Shown: positions 1 through 64,000 of the stretch, in pieces
How positions within the stretch are numbered: position 1 is the first letter of the stretch
Layout: every line of letters begins with the position of its first letter
Assembly (NCBI RefSeq): GCF_014705945.2
Contig: NZ_CP061538.1
Location: forward strand, 868,001 to 932,000
Length of the DNA stretch: 64,000 nt
Source: Rothia amarae
GTDB lineage: Bacteria; Actinomycetota; Actinomycetes; Actinomycetales; Micrococcaceae
Reading direction: 5' to 3'
The notes under the pieces: model-generated
What the model saw: the letters and a program-made list of their open reading frames with translations, nothing else
Told to the model about the DNA's origin: nothing
Databases searched by the model: none
Program-made: the position numbers and the translations under genes

Positions 1-2
1 TT

Positions 3-47
3 AACCGGGCGTATTCATTGAACCGCGCGGATATCCAGGCAGCATAA
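3..47 (+). CDS. possible C-terminal tail of an upstream gene (partial)
   Basis: An open frame enters from the left edge and stops at 45-47 (last 14 codons read NRAYSLNRADIQAA). An intrinsic terminator 24 bases downstream is what one expects after a rightward gene. Too short to assign, and another frame, stopping at 21, cannot be excluded. Confidence 0.3.
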   Translation, partial: NRAYSLNRADIQAA

Positions 48-70
48 GGCCCTGATAGATGAGGGAAGTT

Positions 71-106
71 GCTCCTTTCTTTGAGAAGGGAAAAGGAGCA
101 TTTTTC
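71..106 (+). terminator. Rho-independent terminator
   Basis: GCTCCTTT (71-78) pairs with AAAGGAGC (92-99) and is followed by ATTTTT. It ends the gene entering from the left and separates it from chorismate mutase. Confidence 0.75.
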
Positions 107-128
107 TCCTATCGATTAGGATTGCATC

Positions 129-497
129 ATGAGCGCTTCACAAGAAATTAAAGCTAATGAAGATTTCAATCAGAATGCTTCAAGTTTGCAGAATACCGCC
201 GATGATTCTGTGATGGCTGAGTTGCTCAGCATTCGCCGAACCATTGATAATCTTGACGCCAGCTTGGTTTATATTTTGGCAGAGCGATTTAGAGCCACCC
301 AAAAGGTGGGGCTTCTCAAAGCTGAGCATTCCTTACCTGCCGGTGACCCCAAACGTGAAGAAGAACAAATTAGGCGGTTGCGGTCGTTTGCTGAAGCAGC
401 AGAGTTGGATCCTGAATTTGCCGAGAAGTTTTTGAACTTTATTATTTCCGAAGTCATCAAACATCATGAGCAGATTGCCCGAGAGGCAGCTAACTAG
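129..497 (+). CDS. chorismate mutase (AroQ class)
   Basis: Predicted monofunctional, all-helical AroQ-type chorismate mutase, converting chorismate to prephenate for phenylalanine and tyrosine synthesis in the cytosol. The family pattern begins near residue 34 (LSIRRTIDNLDASLVYILAERF) with the expected Arg and Lys residues of helix 1, followed by RFRATQKVGLLK and a C-terminal helix pair ending FIISEVIKHHEQIA. The 122-residue length suits a stand-alone domain with about 30 extra N-terminal residues. The ATG follows a terminator and lies 24 bases ahead of the next gene, with which it may be cotranscribed. No prephenate dehydratase or dehydrogenase domain is fused. Confidence 0.85.
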   Translation: MSASQEIKANEDFNQNASSLQNTADDSVMAELLSIRRTIDNLDASLVYILAERFRATQKVGLLKAEHSLPAGDPKREEEQIRRLRSFAEAAELDPEFAEKFLNFIISEVIKHHEQIAREAAN

Positions 498-521
498 CTC
501 ATCCTTTATGAGGAGCCGTGT

Positions 522-1619
522 ATGCCGCGAGTTCAAAGAATCGCCCAGTATGCCAGCATCGATCATGAAATGCTGAGCCAGAAGCAGGGGATGGACGCCG
601 GTGTAACGTTTGACCAGCGGTATTTTGTACGTTGTACGGGGTTGGGGAACTGGTCGGGTAGCGATGTCATCGATACAGTCCATCGCGTGCGCGGTGAATT
701 GGGGTCACCACATCTGTCGTATCTTCCTGCTTTACCTGATCGGGGTTATGCGGCGTCGACGTTGGCTCGAAGTATCGCTGTGTTGGACGGCCTCGAAGCA
801 GATGGAGCTTCTTTCGGGTGGCGGTTGGTTTCTGGCTACTCCCGGGAAGCAGAAAAAGCGCGTTCGCTCTTCACTTCTGATTTAAATGCTCTGGCAGATA
901 CCGTGGGCAAAGAAAGCGCTTCCGGCAATGCTCTGAAACTGCAATTCTGCGGTCCCTTTACTCTGGCTTCTTCTTTGCATCTGCCGCAGGGGGAGCGCGC
1001 CATCGCAGATTACGGTGCGGTACGAGATATTCGGGATGCTTTCATTGCCGGTCTTGGTTCTTGGCTCAAACTGGTGCGTGAGGCTGTGCCGGATGAGCAA
1101 ATCGTTATCCAGTTCGATGAACCGGATTTGGGAGCAGCGATGGCCGGTCAAATCTCAACAGCAAGCGGGTTGAGAACGTATCGGGCAATCAAACCTGAGA
1201 TATTAGAGAGTAGCTACGAACTACTGGCACTGGAGATGAAGAACCACAATGTTTTCACTGCAGTTGCGAATGCACCCCACCCATACCTTGCCAGTTTGCA
1301 ATCGACTGTAAACGCAAGCGCATTTTCTTCCAAAAATTTTGAAGAAAGGGATTGGGAGAAAGTAGCCACCCTGATTGAAGCGGGGCAGCAGGTATGGCTG
1401 GGGGTAGCAGATACCCACCAAGTTCAGAGTGTTTCATCTCTTGCCCATTCGCTGTGGAAATCCTGGCGGACGGTAGGCCTCTCTGCTGACCAGTTAAGCG
1501 GTCTGACCTTGACGGAGCGAGGAGACCTCTCTGAAATTTCCTCCCCGCAGGCTACAGCGGTGTTAAGACATCTGACCGAGACGGCGCGGGCAGTCTCCGA
1601 AATTGCGCAGGACCAGTAA
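522..1619 (+). CDS. MetE-like (cobalamin-independent methionine synthase family) protein
   Basis: A 365-residue protein matching the short actinobacterial relatives of the MetE C-terminal TIM barrel. Supporting blocks are GLGNWSGSDVIDTVHRVRGE near the N-terminus, LKLQFCGPFTLASSLHLP mid-protein and IQFDEPDLGAAMAG near residue 200, the barrel segment that carries substrate-binding acids in MetE/UROD folds. It is only about half the length of true MetE and lacks the duplicated N-terminal barrel, so methionine synthase activity is not assured. The ATG is preceded by GAGGAG at good spacing. It lies between chorismate mutase and mtrA on the same strand. Confidence 0.75.
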   Translation: MPRVQRIAQYASIDHEMLSQKQGMDAGVTFDQRYFVRCTGLGNWSGSDVIDTVHRVRGELGSPHLSYLPALPDRGYAASTLARSIAVLDGLEADGASFGWRLVSGYSREAEKARSLFTSDLNALADTVGKESASGNALKLQFCGPFTLASSLHLPQGERAIADYGAVRDIRDAFIAGLGSWLKLVREAVPDEQIVIQFDEPDLGAAMAGQISTASGLRTYRAIKPEILESSYELLALEMKNHNVFTAVANAPHPYLASLQSTVNASAFSSKNFEERDWEKVATLIEAGQQVWLGVADTHQVQSVSSLAHSLWKSWRTVGLSADQLSGLTLTERGDLSEISSPQATAVLRHLTETARAVSEIAQDQ

Positions 1620-1683
1620 CTTTTCACACTTATTTTGGACCCCGCTAAGATGAAAGAGTCTGCTGATTTTTCAGAGGAGAATA

Positions 1684-2373
1684 ATGAACGCAACCATACT
1701 CGTCGTGGACGACGACGAAGCTCTGGCTGAGATGGTCGGAATCGTACTAGCTCAAGAAGGCTTTGAAACAGCTATTTGCGAGACGGGCGACCAAGCCGCT
1801 GATGCTTTCCGTACTCACCAGCCGGACCTCATCCTTCTCGACTTTATGCTTCCGGGTATGAACGGTATCGAGGTGTGCACCCAGATTCGCCAGGAGTCAG
1901 ATGTCCCTATCATCATGTTGACCGCCAAGAGCGATACTGAGGACGTCGTGCGGGGGCTTGAAGCCGGTGCAGATGATTATATCGCCAAGCCCTTCAAACC
2001 TGCTGAGCTGTTAGCCCGCGTACGTGCTCGTCTGCGCCCTAAAGAAGAGCACAGCAAGGGTCATCTGCTAGTAGGCGGGTTGGAGATAGACCTCGCCGGT
2101 CATACCGTCAGCCGCGGGGGAGAGAACATCTCACTGACTCCTTTGGAGTTTGATTTGCTGGCAAATTTGGCGCAGCAACCGGGGCAAGTAATGACCCGCG
2201 AATCGTTATTAGATAACGTATGGGGTTACGAAAAATCGGTTGATTCTCGTTTGGTCAACGTTCATATTCAGCGCCTGCGTTCAAAGATTGAGCAGGACCC
2301 TGAGAACCCTCAGATTGTTTTGACTGTGCGCGGCGTAGGTTATAAGGCCGTCTCAGATAAACCGCACCGCTAG
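1684..2373 (+). CDS. mtrA: two-component response regulator MtrA
   Basis: OmpR/PhoB-family response regulator of 229 residues. The receiver domain has the acidic pocket DDDE at 9-12, the phosphoacceptor Asp53 in LLDFMLPGMNG and Lys in the AKPFKPAEL loop. The winged-helix domain (about 125-225) ends with the typical RLVNVHIQRLRSKIE recognition helix and VRGVGYK hairpin. Its partner kinase gene starts 11 bases downstream and lpqB follows, the conserved actinobacterial mtrA-mtrB-lpqB order. In relatives MtrA controls cell-wall hydrolases, osmotic response and replication/division genes. The ATG follows AGAGGAGA at proper distance. Confidence 0.97.
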   Translation: MNATILVVDDDEALAEMVGIVLAQEGFETAICETGDQAADAFRTHQPDLILLDFMLPGMNGIEVCTQIRQESDVPIIMLTAKSDTEDVVRGLEAGADDYIAKPFKPAELLARVRARLRPKEEHSKGHLLVGGLEIDLAGHTVSRGGENISLTPLEFDLLANLAQQPGQVMTRESLLDNVWGYEKSVDSRLVNVHIQRLRSKIEQDPENPQIVLTVRGVGYKAVSDKPHR

Positions 2374-2384
2374 GACTACCCTTC

Positions 2385-4145
2385 GTGTCAATTACCGCAC
2401 CACTGCCGAAGGTGAATGCAGCTCCAGCGTCAGAACTGAATCCTCGGCGTCATCCTATTAAAACTGTCCGTCAACTGTGGCGACAGTCGCTTCAATTCCG
2501 TGCTGTGTCGGCAGCTGGTATTTTGATGATGATTGCTTTCATCTTCGTGGGTTCATTTTTGACACATCAGATTGCTAATTCTCTGTTTGATGGTCGCCTC
2601 AGCCAAGCACTGGAAGAATCTAAGAGCGGCTTTACGAATGTTCAGTCACTTCTTGATAGCTCTGATGCCACTGCAAATTCGGAGATTGAACGCGACGTTC
2701 TGCGCTTTATGACGGTTCTTGAGGTAGACGGCAGTGATTCTAGCCGGCAGTGGATTTTGGTGCCTCACGGAGATCCAGATAATCCCGGTTCAATTACAGC
2801 TCACAGCCAGGGTCCTTCTATTACTGCCGATGCGGTTCCTGCGGAGCTGGATGAGGCAGTGCGGAAGGACGACGGCGGTATCTATTGGCAGTCATCGAGT
2901 ATTACTCAGAATGGTGTAACGCATCCGGTTCTATTTGTAGGTACGTCTATCAAGATTCACCAGAACCCTGACTATGGTCTTTATCTGGTGTATGACTTAT
3001 CGGCGTCCCAGCAGACCATGCGGTATATCAACCTGGTGATTCTGCTGGCATTCTTGATTCTGCTTGTGGTTGTTCTTTCTATCGTGTGGTTTGTGACGCG
3101 AACGGTTATCCGCCCTATTGCCTCCACTGCTATAACGGCCGAGAAACTGGCAGCCGGTGATCTTGACCGGCGTGTGATTGTGCGAGGGGAAAACGAAACG
3201 TCTCGGTTGGGTCATTCCTTCAACCGCATGGCAGACGGGTTACAGAACCAGATTTCTCAGCTGGAAACCCTTTCTAGCATGCAGCAGCAATTTGTTTCCG
3301 ACGTCTCGCATGAGCTGCGTACCCCTTTGACTACCGTCCGTATGGCGGCGGAGATGCTCTACAGCGGTCGTGAAGATTTGAATCCGGCGTACCGCCGTCC
3401 CACGGAGCTTCTTTACCACCAGGTAGATCGCTTTGATTCGTTGCTGGCAGATTTACTGGAGATTTCGCGGTTTGACGCCGGTTCCGCCACGCTCGATTGC
3501 GCGCCGGTTGATTTACTGGCGGTTATCAACGATGTCTTGCTCGAAGTGCAACCGCATCTTGCGCGAACCGGTACGGAGCTCACTCTCCATACGGACGAGC
3601 GACAAATTATGGTGGAGATGGATCACCGCCGTATCGAAAGGGTTTTGCGTAACCTCTTGTTCAATGCAGTGGAGCACAGCGAAGGTAACCCGATTGACGT
3701 GTACATCGGCGTGAACGAAAACACGGTTGGTCTTGCAGTACGTGACCACGGTATCGGTATGAAACCTGAGCATTTGGATCAAGTTTTCAATCGTTTCTGG
3801 CGTGCTGATCCTTCCCGTAAACGTACGTTGGGAGGAACCGGTTTGGGGCTTTCTATCGCAGCCGAGGACGTGCGTTTGCACCAAGGAACACTGGAAGCGT
3901 GGGGCAAGCCGGACGAAGGTGCGTGCTTCCGCATGACCTTGCCGCTGAACCAAGATATTCCTATGGGGTCCTCGCCCGTGCTACTAACAGGTGAACCAGA
4001 AAACGGTTCTCTGCGGTCAACTGAGCAAACTGCCGCCACGGGTAGCATACTCACTGTAGCTTCGCTCGATCACGAACTCGATAAGCCTGAACCAAATTCT
4101 CGTTATACCGCTGCTTCTTCGGAGGAAGTGCCCGATGAAAATTAG
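2385..4145 (+). CDS. mtrB: sensor histidine kinase MtrB
   Basis: A 586-residue membrane kinase. One transmembrane helix lies at about 41-60, an extracytoplasmic sensor domain at 62-210, a second helix at about 213-236, then HAMP (VIRPIASTAITAEKLAAGDL). The HisKA motif VSDVSHELRTPLTT carries the phosphorylated His near 309, and the HATPase domain shows LFNAVEHS (N box), DHGIGM (G1) and GGTGLGLSIA (G2). The C-terminal 70 residues after the kinase core are low complexity. The start is GTG 11 bases after mtrA. The end overlaps lpqB by 11 bases, indicating translational coupling. Confidence 0.97.
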   Translation: MSITAPLPKVNAAPASELNPRRHPIKTVRQLWRQSLQFRAVSAAGILMMIAFIFVGSFLTHQIANSLFDGRLSQALEESKSGFTNVQSLLDSSDATANSEIERDVLRFMTVLEVDGSDSSRQWILVPHGDPDNPGSITAHSQGPSITADAVPAELDEAVRKDDGGIYWQSSSITQNGVTHPVLFVGTSIKIHQNPDYGLYLVYDLSASQQTMRYINLVILLAFLILLVVVLSIVWFVTRTVIRPIASTAITAEKLAAGDLDRRVIVRGENETSRLGHSFNRMADGLQNQISQLETLSSMQQQFVSDVSHELRTPLTTVRMAAEMLYSGREDLNPAYRRPTELLYHQVDRFDSLLADLLEISRFDAGSATLDCAPVDLLAVINDVLLEVQPHLARTGTELTLHTDERQIMVEMDHRRIERVLRNLLFNAVEHSEGNPIDVYIGVNENTVGLAVRDHGIGMKPEHLDQVFNRFWRADPSRKRTLGGTGLGLSIAAEDVRLHQGTLEAWGKPDEGACFRMTLPLNQDIPMGSSPVLLTGEPENGSLRSTEQTAATGSILTVASLDHELDKPEPNSRYTAASSEEVPDEN

Positions 4146-5823
4146 ACCTTTGTACAAAGTTTCTTCTTTGGGGCTCATCTTTCTGCTCACAGCTACAAGT
4201 TGCGGGAGTATTCCAACTGACGGTTCCGTCAACCACTATGCTGACCCTGCACAGAGTGCCTCGGCTTCTGCGGCGGATATCCAGGCACAGGGACCGAGCC
4301 AGAACGCTAGCCCAGAACAAATTGTGCGTGGATTTATAGAGGCAGGTATCGGCGCCCACGATGATTACACAGTGGCGCGTGAGTTTTTGACACCCGAATT
4401 TGCGCAGACCTGGCAACCTGATGATAAGACCCTCGTCTATAGAGACCAGGTGAATCTCAAGCAGGGGGGAAAGAGCGAGGACTTCGTCGTCAAGGTACCG
4501 GTAACAACTGAGATTGATAAGAAGGGTATCGCTACCTCCTTTGACGCGGCGGAAAACCAGGATGTCAACATTACTGTTAAGCAGGTGGACGGACAGTGGC
4601 GTATCGCTTCCGCACCGAATGCCATCGTCATTTCTCGGGCGAACTTCGAAAAGGTCTTTACTCCTTTCACGCTCTATTTTTACGATTCCACGTTTACCTA
4701 TGCCGTGCCGGATACGCGCTGGTTTGCAGACCGTAGTACGGTTGCGACGTCGTTGGTTCGCGTGCTGTTGCAGGGCCCGGCGCCCTACCTTGAGGGCGCT
4801 GTCAGCTCTGCTGTACCCGAAGGCACACAGCTCAATCGGAATTCAGTGCCGGTTAATGGGGGCACCGCAACGGTGGATGTGAATACAGCAGAACCGGCGG
4901 CTAATCTCTCCCAGCTTGATATTGAAAGATTCCAAACTCAGCTCACTCAAACGTTGTCCCAGCTCAACGGAGTGCAGGCAATTCAGCTTTCCGTTCAAGA
5001 CCAGGTTTTGAAGCAGAACAGTTTGGATGATTATCAGGCGCCAGTCATCAATCCCGATGTGGGTCCGCAAGTTGTGGGATTCTCTGGCAAGGATATGAGG
5101 ATGAGCGAAAACTTCCGCGATGATAGTAATCTGACCACCATTTATACCTCGGATGATGCAATGCAACTTCCCGCTATGGGGTATAAGAGACAGAACTTTG
5201 CTTATCTCAACGCTGCCCGCAACTCGCTGAACTGGATTAACTCCAATACACGCAAGACTGTCATGATGGGGGAAATGCTCACTCAGCCATCATTTGATCA
5301 ATTCCAGTGGTTATGGTCCTCTACTTCTGATGGGGAGGTCAAGGCTATATCTATCGCGAATCGAGAGAATCAAACTCCGCGCACCATTTCTGCAGATTGG
5401 CTCAAAGACTACACGGTGAGCTCCTTGAAAATTTCGCGCGACGGCACACGCGCTGTGATTGTGACTCAAAGCGGCGGAGAATCAGCCGTCTGGATGTCGG
5501 GTATCAAACGCGGGTCCGACAATACTCCGGAGGCCTTGATGGAACCAATCCGCTTGAGCAGTACCGGTAAGGTCTCAGATGCTCAGTGGTATAGCGATTC
5601 TTCTGTGCTCTTGGCTGACTATTCGCAGGGGAGCACAGAGATCGTAAACCTCTCGGGCGAGGTCAAACAGATTGAAACTCTCGATGGTCTAGCAAGCATC
5701 TCTGCTGCCCCCGGTAGCGAAACTGCACTGGCGCATACCCAAGATGAAAGCGTCTACAGATTGCTCGACGGGCGATGGTCACGCATTGATATTTCGCTGG
5801 AAGACGCTAATTTCTCCGGGTAG
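4135..5823 (+). CDS. lpqB: lipoprotein LpqB
   Basis: A 562-residue exported lipoprotein: short basic N-terminus, hydrophobic helix, and lipobox LTATSC with acylated Cys23. A GerMN-type domain follows (about 200-305, including LVRVLLQGPAPYL), then a C-terminal beta-propeller-like region. LpqB acts on the outer face of the membrane and, in relatives, modulates MtrB. The ATG lies inside the 3' end of mtrB after CGGAGGAAG. Its length is typical for the family. It is the last gene of the mtrAB-lpqB operon. Confidence 0.95.
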   Translation: MKIRPLYKVSSLGLIFLLTATSCGSIPTDGSVNHYADPAQSASASAADIQAQGPSQNASPEQIVRGFIEAGIGAHDDYTVAREFLTPEFAQTWQPDDKTLVYRDQVNLKQGGKSEDFVVKVPVTTEIDKKGIATSFDAAENQDVNITVKQVDGQWRIASAPNAIVISRANFEKVFTPFTLYFYDSTFTYAVPDTRWFADRSTVATSLVRVLLQGPAPYLEGAVSSAVPEGTQLNRNSVPVNGGTATVDVNTAEPAANLSQLDIERFQTQLTQTLSQLNGVQAIQLSVQDQVLKQNSLDDYQAPVINPDVGPQVVGFSGKDMRMSENFRDDSNLTTIYTSDDAMQLPAMGYKRQNFAYLNAARNSLNWINSNTRKTVMMGEMLTQPSFDQFQWLWSSTSDGEVKAISIANRENQTPRTISADWLKDYTVSSLKISRDGTRAVIVTQSGGESAVWMSGIKRGSDNTPEALMEPIRLSSTGKVSDAQWYSDSSVLLADYSQGSTEIVNLSGEVKQIETLDGLASISAAPGSETALAHTQDESVYRLLDGRWSRIDISLEDANFSG

Positions 5824-5901
5824 TTCATCTATTCACTACAAGTTATCCACAGTTGAAAATAAACCTGGTGTAGCTGATGCTCGGGCGGTGACACTGGAGG
5901 T

Positions 5902-6798
5902 ATGCAACTTTTTCCTCAGACACCTCAACTGCGACATCACGCTCATACTCATCGTGATGCGGAGACCTTCTGGGCTCTTCTTTATTCGGTTTACGAACTC
6001 TTCTTTCCTCGAACGTGTGCCAGTTGCCTCTCCTATGGGCAGTGCATGGGGCTGGGCAGAGCGCTCTGCACGAGATGCGATTATCTAGTGAGGTATTCGT
6101 TAGTGAAAGTTATGCGACCAAAATCAAGATATGCTCTTCCTCCGGTTTTTTCCGCAGGAGCTTATACGCACGAGCTAGCCCGTTGTATTTTAGCTTTTAA
6201 GAATGGTGGCAGAACTGATCTGACTGAATATTTTGTGACCGGGCTGGTACGTGCGGCATACGAGATACTCGGACCGCTGAGTAGCTCACCTACAAAAGCA
6301 ATGGGCATGAGGAATAAAACCTCCTCTCAACAAATTTACTGGGTGCCTATCCCGTCCACCGCCCAAAGTGCCCGACGTCGGGGGTTTGTTCCCGCAGAAT
6401 TATTAGCTCAACAAACCCTGCGCCAGCTACGAAAGACGCCGCTCACCGAGACCTTTGAATTTCAGCTAGGAAGATTCTTGTGTCAAAAATCGCGTCTTTC
6501 ATCAGCTACCGGTCAAAAATTGCTGGGAGTGAGCGCCAGACGCCGTCGAATCCTCGATTCTATGAGCATCCGGCCCACCTTAACTAGTGTGTTAGGGCGC
6601 GAACGGGATTTGCGGGGCAAAAAGTGTGTGCTCGTAGACGATGTAGTGACTACCGGCGCAACCCTCAAAGCAGCCACCTCTATTCTAGAAAAGCACGGGG
6701 CTCACGTGATAGGAGCTATCACTGTAGCGGCAGTCCCGCGGAAAACCTCAGAGGAAACAAAGCGACACAACGTAGAAACCAACTTAACACAACGCTAA
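5902..6798 (+). CDS. ComF-family phosphoribosyltransferase-like protein
   Basis: A 298-residue ComF family protein. The N-terminal cysteine cluster (CASC, CMGLGRALCTRC, about residues 36-60) is the zinc-binding part. The PRPP-binding loop near residue 244 reads VLVDDVVTTGATL, with the paired Asp residues and GAT turn of type I phosphoribosyltransferases. The motif VPIPSTAQSARRRGFVPAELLA in the middle is the ComF signature. Family members are linked to DNA uptake in competent bacteria, though the biochemical role is unclear. The ATG follows TGGAGGT. It lies downstream of lpqB, the usual actinobacterial order before hpf and secA. Confidence 0.88.
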   Translation: MQLFPQTPQLRHHAHTHRDAETFWALLYSVYELFFPRTCASCLSYGQCMGLGRALCTRCDYLVRYSLVKVMRPKSRYALPPVFSAGAYTHELARCILAFKNGGRTDLTEYFVTGLVRAAYEILGPLSSSPTKAMGMRNKTSSQQIYWVPIPSTAQSARRRGFVPAELLAQQTLRQLRKTPLTETFEFQLGRFLCQKSRLSSATGQKLLGVSARRRRILDSMSIRPTLTSVLGRERDLRGKKCVLVDDVVTTGATLKAATSILEKHGAHVIGAITVAAVPRKTSEETKRHNVETNLTQR

Positions 6799-6918
6799 GT
6801 GCGAAATTTATGTGACTGACAACATATAGTGTTCTATTGTTGTTCATAAGGAACCCACCCAAAGTTCCTGAGCGAATGTTAAATCACAGACGCTACCCTT
6901 CAATGTTGGGAGAGAATT

Positions 6919-7545
6919 GTGGAAATCAACGTAGTTGGACGAAACATTACGGTCTCCAATCGCCTCCGCGAGTATGTCGAAGAAAAAGTTGCTAAATTTG
7001 AGCAACTTGGAGAACGCGTGAGCAACATCGAAGTGAAATTCTCGCTAGAAGGTCACTCCGGTCCAGAAACAATTCGAGTAGAAATCACAGTAGAAGGTCA
7101 AGGTCCCGTCCTGCGCGCAGAAGCCCAGGGCTCTGACAAATTTGCTGTCTTTGATGAAACCTATGGCAAATTGCTAGAACGTTTACGCCGCGCTCGCGAC
7201 CGACGAAAAACTCCCAAACACGGCAACAAACGCCCGGTCAGTGTGGGTGAAGCCACTGGTGCGCTGGTTCCTGAGGATTCACCCCTCATAGAATTTGAAG
7301 ATCAAACTGTTGAAGAAGCCGCTTTCAGTTCAGAAATTTCGCTTGAGGACGACCTCTCTTCACCCATTGAAATCCGTCGCAAGAGCTTTAAAGCAGTTGC
7401 ACTTACCCCTGAAGAAGCAGTTGACCATATGGAACTGGTAGGGCATGACTTCTTCGTTTACGTTGATAAAGAGACTGGCGCGCCTTCAGCCGTTTACCGT
7501 CGTAAAGGCTGGTCCTACGGCGTAATTTTGCTCAAAAATCAGTAA
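6919..7545 (+). CDS. hpf: ribosome hibernation promoting factor, long form
   Basis: A 208-residue long HPF. The N-terminal S30AE/YfiA domain (1-105, beginning MEINVVGRNITVSNRLREYV) binds the 30S decoding region. The C-terminal domain (about 145-205, with AVDHMELVGHDFFVYVD and VYRRKGWSYGVI) dimerises to join two ribosomes into 100S particles. The linker is acidic. The start is GTG after TTGGGAGAGAAT. The gene stands alone between comF and secA and ends in a strong terminator at 7585-7625. The 120-base leader contains a small hairpin, GGAAC(6850-6854)/GTTCC(6864-6868). Confidence 0.95.
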   Translation: MEINVVGRNITVSNRLREYVEEKVAKFEQLGERVSNIEVKFSLEGHSGPETIRVEITVEGQGPVLRAEAQGSDKFAVFDETYGKLLERLRRARDRRKTPKHGNKRPVSVGEATGALVPEDSPLIEFEDQTVEEAAFSSEISLEDDLSSPIEIRRKSFKAVALTPEEAVDHMELVGHDFFVYVDKETGAPSAVYRRKGWSYGVILLKNQ

Positions 7546-7584
7546 ATATTGGGTGCCCAAGCAAACCTAATGTAGATATTTTTT

Positions 7585-7625
7585 GCAGAGTCGGTAGATA
7601 AAAATCTACCGACTCTGCTTGTTTT
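7585..7625 (+). terminator. Rho-independent terminator after hpf
   Basis: A perfect 15-bp inverted repeat, 7585-7599 with 7604-7618, separated by AAAA and followed by TTGTTTT. It isolates hpf from secA. Confidence 0.95.
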
Positions 7626-7805
7626 ATATCGTGTAACCTCAAGGGCAAAATGTGCCCAATGTCTTACCGTTAGCCCACAGAAGAAAAGCCATACCTCGTA
7701 AATTCTGAGCAGAGAGTAACCTAGAATGGTGAAAGCGTGTCTTCTCTTACCTTTGGGGAGAGACCCGCAACCTCTACTTTCGTTATTACAAGGAGTCAGT
7801 TTTCA

Positions 7806-10451
7806 GTGGCATCTTTCCTAGAAAAGATTCTTCGAGTTGGAGACAAGAAGATTCTCAAGCAGCTCCGCGCTTACACTGATGCGGTGAATTCTCTAGAAGA
7901 CAGCTTTATCGCCATGAGCGATGCTGAACTCCGCGCTGAAACTGATGCGTTTAGAAAGAGAGCTCAGGACGGCGAATCGCTGGACACCATGTTGCCAGAA
8001 GCCTTTGCGGTGGTTCGAGAAGCCTCCAAGCGCACCCTCGGCAAGCGCCACTACGACGTCCAACTTATGGGCGGCGCTGCGCTCCACCTGGGGAATATCG
8101 CCGAAATGAAGACGGGCGAAGGCAAAACACTGGTTGCTACCGCACCTGCCTACTTGAACGCGCTCACTGGCAAGGGCGTACACGTGGTCACCGTCAACGA
8201 TTACCTCGCTGAATATCAAGCAAATCTAATGGGGCGCGTCTTCCGATTCTTAGGAATGGAATCAGGCGTTATCCTTGCAAACCAGACTCCTGAACAGCGT
8301 CGTAAAGAATATTTAGCAGACGTCACCTACGGCACCAACAATGAATTCGGTTTCGATTACCTCCGGGATAACATGGCGTGGACTGTGGAAGAGCAGGTAC
8401 AACGCGGTCACAACTTCGCCATCGTGGACGAAGTGGACTCCATCTTGATTGATGAGGCACGAACCCCGCTGATTATTTCCGGTCCCGCTGCTGGTGAAGC
8501 CAACCGCTGGTATGCCGAATTTGCGCGGTTTGCACAGACCCTCAAAGCCGATTATGACTATGAGGTAGATGAGAAAAAGCGCACCGTAGGTATTTTGGAA
8601 CCGGGCATCGATAAGATTGAAGATCACCTGGGTATCAACAACCTCTATGAGTCTTCCAACACCCCTCTTATCGGTTTCTTGAATAACGCTATTAAAGCAA
8701 AAGAGCTCTTCAAAGATAATAAAGATTACGTCGTGATGAACGGCGAAGTCATGATTGTTGATGAGCACACCGGACGTATTCTTTCTGGTCGTCGATATAA
8801 CGACGGCATCCACCAGGCAATTGAAGCCAAGGAGAAGGTTGAGGTTAAGCCCGAAAACCAGACGATGGCTACTATCACCTTGCAGAATTACTTCCGCATG
8901 TACGACAAGCTTTCCGGTATGACCGGTACTGCTGAAACCGAAGCGGCAGAATTTATGAATACCTATGAGCTTGGTGTCGTTCCGATTCCGACTAACAAAG
9001 ATGTTGCTCGTAAGGATCAGCCGGATAAGGTTTATAAGGACGAAATCGCTAAATTTAATGCGGTCGTCAAAGATATTAAAGAACGCCACGAATCAGGGCA
9101 GCCCGTCTTGGTGGGTACAACCAGCGTTGAAAAGAGCGAGTACCTTTCGAAGCTCCTGAAGCGCGAAGGCGTGCGACACGAGGTGTTGAACGCGAAGAAC
9201 AACGCCCGTGAAGCTGCAATCGTGGCTCAGGCAGGTCGTAAAGGTGCAGTGACTGTTGCAACCAATATGGCTGGCCGTGGAACCGATATCATGCTCGGTG
9301 GTAACCCAGAATTCAATGCTGTTGAAAAGATGGAGTCTTTGGGGCTGGATCCCGAAAAGAATACTGAAGAGTATGAGGCCCGCTGGCCCGAGGTTTTAGC
9401 TGAGTGTGAAAATGCAGCTCAAGCTGAACACGATGAAGTCACCGCTGTGGGCGGACTCTACGTATTGGGTACCGAACGCCATGAATCGCGCCGCATCGAT
9501 AACCAGCTTCGCGGTCGCTCAGGTCGCCAGGGCGATCCCGGCGAATCACGGTTCTATCTGTCTCTAGCTGACGATTTGATGCGTCTGTTCAATGGACAGG
9601 CTGCGGGTCGCCTTATGGCGGGTGCTCCCGATGATACTGCGCTAGATTCTAAATTGGTTTCGCGTGTTATCGCTTCTGCCCAGGGGCAGGTTGAATCCCG
9701 AAACGCCGAGCAACGAAAGAATATTCTCAAATATGATGATGTTCTTAACCGCCAACGTGAAGCTATGTACAAGGATCGCAACGCCATTTTGCACGGTGAT
9801 GATCTCAAGGAGAACATCCAAAAGTTCACCCGTGATGTTCTGACTTCTACCATCGACGCTGAAGTTAGCACAGGGCATGCCGAAGATTGGGACTTCGCTA
9901 AACTCTGGAAGAATCTGGAGAGCGTATATCCTATTACTCTCACTGTTGATGAGTTGGCGGAAGACGCCGGAGATAAGTCCAAAATTACTCGCGACCAGCT
10001 GGTCAAGGAAGTTCTTGCAGACGCACAGGTCATTTACGAAGAGCGTGAAGAAGAAGTCGGATCAGAGGCTATGCGAGAAATTGAACGTCGAGTAGTTCTC
10101 TCGGTCATTGGTAAGCATTGGCCTGAGCACCTCTACGAGATGGATTACCTCAAAGAAGGCATTGGGCTCAGAGCGATGGCTCAGCGTGACCCACTGGTGG
10201 AGTACCAGCGTGAAGGCTATGGAATGTATCAGGCAATGATGGATGCAGTACGCGAAGAAACCGTCAGCTACCTTTATCATCTTGACCTTTCCAAGCAGCG
10301 TACTCGCTCGTCCAATATCAAGTTGGATATTCCTGCTCAGCCTAAGTTCTTGCAGTATTCGGCTCCATCCGAATCTGGTGGGACCGAGACGAAAACTCTG
10401 GAAAATGAGTTTGTAGATGAGTCAGAAGTGAAAATGAAGCATAGGAAGTAA
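7806..10451 (+). CDS. secA: preprotein translocase ATPase SecA (SecA1)
   Basis: The motor ATPase of the Sec pathway, pushing unfolded preproteins through SecYEG. Walker A is in [11 protein letters not shown], the DEAD-type motif is [17 protein letters not shown], motif VI is [15 protein letters not shown], and the preprotein cross-linking and scaffold domains are complete. It lacks the C-terminal zinc motif seen in many proteobacterial SecA proteins, ending in a basic tail. The frame is open from GTG 7737, but GTG 7806 is chosen: it begins [15 protein letters not shown], matching family N-termini, and follows AAGGAG with 9 bases of spacing. A -10 like TAGAAT (7722-7727) would start transcription near 7734. 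Confidence 0.97.
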
Positions 10452-10469
10452 GACATTTAGTCTTAGTCG

Positions 10470-10508
10470 AAAATTGGCCTCCGCACTACATGCGGAGACC
10501 AATTTTTA
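10470..10508. terminator. bidirectional terminator between secA and the Rv3235-family gene
   Basis: AAAATTGG-c-CTCCGC (10470-10484) pairs with GCGGAG-a-CCAATTTT (10492-10506), giving U-runs on both strands. It serves secA from the left and the minus-strand gene from the right. Confidence 0.9.
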
Positions 10509-10558
10509 GGTCCCAGCTTCAGCATCATCAGGGAACGTGCGGGAACAACGGGCATTGC

Positions 10559-11110
10559 TTAGGCAATCTCTATCTCAGTGATTTGCCATCTGGAGAAAAC
10601 CTTTTCTACCCGCAACGCCATCGCTCTCACGCGGGCATAGTCTTGCATAATGAGGGAAACCTCAAAGACCGTGGGAGAAATCTTTTGCGCTTTGGCTCTG
10701 CGAGTTTTCGGCATCGTAATTTGGGGTGCAAAAGGCGAGTGATTGAGAGGGACCCGAGCGTATTTTCGCCGTAGGCTATTTGCAGTTACTTTGCTTCTGA
10801 GGACAACCCTTTGCTGGCATTCTTTGCTGAGCCATTTCGACACATGAGAAGCTGGACGGCGTCCAGCAAATACCTCAAGCAGAACGACACCTATCCCAGC
10901 GCACATTACTTCGATGGCTCTACACTGTGAGTCTGAAGGTTTGAGAGGGATTCCCCGAGAAACTGAGTCAGGTTGTTCTTCTTTGACTATTTTGCGCCTA
11001 AATTTCTCGTAGTCTTCGGCTGAAATAGCAAGAAAATTGGTCTGCTTCTCATCTGCTCGGAGATCGGCAGATAGGGATGATTGATTGAGAGGACCATGGG
11101 GATGGGACAT
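10559..11110 (-). CDS. Rv3235-family protein (DUF6459-like)
   Basis: A 183-residue protein whose middle part (about 68-120) carries the pattern GVVLLEVFAGRRPASHVSKWL, typical of the actinobacterial Rv3235 family, which sits near secA in many genomes. The N-terminal half is polar and probably disordered. The C-terminal part has the basic stretch KTRRAKAQKISP and the ending VRAMALRVEKVFSRWQITEIEIA, a small alpha/beta fold. No catalytic motif, signal peptide or membrane helix is visible. It probably shares a leftward transcript with the LysM gene 18 bases upstream. Its molecular role is unknown. Confidence 0.7.
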   Translation of the reverse strand: MSHPHGPLNQSSLSADLRADEKQTNFLAISAEDYEKFRRKIVKEEQPDSVSRGIPLKPSDSQCRAIEVMCAGIGVVLLEVFAGRRPASHVSKWLSKECQQRVVLRSKVTANSLRRKYARVPLNHSPFAPQITMPKTRRAKAQKISPTVFEVSLIMQDYARVRAMALRVEKVFSRWQITEIEIA

Positions 11111-11128
11111 TGTTTTACTCCTGGATAG

Positions 11129-11908
11129 TTATGCGTGCGGGGTGAAAGTGGGAATGGTGAGAATCTGGTCAGCGAAGATGGGGTCATCCATTTCTCCGAG
11201 ATTTACTTGATTCAGGTCATAGATCTGATGAGTGAAGTCCAGCACTTCTGAAGGGGTCGCAGACTCTGGTAGGTGAGCTTGCGCGATACTCCAGAGACTA
11301 TCTCCGGCGGCCACCGTGTAGGTCGTGGAGGAACCCTCGGGCTCCTCTCTCATACCGGACATGAAAAAGGGGAGAATCTGTGGCGCAGCTTTGTCTGTAT
11401 CTTTCTGCGTGGATGTCATTTCAACTTTCTGCGTTGTGAGCAGAGGCTGTTCGACGAACGGATGTTCCGCTTCATCGGCTGTAGAGGATTGAAAGAAGGG
11501 CAACACCGCCGCATCTGGGGCGCTCACACTGGAAATAGCGCTGGGCTCTGCGCCAGCAGTAATATCTACCGCCTGAGCTGGAGTAGCAAAGATTGATAAT
11601 CCGAGAACAGCTACCGCTACACGCCGTAGAACGGCTGGAGCCCAATGCGGTAGTTGGACAGAGCCCCCTCCTTCGGCTGTGCAGATAGCTTTTAGTATTC
11701 CTAGCAAACCGATAGTCCACCAGAGAATCATCATCCCTGCTACGGAAGCAACGAGGATGATAAGCCCACTTTCTACTGGGTCCAGATTCTTTCCTGATTT
11801 CAGTAGCTGCTTCGCTGCCGCAATGGCTAGTAGCGAAAGGATAGGAACGAGCACAAGAAGAAAGAGGTCCCTGGAAAGAGGGATATTAATTTTCGTTCTC
11901 ATAATCAA
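11129..11908 (-). CDS. LysM-domain membrane protein
   Basis: A 259-residue protein with two N-terminal membrane helices (about 13-32 and 45-70), a third hydrophobic segment ending in ATPAQA near residue 110 that could be a cleavage site, a low-complexity linker, and a C-terminal LysM domain (TYTVAAGDSLWSIAQAHLPE to LTIPTF). LysM binds peptidoglycan GlcNAc, so the C-terminus should face the wall. Its first codons and leader lie next to the direct repeat TTTGATG-CAT-TTTGATG (11922-11938). It lies directly upstream of the Rv3235-family gene on the minus strand. Confidence 0.8.
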   Translation of the reverse strand: MIMRTKINIPLSRDLFLLVLVPILSLLAIAAAKQLLKSGKNLDPVESGLIILVASVAGMMILWWTIGLLGILKAICTAEGGGSVQLPHWAPAVLRRVAVAVLGLSIFATPAQAVDITAGAEPSAISSVSAPDAAVLPFFQSSTADEAEHPFVEQPLLTTQKVEMTSTQKDTDKAAPQILPFFMSGMREEPEGSSTTYTVAAGDSLWSIAQAHLPESATPSEVLDFTHQIYDLNQVNLGEMDDPIFADQILTIPTFTPHA

Positions 11909-11921
11909 TCATTTCGTATCG

Positions 11922-11938
11922 TTTGATGCATTTTGATG
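11922..11938. promoter_or_regulatory. TTTGATG direct-repeat pair, candidate BldC-like regulator site
   Basis: Two TTTGATG copies with a 10-base period (11922-11928, 11932-11938), and a weaker TTTGAT at 11945. They lie 14 bases upstream of the LysM gene start and in the leader of the divergent gene at 12042. The same arrangement occurs at 12839-12855. BldC proteins bind direct repeats head-to-tail, so the assignment is an inference. Confidence 0.45.
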
Positions 11939-12041
11939 CTTTATTTTGATTATGAATGTGTTTTAAGTAATAGTAAAGAGATTTCATGCCCCAAATATGT
12001 AGTTCATGTGGGTTCAACGGGGGAGATGCTACTTTTAGAGC

Positions 12042-12596
12042 ATGAGAATGGAGAGAATTTTTCGTGATTATGAGACGCAGTTAGCGGCAGAAAATCAAAG
12101 AGTCGTGGAGGCTGAGGCTCGTGATGTGCGACGAAGTGAATTCGCCAAGATTCAACAAGCCGACCGTCTGGCGGCGCAAATAGGACGTTCTGTGCGCGTC
12201 AATACGGGCGATTCGTTGCAATGGGAAGGGACTCTTGAATCCCTGGGAAAAGGATGGATTCAACTTCAGTCTCATTCGGAGAATATTTTAATTCCAATGA
12301 ACTCTGTCAACTGGTGGGAAGGTGGAACGCCATTCTCTACGGTGGAAGCACGTTCTGTTTCTCGTTCGCTATCGCTAGGGTACGCTTTTCGCGCGTTAGC
12401 GAGTGCCCGCATTCCTGTGCGTATTTTTCACAACATGGGTGCAGTAACTACTGAGGGAACAATTGAGAGGGTTGGACTCGATTTCGCAGAAATAGCCTTG
12501 CACCCCCTCGAAGGGCACTTTCGTGCCCAGCAAATCTCAGGGTGGCGAACGGTGCAGCTTTCTCAGGTTAGTGCCTGCTGTTCGCTGCTTACCTAG
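12042..12596 (+). CDS. conserved hypothetical cytosolic protein
   Basis: A 184-residue protein not recognised by name. The first 45 residues form a charged amphipathic helix (RIFRDYETQLAAENQRVVEAEARD). The rest is beta-rich, with two similar small-barrel segments: SVRVNTGDSLQWEGTLESLG followed by LIPMNSVNWWEGG, and VRIFHNMGAVTTEGTIERVG followed by RAQQISGWRTVQLSQ. This duplicated strand pattern resembles an Sm-like or SH3-like barrel, by eye only. There are no membrane helices. It is convergent with, and overlaps by 4 bases, the BldC-like gene. Its ATG lacks a strong ribosome site; MRM offers a second ATG two codons in. Confidence 0.6.
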   Translation: MRMERIFRDYETQLAAENQRVVEAEARDVRRSEFAKIQQADRLAAQIGRSVRVNTGDSLQWEGTLESLGKGWIQLQSHSENILIPMNSVNWWEGGTPFSTVEARSVSRSLSLGYAFRALASARIPVRIFHNMGAVTTEGTIERVGLDFAEIALHPLEGHFRAQQISGWRTVQLSQVSACCSLLT

Positions 12597-12829
12597 GCTG
12601 AGGTTTTGGTTTTTTGGTCCTCTGCCTCTTTGGCAGCCTGTTGTTGGGTTCGTTCATATGCTTGCTCAATATATTCTTCGAGTTTAGAAATTTCTACACG
12701 CCATTGACCGCGTCCGCCTACCTGAATGGCGGGAAGTTCTCCTTTTTTGACGAGAGCTCGTGCTTGACTCATAGTGATGTTGAGAATTTCGCAAATCTCG
12801 GGGAGGGTATGAAACCTTTTCCTAACCAT
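12593..12829 (-). CDS. BldC-like MerR-type helix-turn-helix regulator
   Basis: A 78-residue protein consisting almost only of an excisionase/MerR-type winged helix (residues 5-55). The pattern FHTLPEICEILNITMSQARALV is the helix-turn-helix and GELPAIQVGGRGQWRVEISKLEEYI is the wing and last helix, like Streptomyces BldC. A glutamine/lysine-rich tail follows. There is no effector-binding domain, so it probably acts as a cooperative DNA binder. Its own leader contains TTTGATG-TAG-TTTGATG (12839-12855), suggesting autoregulation. An excisionase role is unlikely as no integrase is near. Confidence 0.8.
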   Translation of the reverse strand: MVRKRFHTLPEICEILNITMSQARALVKKGELPAIQVGGRGQWRVEISKLEEYIEQAYERTQQQAAKEAEDQKTKTSA

Positions 12830-12838
12830 TGTGACCTC

Positions 12839-12855
12839 TTTGATGTAGTTTGATG
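12839..12855. promoter_or_regulatory. TTTGATG direct-repeat pair upstream of the BldC-like gene
   Basis: TTTGATG at 12839-12845 and 12849-12855, with the same 10-base period as at 11922-11938. The pair lies 9 bases upstream of the minus-strand BldC-like start and covers the -35 position of a rightward promoter with TATAAT at 12869-12874. Confidence 0.45.
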
Positions 12856-12868
12856 CCGTTACAGTAAC

Positions 12869-12874
12869 TATAAT
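12869..12874 (+). promoter_or_regulatory. -10 element (TATAAT) for the SAF/CpaE transcript
   Basis: A perfect TATAAT with no good -35 at 17 bp (TAGTTT, 12846-12851), which overlaps the TTTGATG repeats. Such a promoter may depend on an activator or be blocked by the repeat-binding factor. The leader to the SAF gene would be about 165 bases. Confidence 0.45.
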
Positions 12875-13045
12875 CTCGACTCTTGGTGTTTGACTAGGAA
12901 AAAGGTTTTTAAGGGGACAAAATGTACATTTGGTTGCATGTCCCTAAAAGTGCGGTTGGTTGCTTTTAGTCTATTTTTAGTAGACATTGCATCGTATGCT
13001 GTTGGTCAAATCACTCATCGCAGATTTCGAACACGGGATACCACT

Positions 13046-13702
13046 ATGGCTCAGAAAGTAACCGTCACTCCTCAGGTCATTGCCGAGCGCATTCATAAAC
13101 CGGGGTGGAAAGATCCTAAGCTTTTGATTGGATTATTGCTTATTTTGCTTTCTGTCCTCGCTGTCATCGGCGTCATGAGAGCTACTAACAAAACTCAGAA
13201 TTACTACATTGCTGCCCACGACATCAAAGTGGGAGATGAAATTCGACAGGAAGACCTCACTCTCTCAGAGGTGAGATTGGGCGATTCTGAAAACCTTTAT
13301 CTCTCCGCAGATGATGCACTACCAGATTACGCCCGAGCCAATCAGAACATTCCTGCAGGAGCACTTCTGCAGCAGAATACTGTAAAAGCGCAAGATCATG
13401 ACGGCCGTCGTCTAGCAACCGTTGTGATGGATTCTACTATTGCGTCTTCCTTTACTACCGGCGACAGAGTAGATATCTGGGTATCGAAGAAAAAGGACAA
13501 CGGTACTGCCTATTCTGAACCGCAAGTTGTCATGCAAGCCGCTGAGGTGAGCGGCGTCCATTCTGAGGAATCGATGATTGGTAGTACAGGAAAATCTGCT
13601 GTGCAATTGCTTGTCACCGATGACGCCCTGGCGGAAGTGCTCAACGCCACCAACAACGAAAACAAGATTAATTTGGTTCCCACAACTTTTGGACAGAAGT
13701 AG
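13046..13702 (+). CDS. SAF-domain membrane protein (CpaB/RcpC-like)
   Basis: A 218-residue protein with one N-terminal membrane helix (LLIGLLLILLSVLAVIGVM, about 27-45) and an SAF domain outside (NYYIAAHDIKVGDEIRQEDL, about 53-115), as in CpaB/RcpC pilus-assembly proteins and flagellar FlgA-like chaperones. The frame is open upstream to 12890, but ATG 13046 is chosen because MAQKVTVTPQVIAERIH leads straight into the helix as in relatives. The next gene, a CpaE-like ATPase, starts 8 bases later, so the two are cotranscribed. A part of the Tad pilus apparatus is the likely role. Confidence 0.75.
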   Translation: MAQKVTVTPQVIAERIHKPGWKDPKLLIGLLLILLSVLAVIGVMRATNKTQNYYIAAHDIKVGDEIRQEDLTLSEVRLGDSENLYLSADDALPDYARANQNIPAGALLQQNTVKAQDHDGRRLATVVMDSTIASSFTTGDRVDIWVSKKKDNGTAYSEPQVVMQAAEVSGVHSEESMIGSTGKSAVQLLVTDDALAEVLNATNNENKINLVPTTFGQK

Positions 13703-13710
13703 GTAGCCCG

Positions 13711-15084
13711 GTGAATGTACCTGTTATTGTTCTTGGCGATATTTCAGGCAAATATATTGAAGCTATCGAAAGCGAACGCGGTATCGTTAGCGTAGCGAGA
13801 CACGTACATGAGCTCGCTGAGGTTTTGGGTATCGCCCAGACGGGCATTGCTCGAGCCGTTCTGCTCATTAGTGGATTCGAAGATCTAACTGCCTCACTGG
13901 TGAATTACCTGGCGGAGAGCGATGTCGGCGTGGTTGCTGTCGTTGACCCAGGGGATCCAGAACCCCTGGAAAATATTCGCTACCTGAGTGCGTTGGCGAA
14001 CCCTTCAGAGGTTATCGAGGCGCTAGAAACTGCTGCTGAAGAAGTCGAAAATACTCCCGTTAGTGTGAGCGGTCGAGGTCCTCTTTCAGGGGTAGAACTG
14101 TCATCTGCGGCCTTAGAAGATGTACAACCTGATAGGCAAGGGAAAATCATCACCTTCTGGGGGCCAGCCGGCGCGCCGGGGCGTAGCACTCTCGCTCTAA
14201 ACTGTGCGGCAATACTCGCTGACCAACAACATACCGTGTGTATTGTCGATGCCGATACGTATGCTCCGTCGCTGAGCTCGCTTTTGGGCATGATGGATGA
14301 TTATTCAACTTTGTCCCAGCTATGTCATTTGGCAGATCGAGGAAATCTGGAAACAGAGAAAATTGCAGAGATCATGAGCACGGTAAAGATTGAGAGCGGA
14401 ACTCTAGATGTGGTCACCGGAATAACCCGAGCTGATCGGTGGCCCGAAATACGTTCCCAAGCGCTCGAGAGCGTGTTGAAAACATTGACTGCAAAATACG
14501 ACTTTGTGCTAGTGGATGCGGGGTTTTCTTTAGAAGCTGATGAAGAACTGAGCTTTGACGGTGTCGCGCCACGCAGAAACGCAGCTACTTTAACTGCAAT
14601 TGATCAAGCCGATGAAATTATCCTGGTGGGGGTCGCCGATGCCTTAGGCGTGCCTCGTGTGATGAAAGCAATTTCGGAATTGCTTTCCACCCCCAACGTC
14701 CACGTCGAAAAATCTAAAGTGCATGTTTGGATCAACAAAGTCCGCCCCGGTTCCATCGGACCGCAACCGGAGGAGCAGATTCTACATTCTTGGCAGAGAT
14801 TCGGTCCACAACTTCCCATCGAAGGATTTATTCCGTGGAATCCAGATGCCATAGATAAATCTTGGCTCACGGGGCAGACCCTGGCAGAAAGTGCGCCGTC
14901 TTCAGATGTTTGCCAAGCGTTACGAACCCTGATCGAATCGCTGATTATCGAAGAAACAAAAGCGAGGGGAGTTGGTGAGTTTTCGTCTGACAATCTGACC
15001 ATTGCTACCCGGTCTGCACCAGGTAAAGAATCATCGCATGATCCTTCGAGGGCAAAATGGCGCGCCTGGAAACGTAAATCTTAG
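13711..15084 (+). CDS. CpaE/TadZ-like MinD-superfamily ATPase
   Basis: A 457-residue protein. Residues 1-130 resemble an inactive receiver-like domain (VPVIVLGDISGKYIEAIESE). The ATPase follows with a deviant Walker A near residue 152 (FWGPAGAPGRSTLALN), VCIVDADTYAPSL and DFVLVDAGFS, placing it in the ParA/MinD group, as in the pilus-positioning protein CpaE/TadZ. The P-loop lacks the usual second Lys (GAPGRST), a variant common in actinobacterial relatives. The start is GTG, 8 bases after the SAF gene. The Tad motor genes are 12 kb downstream. Confidence 0.78.
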   Translation: MNVPVIVLGDISGKYIEAIESERGIVSVARHVHELAEVLGIAQTGIARAVLLISGFEDLTASLVNYLAESDVGVVAVVDPGDPEPLENIRYLSALANPSEVIEALETAAEEVENTPVSVSGRGPLSGVELSSAALEDVQPDRQGKIITFWGPAGAPGRSTLALNCAAILADQQHTVCIVDADTYAPSLSSLLGMMDDYSTLSQLCHLADRGNLETEKIAEIMSTVKIESGTLDVVTGITRADRWPEIRSQALESVLKTLTAKYDFVLVDAGFSLEADEELSFDGVAPRRNAATLTAIDQADEIILVGVADALGVPRVMKAISELLSTPNVHVEKSKVHVWINKVRPGSIGPQPEEQILHSWQRFGPQLPIEGFIPWNPDAIDKSWLTGQTLAESAPSSDVCQALRTLIESLIIEETKARGVGEFSSDNLTIATRSAPGKESSHDPSRAKWRAWKRKS

Positions 15085-15136
15085 AAGGATCATGAGCGAC
15101 TAAAATCTTTCATGAAGCAACTTTTCTGGAGGGGTA

Positions 15137-16705
15137 ATGTCACTCAACGATTCAAAATTACATGCGGCGTCGCTGGGACCAGGAGACACCGAATGGTTAC
15201 ATTTGTTGATGGGCGATTGGCAAATAATCGCAGACACCGCTCATGCAGATATAGTGCTTTGGTTACCGGACGAAAAGAATCTTCCGGATTCAGAGCACCT
15301 CTCAGCAATGAGGGCGCCTGCATTTCCTCGTCACTTTACTAGCGCCGGGCAGGTTCGCCCCTCCACCGTTCACACAGTGTTTTACCGCGATATGGTAGAC
15401 CAAGAAATGGGGGAGAAGCTGCTGGAAGTAGTCCAGCAAGTGTGGCGGCATCAAAAGACCGAGTACCTTGATGACACTGAAACCTCCGATGAACTAATAC
15501 TTCGAACCGGTGTGCTTCCCTTGGTCAGACACGGTCGAACTATCGCGGTTCTTACCATCCATACTGAGCTCTTTGGGCTGCGGCGCCCACCTCGTATAGA
15601 AACGGTCTACAAGACGGTGGCAGAAGACCTCATCCAAATGGTCAAACGTGGAGCCTGGCCTGAATTCAGCGCATCTGTGGGTACTAGCCGCGGTAACCCG
15701 CGCGTCAGCGATGGCCTCCTGACCTTGGATTCTGAAGGAATAGTAAATTTTGCTTCTCCTAACGTTTCCTCTATCTATAAGCGTTTAGGTTTTAGTGGAG
15801 AACTTGAAGGAAAACAGCTCGTTGAGATTACACGAAATCTGATGTCCCAGGATGAAACCGCTGATGAAACCCTTCCCCTGGTGCTCAGTGGACGCATGCC
15901 GTGGCGCGGCGAAATCAAGGTGCGCAACACGAGTGTCACCTTTCGAGCTATTCCCCTGCGGCAGGAAACATCGTTGGGGGAAGAAAGATATGGTGCCATC
16001 TTGCTGTGCCGCGACGTCAGCGAGTTACGACGTCGCGAACTGGAACTGATGACCAAAGACGCCACCATTCGTGAAATCCACCATCGTGTGAAGAACAATC
16101 TTCAAACGGTTTCAGCGCTGTTGCGCCTACAATCACGACGGATGAAAACGGGTGAAGCTAAACAAGGGCTAGAACAAGCGATGCGCCGTGTCGCCACGAT
16201 TGCAATGGTCCATGAAGCTCTTTCCCAGGGCCTGACGCAGAACGTGGATTTTGACGAACTCATTCAACGCCAATTTCATCTGGCTGCCGAGCTAGCATCG
16301 CCCGGTCAACACATTCGTACGGAATTGAACGGGACTTTTGGTGAGCTCCCCAGCCAGTTTGCTACTCCACTCGCGCTGGTTATCAATGAGATCGTTGCCA
16401 ACGCAGTGGAGCATGGTTTAGACGGCGAAACTGGGACAGTTACCCTGACCGCTCTACAAAGCCTCACGGCACAAAATGAACGACAACTCACCGTTACCAT
16501 CTGTGATGATGGATGCGGAATGGTGAAGTATCCCATTGAAGAAGCAGGGACGTCAGCTTATCGAGAAAATAAGGGCAGGGAGGGGCTGGGCATGCAAATT
16601 GTGCGCACACTCGTTGCCAGCGAGCTCAATGGTTCCATTCGATGGGAACCGCGTCAGCCTCGCGGTACAGCAGTTACCATCCGTGCTCATCTGACAACCA
16701 ACTAA
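15137..16705 (+). CDS. PdtaS-like soluble sensor histidine kinase
   Basis: A 522-residue kinase without membrane helices. It has an N-terminal GAF-like region (1-165), a PAS domain (about 190-300) and an HWE/HisKA_2-type phosphoacceptor domain (REIHHRVKNNLQTVSALLRL, His near 315). The HATPase domain shows NEIVANAVEHG, CDDGCGM and GREGLGMQIV. This layout matches mycobacterial PdtaS, which signals to the antiterminator-type regulator PdtaR; no PdtaR gene is in the window. The ATG follows GGAGGGG. The gene is monocistronic and ends at the perfect terminator at 16721-16758. Confidence 0.88.
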   Translation: MSLNDSKLHAASLGPGDTEWLHLLMGDWQIIADTAHADIVLWLPDEKNLPDSEHLSAMRAPAFPRHFTSAGQVRPSTVHTVFYRDMVDQEMGEKLLEVVQQVWRHQKTEYLDDTETSDELILRTGVLPLVRHGRTIAVLTIHTELFGLRRPPRIETVYKTVAEDLIQMVKRGAWPEFSASVGTSRGNPRVSDGLLTLDSEGIVNFASPNVSSIYKRLGFSGELEGKQLVEITRNLMSQDETADETLPLVLSGRMPWRGEIKVRNTSVTFRAIPLRQETSLGEERYGAILLCRDVSELRRRELELMTKDATIREIHHRVKNNLQTVSALLRLQSRRMKTGEAKQGLEQAMRRVATIAMVHEALSQGLTQNVDFDELIQRQFHLAAELASPGQHIRTELNGTFGELPSQFATPLALVINEIVANAVEHGLDGETGTVTLTALQSLTAQNERQLTVTICDDGCGMVKYPIEEAGTSAYRENKGREGLGMQIVRTLVASELNGSIRWEPRQPRGTAVTIRAHLTTN

Positions 16706-16720
16706 TAAATTAGAACAAAG

Positions 16721-16762
16721 AAAGAGGGGAATCAGCTTGTTAGCTGATTCCCCTCTTTCAAG
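16721..16762. terminator. bidirectional terminator between the kinase and whiB1
   Basis: A perfect 17-bp inverted repeat (16721-16737 with 16742-16758), loop TGTT, with A- and T-rich ends, placed between two convergent genes. Confidence 0.95.
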
Positions 16763-16789
16763 GAACTTAATACTCGATGTTTCCTAAAC

Positions 16790-17038
16790 TTAGGAAGCGC
16801 GACGGGCTCGGGCAGCTCGACGCTTCATAGCGCGTCGCTCGTCCTCACTCATACCGCCCCATACACCGGAGTCTTGCCCTGTTTCGATAGCCCACTGCAG
16901 ACAGGTGTCCATGACCGTGCAGTTACGGCATACCGTTTTTGCTTCTTCAATCTGAAGTAAGGCGGGACCAGTATTTCCTACGGGAAAAAATAGTTCTGGA
17001 TCCTTCTCCAGGCAAGCAGCACGGCTACGCCAATCCAT
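16790..17038 (-). CDS. whiB1: WhiB-family iron-sulfur regulator, WhiB1-like
   Basis: An 82-residue protein with the four [4Fe-4S] cysteines C9, C37, C40 and C46, the GVWGGMSEDERR turn and a basic C-terminal tail that contacts DNA. The match to WhiB1 is strong from MDWRSRAAC through DPELFFPVGN. WhiB1 is a nitric-oxide-sensitive partner of the primary sigma factor. The frame is open to 17089, but ATG 17038 is chosen because it follows AAGGAGAA and gives the family N-terminus. A hairpin lies in its leader (17108-17129). Confidence 0.93.
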   Translation of the reverse strand: MDWRSRAACLEKDPELFFPVGNTGPALLQIEEAKTVCRNCTVMDTCLQWAIETGQDSGVWGGMSEDERRAMKRRAARARRAS

Positions 17039-17107
17039 GAGCACGTTCTCCTTATTAGAGGCTAACTCGCAAGTATCTGATTGCAACAAATACTATGACA
17101 ACAAATG

Positions 17108-17129
17108 AGGCCCCTACGAGTAGAGGCCT
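17108..17129 (-). other. leader hairpin upstream of whiB1
   Basis: AGGCCCCTA (17108-17116) and TAGAGGCCT (17121-17129) pair with one mismatch. Read leftward it is followed by CATTTGTTGT. It has no gene to terminate in that direction except the whiB1 leader itself, so it may attenuate whiB1 or end a short RNA. Confidence 0.4.
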
Positions 17130-17272
17130 TTCTAAACCTCAATAACTTTCCCACGTAAAGAAAGCGTAAACAAGAGGTTTCTAGAAGAAAATTCCTCCGG
17201 GAGCTGAGTTATATCTCACAGGTGCAAATAGTGCAAATGAGGTATATAGGAGACCCTAAATTTTTAGCTACT

Positions 17273-17728
17273 ATGGAGTCTAAAGAATCCGCTTTTATTA
17301 CGAACAGAGGCAAATCTGTGGCATCACTCCAAGCACCTGGTTCTATCAAAGTAGCAGCTGGGGTGGGTTTCCTCGAAGCACTTGCTATTGCCGGTTATTC
17401 GGTGATCATGATTATTTCGGCGGGAGCATCTGAGACAGGGATGGGGCGTATCATCGCTCTCGCCATTTTCTTCCTGGTGATTGCAGCTGTCATTGCCTTT
17501 TCCGCCTGCAAGCTCTTGGCGGGTAAACCTTCAGCCCGTTCAATGCTTTTAGTCTGGCAATTATTTGCTGTCATCCTAGGAGTACAGACCGTAGTGGGTG
17601 GGCAGCTGTTCATTGGCTTGTTAGCTGTTTTTCTTGGCGGACTCGCGATTATGATGCTCTTTTCTTCCTCCGTCAACGCTTTCTTTGAAGCGCACTCATC
17701 GGGACGTTCCCTCGATAGGGACCTGTAG
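17273..17728 (+). CDS. four-helix membrane protein, unknown
   Basis: About 151 residues with four predicted membrane helices, among them VGFLEALAIAGYSVIMIISAG, GRIIALAIFFLVIAAVIAFSA and FIGLLAVFLGGLAIMMLF. The cytoplasmic tail is short and polar. The start is uncertain: the frame is open to GTG 17222, ATG 17237 also exists, and ATG 17273 is taken although GGAG is about 20 bases upstream. It overlaps the 3' end of the convergent EccC-like gene by 33 bases. Function unknown. Confidence 0.6.
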   Translation: MESKESAFITNRGKSVASLQAPGSIKVAAGVGFLEALAIAGYSVIMIISAGASETGMGRIIALAIFFLVIAAVIAFSACKLLAGKPSARSMLLVWQLFAVILGVQTVVGGQLFIGLLAVFLGGLAIMMLFSSSVNAFFEAHSSGRSLDRDL

Positions 17729-20700
17729 AGCTACGCTGTCGCCCTGATTGATGTAGAGGACTCTGCCAGCGGGGATTTGCCCCTCCGTCTTGAGGTCATC
17801 AGCTAAATTCGCGCTGGCGAAAAACTCAAGATCTCGGGGGCTCTGCGGCATCAACGCAAATCCGCGGATGGCGCCTATTCCGGCTGAATACAGTGGAAGA
17901 GACATCAGACGTGGATTGGGAACTACCGTAAAAAATACGTGCTCTAACTGCGACATATTCTGCAGAATTTTTTGCTGAACCTCGTGTGCCACAAATTGTA
18001 AATCGTCCAGAAGGAGCACCAAATGCGGCGTAGTCTCCAGATGTCGCTGGATTTCAGCTAGTTGCTCTGCGGTTGCGGGTATCTTTCCCGAGATTCTCAA
18101 ATAGGAGTATTCCGGGTTGAGTTGTTGCAAAGCATCTAGCAAAGCTGTTTTGCCGGATAAGCGGGGACCAACGATAGCTGTGCACTGGTGCATAGGGTAA
18201 GCGGTTACCATCAGCTCGTTGTGCCGCGTGACAGCGGTACGAAGCACCAGATTCTGCTGTGAGGATAGATGAGCTGGGAAAACAAGAGGAAGTTTTGCAG
18301 CTTCTTTTAAAGTAATCTTTAGAGGCAACTGATTCCAGCACTCGTGTGAAGATATTGGTGGGGAGATGTCTCTGGGTAGTGCGCTCTGCGCAGGAATCAA
18401 TTCTGCAGAGGTAATTTTTGAGTGGGGACTGAATTTCTTGACTAGTTTGCCCTCGACTGAAAAATTATGAGGGGCGGGGTGAAGAATATTCTTGCTGATT
18501 GATTTCAACGGATCCTTACTGATAGCTTCATCGCTCAATAACTGAGTAGAAAAGAGCTGGGCCATGCTTCCCTTTAAGCTCGTATGCGAACCTGCTACGA
18601 CGATATGGTTCTTGGTTGGAGCATTCATGAGTAATCTCTGCAGAGTTCTGCTCGCTTCCAGCTCCTTGACATGCATTTCAAGCCAGCTGTCTAAGCCATC
18701 AATAAGAAATAAAATGGGGCGATTGGAAGAGCTTTCCTGGGTAACTTCCCTCCACACCAAAGTTTGGAATTCAGGGTCAAAAGGACCCACAAGTGAACTC
18801 ACCTGCCATCCCGATTCCTGTACAAAATTTTGGAAATAGGTAAAACTGCTATATTCGCCGCACAAGATATGGGTTTCTATATCCGCAGCGAGCGCCTGAA
18901 CTGCCAGCGTCCTCAATAATTCCCATCTCTGATTTTGCTCTGCCACCAGGCTAATTGGACCGATTTGACTATCTAGTTCAACCTCGTGATGATCACCTGC
19001 TGCGGCAATTTCAACTACGCCTAACAAAAGACGACGGCCCTCTGAAATGGAAAGAGTAGAAGAAGCCTTTCGATGGGGGATTGGTCGATAGTCCGAAGGC
19101 GCGCAAACCGCCTGCACACGACTTACATAGTCTGCTAACCGCGCGTCTTCATCTGCAGACTCTGGAATCAAAGTCTTCGAAGATATACCGGTTCCGAGTA
19201 TAGAAAGCGAGCAAGCTGCCTGCTCAGGGGGCTTTCTGGGCGAATCAATATAAAGAGATTGAAAAGGGATCAGAGAACCATCTGAGTACTTGATATATCC
19301 TGCACCCGGTGAACTCAGAGGTATTTTGGCGGCAAGGTCTGAATCTATGACAGAGATAGACTCGGCGCTTGATGCCACCCGCAAACACAGGGTGGTACCG
19401 ATGTTGGATGTGATATCCGAGGAGACATTCCCCCGCGGTTTCTGAGTAGAGAGAAGCAAATGCACGCCGAGGGATCTGCCGATAGTAGCCACACGCATCA
19501 ATTCATTCATGCTCTGAGGAAATTGGTCGGTGAGCATTTTAAATTCATCAACCACGATTAACAGCTCAGGGTATTTGGGCTTTTCGTTACGCTTATACAT
19601 CAGGTGAAGATAATCAGTGTAAGAGCTCACCGCTAGAGAACGGAACAGCCTTTCCCTTTTTTCCAAATCTGCCCGCAAGAATTTGAGTGAACGATCAAAT
19701 TCACCTTCTTCTAAGTCAGAAAGCACCGCCTGGGTGTGCGGAAGCCTTTCAAATTGACCGAGCCCTGCGGCTCCTTTGAAATCGATGAGGACGAGCGCCA
19801 GACGCGACGGCGCGAAAGAGTAGACAAGACTGAGAATGATAGAGCGCAGTAGCTGAGACTTACCTGACCCGGTTGTTCCAGCCAACAGAAGATGGGGGCC
19901 ATGAACTGATAAATCCAGAATGGTCTCTGCTCCATCGCTTATGCCCACAGGAAATGAGAGGGAACGAGTAAATAAGGAACTTTGCCACCGCTCTTGCGCG
20001 GCATCTATATCAAAGAGGGGGTGCTCAGATACAACGACAGAATTCTGTTCGAGAGCAAGTGTAGATAGTTGATTTAGCCAGTTCAAGAACAATTTTTCAA
20101 AAGTCCGCGATGCCATCCCGTGAGCAGTACATCTCAGTACTTGCCCGGTATCGAACCGAGGAGCAGGACACTCTGCGAAATGATGGAAACTAAGAGCGAG
20201 GTTGTTTTCCGCACCCGAAGTATCTTCATCGAGAATTGTGAGAGGAACACGGCGTTGGAGGAGCTCATCAACCGGCGGGCGATTTCGGTGAGGCTCCAAG
20301 AACCGCACTACTGACCCAATCCACCCCTCAAGTTTAACGTCACTCTCCGAAGCAAAAATGAGCCAGTCCTGCTCGCTACCGCCATCTAAATTCGAGGAGG
20401 AGCTCATAAGCTCGACGTTTGGTAGTACCTGCAAAAGCTCACATTCCGCAGGAAGAATCCGAAGGAGCGCAGGATCAATGAAAATTCTAGCTCCTTTAGT
20501 TTTAAGAATGAGTTGTAAGAGAAGATGCCGAAACACCGACACTGAAACATGAGCGTCAAATACCTGAGCAGAGTTTTTATACAACCGCGAATAGATGGGA
20601 ACTGACTGCAACATCGGTAAATCCTCAAAACGCAGCTGAGAACTCTCACAGTTAACCTCCCGTGAGCCACGACCCCACGTCATAGCCTCCGAGAGAGGCC

Positions 20701-21514
20701 GTTTCAACGCCCCCGGGCATTCCAGACCGTGTACGGAATGCGCTCGCGCTTTATCCTTTGCAATGCCATCGTCTAGGATGCGCCGATATTTTTTGGATTG
20801 GCCGTGACCGGACTTTAGATTGATACCCAGCATGAGGGATGAAGCTATCGACATCATCAGAAAGAACCACATACCGGTTATTACTGCTATTACTCCTCCC
20901 ACGAGAAGGGGTAGAACTATCATGGCGACCTGCTGAAAAAGCGGTCGCCGGGGAGGTAAATCCAACGAAAACGGGCTAAAAAGATCTGAGTGGACGACGT
21001 CGTGGCGACACTTTGTGTTCTCCACTAGCTCGACGACGGATGACCCCCATATGACTTCTTCGTGAAGTTTGAGTTCATACTCCTCGCTGTCATCGATGAT
21101 AAATATTCCTGAAGGAGTCATCGAGACTAGAGCGGATTCGGTATCTAGCAGAGGGTCATGTATCTGAATTTCGCCGTTGGTTCGCCCAACCCTGAACGCG
21201 GAATTCCGATGCAGCGAAAAACGCTTTCCCATATCTGGCCCAGCAATAACTTGGAGAAAGAGGGCATTTTGCGCAGGCAGGGAAGTCAATATGGGGTGCT
21301 CACTCGAAGAAATGATGCTGCCTGCGGGGATATCTTGGAAATGTCGGACGTCGTCCAAAGAACCGGAAGAACTCACGCTGAATGAATCTTCTGTATTGAG
21401 CATTTCTCGCAGCCTCTCATGCAAGTGAAGGCCAGAGAGACGCGGATGAGCTTCAACCTTAAGAACTAAAAGATGTTCGTTTTCACTGAGTGCGAGTAAA
21501 AATTTTCGGTGCAT
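17696..21514 (-). CDS. FHA-FtsK/EccC-like ATPase (type VII secretion-type)
   Basis: A 1272-residue protein built like EssC/EccC. It has an N-terminal ubiquitin-like/FHA region (FHA signature FRVGRTNGEIQIHD near 108-121), two membrane helices (about 191-232), and FtsK/SpoIIIE ATPase domains. Domain 1 has Walker A LLLAGTTGSGKSQLL near 545 and Walker B LLIVVDEF. A middle region without a clear P-loop follows (about 850-1000). The last domain has GPRLSGKT near 1116 and LVLLLDDLQF. No WXG100 substrate or EccB/D/E-type partner is encoded in the window, so it is an orphan here. Confidence 0.82.
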   Translation of the reverse strand: MHRKFLLALSENEHLLVLKVEAHPRLSGLHLHERLREMLNTEDSFSVSSSGSLDDVRHFQDIPAGSIISSSEHPILTSLPAQNALFLQVIAGPDMGKRFSLHRNSAFRVGRTNGEIQIHDPLLDTESALVSMTPSGIFIIDDSEEYELKLHEEVIWGSSVVELVENTKCRHDVVHSDLFSPFSLDLPPRRPLFQQVAMIVLPLLVGGVIAVITGMWFFLMMSIASSLMLGINLKSGHGQSKKYRRILDDGIAKDKARAHSVHGLECPGALKRPLSEAMTWGRGSREVNCESSQLRFEDLPMLQSVPIYSRLYKNSAQVFDAHVSVSVFRHLLLQLILKTKGARIFIDPALLRILPAECELLQVLPNVELMSSSSNLDGGSEQDWLIFASESDVKLEGWIGSVVRFLEPHRNRPPVDELLQRRVPLTILDEDTSGAENNLALSFHHFAECPAPRFDTGQVLRCTAHGMASRTFEKLFLNWLNQLSTLALEQNSVVVSEHPLFDIDAAQERWQSSLFTRSLSFPVGISDGAETILDLSVHGPHLLLAGTTGSGKSQLLRSIILSLVYSFAPSRLALVLIDFKGAAGLGQFERLPHTQAVLSDLEEGEFDRSLKFLRADLEKRERLFRSLAVSSYTDYLHLMYKRNEKPKYPELLIVVDEFKMLTDQFPQSMNELMRVATIGRSLGVHLLLSTQKPRGNVSSDITSNIGTTLCLRVASSAESISVIDSDLAAKIPLSSPGAGYIKYSDGSLIPFQSLYIDSPRKPPEQAACSLSILGTGISSKTLIPESADEDARLADYVSRVQAVCAPSDYRPIPHRKASSTLSISEGRRLLLGVVEIAAAGDHHEVELDSQIGPISLVAEQNQRWELLRTLAVQALAADIETHILCGEYSSFTYFQNFVQESGWQVSSLVGPFDPEFQTLVWREVTQESSSNRPILFLIDGLDSWLEMHVKELEASRTLQRLLMNAPTKNHIVVAGSHTSLKGSMAQLFSTQLLSDEAISKDPLKSISKNILHPAPHNFSVEGKLVKKFSPHSKITSAELIPAQSALPRDISPPISSHECWNQLPLKITLKEAAKLPLVFPAHLSSQQNLVLRTAVTRHNELMVTAYPMHQCTAIVGPRLSGKTALLDALQQLNPEYSYLRISGKIPATAEQLAEIQRHLETTPHLVLLLDDLQFVAHEVQQKILQNMSQLEHVFFTVVPNPRLMSLPLYSAGIGAIRGFALMPQSPRDLEFFASANLADDLKTEGQIPAGRVLYINQGDSVALQVPIEGTSR

Positions 21515-23004
<1,490 letters not shown>

Positions 23005-23005
23005 G

Positions 23006-25033
23006 ATGACTGCTACCCCCACCCCAAAGACGAAGTCTCTTCGTACCTTGCAACGAATCATTCTGCCCGAAGCAGTGCAGACGGACGTCATCCCTCTATA
23101 CATCGATAGCGGTAGCGCCACTGGTGTTCAACTTCCTACTCGTATGGACGGCGACGCCGCGGACGCCATCGCAGAGGCAGCAGCAGTTCAAGAGTTGAAA
23201 ACGGACGCAAACGCTCCTTCACGTTCTGCATCTCCCGATGTTTTAGGACGCCGTTCCACCAAAATCGATGCTGGTAAGACAGTTTCATTTGGTACGTATT
23301 TCAATGCTTTTCCCGCGTCCTACTGGCGTCGTTGGACAGAGCTAGATTCGGTCAACCTTCAGCTGAGGACCGAAGGCGACGGCATGATCGTGGTGTATAA
23401 GTCGAACGCACGTGGTGTGATTCAGCGCGTGGACGCAAAAGTCGTTTCTGGCGTCGCTACCTCTACTTTCCAGCTCACTCTTGCCCCGTTTGGTGATGGT
23501 GGCTGGTACTGGTTCGACCTCACAGCCACAAAGAGTGACCTGATTCTGCAGGAAGCTGAGTGGCAGGGCGATATCGAACCACGTTTGGGTCAAGACGGCG
23601 GCAAAGCAACTGTTCAAATTACCACGATGAACAAGGTTGAATACTGCATCAATAACATTCGCTCCCTGGGCGAAAATCTCGATGCTTTAGAGTCTGTTCA
23701 GGAAATTCTTATCGTGGATCAAGGTACCGATAAGGTAGCCGATCACCCCGATTTTGAAAATGCCGTTAAGCCTCTCTCTGGTAAATTCCGCATTATCAAC
23801 CAGAGTAATCTGGGCGGATCAGGCGGGTTCGGTCGCGGCATGTATGAGTCGGTAAACAATGGTAGCGACTACGTTTTGTTGCTGGACGACGACGTCGTGG
23901 TTGAACCAGAATCAATTCTGCGCCTTATTACTTTTGCCGACTACTGCAAGAACCCCACCATTGTGGGTGGACACATGTTTGACATGTTCGACCGTTCAGT
24001 TCTTCACGCATTCGGCGAGGTTGTAAACCCTTGGCGAACTTTCTACGATCGACCCCACGAAGACATGTCCTTGGGTCACGATTTAGCGAAAAGCAACCTG
24101 CGTAGCACGCACTGGATGCATCGCCGTGTCGACGTAGACTACAACGGCTGGTGGATGTGCCTCATTCCCACCGAGGTCATCAAGAAGATTGGCTTGTCCC
24201 TTCCCCTCTTCCTTAAATGGGACGATGCCGAATACGGTCTTCGCGCTAAGGAGGCGGGCATTGCAACGGTGTCTTTCCCCGGAGCAGGTCTGTGGCATGT
24301 CTCCTGGCAGGACAAAGACGATTCGGTGGGCTGGCAGGCATACTTCCATGAGCGTAACCGACTCATTACTGCTTTGATTCACTCACCCTTTGAAAAGGGT
24401 GGGTCGGTTCTTCGCGAGTCTCTTTTCCTCGACGTAAAGCATGCTCTGTCGATGCAGTACTACACTGAGGAAGGTCGCTTGTTGGCGATTGAAGATTTGC
24501 TCTCAGGTCCTGAACATCTTCATCCTTCGTTGAGCGAACGATTGCCCGTCATTCGCGGCAAGGTCAAGAACTTCCAAGACGCACAGCTCAAGACCAACAT
24601 TGACGATTACCCGCAGCCCAAGACGAAGAAACCTCCGTTCAAGGGCCGCCGTAATTTCCATGCTCCCGGCTATTCGAAGCTGGTGCCGTGGGCAGTTTCA
24701 ACAGTGGGACGCCAGCTCTTCAAGCCAGTGGATGAGATGGCGGAGAAAAACCCGCAAATTCAGCTCACCTATGCAGAAAATCGCTGGTGGACTGTCTCAA
24801 AATTCGACTCGCTCCTTGTGACCAATGCTGAAGGAACCGGTGTGTTCTGGTACAAACGTGACCCTCAGCAGTTGCGCAAGAATTTGGTACGAGCTACCAA
24901 GCTTCATACCAAGCTCTTTACCGACTGGGCAGATTTGCGTAAGCAATATAAAGAAGCTGCAGAACAAGTAGCTTCTTACGAAGCATGGCAAGAGACTTTC
25001 AATAAGCATACGGAGTCAGAAATTACTCGATGA
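23006..25033 (+). CDS. galactofuranosyltransferase, GlfT2-like
   Basis: About 675 residues. An N-terminal beta-sandwich (about 60-190) precedes a GT2 catalytic domain with the metal-binding triplet DDD at 294-296 (LLLDDDVVVEPES), and GLWHVSWQDKDDSVGWQ near 430, the acceptor-side motif of GlfT2. A long helical C-terminal part follows. GlfT2 polymerises galactofuranose from UDP-Galf onto a lipid-linked primer at the inner membrane face. The frame runs back into glf, but ATG 23006 (or ATG 22997) is the sensible start. It overlaps the next gene by ATGA. Confidence 0.9.
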   Translation: MTATPTPKTKSLRTLQRIILPEAVQTDVIPLYIDSGSATGVQLPTRMDGDAADAIAEAAAVQELKTDANAPSRSASPDVLGRRSTKIDAGKTVSFGTYFNAFPASYWRRWTELDSVNLQLRTEGDGMIVVYKSNARGVIQRVDAKVVSGVATSTFQLTLAPFGDGGWYWFDLTATKSDLILQEAEWQGDIEPRLGQDGGKATVQITTMNKVEYCINNIRSLGENLDALESVQEILIVDQGTDKVADHPDFENAVKPLSGKFRIINQSNLGGSGGFGRGMYESVNNGSDYVLLLDDDVVVEPESILRLITFADYCKNPTIVGGHMFDMFDRSVLHAFGEVVNPWRTFYDRPHEDMSLGHDLAKSNLRSTHWMHRRVDVDYNGWWMCLIPTEVIKKIGLSLPLFLKWDDAEYGLRAKEAGIATVSFPGAGLWHVSWQDKDDSVGWQAYFHERNRLITALIHSPFEKGGSVLRESLFLDVKHALSMQYYTEEGRLLAIEDLLSGPEHLHPSLSERLPVIRGKVKNFQDAQLKTNIDDYPQPKTKKPPFKGRRNFHAPGYSKLVPWAVSTVGRQLFKPVDEMAEKNPQIQLTYAENRWWTVSKFDSLLVTNAEGTGVFWYKRDPQQLRKNLVRATKLHTKLFTDWADLRKQYKEAAEQVASYEAWQETFNKHTESEITR

Positions 25034-25926
25034 CTGATATAGCTAATCGAGAGTTTTCAGCCCCCGGTCGAGGCCGGGGGCTGAAGGACGCTCTCAATCA
25101 CAGATATCTTCTAAAACTGCTCGTAGATAAGGAAATCCAGGTTCGCTACCGCGGATCGGTGCTGGGCATTGTCTGGTCTTATATTAAACCTGCGGTTCAA
25201 TTCCTGGTCTTTTATTTAGCTCTGGGTATCTTTTTGGGCCTTGAGAAAGGACTACAGAATTATTCTGTATATCTTTTCTCAGGCATTATCGTTATTAATT
25301 TCTTCTCAGAGTGTTTTAGCAACGGCGCACGTGCCTTTGTGGTGAACGGGGCATTGATCAAGAAGATTTATCTTCCGAGGCAGCTCTTCTCGCTCTCCAC
25401 TATTTGGGTAGGAATTATCCACTTTCTTCCCCAAATATTGGTGCTCATCGTAGCGTGTTTTGTGGTGGGGTGGTCACCGGATATCAAACAAATTCTTGCA
25501 GCGGCAGTGGGTATTGTTCTCATTATGCTGTTTGGGCTTGCTGCCGGAATGATTTTTGGTGTCGCCAATGTGTTCTTCCGCGACTCTGAAAACCTGGTGG
25601 ATATGTTTTTGATGATGGCTACATGGCTGTCTCCTGTGATGTATTCCTGGACCATGGTGGCTCGCGAGGTGCAGATTCCTCATATCGAGCAAATCTATAT
25701 GACCAATCCGCTGAGCGTTGCCGTCGAACTCTTTCACTACGCTTTCTGGCAACCCACATTGAGTGTTGAACAGCAGGGATTCTTGTTAGAGGCAGGTAAC
25801 TGGCATATGTTCCCGCATCTTCTGACGATTTGGGTGCCGGTTGCATTCGGTGTCTCTATTGTTTTGCTATTGCTGGGGAACTATTTATTTCGCAAGTTCG
25901 AGGGTAACTTCGCACAGGAGTTGTAA
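25030..25926 (+). CDS. polysaccharide ABC transporter permease (Wzm-type)
   Basis: A 298-residue ABC-2 permease with six predicted membrane helices and the amphipathic entry LLVDKEIQVRYRGSVLGIVW. Wzm proteins form the channel that exports lipid-linked polysaccharide, here probably galactofuranan. The start overlaps the GlfT2-like stop (ATGA), and the ATPase gene follows after 2 bases. Confidence 0.92.
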   Translation: MTDIANREFSAPGRGRGLKDALNHRYLLKLLVDKEIQVRYRGSVLGIVWSYIKPAVQFLVFYLALGIFLGLEKGLQNYSVYLFSGIIVINFFSECFSNGARAFVVNGALIKKIYLPRQLFSLSTIWVGIIHFLPQILVLIVACFVVGWSPDIKQILAAAVGIVLIMLFGLAAGMIFGVANVFFRDSENLVDMFLMMATWLSPVMYSWTMVAREVQIPHIEQIYMTNPLSVAVELFHYAFWQPTLSVEQQGFLLEAGNWHMFPHLLTIWVPVAFGVSIVLLLLGNYLFRKFEGNFAQEL

Positions 25927-25928
25927 TC

Positions 25929-26966
25929 ATGAAACTGGATATATTTGATCTACCTCCAGTGGCAGCGAACGCCCCGGATGTCATACGTATTGATCACCTT
26001 TTTAAACGTTTTGTTTTGCGTCATACGCGGTCGATGAAAGAAGCTTTCATTTGGCTGGTGAAAGGGCGTAAGGGTGATTTGAGCGAAAAGTTCAATGCGC
26101 TCAACGACGTCACGATGAATATTCGCCAGGGTGAGCGAGTTGCGCTGTTGGGCTACAACGGCTCGGGCAAGTCAACCTTGTTGAAGCTCATCTCTGGAGT
26201 TATGCAACCCGACGACGGAAGTGTGCTAACACGAGGACGCATCGCTGGACTCATCGAGGTCGGTGCTGGTTTCCATCCTGACCTTACGGGCCGCGACAAC
26301 GTCTTTATGAACGCTGCGATTTTGGGTATGGAAAAAGAACAAATCGAAGCGAAATTTGATGAGATTGTCGCTTTCTCTGAGATCGGCGACTTTATCGATA
26401 CCGAAGTGAAATTCTATTCATCGGGTATGTACCTTCGTCTAGCTTTCGCCGTGGCTATTCATACTGATCCTGAAATTTTCTTGGTGGATGAGATTTTGGC
26501 GGTGGGCGATGAGCCGTTCCAGCGCAAATGCCTCGCAAAGATTAAGGAGCTGTGCGCTAGAGGTAAGACTCTTGTTGTAGTGAGCCATGACCTTGATTTG
26601 GTGTCGCAGATTTGTGATCGTGGCGTGGTGCTGGAAAGGGGCGCAGTCAAGTTTGACGGCGAGGCTATGGAAGCCGTAGACGTTATGCGTGATTTGCCTT
26701 TTGGCACCACCAAACGGAACCGGTATGAAGGGGACCTGCTGGCTGCCCAGCAGAAGCTGGAGACCATGGAGGTCAGCCGACGAGAGCTAATGCAGGCCAT
26801 TGAATCAGGTTCAACAGAGACTGTCGTTGTGGCTCTTGCTGATATCGCTGAGGATTCTCAGGCTGAGATTGATGCTATGAGTAATGAACAAAAACTCGAA
26901 ATAGTAAATTCGGAGATTACCCGCTTGGAAAAGAAACGTGAACGATTGCATCAACTGAACGCATAA
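25929..26966 (+). CDS. polysaccharide ABC transporter ATPase (Wzt-type)
   Basis: A 345-residue ABC ATPase. Walker A is GYNGSGKSTLLKL (about 77-89), the signature is YSSGMYLRLAFAVA, Walker B is EIFLVDEILAVGDE and the H loop is VVVSHDLD. The last 80 residues form a charged helix (SEITRLEKKRERLHQLNA) rather than the carbohydrate-binding jelly roll found in some O-antigen Wzt proteins, as in mycobacterial galactan exporters. It ends in a strong terminator. Confidence 0.93.
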   Translation: MKLDIFDLPPVAANAPDVIRIDHLFKRFVLRHTRSMKEAFIWLVKGRKGDLSEKFNALNDVTMNIRQGERVALLGYNGSGKSTLLKLISGVMQPDDGSVLTRGRIAGLIEVGAGFHPDLTGRDNVFMNAAILGMEKEQIEAKFDEIVAFSEIGDFIDTEVKFYSSGMYLRLAFAVAIHTDPEIFLVDEILAVGDEPFQRKCLAKIKELCARGKTLVVVSHDLDLVSQICDRGVVLERGAVKFDGEAMEAVDVMRDLPFGTTKRNRYEGDLLAAQQKLETMEVSRRELMQAIESGSTETVVVALADIAEDSQAEIDAMSNEQKLEIVNSEITRLEKKRERLHQLNA

Positions 26967-26987
26967 TTTCGCAGAAACAAATCTCAT

Positions 26988-27022
26988 AAGAAGCGCCAGA
27001 TGATTCATCTGGCGCTTCTTTC
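26988..27022 (+). terminator. terminator of the galactofuranan operon
   Basis: A perfect 15-bp inverted repeat (26988-27002 with 27006-27020), loop ATT, ending CTTCTTTC. Confidence 0.9.
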
Positions 27023-27284
27023 ATGCGTAAAGTGTGTGAATTATGACGAAATATGTAGTCTGTTTCACAACTGGGGACAATGCTTGGTGGGAGAGGGGAC
27101 AAAAACTTTATAGTAGCTTATCAATGTTTCTTTTTAAAAGGTGGCGTTGAAGTGAATCGGGGGAAGTTCAAGAAGTTTTCCACAGCAGCCCTATATTTCT
27201 GCTTGTTTGATGTCAATTGTTGCGCATAGATTGTCAGTAATTCTTTCATCTAGTTACGCATCATCAGCCATCAGAGGATTTCAC
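27023..27284 (+). other. leader region of the Tad operon
   Basis: About 260 bases without a gene. It contains a -10-like TATAGT (27109-27114) without a good -35 and a single TTTGATG (27206-27212) followed after three bases by ATTGTTG, a weak version of the repeat pair at 11,922 and 12,839. Nothing else stands out. Confidence 0.35.
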
Positions 27285-28544
27285 ATGCCAGTTTTGGATA
27301 AGCTTCCCGGATATAAGCTCTTGGATAGCGACGTCCGCGAAATGATCCGCCATAGCGGCATTGATCCTCTGGCAGACCAGGACCAAGCCGCTCGAATTAT
27401 TGACCAGTCCATCGCCCAATATGAGTCTCGGATGGTCAAAGGAACCTTGCCCATACTGGATGACTTTGCTCAAATTCGCAAGAACTTGATTGATACGATT
27501 TGTGGCTTTGGCTCATTGCAGAAATATCTTGATGATCCCAGTATCGAGGAGATTTGGATTAACTCTCCGTCAGAAATTTTTGTGGCTCGCTATGGCGAAT
27601 CGGAATTAACCGGGCTTCTCCTGACAGAGGATCAAATTCGCTATCTGGTGGAAAGAATGCTGAAGCAGTCCGGTCGCAGGCTCGATTTGAGTAACCCCTT
27701 TGTAGATGCGTCTCTACCGGACGGCTCGCGCCTACACGTGGTTATCCCCGATATCACGCGTCAGCACTGGTCTGTTAATATTCGCAAGTTCATCGCACGC
27801 GCGCGTAGATTGAATGATTTAGTTAAACTCGGTTCCCTTACTCCTGAAGCTGCGCAATTTCTCAACGCCGCAGTAGCTAGCGGGCTCAACATCTTAGTTT
27901 CAGGTGCAACCCAGGCTGGTAAAACCACCCTGTTGAACTGTCTCACAGCAAGTATCGGTCAGCGCGAGAGAGTCGTAACTTGCGAAGAAATCTTTGAACT
28001 TCAGGTTCCTCTGCGGGACGTCGTGGGTCTCCAATGCCGGCAAGAAAACTTAGAAGGAACCGGTGAAATCCCGCTCCGCCGTCTGGTTAAAGAAGCTTTG
28101 CGTATGAGACCGGATCGGTTGTTAATCGGCGAGGTACGTGAGGCGGAATCGCTGGATATGCTGATTGCGTTGAACTCGGGTTTACCGGGCATGTGTACCA
28201 TTCACGCTAACTCTGCGCGCGATGCTGTCACAAAGATGTGCACCTTGCCCCTGCTCGCTGGCGAGAACATATCTAGCCAGTTCGTGGTACCCACCGTAGC
28301 TTCCTGTTTCGATGTCGTGGTGCACTGCAGCCGAGATAATCGGGGCAGACGCCGCGTTAGCGAGATTATTGCGCTCGGCAACCGCGTAGAGAATTCAGTG
28401 ATTGAAACCACGACTCTTTTTGAGCGCCGCGGAGATGAACTGGTGCGCACAGCTTCAGAACTTCCCGCATCCCATAAATTTGAGCGTGCCGGATATACCA
28501 GCGAATCCCTGTTCAAATCTGGCGGGGGAGGGGATAAACGATGA
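27285..28544 (+). CDS. cpaF: Tad pilus secretion ATPase CpaF/TadA
   Basis: A 419-residue type II/IV secretion ATPase that powers Tad pilus assembly from the cytosolic membrane face. The N-terminal domain includes LDDPSIEEIWINSPSEIFVA. The core has Walker A LVSGATQAGKTTLLN (about 205-219), the Asp box TCEEIFELQV, Walker B ALRMRPDRLLIGEVR and the His box GMCTIHANSARDA. ATG 27285 is chosen over an open extension to 27207 because AGAGGA precedes it and MPVLDKLPGYKLL fits relatives. It overlaps tadB by ATGA. Confidence 0.93.
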   Translation: MPVLDKLPGYKLLDSDVREMIRHSGIDPLADQDQAARIIDQSIAQYESRMVKGTLPILDDFAQIRKNLIDTICGFGSLQKYLDDPSIEEIWINSPSEIFVARYGESELTGLLLTEDQIRYLVERMLKQSGRRLDLSNPFVDASLPDGSRLHVVIPDITRQHWSVNIRKFIARARRLNDLVKLGSLTPEAAQFLNAAVASGLNILVSGATQAGKTTLLNCLTASIGQRERVVTCEEIFELQVPLRDVVGLQCRQENLEGTGEIPLRRLVKEALRMRPDRLLIGEVREAESLDMLIALNSGLPGMCTIHANSARDAVTKMCTLPLLAGENISSQFVVPTVASCFDVVVHCSRDNRGRRRVSEIIALGNRVENSVIETTTLFERRGDELVRTASELPASHKFERAGYTSESLFKSGGGGDKR

Positions 28545-29398
28545 ACGCCATCATAGGGCTTGTTCTGGGTATCGGAGTATTCCTCGTATGGCTCTCTTTC
28601 TGGGAGGCGCCGCAACCCATCACCAAACGGCACAAACCAGAATCTAAAATGTCAGTTCTGCTCCGCCAGGCGGATATTCAACGGATGAGCCCACAGCGGT
28701 TTTACGCACTTTCCACGTTGGTGGCGGGATTTCTTGCTCTGTTAATCTGGGTCATTACTGCCCTTAATAATCTGGCTCTCATCACTGCAGTCCTCAGCTT
28801 CTTTTTGCCACGATTTTTAGTGGCACAACGTGCAAAGAAAAGGACTGCTGCCATCCGTGAACTTTGGCCCGACGTTGTTGACCATCTTCGCTCAGCTATT
28901 AGGGCTGGTCTTTCTTTGCCAGAAGCAATGATGCAACTGCAATATAGGGGACCGGAGCAACTTCGGGAGCCTTTTGAATTGTTCTCTGCCGACTACCGAT
29001 CTACAGGAGAATTCGTTGCCTCCTTGAACCGGTTCAAGGAGAGGATGGCTGATCCAACTGCAGATAATATCGTCGAGGCTCTCAAAGTAACTCGTGAAGT
29101 CGGCGGTACTGATCTGGGCAGATTGTTGGGAACACTCAGCGAATTCTTGAGAGAAAACGCCCGAACTCGTTCGGAAATTGAAGCGAGACAATCCTGGACG
29201 GTAAATGCCGCCAAACTCGCCGTAGTTGCACCGTGGGTGGTGCTGTGCTTGATGGCAACTCAGCCAGGTACCGTGCAAGTCTATAACTCATTCCCAGGCC
29301 TGATGGTCATGCTCGGCGGACTCATCATCTCGGTGGTTGCCTACCGCGTCATGCTCAAAATTGGAGAGCTCCCTGCTGAACGGAGGGTACTGGCATGA
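28541..29398 (+). CDS. tadB: Tad pilus inner-membrane platform protein TadB
   Basis: A 285-residue protein with an N-terminal helix (IIGLVLGIGVFLVWLSF), two central helices and the T2SSF cytosolic domain (WPDVVDHLRSAIRAGLSLPEAM, with EVGGTDLGRLLGTLSEFLREN), followed by C-terminal helices. It forms the platform with TadC. It overlaps cpaF and tadC by 4 bases on each side, marking a tightly coupled operon. Confidence 0.88.
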   Translation: MNAIIGLVLGIGVFLVWLSFWEAPQPITKRHKPESKMSVLLRQADIQRMSPQRFYALSTLVAGFLALLIWVITALNNLALITAVLSFFLPRFLVAQRAKKRTAAIRELWPDVVDHLRSAIRAGLSLPEAMMQLQYRGPEQLREPFELFSADYRSTGEFVASLNRFKERMADPTADNIVEALKVTREVGGTDLGRLLGTLSEFLRENARTRSEIEARQSWTVNAAKLAVVAPWVVLCLMATQPGTVQVYNSFPGLMVMLGGLIISVVAYRVMLKIGELPAERRVLA

Positions 29399-30327
29399 GT
29401 CACAAAATCTTGATTGGGTTGTGTCTTGCAGCTGGAATATGGTTGGTTGCATCAGCACTATTAGCACGACGCACGGTTGACTTTTCTGACCGTATTGCAC
29501 CTCAGATGAAGTCCCAGGAAATCCATGCTTCATTGCGCTATGAATCCCAACAGTCTCAGATGGGCATGGGTGAGAGCTTTGTCGAGGTCCTGCGACCTTT
29601 TATACGAACAGCTCTGGCACGGTTCAACCATTCCACTATCAACACCACAGCTTTAGAAAAACGCCTCATTCGTTCTGGCCTAAATCTCTCGGTGTCAAGC
29701 TTCAGGGCAGAACAGTTGGTGTGGTCGCTCATCGGACTTGTGGCGGCAGCCCTGTTTATGGGCTTGGGAATGATTCAAGGAAAAATTTCGGTGGCGGGGG
29801 CTTTAGCAATCTGCGTCCTTTCAGCAGTAGCCGGTTACCTGGCCCGAGACTGGTGGCTTACACAAACCATTGAAAAACGAGAATCCAAAATGTTGGAAGA
29901 ATTTCCCGCGCTCGCAGAGCTAATGGCTCTCTCGGTCACAGCCGGTGAATCAGCTGCCGGTGCCTTGGAGCGAGTCTGCCGTTGCTCCAGTGGAGAGCTT
30001 TCGGGTGAATTCAAAAAGATTCTTGCTCAGATACGTTCGGGCGATGGTTTGGTGAGGTCCTTGCAAGATTTCTCCGCACGAACCGAAATCGCCCCACTGG
30101 CACGTTTTGTGGATGGAATCGTCGTCGCCATCGAGAGAGGTACTCCTCTTTCCGAAGTATTGCGGGCACAGGCTCAGGACGTACGCGATTCTTCTAAACG
30201 ACAGCTGATGGAAGCTGCGGGTAAGAAAGAAATAGCCATGATGGCGCCCATCATCTTTTGTATTCTGCCGCTTACCGTAGTTTTTGCTCTATTTCCCGGT
30301 CTATCCCTTATCAATTTCAAATTCTAA
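29395..30327 (+). CDS. tadC: Tad pilus inner-membrane platform protein TadC
   Basis: A 310-residue second platform protein with the T2SSF pattern MLEEFPALAELMALSVTAGESAAGALERV and membrane helices at both ends (last one MAPIIFCILPLTVVFALFPGL). Its start overlaps tadB. The truncated pilin-like gene lies 35 bases downstream. Confidence 0.88.
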   Translation: MSHKILIGLCLAAGIWLVASALLARRTVDFSDRIAPQMKSQEIHASLRYESQQSQMGMGESFVEVLRPFIRTALARFNHSTINTTALEKRLIRSGLNLSVSSFRAEQLVWSLIGLVAAALFMGLGMIQGKISVAGALAICVLSAVAGYLARDWWLTQTIEKRESKMLEEFPALAELMALSVTAGESAAGALERVCRCSSGELSGEFKKILAQIRSGDGLVRSLQDFSARTEIAPLARFVDGIVVAIERGTPLSEVLRAQAQDVRDSSKRQLMEAAGKKEIAMMAPIIFCILPLTVVFALFPGLSLINFKF

Positions 30328-30362
30328 ATCTGCGCTTTGCGCTTCAATCTCTAGGAGAAACC

Positions 30363-30488
30363 ATGAAGAAAACAGTCCTTTTCGCTCTCACCATGATGAA
30401 CGCTTTCTTTGGTCAGGCTGCACCGCAGTACGACGACCAGGAAAGAGGGGATGTCCCCGGCTGGGTTATGATCACAATGATGACGTAG
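30363..30488 (+). pseudogene. Tad pilin-like small protein, 3' end lost to prophage insertion
   Basis: ATG after TAGGAGAAA opens a 41-codon frame whose C-terminus, ERGDVPGWVMITMMT, matches the start of the conserved segment of small actinobacterial Tad-locus proteins (DUF4244/Flp-type), which normally continue into a membrane helix of about 20 residues. Here the frame hits TAG right after MMT, and phage-type sequence follows. The missing helix means the product cannot insert as a pilin. The remaining 3' part should lie at the right prophage junction beyond the window. Confidence 0.7.
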
Positions 30489-30490
30489 TG
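30463..30490. other. candidate left attachment site (attL core)
   Basis: The pilin-like reading frame breaks off within this stretch (codons for WVMITMMT then TAG), and the integrase gene lies 120 bases further right. The attB core therefore falls in the ATGATCACAATGATGAC segment. The matching attR is outside the window, so the exact core cannot be fixed. Confidence 0.5.
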
Positions 30491-30506
30491 AGTTCATTGC
30501 AAGGGG

Positions 30507-30589
30507 TTGCATGAGCTTTATCCACCCCTGTTTTCTATGTGAAATAAGGGTTTTCCTATGCCATAACACCTTGCATGAGATTGCATGAA
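30507..30589. repeat. three TTGCATGA direct repeats near attL
   Basis: TTGCATGAG at 30507-30515 and 30571-30579, and TTGCATGAA at 30581-30589, between the attachment site and int. Short direct repeats here are typical integrase arm-type binding sites. Confidence 0.5.
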
Positions 30590-30610
30590 TTGACTTTCAA
30601 AGTCGTGAGT

Positions 30611-31738
30611 TTATAGTGACCCAAGCACACCGCGCGCATCAGATACTCCGCGACGCTCAATATACGAGTGTTTAGTGGTCTGCACGTCATCGTGTCCTAG
30701 CTGTAGAGCTGCGGCTTCTGCCCCTAGCTCTCGCTCAATAAGCGTGGCGACGGTTGCTCTGAGTATCTTCGGTGTGCATCCTGCGAATTCAGTCCCGCGT
30801 GCTTGGGCAAAATTCTCTTTCAGATTCCCATACTTGACCATACCCCCAGTGGAGGACGGGAAAACGTACTCACTGGTACGGGGGCGTACCGCCAGGATTT
30901 CGATAAGCCAGCCGGGGAGCATGACGGCGCGATTATTTTTCGTCTTAGTGTACGGTTGATACTTCGATGCCCCGTTGTTGGTTATAGCGGTAGATCGGAT
31001 AGTCACCATGCCCGCCTGGAAGTCTATATCTTCCCAGCGTAGGGAAATCGCTTCACCTACACGGCAACCTGTCCCGGCAAGAAAGTCTATAAGGTCTGGC
31101 ACGTAGGTTGCTGCTTTGTGGCGTGCCGGGTGCGTCTCATAGTAGTGGTGGATGTTGGCGCGTAGTCGTTTTAGCTGTTCGGGGGTGAGGGATTGTGGTG
31201 CTGTTTTTTCGCGCTGTATGGGCTTGGAGTGTTCGGCGGGGTTGGTGGGTAGCGCGTCGAGACGTACGGCTTCTGCGAGAATCATTTTGAGCATGGTTCT
31301 TAGTCTCATGGCGGTGCTCTTACCTCCCCGGCGCGTGTTCCCTGATTCTACGATTTCTAGGGCGTTGGTGAGTTGTTTTTCTACCCATGAGACGGTGATT
31401 TCGCGTAGGCGTATCTGCCCTACCGGGTTTATGTAATTACGGATGATGTTTTCTGAGATTCGGGCAGTGTTCTCAGATACCCCGCTCTTATATTCTTCGT
31501 ACCAGCGTTCGGTGAAGGCGGCGAGTGTCATGTCTGCGGTGGCTTGTTCAATGGGGCGGTAGGTTGCGGCTTTTTCTTTGAGTGCGTTGGTGGCGGCGGC
31601 TTTTGTTTTGCCGGTGGCTGTCATGTCGCGGCGTTTGCCGTTGTCGTCCCGGTAGTATGCGCGGGCTACCCACTTCCCGCTTGGTTTTTTGCGGGTGTTG
31701 ATTTCACCCAATGTGTTGAGGGGTAGTGGTGGGCGCAT
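30611..31738 (-). CDS. int: tyrosine-family phage integrase
   Basis: A 375-residue site-specific recombinase with an N-terminal arm-binding domain (KKPSGKWVARAYYRDDNGKR), a SAM-like core-binding domain and a C-terminal catalytic domain. Catalytic positions: Arg in GTGCRVGEAISLRWEDI; box II reads TPKILRATVAT, so the Arg is present but the usual His of HxxR is Lys; His in LQLGHDDV; nucleophile Tyr in HSYIERR. It lies next to the attachment site with the usual outward position. The Lys substitution occurs in some active integrases, so loss of activity should not be assumed. Confidence 0.93.
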   Translation of the reverse strand: MRPPLPLNTLGEINTRKKPSGKWVARAYYRDDNGKRRDMTATGKTKAAATNALKEKAATYRPIEQATADMTLAAFTERWYEEYKSGVSENTARISENIIRNYINPVGQIRLREITVSWVEKQLTNALEIVESGNTRRGGKSTAMRLRTMLKMILAEAVRLDALPTNPAEHSKPIQREKTAPQSLTPEQLKRLRANIHHYYETHPARHKAATYVPDLIDFLAGTGCRVGEAISLRWEDIDFQAGMVTIRSTAITNNGASKYQPYTKTKNNRAVMLPGWLIEILAVRPRTSEYVFPSSTGGMVKYGNLKENFAQARGTEFAGCTPKILRATVATLIERELGAEAAALQLGHDDVQTTKHSYIERRGVSDARGVLGSL

Positions 31739-31759
31739 TGTTTCCTTTCAGGTAAAGAA

Positions 31760-31785
31760 ATACCCCGGCGATGTCGCCGGGGTAT
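31760..31785 (-). terminator. terminator of the lipoprotein gene
   Basis: ATACCCCGGCG (31760-31770) pairs perfectly with 31775-31785. Read leftward it is followed by TTTCTTT. Confidence 0.85.
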
Positions 31786-31790
31786 CGAAA

Positions 31791-32438
31791 TTACTGAGCT
31801 TCGATGGTGTTCTCTAAAGTTCCGTTCCCCAAGTAATGACCAATGGTTGCAGTGGGATAACCCTGCTGACCCGCTGAACGCAATTCGGTTTGCATAGCTA
31901 CACACTTCATGTCGCCACTTTGCGAGAAAGCCGCCTCATTGAGATATTGGCCTATTTCCGCGGAAACATCTTCCGAGAAATTACCTGATTCAGGGGTGGC
32001 GTAGTTTAGTGACCTCCATACGTGGGGGTGTCCGTTTCCGTTATCTTCGGTGGTGATTACGCCTGTTTCCATGAGCTGTTCTTTGAGCGCGCCTTCGGAG
32101 CAGAGCGCCCCCCATGATCCGGTTAGTCCTGTGCCTTTGACGGATTCGTTAATTTTTTCTTGGTTGGTGGCGGGGAGTATGTAGAAGAGGATGTCGTTGC
32201 CTTTGAGGGTTGTCCCTGTGAATACGGTTTTGTTGGTTTCGGGTACTGCTGCTACTGGTGTTTCAGTTGGTTCCTGCGTAGGTTCAGTGGTTTGTGTAGG
32301 TGCGCTTGATGTTGCGGTGGTTGAGTCTGGTTCTGGGGTGGCTGTTACGGTGACGGTTTTTTCTGGTGCTGGCTCGGTGGATGAGCATCCAGTGAGGGTT
32401 ATGAGTGCTAGTGCGGTGAGTGCAAGTGATTTTTTCAT
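31791..32438 (-). CDS. prophage-encoded lipoprotein, unknown
   Basis: A 215-residue secreted lipoprotein: MKKSLALTALALITLTGCSS gives a clean signal peptide and lipobox (LTGC). A Thr/Pro/Glu-rich spacer (about 22-75) follows, then a folded domain of about 140 residues (KGNDILFYILPATNQEKI to GHYLGNGTLENTI) with conserved-looking Cys pairs. ATG 32438 is preferred over the open frame to 32480 because it follows AAGGAGA. Lying between int and the repressor and read leftward, it is likely expressed in the lysogen. Lipoproteins at this place in other prophages can block superinfection; here that is inference. Confidence 0.7.
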   Translation of the reverse strand: MKKSLALTALALITLTGCSSTEPAPEKTVTVTATPEPDSTTATSSAPTQTTEPTQEPTETPVAAVPETNKTVFTGTTLKGNDILFYILPATNQEKINESVKGTGLTGSWGALCSEGALKEQLMETGVITTEDNGNGHPHVWRSLNYATPESGNFSEDVSAEIGQYLNEAAFSQSGDMKCVAMQTELRSAGQQGYPTATIGHYLGNGTLENTIEAQ

Positions 32439-32448
32439 GGGGGTCTCC

Positions 32449-32823
32449 TTATGGGGTGTGGTGCTTAATGTAGGTTTCAAGCAGTTTTGGGGTTACGCCT
32501 AGCTCAAAGGCGAGTTGTGTGGGGTTGTCAAAGTACATTTCTGCGAGTCTACTAAATTCTTTGCGGTCTATGAGCCTTTCTGCTGCTATACGGTCTGCTT
32601 TTGCTTCTGCTTTGGGGGATAGGTGGCGGGGGATGATTGGGGGATCGTATTCTGCGTGGACGATTTCGTGTGCGAGTGTGCAACGGAATTGTATGCAGGT
32701 GAGTCCGGGGCGGATGATGATTATCCCGTTCCCTGCCCATAGTCCACGGTTCCCTTTGCCAGGGTTCCCCTCTATGACATGCAGACCGAGTTGGTCTGCA
32801 TGTTCATAAGGGTCGTAGGGCAC
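32449..32823 (-). CDS. ImmA/IrrE-family metallopeptidase
   Basis: A 124-residue protein with the zinc-protease motif LAHEIVHAEYD (HExxH) and downstream EAKADRIAAERLI providing the third acidic ligand region. In ICEBs1-type elements and many prophages such proteases cleave the adjacent repressor to start induction. It overlaps the repressor stop by one base, so both are translated from the same message. Confidence 0.88.
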   Translation of the reverse strand: MPYDPYEHADQLGLHVIEGNPGKGNRGLWAGNGIIIIRPGLTCIQFRCTLAHEIVHAEYDPPIIPRHLSPKAEAKADRIAAERLIDRKEFSRLAEMYFDNPTQLAFELGVTPKLLETYIKHHTP

Positions 32824-33200
32824 TAGTACATTTCACCTTCGTCTAGGTCTTGTTGGTCGTCAGATTCAGCGGCGAGAGCTACTTGGTCTTTCCTGTTTAG
32901 TGCTTCTCTTAGTGTTCTTTCGTAGAGCTCTTTCGCTAGTTCTTCGTCTGAGAAGTCCCCTAGTGATGCGGAGGTTCTGGCTTTTCTTGCTTCGAATGCT
33001 GTGATGATTTCCAGCTTTGATAGCAGTGTCAGTATGTCTAGGTCGTATGCGCGAGAGATTGATACCAGTGTGTCGGTTGGGATTCTACTTTGTTGTACCT
33101 GTGTATTGAAGGTTGGTTTTGGTACTCCTATCTTTTTGCTTATTGCTGAGATGGATGGTGCTTGTGTGGCTTCTAGCAGGAGGTCTGCGTTTGTTTTCAT
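32823..33200 (-). CDS. phage repressor (helix-turn-helix, CI-like)
   Basis: A 125-residue protein with an N-terminal helix-turn-helix (SISAISKKIGVPKPTFNTQV, about 16-35, then IPTDTLVSISRAYDLDIL) and a helical acidic tail. There is no S24 autocleavage domain, consistent with inactivation by the partner ImmA-type protease. Its start codon overlaps the perfect inverted repeat at 33199-33218. It is divergent from the cro-like gene. Confidence 0.8.
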   Translation of the reverse strand: MKTNADLLLEATQAPSISAISKKIGVPKPTFNTQVQQSRIPTDTLVSISRAYDLDILTLLSKLEIITAFEARKARTSASLGDFSDEELAKELYERTLREALNRKDQVALAAESDDQQDLDEGEMY

Positions 33201-33218
33201 GTCTCAATTATGAGACAT
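33199..33218. promoter_or_regulatory. candidate repressor operator
   Basis: ATGTCTCA-atta-TGAGACAT, a perfect 8-bp inverted repeat across the repressor start codon. A half-site GAGACAT recurs at 33318-33324 near the rightward promoter. Confidence 0.6.
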
Positions 33219-33286
33219 GTATAGGTCTAAATCAAGCCGTTTTGTATCGAATCAAAAACATTTCTAAAAAAAATCTTGAAAATGAG

Positions 33287-33316
33287 TTGCAAACCGAACC
33301 AGATGTGTATTAGATT
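33287..33316 (+). promoter_or_regulatory. candidate early rightward promoter
   Basis: TTGCAA (33287-33292), an 18-base spacer and TAGATT (33311-33316). The operator-like half-site GAGACAT (33318-33324) and the inverted repeat TTGAAT-caa-ATTCAA (33335-33349) lie just downstream, ahead of the cro-like gene. Confidence 0.4.
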
Positions 33317-33362
33317 AGAGACATCAACAAAACGTTGAATCAAATTCAATACGGAGGTAACC

Positions 33363-33593
33363 ATGCATGAACTAAAGGTTCATAAGTGGGGCATCCAGAA
33401 GCTCAAAGATATTGCTGGTCTAACCAGCGATGAAGAGCTGGCAAAAAAGTTGGGTATCTCGCTTAGTGCTTTGAAACGCATTAAGTACGGAGGCAACGCC
33501 TCCCCCCACTTCATTGCCGGTGTAATCGTGAACTTCGGTCAGATGCCTGAAATCTACTACACAGAAGAAGTTTCACAACTTCAAGCAGCTTAA
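33363..33593 (+). CDS. Cro-like helix-turn-helix protein
   Basis: A 76-residue small DNA-binding protein; the helix-turn-helix lies at DEELAKKLGISLSALKRIKYGG (about 22-43). First gene of the rightward early operon, divergent from the repressor, start after ACGGAGGTAACC. The position suggests a Cro function. Confidence 0.7.
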   Translation: MHELKVHKWGIQKLKDIAGLTSDEELAKKLGISLSALKRIKYGGNASPHFIAGVIVNFGQMPEIYYTEEVSQLQAA

Positions 33594-33640
33594 TTTTTTC
33601 CCCTTACCGTTCGCGGTTCGGGTAGTCGAAAGGACAAGCA

Positions 33641-33889
33641 ATGTTCCTCATGGACATTGACCGTTCGCAGACTAAGACGTATATCAAGGCGTTGCTTTTG
33701 GATATGTCTCGTGCGAATGGTGGAGACCTCAGCACGTCCGCCGCTGATAAATGGGCGAACAAGATAAAGCAAGGCAAGTTTGATGCTGATCTGGTGCGCG
33801 AGTTCGCACGGGTTATTGGTTATTCAGACCCTACGGGGGAACGTGCCACAAACAACGTAATGCGAGAGCACGGTTTAGCTTTCGCATAA
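33641..33889 (+). CDS. hypothetical phage protein
   Basis: 82 residues, mostly helical (SQTKTYIKALLLDMSRANGG, then AADKWANKIKQGKFDADLVREFARVIGY). The second part resembles a small XRE-like fold, but no clear recognition helix is seen. Start after AAAGGAC. Unknown function in the early operon. Confidence 0.6.
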   Translation: MFLMDIDRSQTKTYIKALLLDMSRANGGDLSTSAADKWANKIKQGKFDADLVREFARVIGYSDPTGERATNNVMREHGLAFA

Positions 33890-33899
33890 GGAGAGAATT

Positions 33900-34073
33900 T
33901 TGAAGATTCATGAATTTTTAGTAAGCATGGCAAGTTTTGCTTATCTATTGAGAACCTGCACCGATCTACGTTCAAGAAAGAAACACAAACCGGTGCAAGT
34001 CACGGTTAGCTCTCCTAACGGTTTATCCGGGGAGGAGATAGCTAGAGAGATGCAAAAAGCTATGAACTCATAA
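33900..34073 (+). CDS. small hypothetical protein (57 aa)
   Basis: A TTG start after AAGGAGAGAA, directly following the previous stop, opens 57 codons beginning MKIHEFLVSMASFAYLLR and ending LSGEEIAREMQKAMNS. The ribosome site is good. Its end overlaps the convergent gene at 34060-34296 by 14 bases. Confidence 0.5.
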   Translation: MKIHEFLVSMASFAYLLRTCTDLRSRKKHKPVQVTVSSPNGLSGEEIAREMQKAMNS

Positions 34074-34296
34074 TCTGCATTTTTAGGGTAGGGGTTTCAG
34101 CTGTAGTTTCGTAGACTACGAGACTGGATATTCTGCCCATATTCTTTATGAGCGTTACGCCGCCGCCGGTATTGAACGCGATGGTTTTATTTGTGCTCAT
34201 AGCTTCTTGGAAGAACTCGATGAGTTCTTCTGCATTTTTGGTGTCTGTTACTTCGATGAGTGGACTGTTCTCTTCGAATCGAAAATATGCGGTCAT
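34060..34296 (-). CDS. hypothetical protein on the opposite strand of the early operon
   Basis: A 78-residue protein (MTAYFRFEENSPLIEVTD...) with a perfect ribosome site AAAGGAGGTGAAAAG before the ATG. An alpha/beta pattern is visible and no known motif. It is the only leftward gene right of the repressor, and so lies antisense to rightward early transcription. A lysogen-expressed accessory gene is possible. Confidence 0.6.
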   Translation of the reverse strand: MTAYFRFEENSPLIEVTDTKNAEELIEFFQEAMSTNKTIAFNTGGGVTLIKNMGRISSLVVYETTAETPTLKMQIMSS

Positions 34297-34336
34297 CTTT
34301 TCACCTCCTTTCTTTGGAGGTTAACGATACATAGGT

Positions 34337-34375
34337 AAAGCCCCCGGTCTAGTCGCCGAGGGCTTTTGTTTTTCA
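34337..34375 (+). terminator. rightward terminator before the antirepressor gene
   Basis: AAAGCCCcCGG (34337-34347) pairs with CCGaGGGCTTTT (34356-34367), followed by GTTTTT. It would end transcripts from the first early genes before the antirepressor. Confidence 0.7.
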
Positions 34376-34400
34376 AATTAGTTTAGAAAGTAGTTTTATT

Positions 34401-35183
34401 ATGTCACAGATTATTCCCGTTGCAGGTACTCCAGGTATCGAGGTTGCAGAGAACGAGATGATTATTTTCAAACCTCTATGTGAGGCTATTGGTATTGACG
34501 AGTCTCGCCAGCGCGTGAAATTGCAGGAAGCCGAGTGGGCAGTTACGGGCGTTACGCCCGCAACTGGTGCAGACGGTAAGACTTATCAGATGTTTTCTCT
34601 TCATAAAGATAGTGTCCCGATGTGGCTCGCGACCATTCAGACAAGTCGCCTTAAAAATGAGCAGGCAAAGCAGACGCTTATTGCGTATCAGAAGGAAGCG
34701 GCTAAAGCCTTGAATGATTATTTCACGAAGGGCGCGGCTATCAATGAGGGGCTTCTCAGCCAGCTTGAGATTGAGAAGCATAAAGAATCAGCCCTCCAGT
34801 TACAGTGCCGTGCGCAGGTTGAAACTTTACAGGCGGCTAAAGGGCTCATTAGTGATGACCACTTGGAGGCTAAGGCTCGTATCGTTGTGGCGCGGTCGAT
34901 GCATGAGGCACCTGTTCTTGACCCGTTGAAGACACCGCTTTATGTGCAGGATTTTTTGAAAGATAAGAATCTTTCAAAGACACAGATGCGTCGTATGGGC
35001 GCTTTTGCGAAGAAGGTAAAGGCACGCTTTATTGATGAGCGCGGGTTTGAGCCGCCTAAGTACCCGCTGACTATGGGGAACGGGCAGGTTCGGAATGTTT
35101 TGGCGTATACGGAGGCTGACCGTCCGTTGTTGGAGTCGGTTTTTGGTGAGTATTTCGGTTCGCACTTGTCACTGGTTGCTTAG
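34401..35183 (+). CDS. phage antirepressor (P22 AR_N-type)
   Basis: A 260-residue protein. The N-terminal 110 residues match the P22-type antirepressor domain (IIFKPLCEAIGIDESRQRVKL, MFSLHKDSVPMWLATI, AKQTLIAYQKEAAKAL). A coiled segment follows, then a C-terminal domain (SKTQMRRMGAFAKKVKARFI). Antirepressors bind and disable repressors. It lies behind a terminator, suggesting controlled expression. Confidence 0.8.
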   Translation: MSQIIPVAGTPGIEVAENEMIIFKPLCEAIGIDESRQRVKLQEAEWAVTGVTPATGADGKTYQMFSLHKDSVPMWLATIQTSRLKNEQAKQTLIAYQKEAAKALNDYFTKGAAINEGLLSQLEIEKHKESALQLQCRAQVETLQAAKGLISDDHLEAKARIVVARSMHEAPVLDPLKTPLYVQDFLKDKNLSKTQMRRMGAFAKKVKARFIDERGFEPPKYPLTMGNGQVRNVLAYTEADRPLLESVFGEYFGSHLSLVA

Positions 35184-35201
35184 GTTCTAGGAGGTTTTGT
35201 A

Positions 35202-35720
35202 ATGGATTTGACCAAATTTTTGAATGATTACCCTGCCCGCCAGGTCAAGGATTACATCGAATTTGATGTTAAGGGCATGAGTGTTGAGGAAGCGCGGGAA
35301 GTGTTCGGTCTCCCCAAGGGTGAGTTCGAGGTGATGCTAGAGCAACATAAGGCGGCTGCTGAATCTTTGGTTGCAGATGGTGAGGACTGCGAAGAATCGC
35401 CGGTGGTTGATGATTTGCCGCGGAAGTTTTACGCGGTGCGGGTTCTCTCTTATGGGGAGGTTCCTTATGAGGCTTTGAGGCGTTTTGCTGGTCTTTATCC
35501 TGACCGTTTTGTGCAGGGTGATTTTTGGTTGCCGTCGTCGCGTCGGGTTTATCAGTCGTTGTCTGGCGCTCAGGGGCGTGCTGGTCTGCTTGCGTTCAAT
35601 GGTGTTGAGTGTGAGGTTGTGGAGACTACGGCTGATTGGCGCGCGTATGAGACGCGGAAAGAGTATGTGGCTCGTTTGGAGCGTGAGAATGCGGAGATGC
35701 GGAAGGAGTTAGGGCGATGA
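35202..35720 (+). CDS. hypothetical phage protein
   Basis: 172 residues. The N-terminal part (MDLTKFLNDYPARQVKDYIE) is acidic and helical, the middle is beta-rich (KFYAVRVLSYGEVPYEALRRF) and a C-terminal helix is coiled (YVARLERENAEMRKELGR). No family recognised. It overlaps the following small DNA-binding protein by 4 bases. Confidence 0.6.
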   Translation: MDLTKFLNDYPARQVKDYIEFDVKGMSVEEAREVFGLPKGEFEVMLEQHKAAAESLVADGEDCEESPVVDDLPRKFYAVRVLSYGEVPYEALRRFAGLYPDRFVQGDFWLPSSRRVYQSLSGAQGRAGLLAFNGVECEVVETTADWRAYETRKEYVARLERENAEMRKELGR

Positions 35721-35905
35721 AGAAGCGTTTTTATTCGGCTCGTGAGTTGGTGGAGATGGGGCTTTTTAATTCCACGTCTTATATCTATCAGGAGCGTGCG
35801 CGGGGGCGTTTCCCGTTGCGTGCTCTTACTTTTGGTAATCGCCGTGACTTGTTGTTTGATGCGGCGGATGTTGAGGCTTATATCGGTTCGGCGGTGAAAA
35901 GGTGA
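35717..35905 (+). CDS. excisionase-like small helix-turn-helix protein
   Basis: 62 residues with the MerR/excisionase layout: YSARELVEMGLFNSTSYIYQERARGRFPL then RDLLFDAADVEAYIGS. It could be the phage excisionase although it lies 4 kb from int, or an early regulator. Start and stop overlap both neighbours. Confidence 0.6.
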   Translation: MKKRFYSARELVEMGLFNSTSYIYQERARGRFPLRALTFGNRRDLLFDAADVEAYIGSAVKR

Positions 35906-36051
35906 GTAAGGTTTCTGCGCTGTGTTTGGCGCTTTTTTTGTTGGCTTTCGCGGGGTGCGCTTCGGCGGGTTTCCCTGGTAATGGGTTGATGCTTCTGACC
36001 GGGATGTTAGGGGCGGCGACGGTTGGTTCACTGAAGGAGGACGCACGATGA
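35902..36051 (+). CDS. small membrane or lipoprotein (49 aa)
   Basis: A GTG start overlapping the previous stop (GTGA) opens 49 codons: a hydrophobic N-terminus (VSALCLALFLLAFAGCAS) that could be a signal peptide with a weak lipobox around Cys19, then a second hydrophobic stretch. The stop overlaps the next ATG (ATGA). Confidence 0.5.
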   Translation: MSKVSALCLALFLLAFAGCASAGFPGNGLMLLTGMLGAATVGSLKEDAR

Positions 36052-36269
36052 ATATATATGAGTACAAGACTATTGAGATTCCGAAGATGAATGCTGAGGA
36101 ACGGTTGAAGCACCGCTGGGAGGCGTACACGGCTTTGAAGGCTTATCATCTTCGGCAGATTGAGGAAGGGTTCGTTCATACTGCCGTTGAAACCCTGGTG
36201 AAGGTGGCGGAGTTGGAGAACGAGATTGAGTCTTTGCAGGTAGAGATTGAGGAGGCAAAAAATGATTAG
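36048..36269 (+). CDS. small coiled-coil protein
   Basis: 73 residues, strongly charged and helical (VKVAELENEIESLQVEIEEAK). Coupled by ATGA to the previous ORF. No known function. Confidence 0.55.
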   Translation: MNIYEYKTIEIPKMNAEERLKHRWEAYTALKAYHLRQIEEGFVHTAVETLVKVAELENEIESLQVEIEEAKND

Positions 36270-36495
36270 CACAGAGGAACGCGGCACGACTTTTACCCTT
36301 GACCGCACAAGTGAGGCGCGGGCTGTGCAGGTTCGGGCGTGCAAGATTCTTACGGATATGTTGCCTGAGTCGGAGCGGGCGGAGATGCTGGCGATGATGG
36401 GTTACGGTGAGCCGGTGGAGGAGATGGTGGAGCCGCGTGAGCGCACGCAGGTTTCTATCCATCGTAGGGCTTTCCTTACCGGGGTGAAGCTATGA
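36262..36495 (+). CDS. hypothetical phage protein
   Basis: 77 residues from ATG 36262 (after GAGGAGG), with the frame open to 36247. The acidic helical middle reads ARAVQVRACKILTDMLPESE. It overlaps the nuclease gene by 4 bases. Confidence 0.55.
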   Translation: MISTEERGTTFTLDRTSEARAVQVRACKILTDMLPESERAEMLAMMGYGEPVEEMVEPRERTQVSIHRRAFLTGVKL

Positions 36496-37277
36496 GCTTG
36501 AAATTTAGTGAAAAAGCTCATCGCTATTGGATGGATGGCAAACCGGTGCGTGGAGCAACAACTCTTATCGGGAACGGCATCCCTAAGCCTGCGCTCATGC
36601 CGTGGGCTTGCAAGCTCATAGCCGAATGGGTTGAGGCTAACCCACTAGAGATTGAGCGGCTACGAGCATCAGAAAACCGTTACGAGCTAGTGAACACTCT
36701 CAAAGGTCTCCCGAATCAGAAGCGAGACACCGCAGGGTTGCGTGGTACAGCGATTCACGACATGGGCGAGAAATACCTTGCAGGTCTTGAAATTGAGATA
36801 CCGGAAGAGCATGAGTCTGAGGTCATGGGGCTGGCACGGTTCATTGAAGATATGAAACTTGTCCCCATGATTGTTGAGAAGTCTCTAGGGAACCGTGAGC
36901 ACTGGTATTCGGGGCGTGTTGATTTTATCGGCACGTCCCCGTTCCTGAATGATGGTGAGCCGGTTCTTATTGACTGGAAGACGTCGAACAATGTTTACGG
37001 TGACACGGCTTTGCAGTGCGCGGCTTATGCGCGGGCTGAGTTCTGGGTGACTGATGAAGACCCTGACACTGAGCACCCTATGCCGGATATTGCAGCGACC
37101 TATGTTGCTCATATAACCTCCAGCGGGGTTTATTTGCACCCTCTGGCGGCTAATCAAGTGGAGATAGATAAACACTTCACTGACTTTCTACACGCCGCTC
37201 ATACGGCAAAAAACGCTGAGACCCGCAAGGGCTACCTTGGGGAACCAATTTACACACCGGAAGGATTCAAAAAATGA
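36492..37277 (+). CDS. PD-(D/E)XK exonuclease (RecB/Cas4-like), recombination partner of RecT
   Basis: A 261-residue nuclease. Motifs: GLRGTAIHDMGEKYL (His-containing motif I), YSGRVDFIGTS (catalytic Asp), LIDWKTSNN (the D/E-x-K motif) and QCAAYARAEFW (Gln/Tyr motif). It should chew the 5' strand at double-strand ends so that the RecT-like protein, encoded directly downstream with 4 bases of overlap, can anneal the single strand. Confidence 0.85.
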   Translation: MSLKFSEKAHRYWMDGKPVRGATTLIGNGIPKPALMPWACKLIAEWVEANPLEIERLRASENRYELVNTLKGLPNQKRDTAGLRGTAIHDMGEKYLAGLEIEIPEEHESEVMGLARFIEDMKLVPMIVEKSLGNREHWYSGRVDFIGTSPFLNDGEPVLIDWKTSNNVYGDTALQCAAYARAEFWVTDEDPDTEHPMPDIAATYVAHITSSGVYLHPLAANQVEIDKHFTDFLHAAHTAKNAETRKGYLGEPIYTPEGFKK

Positions 37278-37978
37278 CAGAAATCGAAAAGGTTGAAGCA
37301 CACGAAATCACGCCAGTCCAGCCAACTAAGCCGGGCGATCTGGGCTATTTGCAGGAGTACGCGAAAGACCTCACTAGCGCGTACACGGTGGCTAAGACCA
37401 TCGCTAACACTTCTTTTACCCCGGCTCATTTCCGTGGGAAACCAGAAGAGGCGGCAACCGCGATGCTTTACGGTGGCGCGCTTGGGCTGAACCCGATTCA
37501 CGCTGTGAAAGGTATCTACGCGGTGCATGGTACACCGGCGCTATATGCGGACACTATGCTTGCTGTGGCTTTACAGGCTGGGCATCAAATTGAGCGTGTG
37601 GAAGCGACTGAGCAGATGGTGAAGTACCGCGCGAAGCGGCGCGGCTCGGACAACTGGCAGGAAGTTGTTTGGACTATCCAACGTGCTGAACGTGCTGGTT
37701 ACACGTCTAATAAGAAGTACCAGACTGATCCGATTGGGATGTTGTCTGCTAAGTGTAAGTCTGAGGCGGCGAAGCTTGTTGCTGCTGATGCGCTGATGGG
37801 TTTGTATTCGGTTGAGGATTTGGAGCTTGAAGAGCTTGATACGGCTGTTGTTTCTCAGCCTGAGCCGGTGAAGAAGCCTCGGAAAACTATCCAGCGGAAG
37901 CAGGTGAACGATGAACCAAATTCTGAACCCGGTGCAAGTCGAGCAGAAGATACTGGAAACGTCGAACAGGATAGCTAA
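37274..37978 (+). CDS. recT: RecT-family single-strand annealing protein
   Basis: 234 residues with the RecT/Che9c gp61-type core: YTVAKTIANTSFTPAHFRGK, AATAMLYGGALGLNPIHAVK, GIYAVHGTPALYADTMLAVA and KYQTDPIGMLSAKCKSEAAK. The C-terminal tail is basic. It works with the upstream exonuclease in phage recombination. Its last 68 bases overlap the next gene in another frame. Confidence 0.88.
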   Translation: MTEIEKVEAHEITPVQPTKPGDLGYLQEYAKDLTSAYTVAKTIANTSFTPAHFRGKPEEAATAMLYGGALGLNPIHAVKGIYAVHGTPALYADTMLAVALQAGHQIERVEATEQMVKYRAKRRGSDNWQEVVWTIQRAERAGYTSNKKYQTDPIGMLSAKCKSEAAKLVAADALMGLYSVEDLELEELDTAVVSQPEPVKKPRKTIQRKQVNDEPNSEPGASRAEDTGNVEQDS

Positions 37979-38267
37979 GAGCGCGGGGGAGTGCGACAGG
38001 CGCTACCGCGCTTTCCTGGCGGCTGAGAGAGCATACGAGCAGGCTTACGCGGGGGCTTATATGTCTTTTGAGGGGCCGCAGCAGGAGAAACGGTACGCGG
38101 CTGTGCGTGCGACGGCTGCTGAGAAGGAGGCGTTAGATGTTGCTGATGCGGCTTATCGGTATGCTGACCGGCTGGCTAGGTCTTTGCAAGCGGAGCTTAT
38201 GTCTTATCAGAGTGTGAATCGTTCGGTGTTGGCGACGTATTCTGCGGCGGGGGTTGGTGAACGGTGA
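37911..38267 (+). CDS. hypothetical helical protein downstream of RecT
   Basis: 118 residues, Ala/Arg-rich helices (AGECDRRYRAFLAAERAYEQAY). It begins inside recT (68-base overlap, shifted frame) and overlaps the HNH gene by 4 bases. Confidence 0.6.
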   Translation: MNQILNPVQVEQKILETSNRIAKSAGECDRRYRAFLAAERAYEQAYAGAYMSFEGPQQEKRYAAVRATAAEKEALDVADAAYRYADRLARSLQAELMSYQSVNRSVLATYSAAGVGER

Positions 38268-38641
38268 GCAGGGTTAGTAAGAAAGTCACTGACCTTGTTT
38301 ACCGGCGTGACCGGGGGCTGTGCCTGCATTGCGGTTCGTCTGACGTGACTATCCAGCACCGGAAGAATGTGGGCGCTGGTGGAGCTAAGAAAGATTCACC
38401 GCTTCACCAGCCAGCTAACTTGATTCTGCTGTGCGGTGCTTACAATGCGCTTATCGAGTCAGACCCGCGTGAGGCTTCCATTGCCCGGTTTTATGGGTGG
38501 AAGATACGCACTATCCTTCAAGCTTACGAAGAGCCGGTGTTCGATGTGAGCACGGGGTTTTGGTACAGGTTGGGGGACACGGGTTCGCGGGCTATCACAG
38601 ACGTTGTTAAAGATTTTAGAGAGATGGACGCTTCCTTTTAG
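38264..38641 (+). CDS. HNH-type nuclease-like protein
   Basis: A 125-residue protein with the pattern RRDRGLCLHCGSSDVTIQHRKNVGAGG, that is a CxxC followed by His, as in small phage HNH proteins. The second half (ANLILLCGAYNALIES) has lost the later zinc and His ligands seen in full HNH enzymes, so catalytic competence is uncertain. GTG start. Confidence 0.65.
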   Translation: MSRVSKKVTDLVYRRDRGLCLHCGSSDVTIQHRKNVGAGGAKKDSPLHQPANLILLCGAYNALIESDPREASIARFYGWKIRTILQAYEEPVFDVSTGFWYRLGDTGSRAITDVVKDFREMDASF

Positions 38642-38652
38642 GGGGCGTCTTT
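38627..38652 (+). terminator. hairpin terminator after the HNH-like gene
   Basis: GACGC (38627-38631) pairs with GCGTC (38645-38649), with inner CC/GG pairs, followed by TTTTACT. It overlaps the HNH-like stop codon. Confidence 0.6.
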
Positions 38653-38678
38653 TACTATACCCAAAGGAAAGAAAGAAA

Positions 38679-39458
38679 ATGACTGAGCTTCACTACAAAC
38701 TAACTGAAGAAACAAAAATCAACGCCTATGGTGTGAAACTGCACCGCATCGAAGCAACCAAAGATTTGCCCCGCTTTGTGGTTTCTGCTGGCGATAAGGG
38801 TGGATGGGTAGAGGACACGAAGAATCTCGGTAACGCTTGGGTGTTCGGCGACGCTGAGGTGTACGGCGACGCTCGGGTGTCCGGTAACGCTGAGGTGTCC
38901 GGTAACGCTCGGGTGTCCGGTAACGCTTGGGTGTCCGGTAACGCTTGGGTGTCCGGTAACGCTTGGGTGTCCGGTAACGCTTGGGTGTACGGCGACGCTT
39001 GGGTGTCCGGTAACGCTGAGGTGTACGGCGACGCTCGGGTGTCCGGTAACGCTGAGGTGTACGGCGACGCTCGGGTGTCCGGTAACGCTGAGGTGTACGG
39101 CGACGCTCGGGTGTCCGGTAACGCTTGGGTGTCCGGTAACGCTGAGGTGTACGGCGACGCTCGGGTGTCCGGTAACGCTGAGGTGTACGGCGACGCTCGG
39201 GTGTCCGGCGACGCTGACTACATCTACATGACTACATGCACCACAAACACACTAATGACTACTCTTTTCCGTGAAAAAGATGGTGGGCACACTATCCAGA
39301 TGGGTTGCTGGCGTGGCACTGTCCAAGAGTTACGGGCGCTTTTTGAGTCTGGTTCTTGGGTTGAGACTGAGGGCGCGGATGTGGAACGTTTGCGTCCTGA
39401 GATGTTGGCGCTTACGTCGATGTTTGAGGCGCGTGTGAAGTCTTGGGAGGAAAGTTAG
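38679..39458 (+). CDS. hexapeptide-repeat beta-helix protein
   Basis: A 259-residue protein from ATG 38679 (after AAAGGAAAG; the frame is open upstream inside the HNH-like gene). Residues 1-51 form a head domain (YKLTEETKINAYGVKLHRIE). Residues 52-177 are 21 tandem hexapeptides of the type NA(W/E/R)V(S/Y)G and DA(R/E/W)V(S/Y)G, predicted to coil into a left-handed parallel beta-helix. The tail (about 185-259) is globular. Such repeat proteins occur in many phages without known function. Terminators flank it on both sides, so it may be a separately transcribed accessory gene. Confidence 0.75.
   Translation: MTELHYKLTEETKINAYGVKLHRIEATKDLPRFVVSAGDKGGWVEDTKNLGNAWVFGDAEVYGDARVSGNAEVSGNARVSGNAWVSGNAWVSGNAWVSGNAWVYGDAWVSGNAEVYGDARVSGNAEVYGDARVSGNAEVYGDARVSGNAWVSGNAEVYGDARVSGNAEVYGDARVSGDADYIYMTTCTTNTLMTTLFREKDGGHTIQMGCWRGTVQELRALFESGSWVETEGADVERLRPEMLALTSMFEARVKSWEES
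38832..39209 (+). repeat. 21 tandem 18-bp repeats inside the hexapeptide protein gene
   Basis: Each unit is GGTAACGCT or GGCGACGCT followed by TGG/GAG/CGG and GTGTCC or GTGTAC. Units are nearly identical at the base level, including silent positions, which points to recent copy-number change by slippage or recombination. All changes stay in frame. Confidence 0.95.
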
Positions 39459-39481
39459 GGCGCTCTAGGTGGCGTCCTTTT
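39458..39481 (+). terminator. hairpin terminator after the repeat-protein gene
   Basis: GGGCGC (39458-39463) pairs with GCGTCC (39472-39477, one G-U) and TTTTCT follows. The same CTATACCC sequence trails it as after 38652. Confidence 0.55.
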
Positions 39482-39504
39482 CTATACCCCTGAAAGGAGG
39501 GAAT

Positions 39505-40314
39505 ATGAGCAACGAAGCAATCACATGGGCTTTCGGTTTACGGCTCCCTATGAATGAAAAATTCGTGCTCGTAGCACTTGCAGACTATGCAGACGATGAA
39601 CACTCTTGTTTTCCATCTGTCAATAAGACTTCTGAGCGAGTTGGGGTTACCCCGCCTACCGTTAGAAAGCTAGTTTCAAAGCTCGCTGAGCGTGGGTTGG
39701 TGGAAGTCCAGTCGAGGGAACACCCGCATGGCGGGAGCATGTCGAACAGGTACATTCTTGCGGTTGGCAAAACGCTGGATGAATGCCGTCCAACCTCAGT
39801 GAATGGAGGGGGGTTAGATTCTTACCCCCCTGCGAATCTGGCGAGGGAGGGGGGTAAATCTGTCACAGGGGGAGGGGTTAGTTCGTCGCAGGGGGAGGGT
39901 AAAGCGGTCTTTAGTACAGTAACCCTCAATGAACCCTCAAATAACCCAAAGACTAACCTTGTTGGCGCGCGGAGCGCACCCAAAGGGCAAAGAGTCACGG
40001 AAGATTTCATGCCAGCCCAAAAACACATCGACAAAATACGACGAATGAAACCTGGGCTGAACCTCGAAGTCGAGCACACCAAGTTCATAAACTACTGGCT
40101 CAGCAAAACAGGTAAGGACGCAACCAAGCTTGACTGGGGACGAACCTGGGAAAACTGGATGCTAACCGCAAAAGAGGAACGCCCCCAGGACTACAAGCCT
40201 GGATATCAAAAACGTCTTGAATACAACACACACCGTTTCACCCAGAAGTACCAGCCAGAGAATCCGCTCAACCAGCCTGGATCCATATTCGCCATTGAAA
40301 GGGGCACAGAATGA
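39505..40314 (+). CDS. phage replication initiation protein (helix-turn-helix, O/DnaD-like)
   Basis: A 269-residue protein from ATG 39505 after GAAAGGAGG. The N-terminal winged helix (about 10-90, PSVNKTSERVGVTPPTVRKL) binds DNA. The linker is Gly-rich. The C-terminal DnaT-like segment (HTKFINYWLSKTGKDATKL then WGRTWENWML) is typical of replisome organisers that load the helicase. The downstream gene overlaps by 4 bases and may be the loader. Confidence 0.75.
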   Translation: MSNEAITWAFGLRLPMNEKFVLVALADYADDEHSCFPSVNKTSERVGVTPPTVRKLVSKLAERGLVEVQSREHPHGGSMSNRYILAVGKTLDECRPTSVNGGGLDSYPPANLAREGGKSVTGGGVSSSQGEGKAVFSTVTLNEPSNNPKTNLVGARSAPKGQRVTEDFMPAQKHIDKIRRMKPGLNLEVEHTKFINYWLSKTGKDATKLDWGRTWENWMLTAKEERPQDYKPGYQKRLEYNTHRFTQKYQPENPLNQPGSIFAIERGTE

Positions 40315-40730
40315 ATCTTCCAGAGACAGAGGCTTTCTTGATTTGGCTCAACCAGATTGACCCACGCGTAGAACCTAACGACGCTTCGGCTGAGGCATGG
40401 CAGCGGGCGCTTGCTAAGTACCCTGCTGCTTTGTGCCGTGAAGTGGCGCTGGATTGGACTGCTAAGAATAGTGGCGCTCCCCGTCCGGCTCCTATCCGCG
40501 ATTTGGTGAAGTCGCAGTGGGAGCATCATCTTCGGCTTGAATCTCGCAAGATACTAACGAATGATCCTACGAAGATTAGCTTTCAGGAGTTCAAGAAGCG
40601 TAATCCTGGGCGTGCTCTTGCCGCCTATCAGGAGGGGTATAGGCAGACGCATGGGTGTGATGACCCTAGCCCGCCTGAGTGGACTCGTGATGATAGTTCG
40701 GCTTCGATTTTGAAGTCTATGAAGTTTTGA
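40311..40730 (+). CDS. putative replication accessory protein
   Basis: 139 residues; helical, with ASAEAWQRALAKYPAALCRE, as seen in small proteins that follow phage initiators. No ATPase motif. Its stop codon lies in the terminator at 40728-40754. Confidence 0.5.
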   Translation: MNLPETEAFLIWLNQIDPRVEPNDASAEAWQRALAKYPAALCREVALDWTAKNSGAPRPAPIRDLVKSQWEHHLRLESRKILTNDPTKISFQEFKKRNPGRALAAYQEGYRQTHGCDDPSPPEWTRDDSSASILKSMKF

Positions 40731-40754
40731 CCGTCATGTGGCGGTCATTTTTTA
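40728..40754 (+). terminator. Rho-independent terminator after the replication module
   Basis: TGACCG (40728-40733) pairs with CGGTCA (40742-40747), followed by TTTTTT. Confidence 0.8.
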
Positions 40755-40852
40755 TGCCCTGAAACGCCCGCCATTAACCCGTACAGCCCCGTACACGCTC
40801 CCAGCGAGTGATTGGCAGGGCGAACATTTTTAAACGCTTAGAAAGGAAAAAC

Positions 40853-41038
40853 ATGCCAACCCTCTACCGCGACCCAACCTTTAGACACTTCCAACCACCA
40901 GAAGACACCCAAACATGCACACAATGCGAAGCACCCGTACTCGACACCGACGTACCAACCGGGCACGAGCCGATCTGCTTCCACTGCCAAACACTCTTAG
41001 GGGAGGGATCATGCGAACCTGCCGACACTGCGGGGTAG
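40853..41038 (+). CDS. small zinc-ribbon protein
   Basis: 61 residues from ATG 40853 after GAAAGGAAAAAC. Two CxxC knuckles (CTQC, CFHC) flank an acidic loop. The C-terminus overlaps the next zinc protein. Confidence 0.6.
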   Translation: MPTLYRDPTFRHFQPPEDTQTCTQCEAPVLDTDVPTGHEPICFHCQTLLGEGSCEPADTAG

Positions 41039-41523
41039 AAATACCCGCTGAGGCGCACAAACAAAAGATGTATTGCACGAAAGAATGCAAAGCTAAACAA
41101 GCAAGCGCGCTCTCTAAGGAGCGCTACCGTGCCGCGCACCCTGTAGATCACCAGCCTTGCCAGCATTGCGGCGGGGTAATCCCGGAGGGTAAGCGGCGTG
41201 GCTCTAAATACTGCTCTAAAAAGTGCTATTGGGGTAGTGGCGCGGGTAGAGCAAAAGAGCGTCGCCACGCGGAACCTAAGCCCTTCAAGCCTTGTGGCTG
41301 GTGTGGTGAAGCTATCCCCTCTGGGAGATGGATGTACTGCTCGGACCGGTGTATGCACAGCTATCACAACCGGACTTACTTGGCGCGGCGTGCTGATGCT
41401 GAGCCGGTGAAGCGTATCAGGTACGGGCTTGACCCCGCTTTGGCGCGATTTATGGCTTCACGCTCTAGTGGCGCTGAGGCTCGCAGATTCATTCAGGAAA
41501 ACAAAATGAAAGTAGGAAAGTAA
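41011..41523 (+). CDS. triple zinc-finger protein
   Basis: 170 residues from ATG 41011 (GGGAGG upstream; the frame is open further back). Three repeats of a CxxC ... YC(x)3C unit: CRHCG..YCTKEC, CQHCG..YCSKKC and CGWCG..YCSDRC. A basic C-terminus follows. Nucleic-acid binding is likely. It ends directly before the Tat-signal gene. Confidence 0.65.
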   Translation: MRTCRHCGVEIPAEAHKQKMYCTKECKAKQASALSKERYRAAHPVDHQPCQHCGGVIPEGKRRGSKYCSKKCYWGSGAGRAKERRHAEPKPFKPCGWCGEAIPSGRWMYCSDRCMHSYHNRTYLARRADAEPVKRIRYGLDPALARFMASRSSGAEARRFIQENKMKVGK

Positions 41524-41892
41524 ATGACTATCAACCGGCGAAACCTCGTCAAAGGCGCTGCATGGAGCGCGCCTGCAATCCTAGCCACCGCGACCGTCCC
41601 GGCTTACGCAGCGTCGCAGACCTGCAACAGTAGCCTCGCCCTGGTGAAGCAGGAGTCGGTGGCGGGGGAGTACACCCTCACCGGGTACATGGAAGGCAAC
41701 CTTGAGGGGCTGACACTGACCGGGCAGTTCCAGAACCTACCAGACCCAACCAACTGGCAGATCAACGACCGAGTCGCGGTTTATACCGGCACCCAGGACT
41801 ACCTTTTCTTCACCGCAACCACCACCGCCACAAAGGCCACCATCGGCGGGAAATGCGCGACCACCGTTGCCGCAACCAAGGAGAAAAACTAA
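41524..41892 (+). CDS. secreted protein with a twin-arginine signal
   Basis: 122 residues. The N-terminus NRRNLVKGAAWSAPAILATA ending VPAYAAS is a textbook Tat signal peptide with an AxA cleavage site near residue 30. The mature part (about 90 residues) is beta-rich with two Cys residues (QTCNSSLAL, GKCATTV) that could form a disulfide outside. A folded secreted protein in the early region of a phage is unusual and suggests lysogenic conversion or acquisition from the host. It overlaps the next ATG by one base. Confidence 0.7.
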   Translation: MTINRRNLVKGAAWSAPAILATATVPAYAASQTCNSSLALVKQESVAGEYTLTGYMEGNLEGLTLTGQFQNLPDPTNWQINDRVAVYTGTQDYLFFTATTTATKATIGGKCATTVAATKEKN

Positions 41893-42449
41893 TGAGCAAC
41901 AACGAATACCCCGCAGAACTTTTTGAAACTACTTACGCCTGCGCGGTAGACCCTAATTCAATGGAGGCACTGCACCGGAAACTTGGTTATGACCTTGGCA
42001 AGAAGCACGCCCTGGCTGATACCGGCGACTGGCATAACCTCACGGGAGCTATCAAGGCTGGTGAGCCTATCGACTTTGAGAAGCTAGACGGTCAGAAAGT
42101 GCGAATCACTAATGGTCAATCTTCCGCGGAGTCAAAAATATACCGGAATGAATACTATCTGATAGATAGACCAACCGGGTGGTACTGCATGTTTGGTGAT
42201 GCTTTCAGGGACGCCTGGAAAGGTTCGGATGGCTGGACTCTTTGGCTTGACGGTGAAATCCCCATGAAGAAACAAACCGCTGACACTCTGCCATTTGGGA
42301 CTAGTTTCAAAGACTCTCACGGGCATGAGTACGTTGTTGTGGCTTATGGGAGGGTGCAAGCCCTTTATGGGAACTGCAACGTGACACCGGCGAAAAACAT
42401 TGTTGTCGTTGAGGTTTTTGGCATGTACGGGCAGAAAGAGAGCGAATAA
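41892..42449 (+). CDS. hypothetical phage protein
   Basis: 185 residues from ATG 41892. Contains HRKLGYDLGKKHALADTGDW and a C-terminal beta domain (GHEYVVVAYGRVQALYGNC). No signal peptide and no known family. Confidence 0.55.
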   Translation: MSNNEYPAELFETTYACAVDPNSMEALHRKLGYDLGKKHALADTGDWHNLTGAIKAGEPIDFEKLDGQKVRITNGQSSAESKIYRNEYYLIDRPTGWYCMFGDAFRDAWKGSDGWTLWLDGEIPMKKQTADTLPFGTSFKDSHGHEYVVVAYGRVQALYGNCNVTPAKNIVVVEVFGMYGQKESE

Positions 42450-42653
42450 ATGAAGCTACCTAAAACAGTGAAAATTTGCGGCGGAGAATACGAAGTAACC
42501 GCGTCCTGCTGTGGTGAGGGGGCTAAACTGCTCACTACTTTTTCGTCGCGCCAGCAAGCTGATGAAGCACGGCTAGACCATCTGGACATGTTCCATGATG
42601 ATGATAACCCGGCTGAACCTGAGATTTTAGACTTCACGAAAGAGAGCGAATAA
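42450..42653 (+). CDS. small hypothetical protein
   Basis: 67 residues: beta N-terminus (KTVKICGGEYEVTASCCG) with three Cys residues, acidic tail. Directly abuts its neighbours in a compact operon. Its last codons (KESE) repeat those of the preceding gene. Confidence 0.5.
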   Translation: MKLPKTVKICGGEYEVTASCCGEGAKLLTTFSSRQQADEARLDHLDMFHDDDNPAEPEILDFTKESE

Positions 42654-42824
42654 ATGAAGCTAACAATAACCATCACGAACACATCTGAAGGTTGGAATGT
42701 TCAAGCCACAGAAGAATTGCAAGATGATACGACTTTTACGGATCGTATTGCGGCACTTTCTTTCGCCCGCAATGTCATCGAAAAAGCAGAGAAAAAAATA
42801 TTAGATAAGGCTATCAATGACTGA
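42654..42824 (+). CDS. small hypothetical protein (56 aa)
   Basis: The ATG directly follows the previous stop. MKLTITITNTSEGWNVQA then a helix (DRIAALSFARNVIEKAEKK). An alpha/beta mini-domain; overlaps the next ORF by 8 bases. Confidence 0.5.
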   Translation: MKLTITITNTSEGWNVQATEELQDDTTFTDRIAALSFARNVIEKAEKKILDKAIND

Positions 42825-42996
42825 GTACACGCGAGAGCTTTCTAAAGACATCCTGGAACGCCTACAAACCCAGAGGATAGTAGGGAATCAGACGGGTGCA
42901 TCGCAAGCAGATGTGAGCATTACCGAAGCTCTAACCCTGCTCGCTGAGATTGAGCGGTTACAGGCTGAACTCAAAACCGCTAAGGAAGCGGCATGA
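42817..42996 (+). CDS. small helical protein (59 aa)
   Basis: ATG 42817, 59 codons. The coiled C-terminus reads EALTLLAEIERLQAELKTAKE. Overlaps the next gene by ATGA. Confidence 0.5.
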   Translation: MTEYTRELSKDILERLQTQRIVGNQTGASQADVSITEALTLLAEIERLQAELKTAKEAA

Positions 42997-43253
42997 GCGT
43001 CCGGTGTGAAGCTCACATAGCTACCCCTAATGGTCACGTTTTCTATACCTCTGACCACCCAATAGCAGACGGCATGACCCTCGAAGAGTACCTGCACTAC
43101 ATCAGGTATGAGCGCACACTCTACACCCCGGGGGAGCACGCCACATACACGGTGGACTGGCCCCAGGAAAACATCGTCGTGGAAACCTGCAAGCGTGACG
43201 GGACAGTAACGACCCGCCGGTTCTACGACCCCGACCAACCCGAACTCTTCTAA
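42993..43253 (+). CDS. hypothetical phage protein
   Basis: 86 residues, beta-rich (CEAHIATPNGHVFYTSD). The C-rich coding strand differs from the late genes. No family recognised. Confidence 0.5.
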   Translation: MSVRCEAHIATPNGHVFYTSDHPIADGMTLEEYLHYIRYERTLYTPGEHATYTVDWPQENIVVETCKRDGTVTTRRFYDPDQPELF

Positions 43254-43266
43254 AGGAAGGAGAGAA

Positions 43267-43749
43267 ATGCGAATCACGCAGAAACAGCGAGAAGAACAGC
43301 TCAGCCTCTGGCAAGAAGAACTCACCCGGCTAGAACAGCTCGACGGGGCAGACCTCACCAGGGCAGGTAAATCAATGCTCGCACACCAGATACTCACAGC
43401 ACGCCAAAACATCGAGTACTTGGAGGCGGGCACCGTGGACGGTGAGACCTGGGAGGCGCCCACACCTCAGAAACAACCCGTGCCGAGTGTGGAGGAAAAA
43501 CGGCGTAAAGCCACCTGGAAACTACAAAACGCCCGGCAGAGAGGAAGAAGGCACGCGGCACTAGCCGAAACCAGCAACCCCCCTGAGACGCGCCTAGACC
43601 CAGGCGAGCTATCCATCCCAGGGCGCGCCGGTAAGAGCTTAAATCGTGACCTCGACCAGCTTAAAAAGCACCGCTATCACCTTGACCGGGTACACCACTA
43701 CCGGAGACAAGAGCAAAAAGCATTAGAAGCATTGGAGAAACTGAAATGA
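43267..43749 (+). CDS. hypothetical coiled-coil protein
   Basis: 160 residues with helices at both ends (QREEQLSLWQEELTRLEQL and RHHAL/YHLDRVHHYRRQ-type basic segments). Start after AAAGGAAGGAGAG. Overlaps the MazG-like gene by 4 bases. Confidence 0.5.
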   Translation: MRITQKQREEQLSLWQEELTRLEQLDGADLTRAGKSMLAHQILTARQNIEYLEAGTVDGETWEAPTPQKQPVPSVEEKRRKATWKLQNARQRGRRHAALAETSNPPETRLDPGELSIPGRAGKSLNRDLDQLKKHRYHLDRVHHYRRQEQKALEALEKLK

Positions 43750-44261
43750 ACCTATCTGATTATCAGGCGCGTGCCCTTGAAACCGCGCTACCCACCGCGC
43801 TCACACCGGACTATCTTGTCCCGATGATTGTGGGTGAGGTAGGGGAACTATTCGGCGCACTGGCAAAATCAGTCCGAGACGAATGGGACGAAGAACGCAC
43901 GTGCAAGACTCTAACTAAAGAATACGGGGATGTCGCTTGGGGCGTAGCGGTACTCATGCGCCAAGAGAAGCTAGTCCCATTCCCTGCAGCAACCTCAGAA
44001 TTTGGTGCAGACCCCGAAGACTTCCCCGATGACCGCATCGAGGCAATGGCAATGCTCAACCATGCGTCGCTAACCATCATGGAGCGAGTACAGAAAAAGC
44101 AATCCATCCTACTCCTGGTGCGCATCCTATGGACGATGCTCATGGACTACTGCGAGCTCGTCACTGGCTCGTCTTTTGACGAGGTGCTGGAAGCTAACCT
44201 TGCGAAACTCGCTGACCGTAAACAGCGCGGCGTAATCGGCGGGAGCGGCGATGAGCGATAA
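43746..44261 (+). CDS. MazG-like nucleotide pyrophosphohydrolase
   Basis: 171 residues with the helical MazG core: VGEVGELFGALAKSVRDEWD gives the E-x-x-E metal site and LTKEYGDVAWGVAVL the second acidic pair. Phage MazG proteins hydrolyse NTPs or alarmones to alter host metabolism. Encoded beside a DUF3310 protein. Confidence 0.72.
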   Translation: MNLSDYQARALETALPTALTPDYLVPMIVGEVGELFGALAKSVRDEWDEERTCKTLTKEYGDVAWGVAVLMRQEKLVPFPAATSEFGADPEDFPDDRIEAMAMLNHASLTIMERVQKKQSILLLVRILWTMLMDYCELVTGSSFDEVLEANLAKLADRKQRGVIGGSGDER

Positions 44262-44724
44262 GCACGAAACCTTTATCGACACCGTAAACCACCCACAGCA
44301 CTACACTTCGCACCCGTCAGGTATCGAATGCTGGCAAGTCATCAAACACCTGCCTAAAGAGCTTGCCGACGTTATCAAATACCTGTGGCGAACTGACCTG
44401 AAAAACGGTGCAGAGGATATCCGAAAAGCGGTCTGGTATCTCAATGAGAACGGGTACATCACTTTTCAGATACTTCAGAAGTGTAAGGAAATCTTTGAAG
44501 AAAACGCTATCTACGCAGAGATCGCGTGGAGCTTTGAAAAAGTAGACATAACCCCGACGAACAACCAACTTGCGATTGGCCGGAAGGTTGGGCGCACGAT
44601 ACTTGGTGATGCTTTGGGGCTTATCATGTCTGGCGTGAACGGGTCTGAGCTGAATGATTTTCTTCAAGATGCTTACGCGCTGAAGAATCGAATCAACGAA
44701 GAACTAGAGAAAGAAGAAAACTAA
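44251..44724 (+). CDS. DUF3310 phage protein
   Basis: 157 residues. The first 70 match DUF3310 (VNHPQHYTSHPSGIECWQV, LADVIKYLWRTDLKNG), common beside nucleotide-metabolism genes in phages. The remaining helical tail is specific. Overlaps MazG-like by 11 bases and the HNH gene by one. Confidence 0.8.
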   Translation: MSDKHETFIDTVNHPQHYTSHPSGIECWQVIKHLPKELADVIKYLWRTDLKNGAEDIRKAVWYLNENGYITFQILQKCKEIFEENAIYAEIAWSFEKVDITPTNNQLAIGRKVGRTILGDALGLIMSGVNGSELNDFLQDAYALKNRINEELEKEEN

Positions 44725-45194
44725 TGGCGAACAGGAGAACAAGAATTTCTCCTGACGAAAGGTTCTGGGCGAAGGTTGAGATACCCGAAGATAAAACAAA
44801 ATGCTGGCTCTGGACCGCAGGAAAAATCAAACAGGGTTACGGGGGGTTTCATCCAGATAAGGACAAAACAGTTCTTGCCCATAGATGGTCATATGAACGG
44901 TGCAAGGGGGAAATTCCCGATGGCCTTTTTATAGATCATCTTTGTCGTAACCGCACTTGTGTCAACCCGGCACATTTAGAAGCCGTAACCAATGAGGAAA
45001 ATCTAGCTCGTGGTTACGGCTTTCGTTTACGCAATGGCATGAGCGATTCATGTAAACATGGACACAAGTACACCCCTGAGAACACGTATAGGAATCCCAA
45101 TAGATATAGCGATATACGCTGTAGGGAATGCGCACGAATTCGCGATATAAGGCGCGGGCGTGGTAAGAAAAAGGAGAAAATAACTAATGGCTAA
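44724..45194 (+). CDS. HNH homing-type endonuclease
   Basis: 156 residues. HNH_3 core: [46 protein letters not shown] with the catalytic His in the DHLCRN stretch and zinc Cys. The C-terminal zinc knuckle is [17 protein letters not shown]. Overlaps ssb by 8 bases. Confidence 0.85.
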
Positions 45195-45711
45195 TGACAC
45201 TCAGATTACAATCGTGGGTAACCTTACCGGGGATGTTGAGCTTAGGTTCACCCCGAATGGTGCGGCGGTTGCTAACTTCACCATCGCATCCACACCCCGC
45301 GTTTTTGAGCGTTCAAGCGGTGAATGGAAAGAGGGCGAGACTCTATTCCTGCGTGCAAGCGTGTGGCGTGAAGCCGCTGAAAACGTTGCAGAGACCCTGC
45401 GTAAGGGTATGCGCGTCATCGCACAAGGCAACCTGAAATCACGCTCTTACGAGACGAAAGAGGGGGCGCGCCGAACCTCTATGGAGTTGGAGGTATTGGA
45501 GATCGGCCCGTCGCTTCGTTTCGCTTCTGCAAATGTGAACCGCAATCAGCGTTCAGGCGGTCAGCAGGGCGGCAATTACGGGAACCAGCAACAGGGCGGT
45601 TTCCAACAGCAGTCCCAAGCACAACCGAATACTGACCCTTGGACTCAGAACGCGGGCGGGAACTACAACTGGAATCAGCAAGGCGGTAACGATGAAGAAA
45701 TCCCCTTCTGA
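45187..45711 (+). CDS. ssb: single-stranded DNA-binding protein
   Basis: 174 residues. OB fold ([47 protein letters not shown]), Gly/Gln-rich linker and the acidic tip DEEIPF used to recruit partner proteins. It overlaps HNH genes on both sides. Confidence 0.95.
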
Positions 45712-46195
45712 TAAAACCCGACATGCGAAGATACAGATCATCATTCCTGAACGTGTCGCGGAACGCGCAGCTACCCGATATGAAGTAGACGAATATGGTT
45801 GCTGGATTAGTACCTATTCAGTTGCTTCGCATGGTTACGCACAAGTCGGTTGGCAAGATGCCAGATACAGACAGGTAGTGACTGCACATAGAGCGTCATG
45901 GGTTTACTTCAACGGTCAAATACCGGACGGTATGACCGTAGACCATATGTGCAAAGTACGAAGGTGCGTGAACCCGTTACACCTACGAATAATGTCCAAT
46001 GTCGCCAATGCTAGAGGCGGCGGCGGACTACATAAACAGAAACCAGTGCCCACGGACAAGAAATGTGCTCGTGGGCATGTTGTTTTAAGTTACCCGTCCG
46101 GCGCTCTTCATTGTCGTGAGTGTGCTCAGGAATGGGCTAGGCGTAAACGGTTTAGGCAGTCTTTGTCGAAGTCAGGGGTTGGTCTGGCTTCATAA
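45692..46195 (+). CDS. HNH endonuclease, second copy
   Basis: 167 residues, paralogous in plan to the gene at 44724. [39 protein letters not shown] then [15 protein letters not shown] carry the HNH core. The tail zinc motif is [14 protein letters not shown]. The start overlaps the ssb end by 20 bases. Confidence 0.83.
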
Positions 46196-46209
46196 CTAAA
46201 TGATGATTC

Positions 46210-46263
46210 ATGCACCTTACGGGGTGCATTTTTTGTGCCCACTCCACACCAAGGGGTGGGCAC
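46210..46263 (+). terminator. two successive hairpins, the first a terminator
   Basis: ATGCACC (46210-46216) pairs with GGTGCAT (46223-46229) followed by TTTTT. GTGCCCAC (46235-46242) then pairs with GTGGGCAC (46256-46263). They close the ssb/HNH segment. Confidence 0.75.
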
Positions 46264-46285
46264 ACCCATAAGAAAGGGAGACCCG

Positions 46286-46402
46286 ATGCTAAACAAATTT
46301 CTCTGCTTTATCCGACTACATGATTACAAGCTCACCGGGGCGTTCCTCACCTGTGAGCGGTGCGACAAAACAATCTCAGCCTATGAGGGTGGCGAGTACT
46401 AA
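46286..46402 (+). CDS. small protein with a CxxC knuckle (38 aa)
   Basis: ATG after AAAGGGAGA; 38 codons, with CERCDK near the end and a Cys at 7. First of a chain of tiny overlapping ORFs. Confidence 0.5.
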   Translation: MLNKFLCFIRLHDYKLTGAFLTCERCDKTISAYEGGEY

Positions 46403-46542
46403 TGAGCGAACACAAAACTCATCTGGTGCTACGGCGTGAGCACACCGCCATGTATCAGTGCCGGGCGTGTGGGCGGTTGTTCCGTCATACGCCTACGATG
46501 GCGCGCAAATTGGCTGACCACCACGAAAGGACAGGGCAATGA
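46402..46542 (+). CDS. small zinc-finger protein (46 aa)
   Basis: 46 codons. CRACGRLFRHTPTMARKLADHH has the Cys2-His2 spacing pattern. Coupled to neighbours by one- and four-base overlaps. Confidence 0.55.
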   Translation: MSEHKTHLVLRREHTAMYQCRACGRLFRHTPTMARKLADHHERTGQ

Positions 46543-46679
46543 CTCTTGCAATGCAAGCCATAGATGCGTGTCTGCTCTCAGCCCTCATCATGAAATGGGG
46601 CATGGACAGGGCACTCGACCTCTACCCACCATCACACCAGCCGCTTACACCTGTGGATGTACTTGAAAGGAAAGGCTAA
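46539..46679 (+). CDS. small hypothetical protein (46 aa)
   Basis: 46 codons; helical N-terminus (MQAIDACLLSALIMKWGMDR), Pro-rich end. Coupled by ATGA. Confidence 0.45.
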   Translation: MTLAMQAIDACLLSALIMKWGMDRALDLYPPSHQPLTPVDVLERKG

Positions 46680-46909
46680 TGGCTAAGCCACTGCAGTCAC
46701 GAACAACTTTTAAAAGCAAAGCCTCTGCTCTCGCGTGGGCCGATAAGGAGCGTGTACGTCTCGCTAATTTAGAGCGCGAGTGCGTGGATATTCTCAACGA
46801 CCGGGATGACGAGGTTCTTACCTTGCGCGTGGAAAACCGGGCACTCAAAGAAGCACTAGCGAGAGCAGAGGCTCAACGCGACTTTTACGAAAGGAAAACC
46901 CTTGAATAA
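46679..46909 (+). CDS. small coiled-coil protein
   Basis: 76 residues; KERVRLANLERECVDILNDR and VENRALKEALARAEAQRD form long helices. Start shares a base with the previous stop. Confidence 0.55.
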   Translation: MAKPLQSRTTFKSKASALAWADKERVRLANLERECVDILNDRDDEVLTLRVENRALKEALARAEAQRDFYERKTLE

Positions 46910-47252
46910 GTACGCTATACCGCAAGCCGACCCTGAAAACATTTACAGTTTCACGGATAAGTTCGGGGACACCCTGAATGTTGTCCCGGATGGTTCGGGC
47001 GGAATCCTTTTCGAGATAGAGCACGCCGGGGAAACCGTTTCAGTGAACATGACCGCTGATGTTGTGCCAGCTCAGATTATGGCTATGTTCCAGTACGCCG
47101 TGGACTCTACAGGTATGCGCCCGCATGAGCTGAAAGAGAAAGCTATCAAGGGCGGTCTGCTTCGTCCCACACGGGAACCGAACCGGCAGGAGCGCCGCCG
47201 GGCTAAAAAGCCGGTGTTCAATCCCGGCGCAAGTTTCGGGGTGAAAGCATGA
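46902..47252 (+). CDS. hypothetical phage protein
   Basis: 116 residues from a TTG start after GAAAGGAAAA. Beta-rich N-terminus (GDTLNVVPDGSGGILFEIEH), helix, then a basic tail (NRQERRRAKK). It resembles small tail-assembly or structural proteins but lies in the early region. Unassigned. Confidence 0.55.
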   Translation: MNKYAIPQADPENIYSFTDKFGDTLNVVPDGSGGILFEIEHAGETVSVNMTADVVPAQIMAMFQYAVDSTGMRPHELKEKAIKGGLLRPTREPNRQERRRAKKPVFNPGASFGVKA

Positions 47253-47473
47253 TATTCGGGTTTATCGCGGGTACTGCTTTCGCCGTATTCCTTATCGTCT
47301 GTGTATGCAAAATCGCTGTGTTGTTTGTGGATAGAAGTTTAGAGACCAGATCATGGTTTCTTTCCGCTATCTGCCTCACCGGCTACGGTCTTTCATGCCT
47401 ATTAGTTTTTGTTATCGCTGTGGCTTGGCTACTTGGTGCTATTGGGACGGTGTTTTTTTATGCAGGAGGTTAG
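47249..47473 (+). CDS. small membrane protein, two helices
   Basis: 74 residues with membrane segments FIAGTAFAVFLIVCVCKIAV and LSCLLVFVIAVAWLLGAIGTV. Overlaps both neighbours. Not at a lysis-module position. Confidence 0.55.
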   Translation: MIFGFIAGTAFAVFLIVCVCKIAVLFVDRSLETRSWFLSAICLTGYGLSCLLVFVIAVAWLLGAIGTVFFYAGG

Positions 47474-47879
47474 TTTCTTCGTACCAGGTGTGCCCGTCCC
47501 GCAAGGCTCAAAAAACGCCGGGGTGCGCAATGGACGAGCGTTCATGTATGAAGCCAACAAAAAGCACAAGCCCTGGCGCAAAAAAATACAAGACGCCGCA
47601 GAGCAGTACCGGGGCGCTTTTGCCGGCGAGACCCCGGTACATATCGAAGAGACATATGTCTTTGAACGTCCACCGTCCGTGAAGCCTTCTAAGCGTCCGC
47701 ACATGTGCGTGAAACCTGACCTGGATAAGCTCGAACGTTCTACCGGTGATTCGGTGAGCGCCGCGAAGGTTTGGCAGGACGATTCAAGGGTGGTTAGCCG
47801 GTTTAGCCAGAAACTTTATGAAGACGAAACGCACCTACCTTTGGGTGCGCACATAACTATCAGAGAGGTAACAGAATGA
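47460..47879 (+). CDS. rusA: RusA-type Holliday junction resolvase
   Basis: 139 residues from ATG 47460 (the frame is open further upstream). RusA family marks: VPGVPVPQGSKNAGVRNG, then CVKPDLDKLERSTGD and VWQDDSRVVS, carrying the three catalytic Asp. Cleaves recombination junctions before packaging. Confidence 0.85.
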   Translation: MQEVSFFVPGVPVPQGSKNAGVRNGRAFMYEANKKHKPWRKKIQDAAEQYRGAFAGETPVHIEETYVFERPPSVKPSKRPHMCVKPDLDKLERSTGDSVSAAKVWQDDSRVVSRFSQKLYEDETHLPLGAHITIREVTE

Positions 47880-48046
47880 CACCGGAAGATTTGCCTGTTG
47901 GCACACGATTTGTTGGTGTACACAAATACCAGCCAAGAGGGAAAGAGGTTTGGGTGCGCCGTGAGTACGACTTGAACCGGGAAGGTACTTGCACTTGCAC
48001 CGGTCTGGGTAGCGTGGAAATCATCAAAATTCTAGGGAGCGAATAA
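47876..48046 (+). CDS. small hypothetical protein (56 aa)
   Basis: ATGA overlap with rusA; 56 codons, MTPEDLPVGTRFVGVHKYQP, with a Cys pair (CTCTG). Unknown. Confidence 0.5.
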   Translation: MTPEDLPVGTRFVGVHKYQPRGKEVWVRREYDLNREGTCTCTGLGSVEIIKILGSE

Positions 48047-48180
48047 TGCAGGTTCTTGTTGATACTCACGGTTATAAGGCTCGTTGCCGGGAATGTGATT
48101 ACGTGACCCCGTACTATGCGCAAGCTGCGGGCGCACGTGAGCACGTGGCAGAGCATGAGGCGGTAGAGCATGGCGATTAG
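48046..48180 (+). CDS. small zinc-finger-like protein (44 aa)
   Basis: 44 codons. CRECDYVTPYYAQAAGAREH has a CxxC-x(12-16)-H-x-H layout. Coupled to its neighbours by overlaps. Confidence 0.5.
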   Translation: MQVLVDTHGYKARCRECDYVTPYYAQAAGAREHVAEHEAVEHGD

Positions 48181-48301
48181 GTTAGGTGAGAAAGTTTTTC
48201 ACCCTGGACATGGGTGGGTTCCTTTGATTGTTGGATGTGATTGTCCTGATTGCCCACCTGTTGAGGGTGGGCTTTCCTCTACCCAAAAGGAGGACTCATG
48301 A
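48170..48301 (+). CDS. small hypothetical protein (43 aa), doubtful
   Basis: 43 codons with CDCPDC near the middle, ending in the RBS/ATG of the next gene. A hairpin GCCCACC (48252-48258)/GGTGGGC (48266-48272) followed by TTTCCTC lies within it, so this stretch could instead be a terminator. Confidence 0.35.
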   Translation: MAIRLGEKVFHPGHGWVPLIVGCDCPDCPPVEGGLSSTQKEDS

Positions 48302-48546
48302 GTGAGTATCTTCGCCGGTTTCTCCGGGATTACCCCGGCATGGCAGATGCCCAGCACGTGTACCACGTGGAAACAGAATACAACGTAAGCAGAAATGGAG
48401 CACGGCACATTATCGGGGTGAGCGCAAAATCTAGCGTCCATTTCACTCGGTTAGACACCGAAGAAGTCGCATCAATAACCCTACCTATGGACGAGGTGGG
48501 GTTATTTCTTTACGGCCTGGAACTCTACAAGATGGGGAAAAAGTAA
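48298..48546 (+). CDS. hypothetical phage protein
   Basis: 82 residues after AAAAGGAGG. Beta-rich middle (YHVETEYNVSRNGARHIIGV). Unknown. Confidence 0.55.
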   Translation: MSEYLRRFLRDYPGMADAQHVYHVETEYNVSRNGARHIIGVSAKSSVHFTRLDTEEVASITLPMDEVGLFLYGLELYKMGKK

Positions 48547-48836
48547 TGTCGCAACCCGGTACACATGAATACCACAAAGAATGTGAAAAAACTCTTGCAG
48601 ACATCAGACGCGAAAGAGAAAAAAGGAATGCTGAGTGGGAGAAAAAGATTGAAGAAACATTCACTAATTCCGGGGAAGAAGCCGCACAACGAATCGCGGA
48701 TGGGATGAGGCTAGACAACCTCCGCTTTGACCAGCTGGAGATGCTCTTCCGATCCAATATGCAGTTCGCTATGCTCTACGAAATCAACTCCACTCTTAGG
48801 GCAATCAAGAATCAAGTGATGGGACTGAAATCATGA
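48546..48836 (+). CDS. hypothetical coiled-coil protein
   Basis: 96 residues, charged helices (HKECEKTLADIRREREKR). Start shares a base with the previous stop. Confidence 0.55.
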   Translation: MSQPGTHEYHKECEKTLADIRREREKRNAEWEKKIEETFTNSGEEAAQRIADGMRLDNLRFDQLEMLFRSNMQFAMLYEINSTLRAIKNQVMGLKS

Positions 48837-48982
48837 AATGGATTCATTTTGCGTTCGTCATTGGTGCGGTCATCTGCGTAGGAGTGCATCATGCCTTACC
48901 GCAGGATAGTAAAAGCTCCTCAGCGTTCTTCTATTTAGGTTTAGGTTTTATCGTTCTTATGGCTGTTGGGAGCTTGCTATGA
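48833..48982 (+). CDS. small membrane protein (49 aa)
   Basis: 49 codons, two hydrophobic helices (IHFAFVIGAVICVGV and FFYLGLGFIVLMAVGS) around a short polar loop. ATGA overlaps on both sides. Confidence 0.55.
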   Translation: MKWIHFAFVIGAVICVGVHHALPQDSKSSSAFFYLGLGFIVLMAVGSLL

Positions 48983-49707
48983 CTTATTGCCGTCACTGCG
49001 GGGAACCCCAAGACTCCGTGTCCCTCTGCGGTAAATGCCTCATCAAAGTACGCGACCTCTGCGACCGGGCAGGCGAAGCACTCAAAGACCTGGAAGATGA
49101 GATAGCTAAGACCACGGCGAAAGCACCAACAGGTTCAGGCGGGGGTGGGGACAAGACTGTTATCAGTTTCCCCGCCCTTTCCGCTAAAGACAACCTGGTA
49201 CTGGCAGTGAAGGCTTTACAGTCGCGTGCCGGGGCAGACATGACCGGCAAACCATCTGACTTGAAAGCGAAAGCCTACGGTCTACAGAAACCCGGTAAAG
49301 ATACCGCTGGCGACCCGCTCCACTACCTAGTGAACGACCTCGCCACGGATCTACGCAAAGCACTCAGCATCATTGATGTACGTCAAGAGAAAGAGCTGCT
49401 AGGGCGGTGCTCCTGTGGTGAGCTAGTCAAGGCGTGGGCTGGTACGGAAATAGCGAAGTGCCCTCAATGCGGCAGGCAAGTGTCTAAGGGTGAAGCATCC
49501 GAACGATTGAATAGCCAGGTCATGGACGGTCTCAACGGGGCATGGCTCAAAGATGCAGACATGGTCATCGCGCTAGAACAATGCGAAATGCCCGTTAGTA
49601 TCAAAACCATCCAATCCTGGGTGAAAAGGAAACACCTAGTAAGGGATGGGCAGAATCGGACGTGCTTCAATGATGCTGTGCACTTAGCAGAAAGGACACG
49701 CCGATGA
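48979..49707 (+). CDS. zinc-ribbon and helix-turn-helix phage protein
   Basis: 242 residues. N-terminal ribbon CRHCGEPQDSVSLCGKC, helical middle, second ribbon CSCGELVKAW..CPQCGRQVSKG (about 145-170) and a C-terminal helix-turn-helix-like region (MPVSIKTIQSWVKRKHLV). This plan is seen in actinophage proteins of unknown role, possibly transcription regulators. It is the last gene before the strong promoter at 49718, so a late-gene activator or antiterminator role is conceivable. Confidence 0.6.
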   Translation: MTYCRHCGEPQDSVSLCGKCLIKVRDLCDRAGEALKDLEDEIAKTTAKAPTGSGGGGDKTVISFPALSAKDNLVLAVKALQSRAGADMTGKPSDLKAKAYGLQKPGKDTAGDPLHYLVNDLATDLRKALSIIDVRQEKELLGRCSCGELVKAWAGTEIAKCPQCGRQVSKGEASERLNSQVMDGLNGAWLKDADMVIALEQCEMPVSIKTIQSWVKRKHLVRDGQNRTCFNDAVHLAERTRR

Positions 49708-49717
49708 TGGTAACGAC

Positions 49718-49746
49718 TTGACCCCATTAAAGGGTGCAGGTATAGT
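49718..49746 (+). promoter_or_regulatory. strong sigma70-type promoter
   Basis: TTGACC (49718-49723), a 17-base spacer and TATAGT (49741-49746), the best promoter seen in the prophage. Predicted start near 49753. It opens the non-coding/late region. Confidence 0.75.
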
Positions 49747-49752
49747 ATACGT

Positions 49753-49816
49753 TATAGTGCTTGAAGTCTAGATAGAGAGCACTTGACCGGCTGGCGAGTC
49801 CGGTCATTTCTTGTTT
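49753..49816 (+). ncRNA. short double-hairpin RNA or promoter-proximal attenuator
   Basis: Directly after the promoter, AGTGCT (49756-49761) pairs with AGCACT (49778-49783), and the next base begins a second stem TGACCGG (49784-49790) with CCGGTCA (49800-49806), followed by TTTCTTGTTT. The result is a transcript of about 60 bases ending at an intrinsic terminator, or an attenuator to be overcome by antitermination. Confidence 0.6.
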
Positions 49817-49892
49817 AACGAGTGCGCATCCTTTCAAAGCTGGGTTTCGTTGGCATAGTATTTCCTTTCAAGTGGTTGTGTAGATGATTCAC

Positions 49893-49927
49893 CCCCGGTA
49901 ACTGTTCATCACGGTTACCGGGGCTTT
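49893..49927 (+). terminator. second terminator in the late leader
   Basis: CCCCGGTAAC (49893-49902) pairs perfectly with GTTACCGGGG (49914-49923), then CTTTCG. The T-run is short. Confidence 0.6.
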
Positions 49928-49946
49928 CGTCATTTAAGGGGTGAAC

Positions 49947-50138
49947 ATGGGAAACATCGACCCCGTAATAATCGCATGGATGAAACGCCGCGACCGCGTA
50001 AAAGAAGCCAACGACCGGGTAAACAGATTCAACACCGCACCAGGGCTAAAACAATTCACCGTCCCAGAGGACAAACCACTGGTTCACGGGAAAGCGGATC
50101 ATACTGCTTGGGAAGCTATCGGGAGGGTAAGCCGATGA
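49947..50138 (+). CDS. small hypothetical protein (63 aa)
   Basis: 63 residues from ATG 49947 (AAGGGGTG upstream). Basic helix IIAWMKRRDRVKEANDRVNR. Overlaps the next ORF by ATGA. Confidence 0.5.
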   Translation: MGNIDPVIIAWMKRRDRVKEANDRVNRFNTAPGLKQFTVPEDKPLVHGKADHTAWEAIGRVSR

Positions 50139-50356
50139 AAGTGATGCTAGAAGACGGGCGCGAACTTGAGCTCGCAGTGGACGACGGTGAAACCCTCACT
50201 GATGTTGTTGTTATCGGGCACGTCCAAAAAGATGGGTACTCAGGTATCACCTATGCCACTGCTGATAGTTTCGGTGATGGCGCATCAAACATTGTGGTCG
50301 CTGGAATGCTGGAATACGCGCGCGACGCTCAAAGGACGGCGGAAGATGTTGACTGA
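50135..50356 (+). CDS. small acidic hypothetical protein (73 aa)
   Basis: ATG 50135; 73 codons, MKVMLEDGRELELAVDDGE then a beta-rich core and an acidic C-terminal helix. Last ORF before the non-coding stretch. Confidence 0.5.
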   Translation: MKVMLEDGRELELAVDDGETLTDVVVIGHVQKDGYSGITYATADSFGDGASNIVVAGMLEYARDAQRTAEDVD

Positions 50357-50460
50357 TGAAGAACGCGAACTCTTGGACTGGTAACAAGACAGGCACACCC
50401 CGGTAATCCTATCCTCCGACTTCGTAGAGCCAGACCTCACGGACTGCGACTAAACAATTC

Positions 50461-50826
50461 CTCCATGGTGGTACCGAGGTTAATCACCCACCCGCTCAAT
50501 GGTAAGAGACGACACCAAATACCAGATAACTAAATAGCGCCGGCGTATTCGTACTCGCCGGGCGTAGCGCGTGGAAGAAGAAACCACCAGGTTCGTGACC
50601 TGGCACGCGCACAAGGTCTCATAGATAACAAAAGACATTGGGGACTATGAGACCCTAGCGTACCAACCTTGATGGGGGTCAAAGGACAGTGCGAGCATAT
50701 CTCTCATAGCTCAACAGGCAGAGCGCACGGCTGTTAACCGTGATGTCCTGGTTCGAACCCAGGTGAGAGAGCGTAACCCTCTGCTGGTACACCAGAAAGA
50801 TTGGGCTGGCTAAACCAACAGAGGGG
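50461..50826 (+). ncRNA. densely structured non-coding region around the phage tRNA
   Basis: No coding frame of size lies between 50357 and 50854. Successive helices: 50467-50471/50488-50492; 50540-50545/50556-50561; an acceptor/T-arm minihelix 50567-50610; 50615-50624/50645-50654 (10 bp perfect); 50667-50672/50679-50685; the tRNA 50700-50771; and a three-way junction closed by CCCTCTG (50777-50783)/CAGAGGG (50819-50825) with two inner hairpins. The order suggests one processed structured RNA. Limits are approximate. Degraded tRNA genes are the main alternative. Confidence 0.5.
50700..50771 (+). tRNA. tRNA-Asn (anticodon GTT), phage-encoded
   Basis: Acceptor 50700-50706 with 50764-50770 (7 bp), D stem 50709-50712/50721-50724, anticodon stem 50726-50730/50738-50742 with loop CTGTTAA, four-base variable loop, T stem 50747-50751/50759-50763 with loop TTCGAAC, discriminator G. 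CCA is not encoded. All stems pair cleanly, so it should be functional. Confidence 0.93.
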
Positions 50827-50854
50827 ACACAATCAACAAATGAATAGAGGTCGT

Positions 50855-50965
50855 ATGATGTATGAATACGAGAGCACTATTACATCTGCTATAGAACACA
50901 TATTCGAATGGTTCAGCGAGGCATCACAGCAAACACGGGACGACTTCGTTTTAGTGAATGATTAG
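50855..50965 (+). CDS. small acidic protein (36 aa)
   Basis: ATG 50855 (or 50840 in frame) after AGAGGTCGT; 36 codons, helical (ITSAIEHIFEWFSEASQQTR). Its stop sits in the ribosome site of the next gene. Confidence 0.45.
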   Translation: MMYEYESTITSAIEHIFEWFSEASQQTRDDFVLVND

Positions 50966-50976
50966 GAGGCAAAGAT

Positions 50977-51201
50977 ATGCCAGGTATCAGCAATGATTCA
51001 TACCAGCCTCCTAACCCGCTAGAGAACCTGATTGCTGCAATCAAATACTACGAGGAAACCACGCCCCCGCTACAACGTCGTATAGCGCAAGAGATACTGA
51101 AGATCAGCGAAGAGAACCACCAAGCAGGCATCGACTACATCAGCGATGCACAAGGGTTAGCACTCATCGAACGCGCACGACAGGCAGAGGCAGAAGCATG
51201 A
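50977..51201 (+). CDS. hypothetical helical phage protein
   Basis: 74 residues after TAGGAGGCAAAG. Helical (LENLIAAIKYYEETTPPLQ). Overlaps the next ORF by ATGA. Confidence 0.55.
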   Translation: MPGISNDSYQPPNPLENLIAAIKYYEETTPPLQRRIAQEILKISEENHQAGIDYISDAQGLALIERARQAEAEA

Positions 51202-51335
51202 TACAGCAAGCCAATAAAGGTGAGTACATCATCCACCCTAGTATCAAAGACACCGCAGTCCTTGATGCAATCAATGCCCACGAGATAGCACATGCTACAC
51301 AAGATGGGTATGCACAAGGCGGGCTATCAAGGTAG
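51198..51335 (+). CDS. small hypothetical protein (45 aa)
   Basis: ATG 51198, 45 codons, including INAHEIAHATQDGYAQGG. The HEIAH string resembles a zinc-protease HExxH, but the frame is too short for a protease domain. Confidence 0.45.
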   Translation: MIQQANKGEYIIHPSIKDTAVLDAINAHEIAHATQDGYAQGGLSR

Positions 51336-51343
51336 GCGACCCT

Positions 51344-51637
51344 ATGCCAGCACGCACGTCAAACAAACACTGGCGCAAGTCACGCCACCAAGCAATCAAA
51401 CAGGCAATACAAGAAGATAACTTCACCTGCCACTACTGCAACACATGGCTAAGGCAAGAACCAGGCTACCCCAACAGTGTCGAATACGACCACGTAACAG
51501 CATGGTCAAAAGTAGGCGACAACACAGACAAAGTCCTATCATGCCGAACCTGCAACCGATCCAAAGGAAACAGGACAGCACCAAAAGCCTACACAGTAGC
51601 AAAAATCAAACCACTCAAAGTCTCCCGACAATGGTAA
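51344..51637 (+). CDS. HNH endonuclease of the packaging module
   Basis: 97 residues. CHYCNTWLRQEPGYPNSVEYDHVTAW carries the CxxC and catalytic DH. KVLSCRTCNRSKGNRTAP gives the second CxxC and N. HNH proteins just upstream of terminase help cleave cos ends in many long-tailed phages. The coding strand is A/C-rich, unlike the terminase genes. Confidence 0.88.
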   Translation: MPARTSNKHWRKSRHQAIKQAIQEDNFTCHYCNTWLRQEPGYPNSVEYDHVTAWSKVGDNTDKVLSCRTCNRSKGNRTAPKAYTVAKIKPLKVSRQW

Positions 51638-51718
51638 ACCCACACACAGCCATATAAGGGACTAAAAACCATCCAAGGCACAAACCACGACACAAGCAAA
51701 AACAAACGCCTTAGAACA

Positions 51719-51745
51719 ACCCTGGGGAGCATACCCTGGGTGCAT
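51719..51745. repeat. imperfect tandem repeat, candidate packaging (cos/pac) element
   Basis: ACCCTGGGGAGCAT (51719-51732) followed directly by ACCCTGGGTGCAT (51733-51745), within the 220-base gap between HNH and small terminase. A C-run (TTATCCCCCCC) follows near 51776. Position and repeats suit a terminase binding or cutting site. Confidence 0.4.
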
Positions 51746-51857
51746 AACTGAACGGTTGCCTCCACCAGGTCTAGTTATCCCCCCCCTGAGGTTTAAATAA
51801 TTTGAGCCGTATTTGTTTTGCCTAGTCAAACGCATATTTTAGTTTTTGGGGGTTCCT

Positions 51858-52250
51858 ATGGGGTTCGTTGCTGGTCTTGGTGAGCGTGGGCAGGAGATTT
51901 GGGAATCTTTGGAGTCTAATGACCCAGTGCGTAACGCGCTTGCTTTGGAGCTGGCTAGAACTGCTGATCGTCTTGATGAGCTTGACAATATTATCCAGGG
52001 CAAGGGTGTCTTGGAGTTGATGCAGTTCCGTGTTGATGATTTGAAGCTCAACGATGAGGTTGAGACTGTCGTGATTAATTTGAAGTTTCAGAGTGTTTTA
52101 TCTGAGGCGAGGCAACAGCAGGTTGCTATGACTCAGATTGTGCAGAAGTTGGCTGCTGGTGGGGAAGATGCGAGGCGTTCGCCTGGTTCTTTGCCGGAGA
52201 ATGTCACCCCGCTGGCGCTGTTGCAGGAAAAGATGAGTAAGAGAGCTTAG
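51858..52250 (+). CDS. terminase small subunit
   Basis: 130 residues from ATG 51858 (GGGGG upstream). Helical: ARTADRLDELDNIIQGKG and QVAMTQIVQKLAAGGEDARR. The position directly before the large terminase and the size support the call; sequence similarity is only suggestive. It should bind the packaging site. Confidence 0.7.
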   Translation: MGFVAGLGERGQEIWESLESNDPVRNALALELARTADRLDELDNIIQGKGVLELMQFRVDDLKLNDEVETVVINLKFQSVLSEARQQQVAMTQIVQKLAAGGEDARRSPGSLPENVTPLALLQEKMSKRA

Positions 52251-52261
52251 GTGGTGGTTCG

Positions 52262-53770
52262 GTGCAGGGTAATCAGACTCCGCGTTTTAATACTGCGCCG
52301 GTTCCTGCTGGGTATTCGACTGAGGATGCTGATCTTGCTATCGAGTTCCTTCGCGGTCTTGAATATTTCCCTGATGAATGGCAGGAGACCGTTGTGCGGG
52401 CTTGGTTGCGTCGTGATCGTGAGGGCGCTTGGTGTGCTAATACATGGGGTGTGAGTGCTGCTCGTCAGAATGGCAAGAATGGCACTTTGGAAATCGTGGA
52501 AGTTTATCTTATGGTTGCGCTGGGGTTGAAGATTCTTCATACTGCCCAGTTGTTGCCTACTGCTAAGAAGTCTTTTAAGCGGTTGCTTAATTTTTTTGGG
52601 CAGAAGGTTGATGACCCTAATGCGCGGTTTCCTGAGTTGAACGCGATGGTCACTGAAGTTCGCCGCACGAATGGCCAGGAAGCCATTGTGTTGAATAATG
52701 GTGGTCTTATTGAGGTGTCGGCGCGTTCTGCCGCTGCTGGTCGTGGTGCTTCTTATGATGTTCTCGTTGTTGATGAGGCTCAGGAGTACGAGACGGAGCA
52801 GCAGGAGGCTCTAGAGCCAACTATTTCTGCTTCTCCATCTGGCGACCCTGTGACTATTTATTTGGGCACTCCTCCTGCTGAGGTGGGGGAGCGTGGCGCT
52901 CCATTTATGCGTATTCGTAATGCTGCGGTTACTGGTCAGGATAAGCATTCAGCTTGGGTTGAGTTTTCTGCTTCTGGTGACGTGGACAAGATGAGTGAGT
53001 CTGAGCTTACTGTTTTTGTGGCAGATCGTAAGAATTGGGCAGATGCTAATCCTGCTCTTGGTGGGCGTTTGAAGCTGAGGACGGTTGAGACTGAGCATTC
53101 GCGTTGGTCGGCTCGTTCTTTTGCTCGTGAGCGTTTGAACATGTTTCCTTCCCCTAAAGGAAACGTGACTGCGGCGTTTGATTTTGGGGCGTGGGAGTCT
53201 CGTGCTGTTGCTGATGCGCCTGATGGTGACCCGTTGTGTTTTGCGTTGGATATGAATCCTGAGCGTACGCGGGTTTCTATCGCGGTGTGTGTTGGTGACC
53301 CTGATGGGGTTAGGCATGTGGAGTTGGCGGCTGATTCTGCGTTTAGTGAGCAGGGTGTTTCTGCTCTTGTGGATTGGTTGTGGGAGCGTTGTAAGCGTCG
53401 TGTGCCTGTTGTGGTGGATGCTTTTTCTGGTGCTCGTGCGTTGCTGGAGGTTCCTTTGCGTAATCGTGGTGTGCAGGTGCATGTTCTTTCTTCTGCTGAG
53501 CTTGTTCAGGCTTATTCGATGATGAAGTTCGCTGTTGAGGTTGAGGGGAATATTTCGCATTTTGATCAGGAGCAGTTGAATCTTTCTGTTGAGGGCGCGG
53601 TGCGTGTTCCTTTGTCTCGTCATTCGTCTGAGTTTAAGGTGGGGCGTTCGTCGTCTGATGTTCAGCTTGCGCCTGTGTTGGCGGTGATGGGTGCTTTTTA
53701 TGGTGGTTCTAAGTTTGGTCGGAGGCGGCGTTCTGGTGAGCGTCGTTCTCGTGGCGCGATTGTTGGGTAG
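52262..53770 (+). CDS. terminase large subunit
   Basis: A 502-residue DNA packaging motor. The ATPase domain includes WGVSAARQNGKNGTLEIV (Walker A-like) and YDVLVVDEAQEYETEQQ (Walker B with catalytic Glu). The nuclease domain carries FALDMNPERTRVSIAVC and VPVVVDAFSG with the metal Asp residues. GTG start. Base use is G/T-rich. Confidence 0.93.
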   Translation: MQGNQTPRFNTAPVPAGYSTEDADLAIEFLRGLEYFPDEWQETVVRAWLRRDREGAWCANTWGVSAARQNGKNGTLEIVEVYLMVALGLKILHTAQLLPTAKKSFKRLLNFFGQKVDDPNARFPELNAMVTEVRRTNGQEAIVLNNGGLIEVSARSAAAGRGASYDVLVVDEAQEYETEQQEALEPTISASPSGDPVTIYLGTPPAEVGERGAPFMRIRNAAVTGQDKHSAWVEFSASGDVDKMSESELTVFVADRKNWADANPALGGRLKLRTVETEHSRWSARSFARERLNMFPSPKGNVTAAFDFGAWESRAVADAPDGDPLCFALDMNPERTRVSIAVCVGDPDGVRHVELAADSAFSEQGVSALVDWLWERCKRRVPVVVDAFSGARALLEVPLRNRGVQVHVLSSAELVQAYSMMKFAVEVEGNISHFDQEQLNLSVEGAVRVPLSRHSSEFKVGRSSSDVQLAPVLAVMGAFYGGSKFGRRRRSGERRSRGAIVG

Positions 53771-53782
53771 AGGGGGTGCAGG

Positions 53783-55324
53783 GTGCAGAAATTGTCTGGC
53801 GATGAGTTGAAGATTTTTGAGGTTTTGAAGTCTCGTGTTCAGTCTCATCTTGGTGGTAATCGTCTGATTCGTGATTATCACAGTTCTAAGACGCGGCTCA
53901 ATGAGATTGGGTTTTCGATTCCGCCTCACATGCGTGATTTTGAGACTTCTATCGGGTGGGCTGAGAAAGCTGTCTCTGTTCCTGCCGCTCGTGTCCGTGG
54001 GGACGGGTTCACCGCTGTTGATGGTGGGCGATTCCTTGATGGAGTGAGTAATCTTCTGGGTGAGGATGATTTCAGGGCTAAAGAAAGCTACGCCATTGAG
54101 TCGGCTATGCAGTATGGTTGCTCGTTTGTTTTTGTGACTCCTGCCCGGCGTGGGCCACAGTTGAATATTATTGTGCGTTCTGCTGAGGAGGCTTCTGCTG
54201 AGGTTGATCCGCGTACTGGTCTTGTGACTGCCGCGTTGGAGATGGTGAATGCGGATAAGTATTTCTTGTATCTTCCGGGTAAGTGTCTTGCGGTTGTGAA
54301 TGATAAGGGGTCTTGGCGGGCTTCTGCTGAGTTTGTCCTTCCTTTTGATGAGTACGATACTGTGCCGTGTACGGTGTTTACGTGGCGGCCTGATTTGAAT
54401 AATCCTTTTGGTCGTTCTCGGATTACTCGTCCGCTTCGTGGTTTGACTGATGTTGCGGTGCGTACTCTTTTGCGCCAGGAGACGACAGCTGAGTATTTTA
54501 GTGCTCCGCAGCGTGCTCTTTTAGGCGCGGATGAGATGCACTTTACGGATGGTAATGGTAATCGGGTTTCGCCTCTTGCTGCTATGACTGGTGGCGTGTG
54601 GGGTTTGCCTGATGTGTTTGATGAGGATGAGGGTAAGCTGGTTCGTCCTGAGCTGGTGCAGTTGTCTCAGGCTTCGATGACTCCTCATTCAGAGATGCTC
54701 CGTTCGATTGCTTGTATGGTTTCGTCTGAGACTACTATCCCGCTGGGTTATCTTGGTGTGGTTCATGATAATCCTTCGTCTGCTGAGGCTATTCTTGCTT
54801 CGGAGTCGGATATGGTGGCGATGGTTGAGTCGCAGTTGCCGAATATTGGGCGTGCTCGTTCTGATTTGTTGCGTAATATTGTGGCGGTTGCTTATGGTGG
54901 GCAGACTAGGGAGCAGGTGGCTTCTCTTGGTTCTGTTCGTGCTCATTTCCGTGATCCTGGGACTCCTACTGTGGCGGCTCGTGCTGATGCTGCGTTGAAG
55001 TTTCGGACTGCGTTTCCTGATGGTGATCCTCGTGTTGCTATGGAGATTGCTGGTTTGACGGCTCATCAGATTGACCGGAATCTTGCGTATGCGCGTAAGG
55101 TTTCGGCTTCTAGCGCGGTTGATTCGCTTATTGCTGGTCGTGCTCCCGTTTCTACTGTTGATTCAGTGGGGGGGGGGGCAGACGAATTGAAGAAGAAGTT
55201 TGATGCTTTAGGTGTGGCTATTCGTGCTGGCGTGAAACCGGAGGTGGCGGCGGCTAAGGTTGGTTTGTCTGGCCTTGCCTTTGTTGATGGTCGTCCTATC
55301 ACTTTGAAATATGAGGGTGAGTAG
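53783..55324 (+). CDS. portal protein (SPP1 gp6-like)
   Basis: A 513-residue ring protein of the capsid vertex through which DNA passes. Typical marks: RDFETSIGWAEKAVSVPAAR, FTWRPDLNNPFGRSRITRPL and MVSSETTIPLGYLGVVHDNP. GTG start. An 11-G run (55168-55178) encodes part of a VGGGAD linker near residue 463; a slip there would replace the last 50 residues. Confidence 0.92.
   Translation: MQKLSGDELKIFEVLKSRVQSHLGGNRLIRDYHSSKTRLNEIGFSIPPHMRDFETSIGWAEKAVSVPAARVRGDGFTAVDGGRFLDGVSNLLGEDDFRAKESYAIESAMQYGCSFVFVTPARRGPQLNIIVRSAEEASAEVDPRTGLVTAALEMVNADKYFLYLPGKCLAVVNDKGSWRASAEFVLPFDEYDTVPCTVFTWRPDLNNPFGRSRITRPLRGLTDVAVRTLLRQETTAEYFSAPQRALLGADEMHFTDGNGNRVSPLAAMTGGVWGLPDVFDEDEGKLVRPELVQLSQASMTPHSEMLRSIACMVSSETTIPLGYLGVVHDNPSSAEAILASESDMVAMVESQLPNIGRARSDLLRNIVAVAYGGQTREQVASLGSVRAHFRDPGTPTVAARADAALKFRTAFPDGDPRVAMEIAGLTAHQIDRNLAYARKVSASSAVDSLIAGRAPVSTVDSVGGGADELKKKFDALGVAIRAGVKPEVAAAKVGLSGLAFVDGRPITLKYEGE
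55168..55178 (+). repeat. 11-G homopolymer inside the portal gene
   Basis: Eleven consecutive G in the codons for Val-Gly-Gly-Gly-Ala. Such runs are prone to slippage during replication and transcription, and to sequencing length error. Confidence 0.95.
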
Positions 55325-55326
55325 GG

Positions 55327-56055
55327 ATGTCTGACCCGGTGATTGATGCTTACCGTGCCAGGCAGGTAGCTCTTGATGAGAGTATCCGTTCCGCGTTGGT
55401 GAGGTATTTTGCTACGCAGGATTTCTCTGACCCTGAGCGTGTACGTGATGAGCTTCTTGTTTTTATTCCTAGCTTGGTTGATAGGTTCGGCCCGGTGTCT
55501 GCTGAGCTTGCGGTTGAGTATTACGAGGAAGCGCGGGCGGCGGCTGGTGCAGCGGGTAAGTTTGTTCCTGCCCCGGTTGATGCGCGTCTTTCTGACGAGC
55601 ACATGGAGCAGTCTGTTCGTCGTCTTGCTGGCGGGTTGTGGTCTGATAACCCAGAGGGTATGGCTACGCTGGTTGGGTCTAAAGTGACTCGTTGGGTTCG
55701 GGCTTATGGGCGGCGCACAGTGGAGCATAATGTTCACCGTGAGGGGGCTGGGTTTGCCCGTGTCCCAAAGGGGAGTAAGACATGCTCTTTCTGTCTGATG
55801 CTTGCGTCCCGTGGTGTCTCGTATAAGAGCCGTGGTTCTGCTGGTGCTTCTCGTAAGTACCACGATGATTGTGACTGCGAGGTCGTGCGGGTTGAGCCGG
55901 GCGGTTCTTATCCTGCTGGATATTTACCAGATGATTTTCACTCTATGTATCGTGAGGCCGTGGAGGATTCAGGGAGTAATAAGTTGAAAGATATTGCTGC
56001 GTCGTTCCGTAGGCTTCACCCTGACGCTGTGACTGATGGTGTGACCGTCAAATAG
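55327..56055 (+). CDS. MuF-like minor head protein
   Basis: 242 residues. The C-terminal part shows CSFCLMLASRGVSY and KYHDDCDCEVV, the Cys/His set of MuF/VG15-type proteins that sit inside the capsid beside the portal. The N-terminal half is helical. Starts 2 bases after the portal stop. Confidence 0.82.
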   Translation: MSDPVIDAYRARQVALDESIRSALVRYFATQDFSDPERVRDELLVFIPSLVDRFGPVSAELAVEYYEEARAAAGAAGKFVPAPVDARLSDEHMEQSVRRLAGGLWSDNPEGMATLVGSKVTRWVRAYGRRTVEHNVHREGAGFARVPKGSKTCSFCLMLASRGVSYKSRGSAGASRKYHDDCDCEVVRVEPGGSYPAGYLPDDFHSMYREAVEDSGSNKLKDIAASFRRLHPDAVTDGVTVK

Positions 56056-56060
56056 TTTTC

Positions 56061-56090
56061 CCCCGCATCCGGTATGTGGGGTTCATTTAT
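56061..56090 (+). terminator. hairpin between minor head protein and scaffold genes
   Basis: CCCCgCAT (56061-56068) pairs with ATGtGGGG (56074-56081), then TTCATTT. Moderately strong. Confidence 0.5.
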
Positions 56091-56130
56091 ATTCGCCTCG
56101 TGTGGCGATCAAACCTAAAGGAGTCGGTAG

Positions 56131-56652
56131 ATGTCTACTGAAAACGAAAACAAAGAAACCGTTGTTGAGGAAGAAGCGAAAGTTGAGTCCCCGGTGGACG
56201 AAACCGTAACTGATTCTGCCGGTGAGGTTTCTTCTCAGGAAGATGAAGAGCTAGGTGAGGGCGGTTTGAACGCCCTGAAAGCGGAGCGTAAAGAAAACGC
56301 TGACCTGCGTAAGACCGTGAAAGCTCTCAAAAGTGACTATTCGGCGTTGGCGGATAAGAACACTGAACTTCTTGAACAGCTAACCGAATTGCAGTCGGCG
56401 CGTGAAGCCGCTGAGAAGCGGGCGCTGGTTTCGGAGGCTGCTAGTCGGCATAAGCTCCCGGATGAGCTGCGCCGGTTCGTTGTTGGTGATACTGCTGATG
56501 AGATTGAAGAGTCCGCTGAGGTTCTTGGTAAGCATCTTTCTTCGCGTAACCCGTTGGGTCATGATTTCCTGCCGGGGGATCGTGATGATTCGGATGTGAA
56601 GATTGTTGCTGGCCGTGAGCGGGCTAATCGTGAATTTAAAAAATACTTGTAG
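56131..56652 (+). CDS. capsid scaffolding protein
   Basis: 173 residues, acidic N-terminus, long coiled helix (ENADLRKTVKALKSDYSALA, NTELLEQLTELQSARE) and basic C-terminal hook (REFKKYL). Gene order before decoration and capsid genes fits a scaffold. Confidence 0.85.
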   Translation: MSTENENKETVVEEEAKVESPVDETVTDSAGEVSSQEDEELGEGGLNALKAERKENADLRKTVKALKSDYSALADKNTELLEQLTELQSAREAAEKRALVSEAASRHKLPDELRRFVVGDTADEIEESAEVLGKHLSSRNPLGHDFLPGDRDDSDVKIVAGRERANREFKKYL

Positions 56653-56665
56653 AAAGGGTTGAGTT

Positions 56666-57037
56666 ATGAACTTGACTGTTGAATACGCGGGTTATGGTCG
56701 CCAGAACGCTTGGCTTGGCTCCGCGCATGGTACTGATGCTACTCAGACCATTACCCTTGACCTGACTTCTGGTTTCAAGGCGGCTGACCACTTTGAAAAT
56801 GGGATCGTGAAGTCTGGGCTTCCGCTCACTAAGCTTTCATCTGGTAAGTATGGTTTGCTCACTGGTGATGGTGAGCTTGCTGGTTTCTTGTACCAGCCTG
56901 TGAAGGCTCCTGCTGACCTTGCTAATGGTGTTGGTGCGGCGCTTCTTGAACATGGTCGTGTAAAGACCGCCAACCTACCTGTTACCGTGTCAGAGGCTTC
57001 TCAGAAGTCTGCTACCGGTCGAATCATCTTTGCGTAA
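56666..57037 (+). CDS. capsid decoration protein
   Basis: 123 residues, beta-rich (FKAADHFENGIVKSGLPLTK, LAGFLYQPVKAPADLANG), like lambda gpD-type head stabilisers, between scaffold and major capsid genes. Confidence 0.75.
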   Translation: MNLTVEYAGYGRQNAWLGSAHGTDATQTITLDLTSGFKAADHFENGIVKSGLPLTKLSSGKYGLLTGDGELAGFLYQPVKAPADLANGVGAALLEHGRVKTANLPVTVSEASQKSATGRIIFA

Positions 57038-57048
57038 GGGCGTGACAC

Positions 57049-58071
57049 ATGGAATTCAATAACTCCGATTTCGGTACTGCACGTGAGCTAACTGATTATG
57101 CTCGCACTATTCTGGAGAATGTTCGTAGCGCGCAGGACGCGGCTGGTCAGTTCACTTTGGCGAATGTTCTTCCTGACAACACTGTTGATGACATTGATTA
57201 CGAAACCATTGTTGGTGGTAATCAGCTTGGTACTACTGCTGAGTACCGTGCTTACGATGCTGAGTCTCCCATTATGGAAGATGAGGGTCAGATCGTGATG
57301 CGTGGCCAGCTACCTCCCATCTCAATTAAGATTCCCAGCGGCGAGTACAAGCAGTTGAAGCAGCGTGACCAGGTTGTTGCCGGTCAGATGGATGACGCGG
57401 CGAAGCTCGCTAAGGCTATTGTGAATCGTGCTGAGTTCGCTCGTGCGCAGGTTCTCGAAGAGGGAAAGATTACTCTTCGTGAGAATGGCCTTTTCCTTGA
57501 CGTTGATTACGGGCGTAAGGCTGAGCATACTCAGACTGCGGCTAATCTTTGGTCTACTGCTGAGGCTGACCCGTTCGCTGACCTTGTGAACTGGATGAAC
57601 GTTTACAGTCAGACCAACGGCGTTTACGCTGGTGAGGTTCTGGTGTCGCAGAAGGTTCTGAACACTCTGCTGGCGAATGAGAAGTTCGCTACCGCTGTGT
57701 ACGGTGCTAATGCTGGCCGCTCCTACGTTGCTATCGCGGATATGCAGTCTTACCTTGCGGCGCACGGTCTGCCGAATATTCGCGTGTATGGTGCTAACGC
57801 GCCTGTTGCGGGTAACCTGCGTAAGCCTTTCCTATCGGAGAACAAGATTACTTTTGTTCCTGGTGATAACGGTTTCGTCGGTCAGACTCTTTGGGGTACT
57901 ACTGCTGAGGCTCGCCAGCCTAAGTACAACATTGATCGTACTGAACAGCCTGGCATCGTGGTTGGCTCTTACATCAAGGAAGATCCTTTGACTCTTTGGA
58001 CAAAGGCTTCTGCGATTATGCTTCCGGTTGTTTCTAACCCGAATGCTACTTTCACTGCGACTGTTCTTTAG
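57049..58071 (+). CDS. major capsid protein (gpE family)
   Basis: 340 residues matching phage major capsid protein E: FTLANVLPDNTVDDIDYETI, SPIMEDEGQIVMRGQLPPIS, GEYKQLKQRDQVVAG and a C-terminal EQPGIVVGSYIKEDPLTLWT. Forms the icosahedral shell. Followed by a terminator. Confidence 0.93.
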   Translation: MEFNNSDFGTARELTDYARTILENVRSAQDAAGQFTLANVLPDNTVDDIDYETIVGGNQLGTTAEYRAYDAESPIMEDEGQIVMRGQLPPISIKIPSGEYKQLKQRDQVVAGQMDDAAKLAKAIVNRAEFARAQVLEEGKITLRENGLFLDVDYGRKAEHTQTAANLWSTAEADPFADLVNWMNVYSQTNGVYAGEVLVSQKVLNTLLANEKFATAVYGANAGRSYVAIADMQSYLAAHGLPNIRVYGANAPVAGNLRKPFLSENKITFVPGDNGFVGQTLWGTTAEARQPKYNIDRTEQPGIVVGSYIKEDPLTLWTKASAIMLPVVSNPNATFTATVL

Positions 58072-58091
58072 TCTCTGATTCTTCCCGTTTC

Positions 58092-58119
58092 ACAGTCACC
58101 GCGATGGTGGCTGTTTTTG
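58092..58119 (+). terminator. terminator after the major capsid gene
   Basis: ACAGtCACC (58092-58100) pairs with GGTGgCTGT (58106-58114), then TTTTG. Confidence 0.75.
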
Positions 58120-58133
58120 TTTAAGGAGTTGTT

Positions 58134-58361
58134 ATGGCGGTTCTTGTCGCTAATACTACTGTGCGCGGTGAAGATGGGTTCCCTGTGGTTCTCACTGCTG
58201 GTTCTGAGGTTCCTTCGTGGGCTGGTGGGCTTGTTGGTGAGCATTTGCTTTCTGAACCTGTGAAGAAGCCAGTGACACGTGCAACTAAGGTTCCTGAGCC
58301 TGATAAGTCTGAGAGTGAACCTGATTTCACTCAGCCAGCTAAACGTGGTCGCCGTAAGTAA
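58134..58361 (+). CDS. small structural protein
   Basis: 75 residues: small beta domain (GEDGFPVVLTAGSEVPSWA) and a basic Lys/Pro-rich tail ending KRGRRK. Similar small proteins lie between capsid and connector genes in actinophages. Start after TAAGGAG. Confidence 0.6.
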   Translation: MAVLVANTTVRGEDGFPVVLTAGSEVPSWAGGLVGEHLLSEPVKKPVTRATKVPEPDKSESEPDFTQPAKRGRRK

Positions 58362-58373
58362 GGAGGTGTGGGC

Positions 58374-58766
58374 GTGATTCCTTTTTCTAGTGTGGAGAGT
58401 TTTCGCGCTCACGCACCTGAGATAGCCGCAGATGATTCGTTGGTGGAGCAGAGAATCTTTGAGGCTTCGGTCATGGTTCACGCTTCTTACCCCGATTTGC
58501 AGGGGCGGATTGATGCCGGTAACTATTCGGCGGATATTGCTGAGCTTGTGGTGAATCGTATGGTGCGCCGGTCTTTGGAATCTTCGGATGTGCCCTCTGG
58601 TATTGATTCTTTGCAGTCTACGGCTGGCCCGTTTGCGCAGACGGTTAGTTTCGCTTCTTCCCGCGATGGGAACGTGTTTTTGTCGTCTCAGGATAAGGCT
58701 CTTTTGCGTGGGCCTCGGCGTTCGGGGCGTGCTTTCACTGTGTTCCCTGCTGGGGGTGCGGTGTGA
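58374..58766 (+). CDS. head-tail connector (adaptor)
   Basis: 130 residues, helical (RAHAPEIAADDSLVEQRIFE, ELVVNRMVRRSLES), typical gp6/gp15-like adaptor. GTG 58374 is chosen over GTG 58368 because AGGAGG lies 7 bases ahead. Overlaps the next gene by 4 bases. Confidence 0.75.
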   Translation: MIPFSSVESFRAHAPEIAADDSLVEQRIFEASVMVHASYPDLQGRIDAGNYSADIAELVVNRMVRRSLESSDVPSGIDSLQSTAGPFAQTVSFASSRDGNVFLSSQDKALLRGPRRSGRAFTVFPAGGAV

Positions 58767-59119
58767 GTTTTCCTGAGCTGTTTGGGGCTTCTGTGCCTGT
58801 GACTGTTCGCCGTCGTGTTGATGGTGTGAAAGACCGTCATGGTAACGCCACGGTTTCCTGGGTTGATGAGGTGATCCATGTGTTTGGTGTAGCGCCTCGT
58901 CAACGTACTGAGAATGATGTGTTGGGGCGTGATTTTTCTACTCTTTCAGGGTGGGAGATTTACGCCCCTAAAGGCACTCAGATTAGCGCCTATGACCGTG
59001 TGGTTTTACCGGAGGGTGTGTGTGAGGTTGTTGGCGAGCCAGCTCGCTGGGACTTCACACCACCTTTGGGTAATCCTGTTGCGGGTGTGGTGTTCACTGT
59101 CCAGTTAGCTAAGGGGTGA
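58763..59119 (+). CDS. head-tail stopper
   Basis: 118 residues, beta-rich (VPVTVRRRVDGVKDRHGNAT, GWEIYAPKGTQISAYDRVVL), matching head closure proteins that plug the portal. GTG start. Confidence 0.75.
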   Translation: MSFPELFGASVPVTVRRRVDGVKDRHGNATVSWVDEVIHVFGVAPRQRTENDVLGRDFSTLSGWEIYAPKGTQISAYDRVVLPEGVCEVVGEPARWDFTPPLGNPVAGVVFTVQLAKG

Positions 59120-59123
59120 CAGT

Positions 59124-59360
59124 TTGGAGCTGAAACTAAACCGTAAGGGCGTAGGCGAAATTCTGCGTTCTCCTGAGCTTCGGAAGGTAGCTCTTGACCG
59201 GGCGCAAAAGATTGCTAACGCTTCCGGCGAGGGGTATGCCGCGACTTCGAGGATTGGCTCGAAACGTGCCCGTGCCTCTGTGTTCACTGAATCAAGAGAA
59301 GCACGCCTGGATAACGCGAAACGGCAAACAATCCTTAGAAATGTGGGAGCCGGTAGATGA
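59124..59360 (+). CDS. HK97 gp10-like neck protein
   Basis: 78 residues from TTG (after AAGGGG). LRKVALDRAQKIANASGEGY and a basic end; short version of the gp10 family that joins neck and tail. Overlaps the tail terminator gene by 4 bases. Confidence 0.65.
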   Translation: MELKLNRKGVGEILRSPELRKVALDRAQKIANASGEGYAATSRIGSKRARASVFTESREARLDNAKRQTILRNVGAGR

Positions 59361-59767
59361 CAGAGATTCTAGTTCCGCGCGATGTGGAAGCTGATGTGCT
59401 GGGCGCGCTGTCACGATACGGGGTAGATGCTTCTACTATCGTTCCCGCTGATGCTGGGGCTGGTACGGTGCGTGTATCTCGTACTGGTGGGGATTTGGTG
59501 GCGAGTAACCAACGTGACCTTGCAGAGATGCTAGTTGAGGTGTGGGAGCAAGATTCTGTCTCTGCCTTCGATTCCGCTATCCGCATCTATGGTGCTCTTA
59601 CTGATTGCGGCCTAAAAGGTCTCATCCTTCCTGGTGTGGCTGTCCATTCGATGGATATTGTGCCGCCGCGCTCTCTTGATGACCCGAATCGTCCTGACCT
59701 TTACCGGGTGACGATTCCTTTCACTTTTATTACTGATTTGACGACTTTGGAGGTCGAAAATGTCTAA
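59357..59767 (+). CDS. tail terminator protein
   Basis: 136 residues, alpha/beta (VEADVLGALSRYGVDAST, YRVTIPFTFITDLTT). Order and pattern fit the protein that stops tail-tube growth. Confidence 0.72.
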   Translation: MTEILVPRDVEADVLGALSRYGVDASTIVPADAGAGTVRVSRTGGDLVASNQRDLAEMLVEVWEQDSVSAFDSAIRIYGALTDCGLKGLILPGVAVHSMDIVPPRSLDDPNRPDLYRVTIPFTFITDLTTLEVENV

Positions 59768-59951
59768 CACCAAGACGGGTATCGTTTATCACCCCGTTAT
59801 TGCTGGCGTGACTCGTGAATACGAGAACGCAGATCACTTGAAAGCTTTCAAGGAGCAGGGCTGGCTTGAATCAGCCCCTAAGTCTGAGGTCGCTGCTGAG
59901 CCTGTTGTCCGCCAGGTTGACCCTGTGAAGTCGGAGACTTCTAAGAAGTAA
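59760..59951 (+). CDS. small hypothetical protein (63 aa)
   Basis: 63 residues beginning SNTKTGIVYHPVIAGVTREY, with a Lys/Glu-rich tail. Eight-base overlap with the tail terminator gene. Resembles short Ig-like or tail-associated proteins only by position. Confidence 0.5.
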   Translation: MSNTKTGIVYHPVIAGVTREYENADHLKAFKEQGWLESAPKSEVAAEPVVRQVDPVKSETSKK

Positions 59952-60030
59952 CTACTAAGTAGCCCCCACAAGCCCGTGCCGTTTTCTGGTGCGGGCTTCG
60001 CTATTTAAAAAAGATTTGGAGTCCATAAAT

Positions 60031-60603
60031 ATGGCTACTGTTACTAATAACACCGTCATTGGTGCACCTAGCTCAACCGGCGGATTGCGTGTTGGTGAAA
60101 CTTCTGTCGCTCTTCCTACTGGCACTAAGGCGGCTATTGACCCTGCACTGAAGCTTGTAGGTCTTGTATCTGAGGATGGTCTGGAAGAGTCGCCTGAGCG
60201 CTCAACCGATGATATTCGCGCATGGGGCGGCGACATTGCCCGTACCGTGCAGTCCGAGTACGGTTTGAAGGTTACCTTCACCCTGATTTCCCGCACTGAG
60301 GTCACCTTGAAGGAGGTATTCGGGCAGGACAACGTAACTACTACCGTTGACCCTGACGATCCGGGTACCTCACTTCGTACGATTGTGAAGAACGAGAAGC
60401 AGCTTCCTTTCCGTGCTTGGGTTGCGGACATTATGGACGGCGACCGTCGCCTCCGCCTGGTGTACCCTAACGCTCAGATCACTGAGATTGGTTCAACCCA
60501 GTTCGTTCACTCTGACCTCATCAAGTACGAACTGACTCTTACTTGCTACAAGGATTCCTCCGGTAACAACGGCTACGAATACGAGTCCGTAAAGACTGCG
60601 TAG
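60031..60603 (+). CDS. major tail tube protein
   Basis: 190 residues from ATG 60031 after TTTGGAG. Beta-rich (GSTQFVHSDLIKYELTLTCYK, IVKNEKQLPFRAWVADI). Matches actinophage tail-tube proteins and gene order. Ends before a strong hairpin. Confidence 0.85.
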   Translation: MATVTNNTVIGAPSSTGGLRVGETSVALPTGTKAAIDPALKLVGLVSEDGLEESPERSTDDIRAWGGDIARTVQSEYGLKVTFTLISRTEVTLKEVFGQDNVTTTVDPDDPGTSLRTIVKNEKQLPFRAWVADIMDGDRRLRLVYPNAQITEIGSTQFVHSDLIKYELTLTCYKDSSGNNGYEYESVKTA

Positions 60604-60617
60604 TCCCCCTTTTTCTT

Positions 60618-60668
60618 CCCTGGCGCGGTTTCATCCGTGGGGGCTTGCCGCGCCAGGGCTTCTTACTT
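60618..60668 (+). terminator. strong hairpin after the tail tube gene
   Basis: CCCTGGCGCG (60618-60627) pairs perfectly with CGCGCCAGGG (60649-60658), loop 21 bases, followed by CTTCTTACTTTC. Confidence 0.7.
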
Positions 60669-60712
60669 TCTAGCCCCCATACTGATTCTTTTATCGAAAG
60701 GTTGCCCCCACT

Positions 60713-60994
60713 ATGGCTACTTCCAAGAAAACCCATAAAGACCACCTCCCTGCTGATGGCGAGAACCTGGTTATCGAAACCGCTGCTGGGGATGTGAGTA
60801 TCCCTCGTTTCAAGCCGAAGGCTGGTCTGATTCGCAAGAACCGCCATTTGTCTGAAATGGATTTGATGTTCACCATGTTAGAGCACTTCGCGGACGATGA
60901 AGCTCTTTCAGTGATTGATGAGCTTGGCCCGGAAGATTTGGCTGATTTCTTCAAGCAGTGGCAGGAACTTTCAGGCGCTAACCTGGGGGAATAA
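60713..60994 (+). CDS. tail assembly chaperone (gpG-like)
   Basis: 93 residues, helical, between tail tube and tape measure: DLMFTMLEHFADDEALSVID. Its last codons, ctg-ggg-gaa-taa, contain GGGGGAA right before the stop, and the -1 frame runs open into the next frame, so a longer G-T fusion is expected. Confidence 0.85.
   Translation: MATSKKTHKDHLPADGENLVIETAAGDVSIPRFKPKAGLIRKNRHLSEMDLMFTMLEHFADDEALSVIDELGPEDLADFFKQWQELSGANLGE
60985..60991 (+). other. probable -1 frameshift site (GGGGGAA)
   Basis: The heptamer abuts the gpG-like stop codon. A -1 shift reads on as GGA-ATA-ATC-ACT-CTA-GTG without a stop into 61003-61407. Confidence 0.65.
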
Positions 60995-61002
60995 TCACTC
61001 TA

Positions 61003-61407
61003 GTGGACATCATGGATAAGCATGGTGATTCACTAGAGTTCTGCCTGATTGAGCGCGGGTTGCGGCTACGTGATGTTGGTTCGGTTGAGTTCACTTGGCA
61101 TGACCTGGCTGTAATTGTGAAAACCCTCGGCAACGGTTGGGGTAATGAACTGGCGGTGGCTTTGCACGGTGAGCGTGCCCGCTGGTCTGTGCAGGATCAT
61201 ATGTTTACCCGCATCATGAACACGGTTCAGTGGCTTGCGTGGACTAAGTCTAAGGGCGCTCAGAAGAACGGTAAACCTCCTGAGCCGGTTTATTTGCCGG
61301 GGTGTGAGCCTGAGAATGACTCGGATAAGCATTATGGTGTGGCGGCTTCTACTGAGGAAGTTATTGAGTTCCTTGGGGATGACGCTAGGGAGCTTTTCGG
61401 GTTGTGA
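61003..61407 (+). CDS. tail assembly chaperone, frameshift extension (gpT-like)
   Basis: 134 codons from a nominal GTG, but probably made only as the C-terminal part of the gpG-T fusion via the site at 60985-60991. Contains LEFCLIERGLRLRDVGSVEF and VQWLAWTKSKGAQKNGKPPE. The frame is -1 relative to the upstream gene and open back past the slip site. No good ribosome site precedes the GTG. Confidence 0.78.
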   Translation: MDIMDKHGDSLEFCLIERGLRLRDVGSVEFTWHDLAVIVKTLGNGWGNELAVALHGERARWSVQDHMFTRIMNTVQWLAWTKSKGAQKNGKPPEPVYLPGCEPENDSDKHYGVAASTEEVIEFLGDDARELFGL

Positions 61408-61464
61408 TGTGTTGGGGCTGTACAAGTTTTTGTGCAGCCCCTTTTCTATTTAAGGAGTGTGCAA

Positions 61465-64000
61465 GTGGCTATAGAAATCGCCGCTGCGTATTTACCTATT
61501 GTTCCTACCTTCCGCGGTATTAAGGGGGAGCTGGAAAAAGGTTTACTCCCGGTTGCTTCGCGGGTTGGTGTTTCTGCTGGTAAGAACATCAGTGATGGTG
61601 TTTCTAAAGGTATCGCTAAACCTGACCTTAGTAGGCTTGAAAATGAGGTTGTTCAGGCTCAGAAGCGCCTAGAGGATATTTCCGCTAAGTCAGCTTCATC
61701 TCAGGAAGCTTCTGCCCGTAAGGTTGAAGCGGCACAGCAACAGGTAGCTAAGGCGATGCGTGATTCTGAGCTTGCCGCTCAGAAGCTTGCGACGGCTGAG
61801 TCAGAAGCAGCTCGTTTGCAGGAGTCCGGTTCTGTTTCTGCAGGGAAGATGGAACGCGCGCAGCTTGCTATCCTAACTGCCCGTAATCGTCTTGCCGATC
61901 AGAACGCTTCTATGGTGAACGCTGAAAAGCGTCTTGCTGATGTGCAGTCTGCTCATGCGGATAGCGTGAAGCGTGGTAACGCTGAGTACATGGCTCAGGA
62001 GTCCGTGCTTAGAGGTGCCCGTGATGAGCTGGAAAAAACGCGCAACTCTATCAGTGAGATGGAGACCGCGGCGGAGCAGTCTTCTGGTGGTATTAAGGGA
62101 GCTTTTCAGCGGGCTTTTAGTGGTATCCGTGGGGGTGCTTCTAAAGCTGCTGATGATATTGATTCGGAGATGGGTGGCGCTGGTGAAAAAGGCGCATCTG
62201 GCATGGTCTCCGCTTTTGATGGTGCTTTCAAGAAGCTACCTGGATTATTCGCCGCTGTTGGTCTTGGCGCTACAATTTCGGCTTCTTTCACTGAGGCTAT
62301 GGATCAGACGAACCTCAAAGGCAAGATAGCAGCTCAGCTAGACCTTGACCCGGCAACTGCTAAGAAAGCTGGTTCTGCCGCTTCACAGCTTTTCACTCAG
62401 GGCTATGGCGAGTCCATGGGTGACGTTTACGAGGCTACTAGCGCCGCGTTGAGTTCTATCAAAGGACTTTCTAGCCAGTCTGAGGGCGACATCGGGCGTA
62501 TCACTGGGTACGCTATGAACCTTTCTGATGCGTTCGGTATTGACGTGGCTGATGCTGTTGGCTCTGTCGGCGTGATGATTAATAACGGTCTTGTCCCTGA
62601 TGCGGATAAGGGTTTTGACCTCATGACGGGGGCTATGCAGAAAGTCCCTGCCGCTTTCCGCGGCGAAATGACCGATGCTATCACCGAGTATTCTAAACAC
62701 TTCGCTGGCCTTGGTATCAGTGGTGAAGACGCCGTTGGGATGCTTGTCAAAGCGTCCGAAAACGGATCAATCGGTATCGACAAAATGGGCGACGCGGTCA
62801 AGGAATTCCAGATTCGCTCGACTGACATGTCTAAGTCAACTACTGGTGCTTATGAGGCTATTGGTCTTGATGCTGAGGAGATGACCGGAAAACTGCTTGC
62901 CGGTGGTGATACCGCGGAGGAAGCTTTCGGGCAGATTATTGGCGGCTTGATGGGCATGGATGACCCGACTGCTCAGTCCCAGGCGGCTCTAGCTCTGTTT
63001 GGTACTCAGATTGAGGATTTGGGTGTCGATAAGATACCGGAGTTTCTGGGGACTCTTGACCCTGCTGGGGATAAGTTTGATTCTCTTGATGGTGCCGCTT
63101 CGAAGATGGGGGATACCCTGCATGATACGGCGGCGAATAAGGTTGAGGCTTTTAAGCGGTCTATAGGTCAGGGGTTTGTTGATGTAGCTGCTAAGGCTAT
63201 TGACCTGTTTGACGGTATCAAGGGCGCAGTTGCGCCTATTGGTGATTTCCTACGGGACACTGTCGATAAGTGGGGCCCATTCGCGGCTGGTTTGACTATT
63301 GCCTCGGCTGGTGCTGGTTTGTGGGCGGCTTCGTCGTCTATCGCTGCTGGTGCTACTGGTTTGTGGGCTGGCGCGATGACTTTGTTGCGTGGCGCGTTTA
63401 CTTTCTTGACTGGCCCTATCGGTCTGACTATCACTATTGTTGGCGCTCTGATTGGTGCGGTTATCTATGCGTACCAGAATTTTGAGTGGTTCCGTAATGG
63501 TGTGAACTTCGTCTGGGACTGGATTAAGCAGGTCATTGCTGGGTTCGTTGATTGGTGGACTCAAGTCGCCTGGCCCGCGATTATGACCGGCTTGCAGTGG
63601 CTCGGAGACAAATTCGTCTGGCTGTACCAGAATGTGGTTCAGCCGGTGTGGGGTTTCATCACCGCTGTTATCTCTGGGTTCGTCACATGGCTGACTACTG
63701 TTGCCATCCCGTGGGTTTCTGGTGCGCTGCAGACCCTTGGTGGCTGGTTCTCGTGGTTGAATGACACGATTATTCAGCCGGTCTGGTACGCGATTCGTGT
63801 GGCTATAGCGGCTGCTGTAGCGGTCATTATGACGATTTTCCAGGGACTCTGGTGGGTCATATCGAATACTCTGGGGCCGATTTTCCTCTGGCTGTGGAAC
63901 TCGATTATTAGCCCGGTTTTCACGTGGATAGCGGAGAAAATCGGCGGATTCGGAAGCTGGTTTAGCACAGTCGCTCTCCCGCTGATAACAGGCTCTCTGG
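61465..64000 (+). CDS. tape measure protein (partial, runs off the window)
   Basis: At least 845 codons from GTG 61465 after AAGGAG; no stop before 64000. The N-terminal 220 residues are coiled (RLENEVVQAQKRLEDISAKS-type helices). The TP901-type core follows (about 280-530), then hydrophobic, Trp-rich segments from about 605 (GPFAAGLTIASAGAGLWA; later EWFRNGVNFVWDWIKQVI). It sets tail length and is ejected with DNA. Confidence 0.93.
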   Translation, partial: MAIEIAAAYLPIVPTFRGIKGELEKGLLPVASRVGVSAGKNISDGVSKGIAKPDLSRLENEVVQAQKRLEDISAKSASSQEASARKVEAAQQQVAKAMRDSELAAQKLATAESEAARLQESGSVSAGKMERAQLAILTARNRLADQNASMVNAEKRLADVQSAHADSVKRGNAEYMAQESVLRGARDELEKTRNSISEMETAAEQSSGGIKGAFQRAFSGIRGGASKAADDIDSEMGGAGEKGASGMVSAFDGAFKKLPGLFAAVGLGATISASFTEAMDQTNLKGKIAAQLDLDPATAKKAGSAASQLFTQGYGESMGDVYEATSAALSSIKGLSSQSEGDIGRITGYAMNLSDAFGIDVADAVGSVGVMINNGLVPDADKGFDLMTGAMQKVPAAFRGEMTDAITEYSKHFAGLGISGEDAVGMLVKASENGSIGIDKMGDAVKEFQIRSTDMSKSTTGAYEAIGLDAEEMTGKLLAGGDTAEEAFGQIIGGLMGMDDPTAQSQAALALFGTQIEDLGVDKIPEFLGTLDPAGDKFDSLDGAASKMGDTLHDTAANKVEAFKRSIGQGFVDVAAKAIDLFDGIKGAVAPIGDFLRDTVDKWGPFAAGLTIASAGAGLWAASSSIAAGATGLWAGAMTLLRGAFTFLTGPIGLTITIVGALIGAVIYAYQNFEWFRNGVNFVWDWIKQVIAGFVDWWTQVAWPAIMTGLQWLGDKFVWLYQNVVQPVWGFITAVISGFVTWLTTVAIPWVSGALQTLGGWFSWLNDTIIQPVWYAIRVAIAAAVAVIMTIFQGLWWVISNTLGPIFLWLWNSIISPVFTWIAEKIGGFGSWFSTVALPLITGSL

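What the first reader, a model, noticed from the sequence alone, without database searches (positions are those of the whole stretch)
50385..50855. Structured non-coding element with an embedded tRNA
A coding-free stretch of nearly 470 bases in a gene-dense phage contains at least six helices, one of 10 perfect base pairs, a complete tRNA-Asn and a three-way junction. Large ornate phage RNAs (GOLLD, ROOL) also lie near, or hold, tRNAs in prophages, but this element is shorter and I cannot match it by eye, so it may be a new RNA class.
Basis: partly seen in the sequence, partly recalled or inferred. Interest (0 to 1): 0.75.

Follow-up and report, generated by a model that had tools for sequence, protein, structure and literature searches.

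The report
Phage tRNA beside tRNA remnants
The stretch is a normal asparagine tRNA gene of a dormant bacterial virus, sitting in an untranslated part of the virus genome next to what looks like the leftovers of another tRNA gene; it is probably not a new RNA machine, but some related viruses carry a so far undescribed, clearly conserved RNA at the same spot.

Summary
Observation partly confirmed: 50385-50855 has no convincing gene, a perfect 10-bp hairpin (50615-50654) and a good tRNA-Asn (50700-50772, 65.4 bits). The three-way junction is not the minimum-energy fold, and the long-range helix tying the 5' hairpins together is unexceptional (63 of 500 shuffles do as well). Rfam finds only the tRNA; GOLLD and ROOL are absent. 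No homologue of the non-tRNA part was found, so covariation is untestable. One hairpin (50567-50610) is a perfect acceptor + T-arm minihelix lacking D and anticodon arms, a pattern expected about 0.1 times per strand in 64 kb: probably a tRNA remnant. Best reading: a phage tRNA-Asn with decayed tRNA in the untranslated leader between a phrog_908 gene and HNH/TerS/TerL. Related prophages have other tRNAs there, and some a conserved structured RNA ("E3", about 140 nt, strong covariation, no Rfam match), also found in 59 IMG/VR stretches and in Arthrobacter, Rhodococcus, Stenotrophomonas and, weakly, Serratia phages. E3 is not in the window. The window element is ordinary; E3 is the real novelty nearby.

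The parts
48979..49707 (+). phrog_908 gene (zinc-ribbon-like; helix-turn-helix by eye; unknown function); regulator-like gene before the leader
   Evidence: PHROGs hit phrog_908, E 2.9e-12; weak zinc-ribbon hits in Pfam below cut-off. phrog_908 or phrog_1467 lies at the same place in 8 of 8 related loci scanned and in L031.
49718..49746 (+). sigma-70-like promoter TTGACC-17-TATAGT
   Evidence: Consensus scan; on its own not above chance (1 found, 2.6 expected in shuffles). A promoter-like site follows phrog_908 in 18 of 30 loci versus 51 of 546 control ORF ends (Fisher p 8.6e-11).
49784..49806 (+). terminator-like hairpin followed by TTTCTTGTTT
   Evidence: Terminator-like site after phrog_908 in 9 of 30 loci versus 67 of 546 controls (p 0.011).
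49893..49923 (+). second hairpin CCCCGGTAACTGT / ACGGTTACCGGGG
   Evidence: Inverted repeat I4, 92% complementary.
50537..50565 (+). hairpin W-b, 9 pairs; a D-arm-like stretch GCTCAATGGTAAGAG lies upstream of it (by eye)
   Evidence: RNAfold; 50480-50575 z -1.8, 18 of 400 shuffles as stable. The D-arm likeness is by eye only.
50567..50610 (+). W-c: tRNA minihelix, 7-bp acceptor GCGCGTG/CACGCGC plus 5-bp T-arm with 7-nt loop TTCGTGA; 13 nt where D and anticodon arms should be
   Evidence: Pattern scan: 3 matches in 64 kb on both strands (this, the tRNA-Asn, one minus-strand match with a 5-nt gap); 1 match in 10 random one-strand sequences of the same dinucleotide make-up. Only match off an ARAGORN tRNA with a gap of 1-34 nt in 1.88 Mb (both strands counted) of the window and related loci.
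50615..50654 (+). W-d: 10-bp perfect hairpin; its TCTCATAG (50617-50624) also occurs at the 5' end of the tRNA-Asn (50702-50709)
   Evidence: z -4.84, 0 of 400 shuffles. Aligned by start, 11 of 17 bases agree with the tRNA 5' end. Tentative tRNA remnant.
50700..50772 (+). tRNA-Asn (GTT), 3' CCA not encoded
   Evidence: ARAGORN; Rfam RF00005 65.4 bits, gathering 29. Lack of CCA seen in the sequence.
50777..50825 (+). W-e: hairpin closed by exactly 7 bp, CCCTCTG/CAGAGGG
   Evidence: RNAfold; 50773-50835 z -3.42, 1 of 400 shuffles (window chosen after the fold).
51344..51637 (+). HNH endonuclease gene downstream of the leader
   Evidence: Pfam HNH E 2.5e-5, HNH_4 E 2e-5, both above cut-off.
51846..53770 (+). 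terminase small (51846-52250) and large (52262-53770) subunit genes
   Evidence: phrog_1496 E 4.4e-15; phrog_9 E 3.2e-45.

Best explanation
A prophage carries one intact tRNA-Asn gene inside a roughly 470-nt untranslated stretch between its early genes (ending with a phrog_908 gene and two small ORFs) and its packaging genes. The transcript is expected to start at a promoter behind phrog_908 (inferred), run through hairpins and the tRNA towards HNH, TerS and TerL, and be cut by host tRNA-processing enzymes to release a tRNA-Asn (inferred). The other hairpins are at least partly debris of former tRNA genes: W-c keeps a perfect acceptor stem and T-arm but has lost the D and anticodon arms and the usual T-loop A58 (consensus recalled); W-d, W-b and W-e may be more decayed (inferred). 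The tRNA adds to host tRNA-Asn late in growth, or replaces it if a host defence nuclease cuts it (inferred from work on other phages). Shown: tRNA, W-c minihelix, gene order, changing tRNAs at the same spot in relatives. Not shown: transcription, processing, function.
For: tRNA-Asn 65.4 bits. W-c pattern: 3 matches in 64 kb on both strands, about 0.1 per strand expected, and it lies 90 nt from the tRNA. 7 of 16 loci with related terminase have tRNAs of various kinds in the scanned stretch (Thr, Trp, Leu, Asn; L032 and L038 show the same coordinates and are probably one phage; one further terminase locus, L048, was not extended or scanned). 8 of 30 phrog_908 loci, the window included, have an ARAGORN tRNA within 1.5 kb, all downstream on the same strand, none upstream (two are calls without a normal anticodon). 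A genome of the same genus has phrog_908, then a promoter-like sequence and a terminator-like hairpin (read by eye), then a tRNA-Thr. Other phages in the set also hold imperfect tRNA-like genes. A host tRNA-Asn, found among the 30 of 50 tRNA hits held as loci, differs in its stems but has the same anticodon loop CTGTTAA. Phage tRNAs as answers to tRNA-cutting defences: PMC11555353 (passages seen).
Against: Rfam's tRNA model finds no second hit in 50200-51000 even at E up to 5, so W-b, W-c, W-d and W-e are not recognisable tRNAs by that model; only W-c passes a test, and that test was designed after seeing the hairpin. W-d alone and W-e alone are more stable than all or nearly all shuffles, which decay does not explain. 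The window promoter is no better than the scan's chance level.
Confidence: 0.62

Rival explanations
1. One lineage-specific structured RNA: a closing helix (50460-50475 with 50660-50679) gathers W-b, W-c and W-d into a multi-branch domain of about 225 nt, followed by tRNA-Asn and W-e; it works as a unit, like a small ornate RNA.
For: The MFE fold shows it; 50455-50682 has z -3.2, 2 of 400 shuffles as stable (bounds chosen after the fold). ROOL and GOLLD often lie near tRNA islands (PMC12286853, passages).
Against: The closing helix is matched by 358 of 21254 placements and by 63 of 500 shuffles; without the downstream part the 5' piece folds differently; island windows are not exceptional in the window; no homologue found.
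Confidence: 0.12
2. The minihelix hairpins are kept on purpose: acceptor-T-arm minihelices are minimal substrates for RNase P-type processing (recalled) and cut the long leader around the tRNA, or act as decoys for tRNA-binding enzymes.
For: W-c is a perfect minihelix with both helices intact although its D and anticodon arms are gone; tRNA-like genes with unusual middles recur in related islands (L059, L063, L064, L081, L117, L122, L158), one of them a tmRNA shortened to 83 nt (L059).
Against: No other locus in the 1.88 Mb scanned has a minihelix with so short a gap, apart from two plain hairpins with gap 0; the T-loop TTCGTGA lacks the usual A at position 58 (recalled consensus).
Confidence: 0.15
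3. A strongly diverged relative of E3 or of another leader RNA of these phages, serving the same unknown role in the untranslated late leader (for example keeping RNA polymerase going).
For: Comparable place downstream of a phrog_908/1467 gene as E3 in L036, L037, L032/L038 and L062.
Against: E3 covariance model: best window score 5.8 bits, E 0.21 in 3 kb with filters off; none at E up to 1 over the whole window with default filters. The exact E2 core motif is also absent (through locus L181; + strand of the whole window).
Confidence: 0.07

Closest known systems
Phage-borne tRNA genes and tRNA arrays
   Same: Isolated tRNA gene in a phage genome, isoacceptor varies between related phages, a remnant nearby.
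   Different: Only one intact tRNA here; the remnant W-c has lost D and anticodon arms completely.
GOLLD and ROOL RNAs
   Same: Non-coding phage or prophage RNAs often near tRNA islands (PMC12286853, passages).
   Different: No Rfam match here; the stretch is about 470 nt with a tRNA inside, and no conserved fold could be shown.
E3 RNA of Arthrobacter and other phages
   Same: At this locus in some related prophages, on the same strand as nearby tRNAs.
   Different: Window lacks any significant score to the E3 model.
Lambda Q - pR' - tR' late-gene switch
   Same: Regulator-like gene, promoter, early terminator, then packaging genes, in that order.
   Different: Resemblance in gene order only, recalled; no homology to Q shown, no transcription data; terminator enrichment is weak (9 of 30 versus 67 of 546).

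Membership tests
tRNA (RF00005) | Scores above the Rfam gathering score over the full model | tested here: met
   50700-50771, 65.4 bits against 29, model 1-71.
tRNA (RF00005) | Further tRNAs in the stretch | tested here: not met
   No second tRNA hit up to E 5 in 50200-51000; W-c has acceptor and T-arm only.
GOLLD / ROOL | Match to the Rfam covariance models | tested here: not met
   Scan of all 4227 Rfam 15 families, gathering threshold over the window and E up to 5 over 50200-51000: no match. That GOLLD and ROOL profiles are in Rfam: PMC12286853 (passage).
GOLLD / ROOL | Conserved, covarying large fold | tested here: inconclusive
   No homologues of the non-tRNA part found, so covariation cannot be measured.
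   R1 best 5.8 bits, E 0.21 in 49000-52000 with filters off; no match at E up to 1 in the whole window.
Q-type late antitermination leader | Regulator gene, promoter and early terminator in that order | tested here: inconclusive
   All three found in the window; promoter after phrog_908 enriched (18 of 30), terminator weakly (9 of 30), both in order in 3 of 30 versus 3 of 546.
Q-type late antitermination leader | Regulator lets RNA polymerase pass the terminator | not testable with these tools
   Needs transcription assays.

The most novel reading that the evidence does not exclude
The untranslated stretch behind phrog_908 is a dedicated RNA locus of actinophages in which unrelated structured RNAs (E3, E2, tRNAs, tRNA-like minihelices) are swapped while the place stays fixed, all serving one job on the late transcript, such as protecting it from early termination or cutting it; the window carries a lineage-specific set including a working minihelix.
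Probability: 0.15. Interest if true: 0.75.

Novelty: new member of a known kind. Interest (0 to 1): 0.38.

Why it matters
By itself the element shows a phage tRNA gene beside what looks like a decaying neighbour. Its value is as a pointer: the same locus in some relatives carries a conserved RNA family with strong covariation and no Rfam match, found in phages of hosts as far apart as Arthrobacter, Rhodococcus and Stenotrophomonas (and weakly a Serratia jumbo phage), in about a third of the IMG/VR copies close to a tRNA. If E3 is made during infection it is a new phage RNA with a testable function, and phrog_908 becomes a candidate late-gene regulator.

Tried and rejected
GOLLD, ROOL and the other Rfam families: only tRNA reaches a threshold. 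A four-way-junction RNA closed by a long-range helix: drawn from the MFE fold, noted as a lead, then dropped because 358 of 21254 placements and 63 of 500 shuffles do as well. E3 membership of the window: dropped; a 5.3-bit partial alignment at 50645-50709 is chance level. Neighbouring genes as bait: the 74-aa gene 50977-51201 had no relative in 247 other genomes; the phrog_908 gene and the gene 50135-50356 found none in IMG/VR. A structure prediction of phrog_908 was not run because the alignment of six was poor. My first terminator scanners were stricter (2 of 30) and were loosened after seeing the sequences. For one search, ORFs picked in L050 and L055 were left out as spurious. My notebook says E3 is always beside phage tRNAs; one search shows that is wrong. 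I had guessed a closer likeness of W-d to the tRNA 5' end; one search counts 11 of 17. Model R2 (sequence only) was built and not used.

Full report
WHERE IT IS. The window lies in a 2.48-Mb genome (G000:C1:868001-932000). An integrase-like ORF (30611-31738, minus, listed, named by eye) and HNH, TerS and TerL genes mark a prophage. The finding lies between small early genes and the packaging genes.

OBSERVATION. No + strand ORF of 40 aa or more lies inside 50385-50800. tRNA-Asn(GTT) 50700-50772 is confirmed. The 10-bp perfect hairpin is 50615-50654 and is more stable than all 400 shuffles. The stretch as a whole is only mildly structured: z -2.0, 13 of 400 shuffles as stable; its 150-nt windows starting at 50326, 50401, 50476, 50551, 50626, 50701 and 50776 rank 852, 842, 155, 70, 320, 85 and 121 of 852. 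The minus strand folds with lower z (-4.3), but the tRNA is on the plus strand. The three-way junction at 50777-50825 is not the MFE fold. The long-range helix that would join the 5' hairpins is unexceptional: 358 of 21254 placements over the window are as stable, without correction for composition, and 63 of 500 dinucleotide shuffles of 50385-50699 hold as good a one. A narrower domain, 50455-50682, does beat 398 of 400 shuffles, but its bounds were chosen after the fold and it contains W-d, which alone beats all.

NOT A KNOWN LARGE RNA. All 4227 Rfam families were scanned; only tRNA reaches its threshold. At E up to 5 the only other entry is a weak minus-strand match over the tRNA, far below its gathering score.

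NO HOMOLOGUE. blastn of 50356-50870 in 50,697 phage records hit 333; the 20 rows shown all lie within the tRNA. The tRNA-free 315 bases hit none. In 297 relatives 49 matched, own genome included; apart from the own copy the rows cover query positions 330-424 at most, around the tRNA. Two exact patterns found nothing in IMG/VR. The tools say that records very near the window may be left out. Covariation in the element therefore cannot be tested.

A tRNA REMNANT. I asked for a 7-bp acceptor, a gap of 5-74 nt, a 5-bp T-arm with a 7-nt loop, and the acceptor's other strand directly after it, Watson-Crick pairs only. In 64 kb on both strands there are three: the tRNA-Asn, 50567-50610, and one minus-strand match with a 5-nt gap; ten random one-strand sequences of the same dinucleotide make-up gave one in all. 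50567-50610 also has the T-loop start TTCG. In 1.88 Mb (both strands counted) of the window and related loci, allowing one G-T pair, gaps from 0 and asking for a TTC loop, 95 distinct matches appeared, 81 of them on ARAGORN tRNAs; of the other 14, two are plain hairpins with gap 0 and only 50567-50610 has a gap of 1-34 nt. The pattern was chosen after seeing the hairpin, so the chance estimate is optimistic. W-d shares TCTCATAG with the tRNA 5' end; that word occurs 4 times in the window where 1.74 are expected, and 12 of 100 shuffles reach 4, though three of the four lie within 93 bases; 11 of the first 17 bases agree. W-b and W-e show no tRNA signal that I could test.

THE LOCUS. The gene 48979-49707 is phrog_908 (E 2.9e-12), of unknown function; two small ORFs (49947-50138, 50135-50356) without family hits separate it from the element. 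phrog_908 occurs in 42 of 245 family genomes; 30 loci were held. A promoter-like site follows it in 18 of 30 loci against 51 of 546 control ORF ends; the controls are ORFs in all frames, some of them spurious. Terminator-like hairpins: 9 of 30 against 67 of 546; both in order: 3 of 30 against 3 of 546. ARAGORN tRNAs lie within 1.5 kb downstream in 8 of 30, none upstream. In 8 of 8 related loci scanned, and in L031, the gene before the leader is phrog_908 or phrog_1467. Among 16 loci with related terminase, 7 have tRNAs. This order recalls lambda Q, pR' and tR' (recalled; Q papers seen in a search listing only), but that is an analogy.

E3, A CONSERVED RNA AT THE SAME LOCUS IN SOME RELATIVES. 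Reading the leaders of L036, L037 and L038 I saw a shared 3' motif. It hits 59 IMG/VR stretches (some look like the same phage held twice) and Arthrobacter, Rhodococcus and Stenotrophomonas phage records; a Serratia jumbo phage matches weakly (27 bases, E 0.2; 30.4 bits with the model). Of 60 distinct copies, 45 fell into class A, 9 into class B and 6 were left out. 42 of the 45 were aligned, near-duplicates dropped. P2 is paired in 92.5% of cells with two-sided changes in 6 of 6 pairs, P3 in 92.9% with 5 of 8; covariation score 0.373 against 0.168 in shuffles (0 of 500 as high) and at most 0.097 when slid. The possible helix P4 and pseudoknot are weaker (56 and 63%). P1 was used to cut the sequences, so its count is biased; tested apart, an exact 7-nt partner lies 75-130 nt upstream in 43 of 60 copies against 92 of 3000 shuffled words. 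Letters of the 3' motif are fixed by the search pattern. Rfam shows nothing over E3 on its strand: L037 up to E 10 (where two weak minus-strand matches overlap it), L083 up to E 5, gathering scans. 18 of 59 copies lie within 500 nt of a tRNA, all 18 on the same strand, against 108 of 1180 random places; 39 of 59 stretches have no tRNA found (E3 bounds approximate). With model R1, 5 of 197 family genomes have it at E up to 0.01, three of them strongly. The window has none.

LITERATURE. Nine searches listed no title or abstract start that points to E3; the 12-letter start of its motif occurs in four papers on unrelated subjects, not opened. Only open-licence papers are held. PMC11555353 and PMC12286853 were seen as passages; all others as listings.

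VERDICT. The window element is a phage tRNA-Asn gene with probably at least one tRNA remnant in an untranslated leader.

Noticed in passing
L037:4291-4438, L032:3681-3817, L057:329-472, L058:3999-4155, L059:3999-4139, L083:6598-6735 (-), and L066-L124: E3: conserved RNA of about 140 nt (P1, P2, P3 and a 3' hairpin with the motif AAGAACGAGGCG..G.Y.CRCGCCTACTCC), strong covariation, no Rfam match, in 18 of 59 IMG/VR stretches within 500 nt of a tRNA, in phages of several bacterial groups.
   Followed up: partly
L059:4186-4268; also L081:3415-3492 (-) and L064:1975-2059: Very short tmRNA-like genes without room for a messenger part: L059 matches Rfam tmRNA at 61.8 bits in 83 nt; the other two look similar by eye, and L064 gave no tmRNA match at the gathering threshold. 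Possible decoys of trans-translation.
   Followed up: partly
L032:3827-3896, L033:4699-4768, L052:4297-4366 (-), L062:1544-1613, L070:2186-2255, L098:2137-2206 (-): E2: a second short conserved hairpin, core like CCCCTGAYCAACAAACATGCGCGAGCAGGG with a varying outer stem, in leaders of related phages.
   Followed up: partly
window 48979-49806 and L152-L181: phrog_908 (unknown function) is followed by a promoter-like site far more often than other ORF ends (18 of 30 versus 51 of 546): candidate late-gene regulator.
   Followed up: partly
L058:3917-3995: tRNA-like gene with a four-base anticodon call (cgga) by ARAGORN next to E3.
   Followed up: no
L063:1326-1409: tRNA-like gene next to E3, Rfam tRNA 36.5 bits, not called by ARAGORN.
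   Followed up: no
L064:1366-1529 (Serratia jumbo phage): An E3-like hit of 30.4 bits whose inner domain looks by eye like a small tRNA, as if a tRNA were grafted into the E3 scaffold.
   Followed up: no
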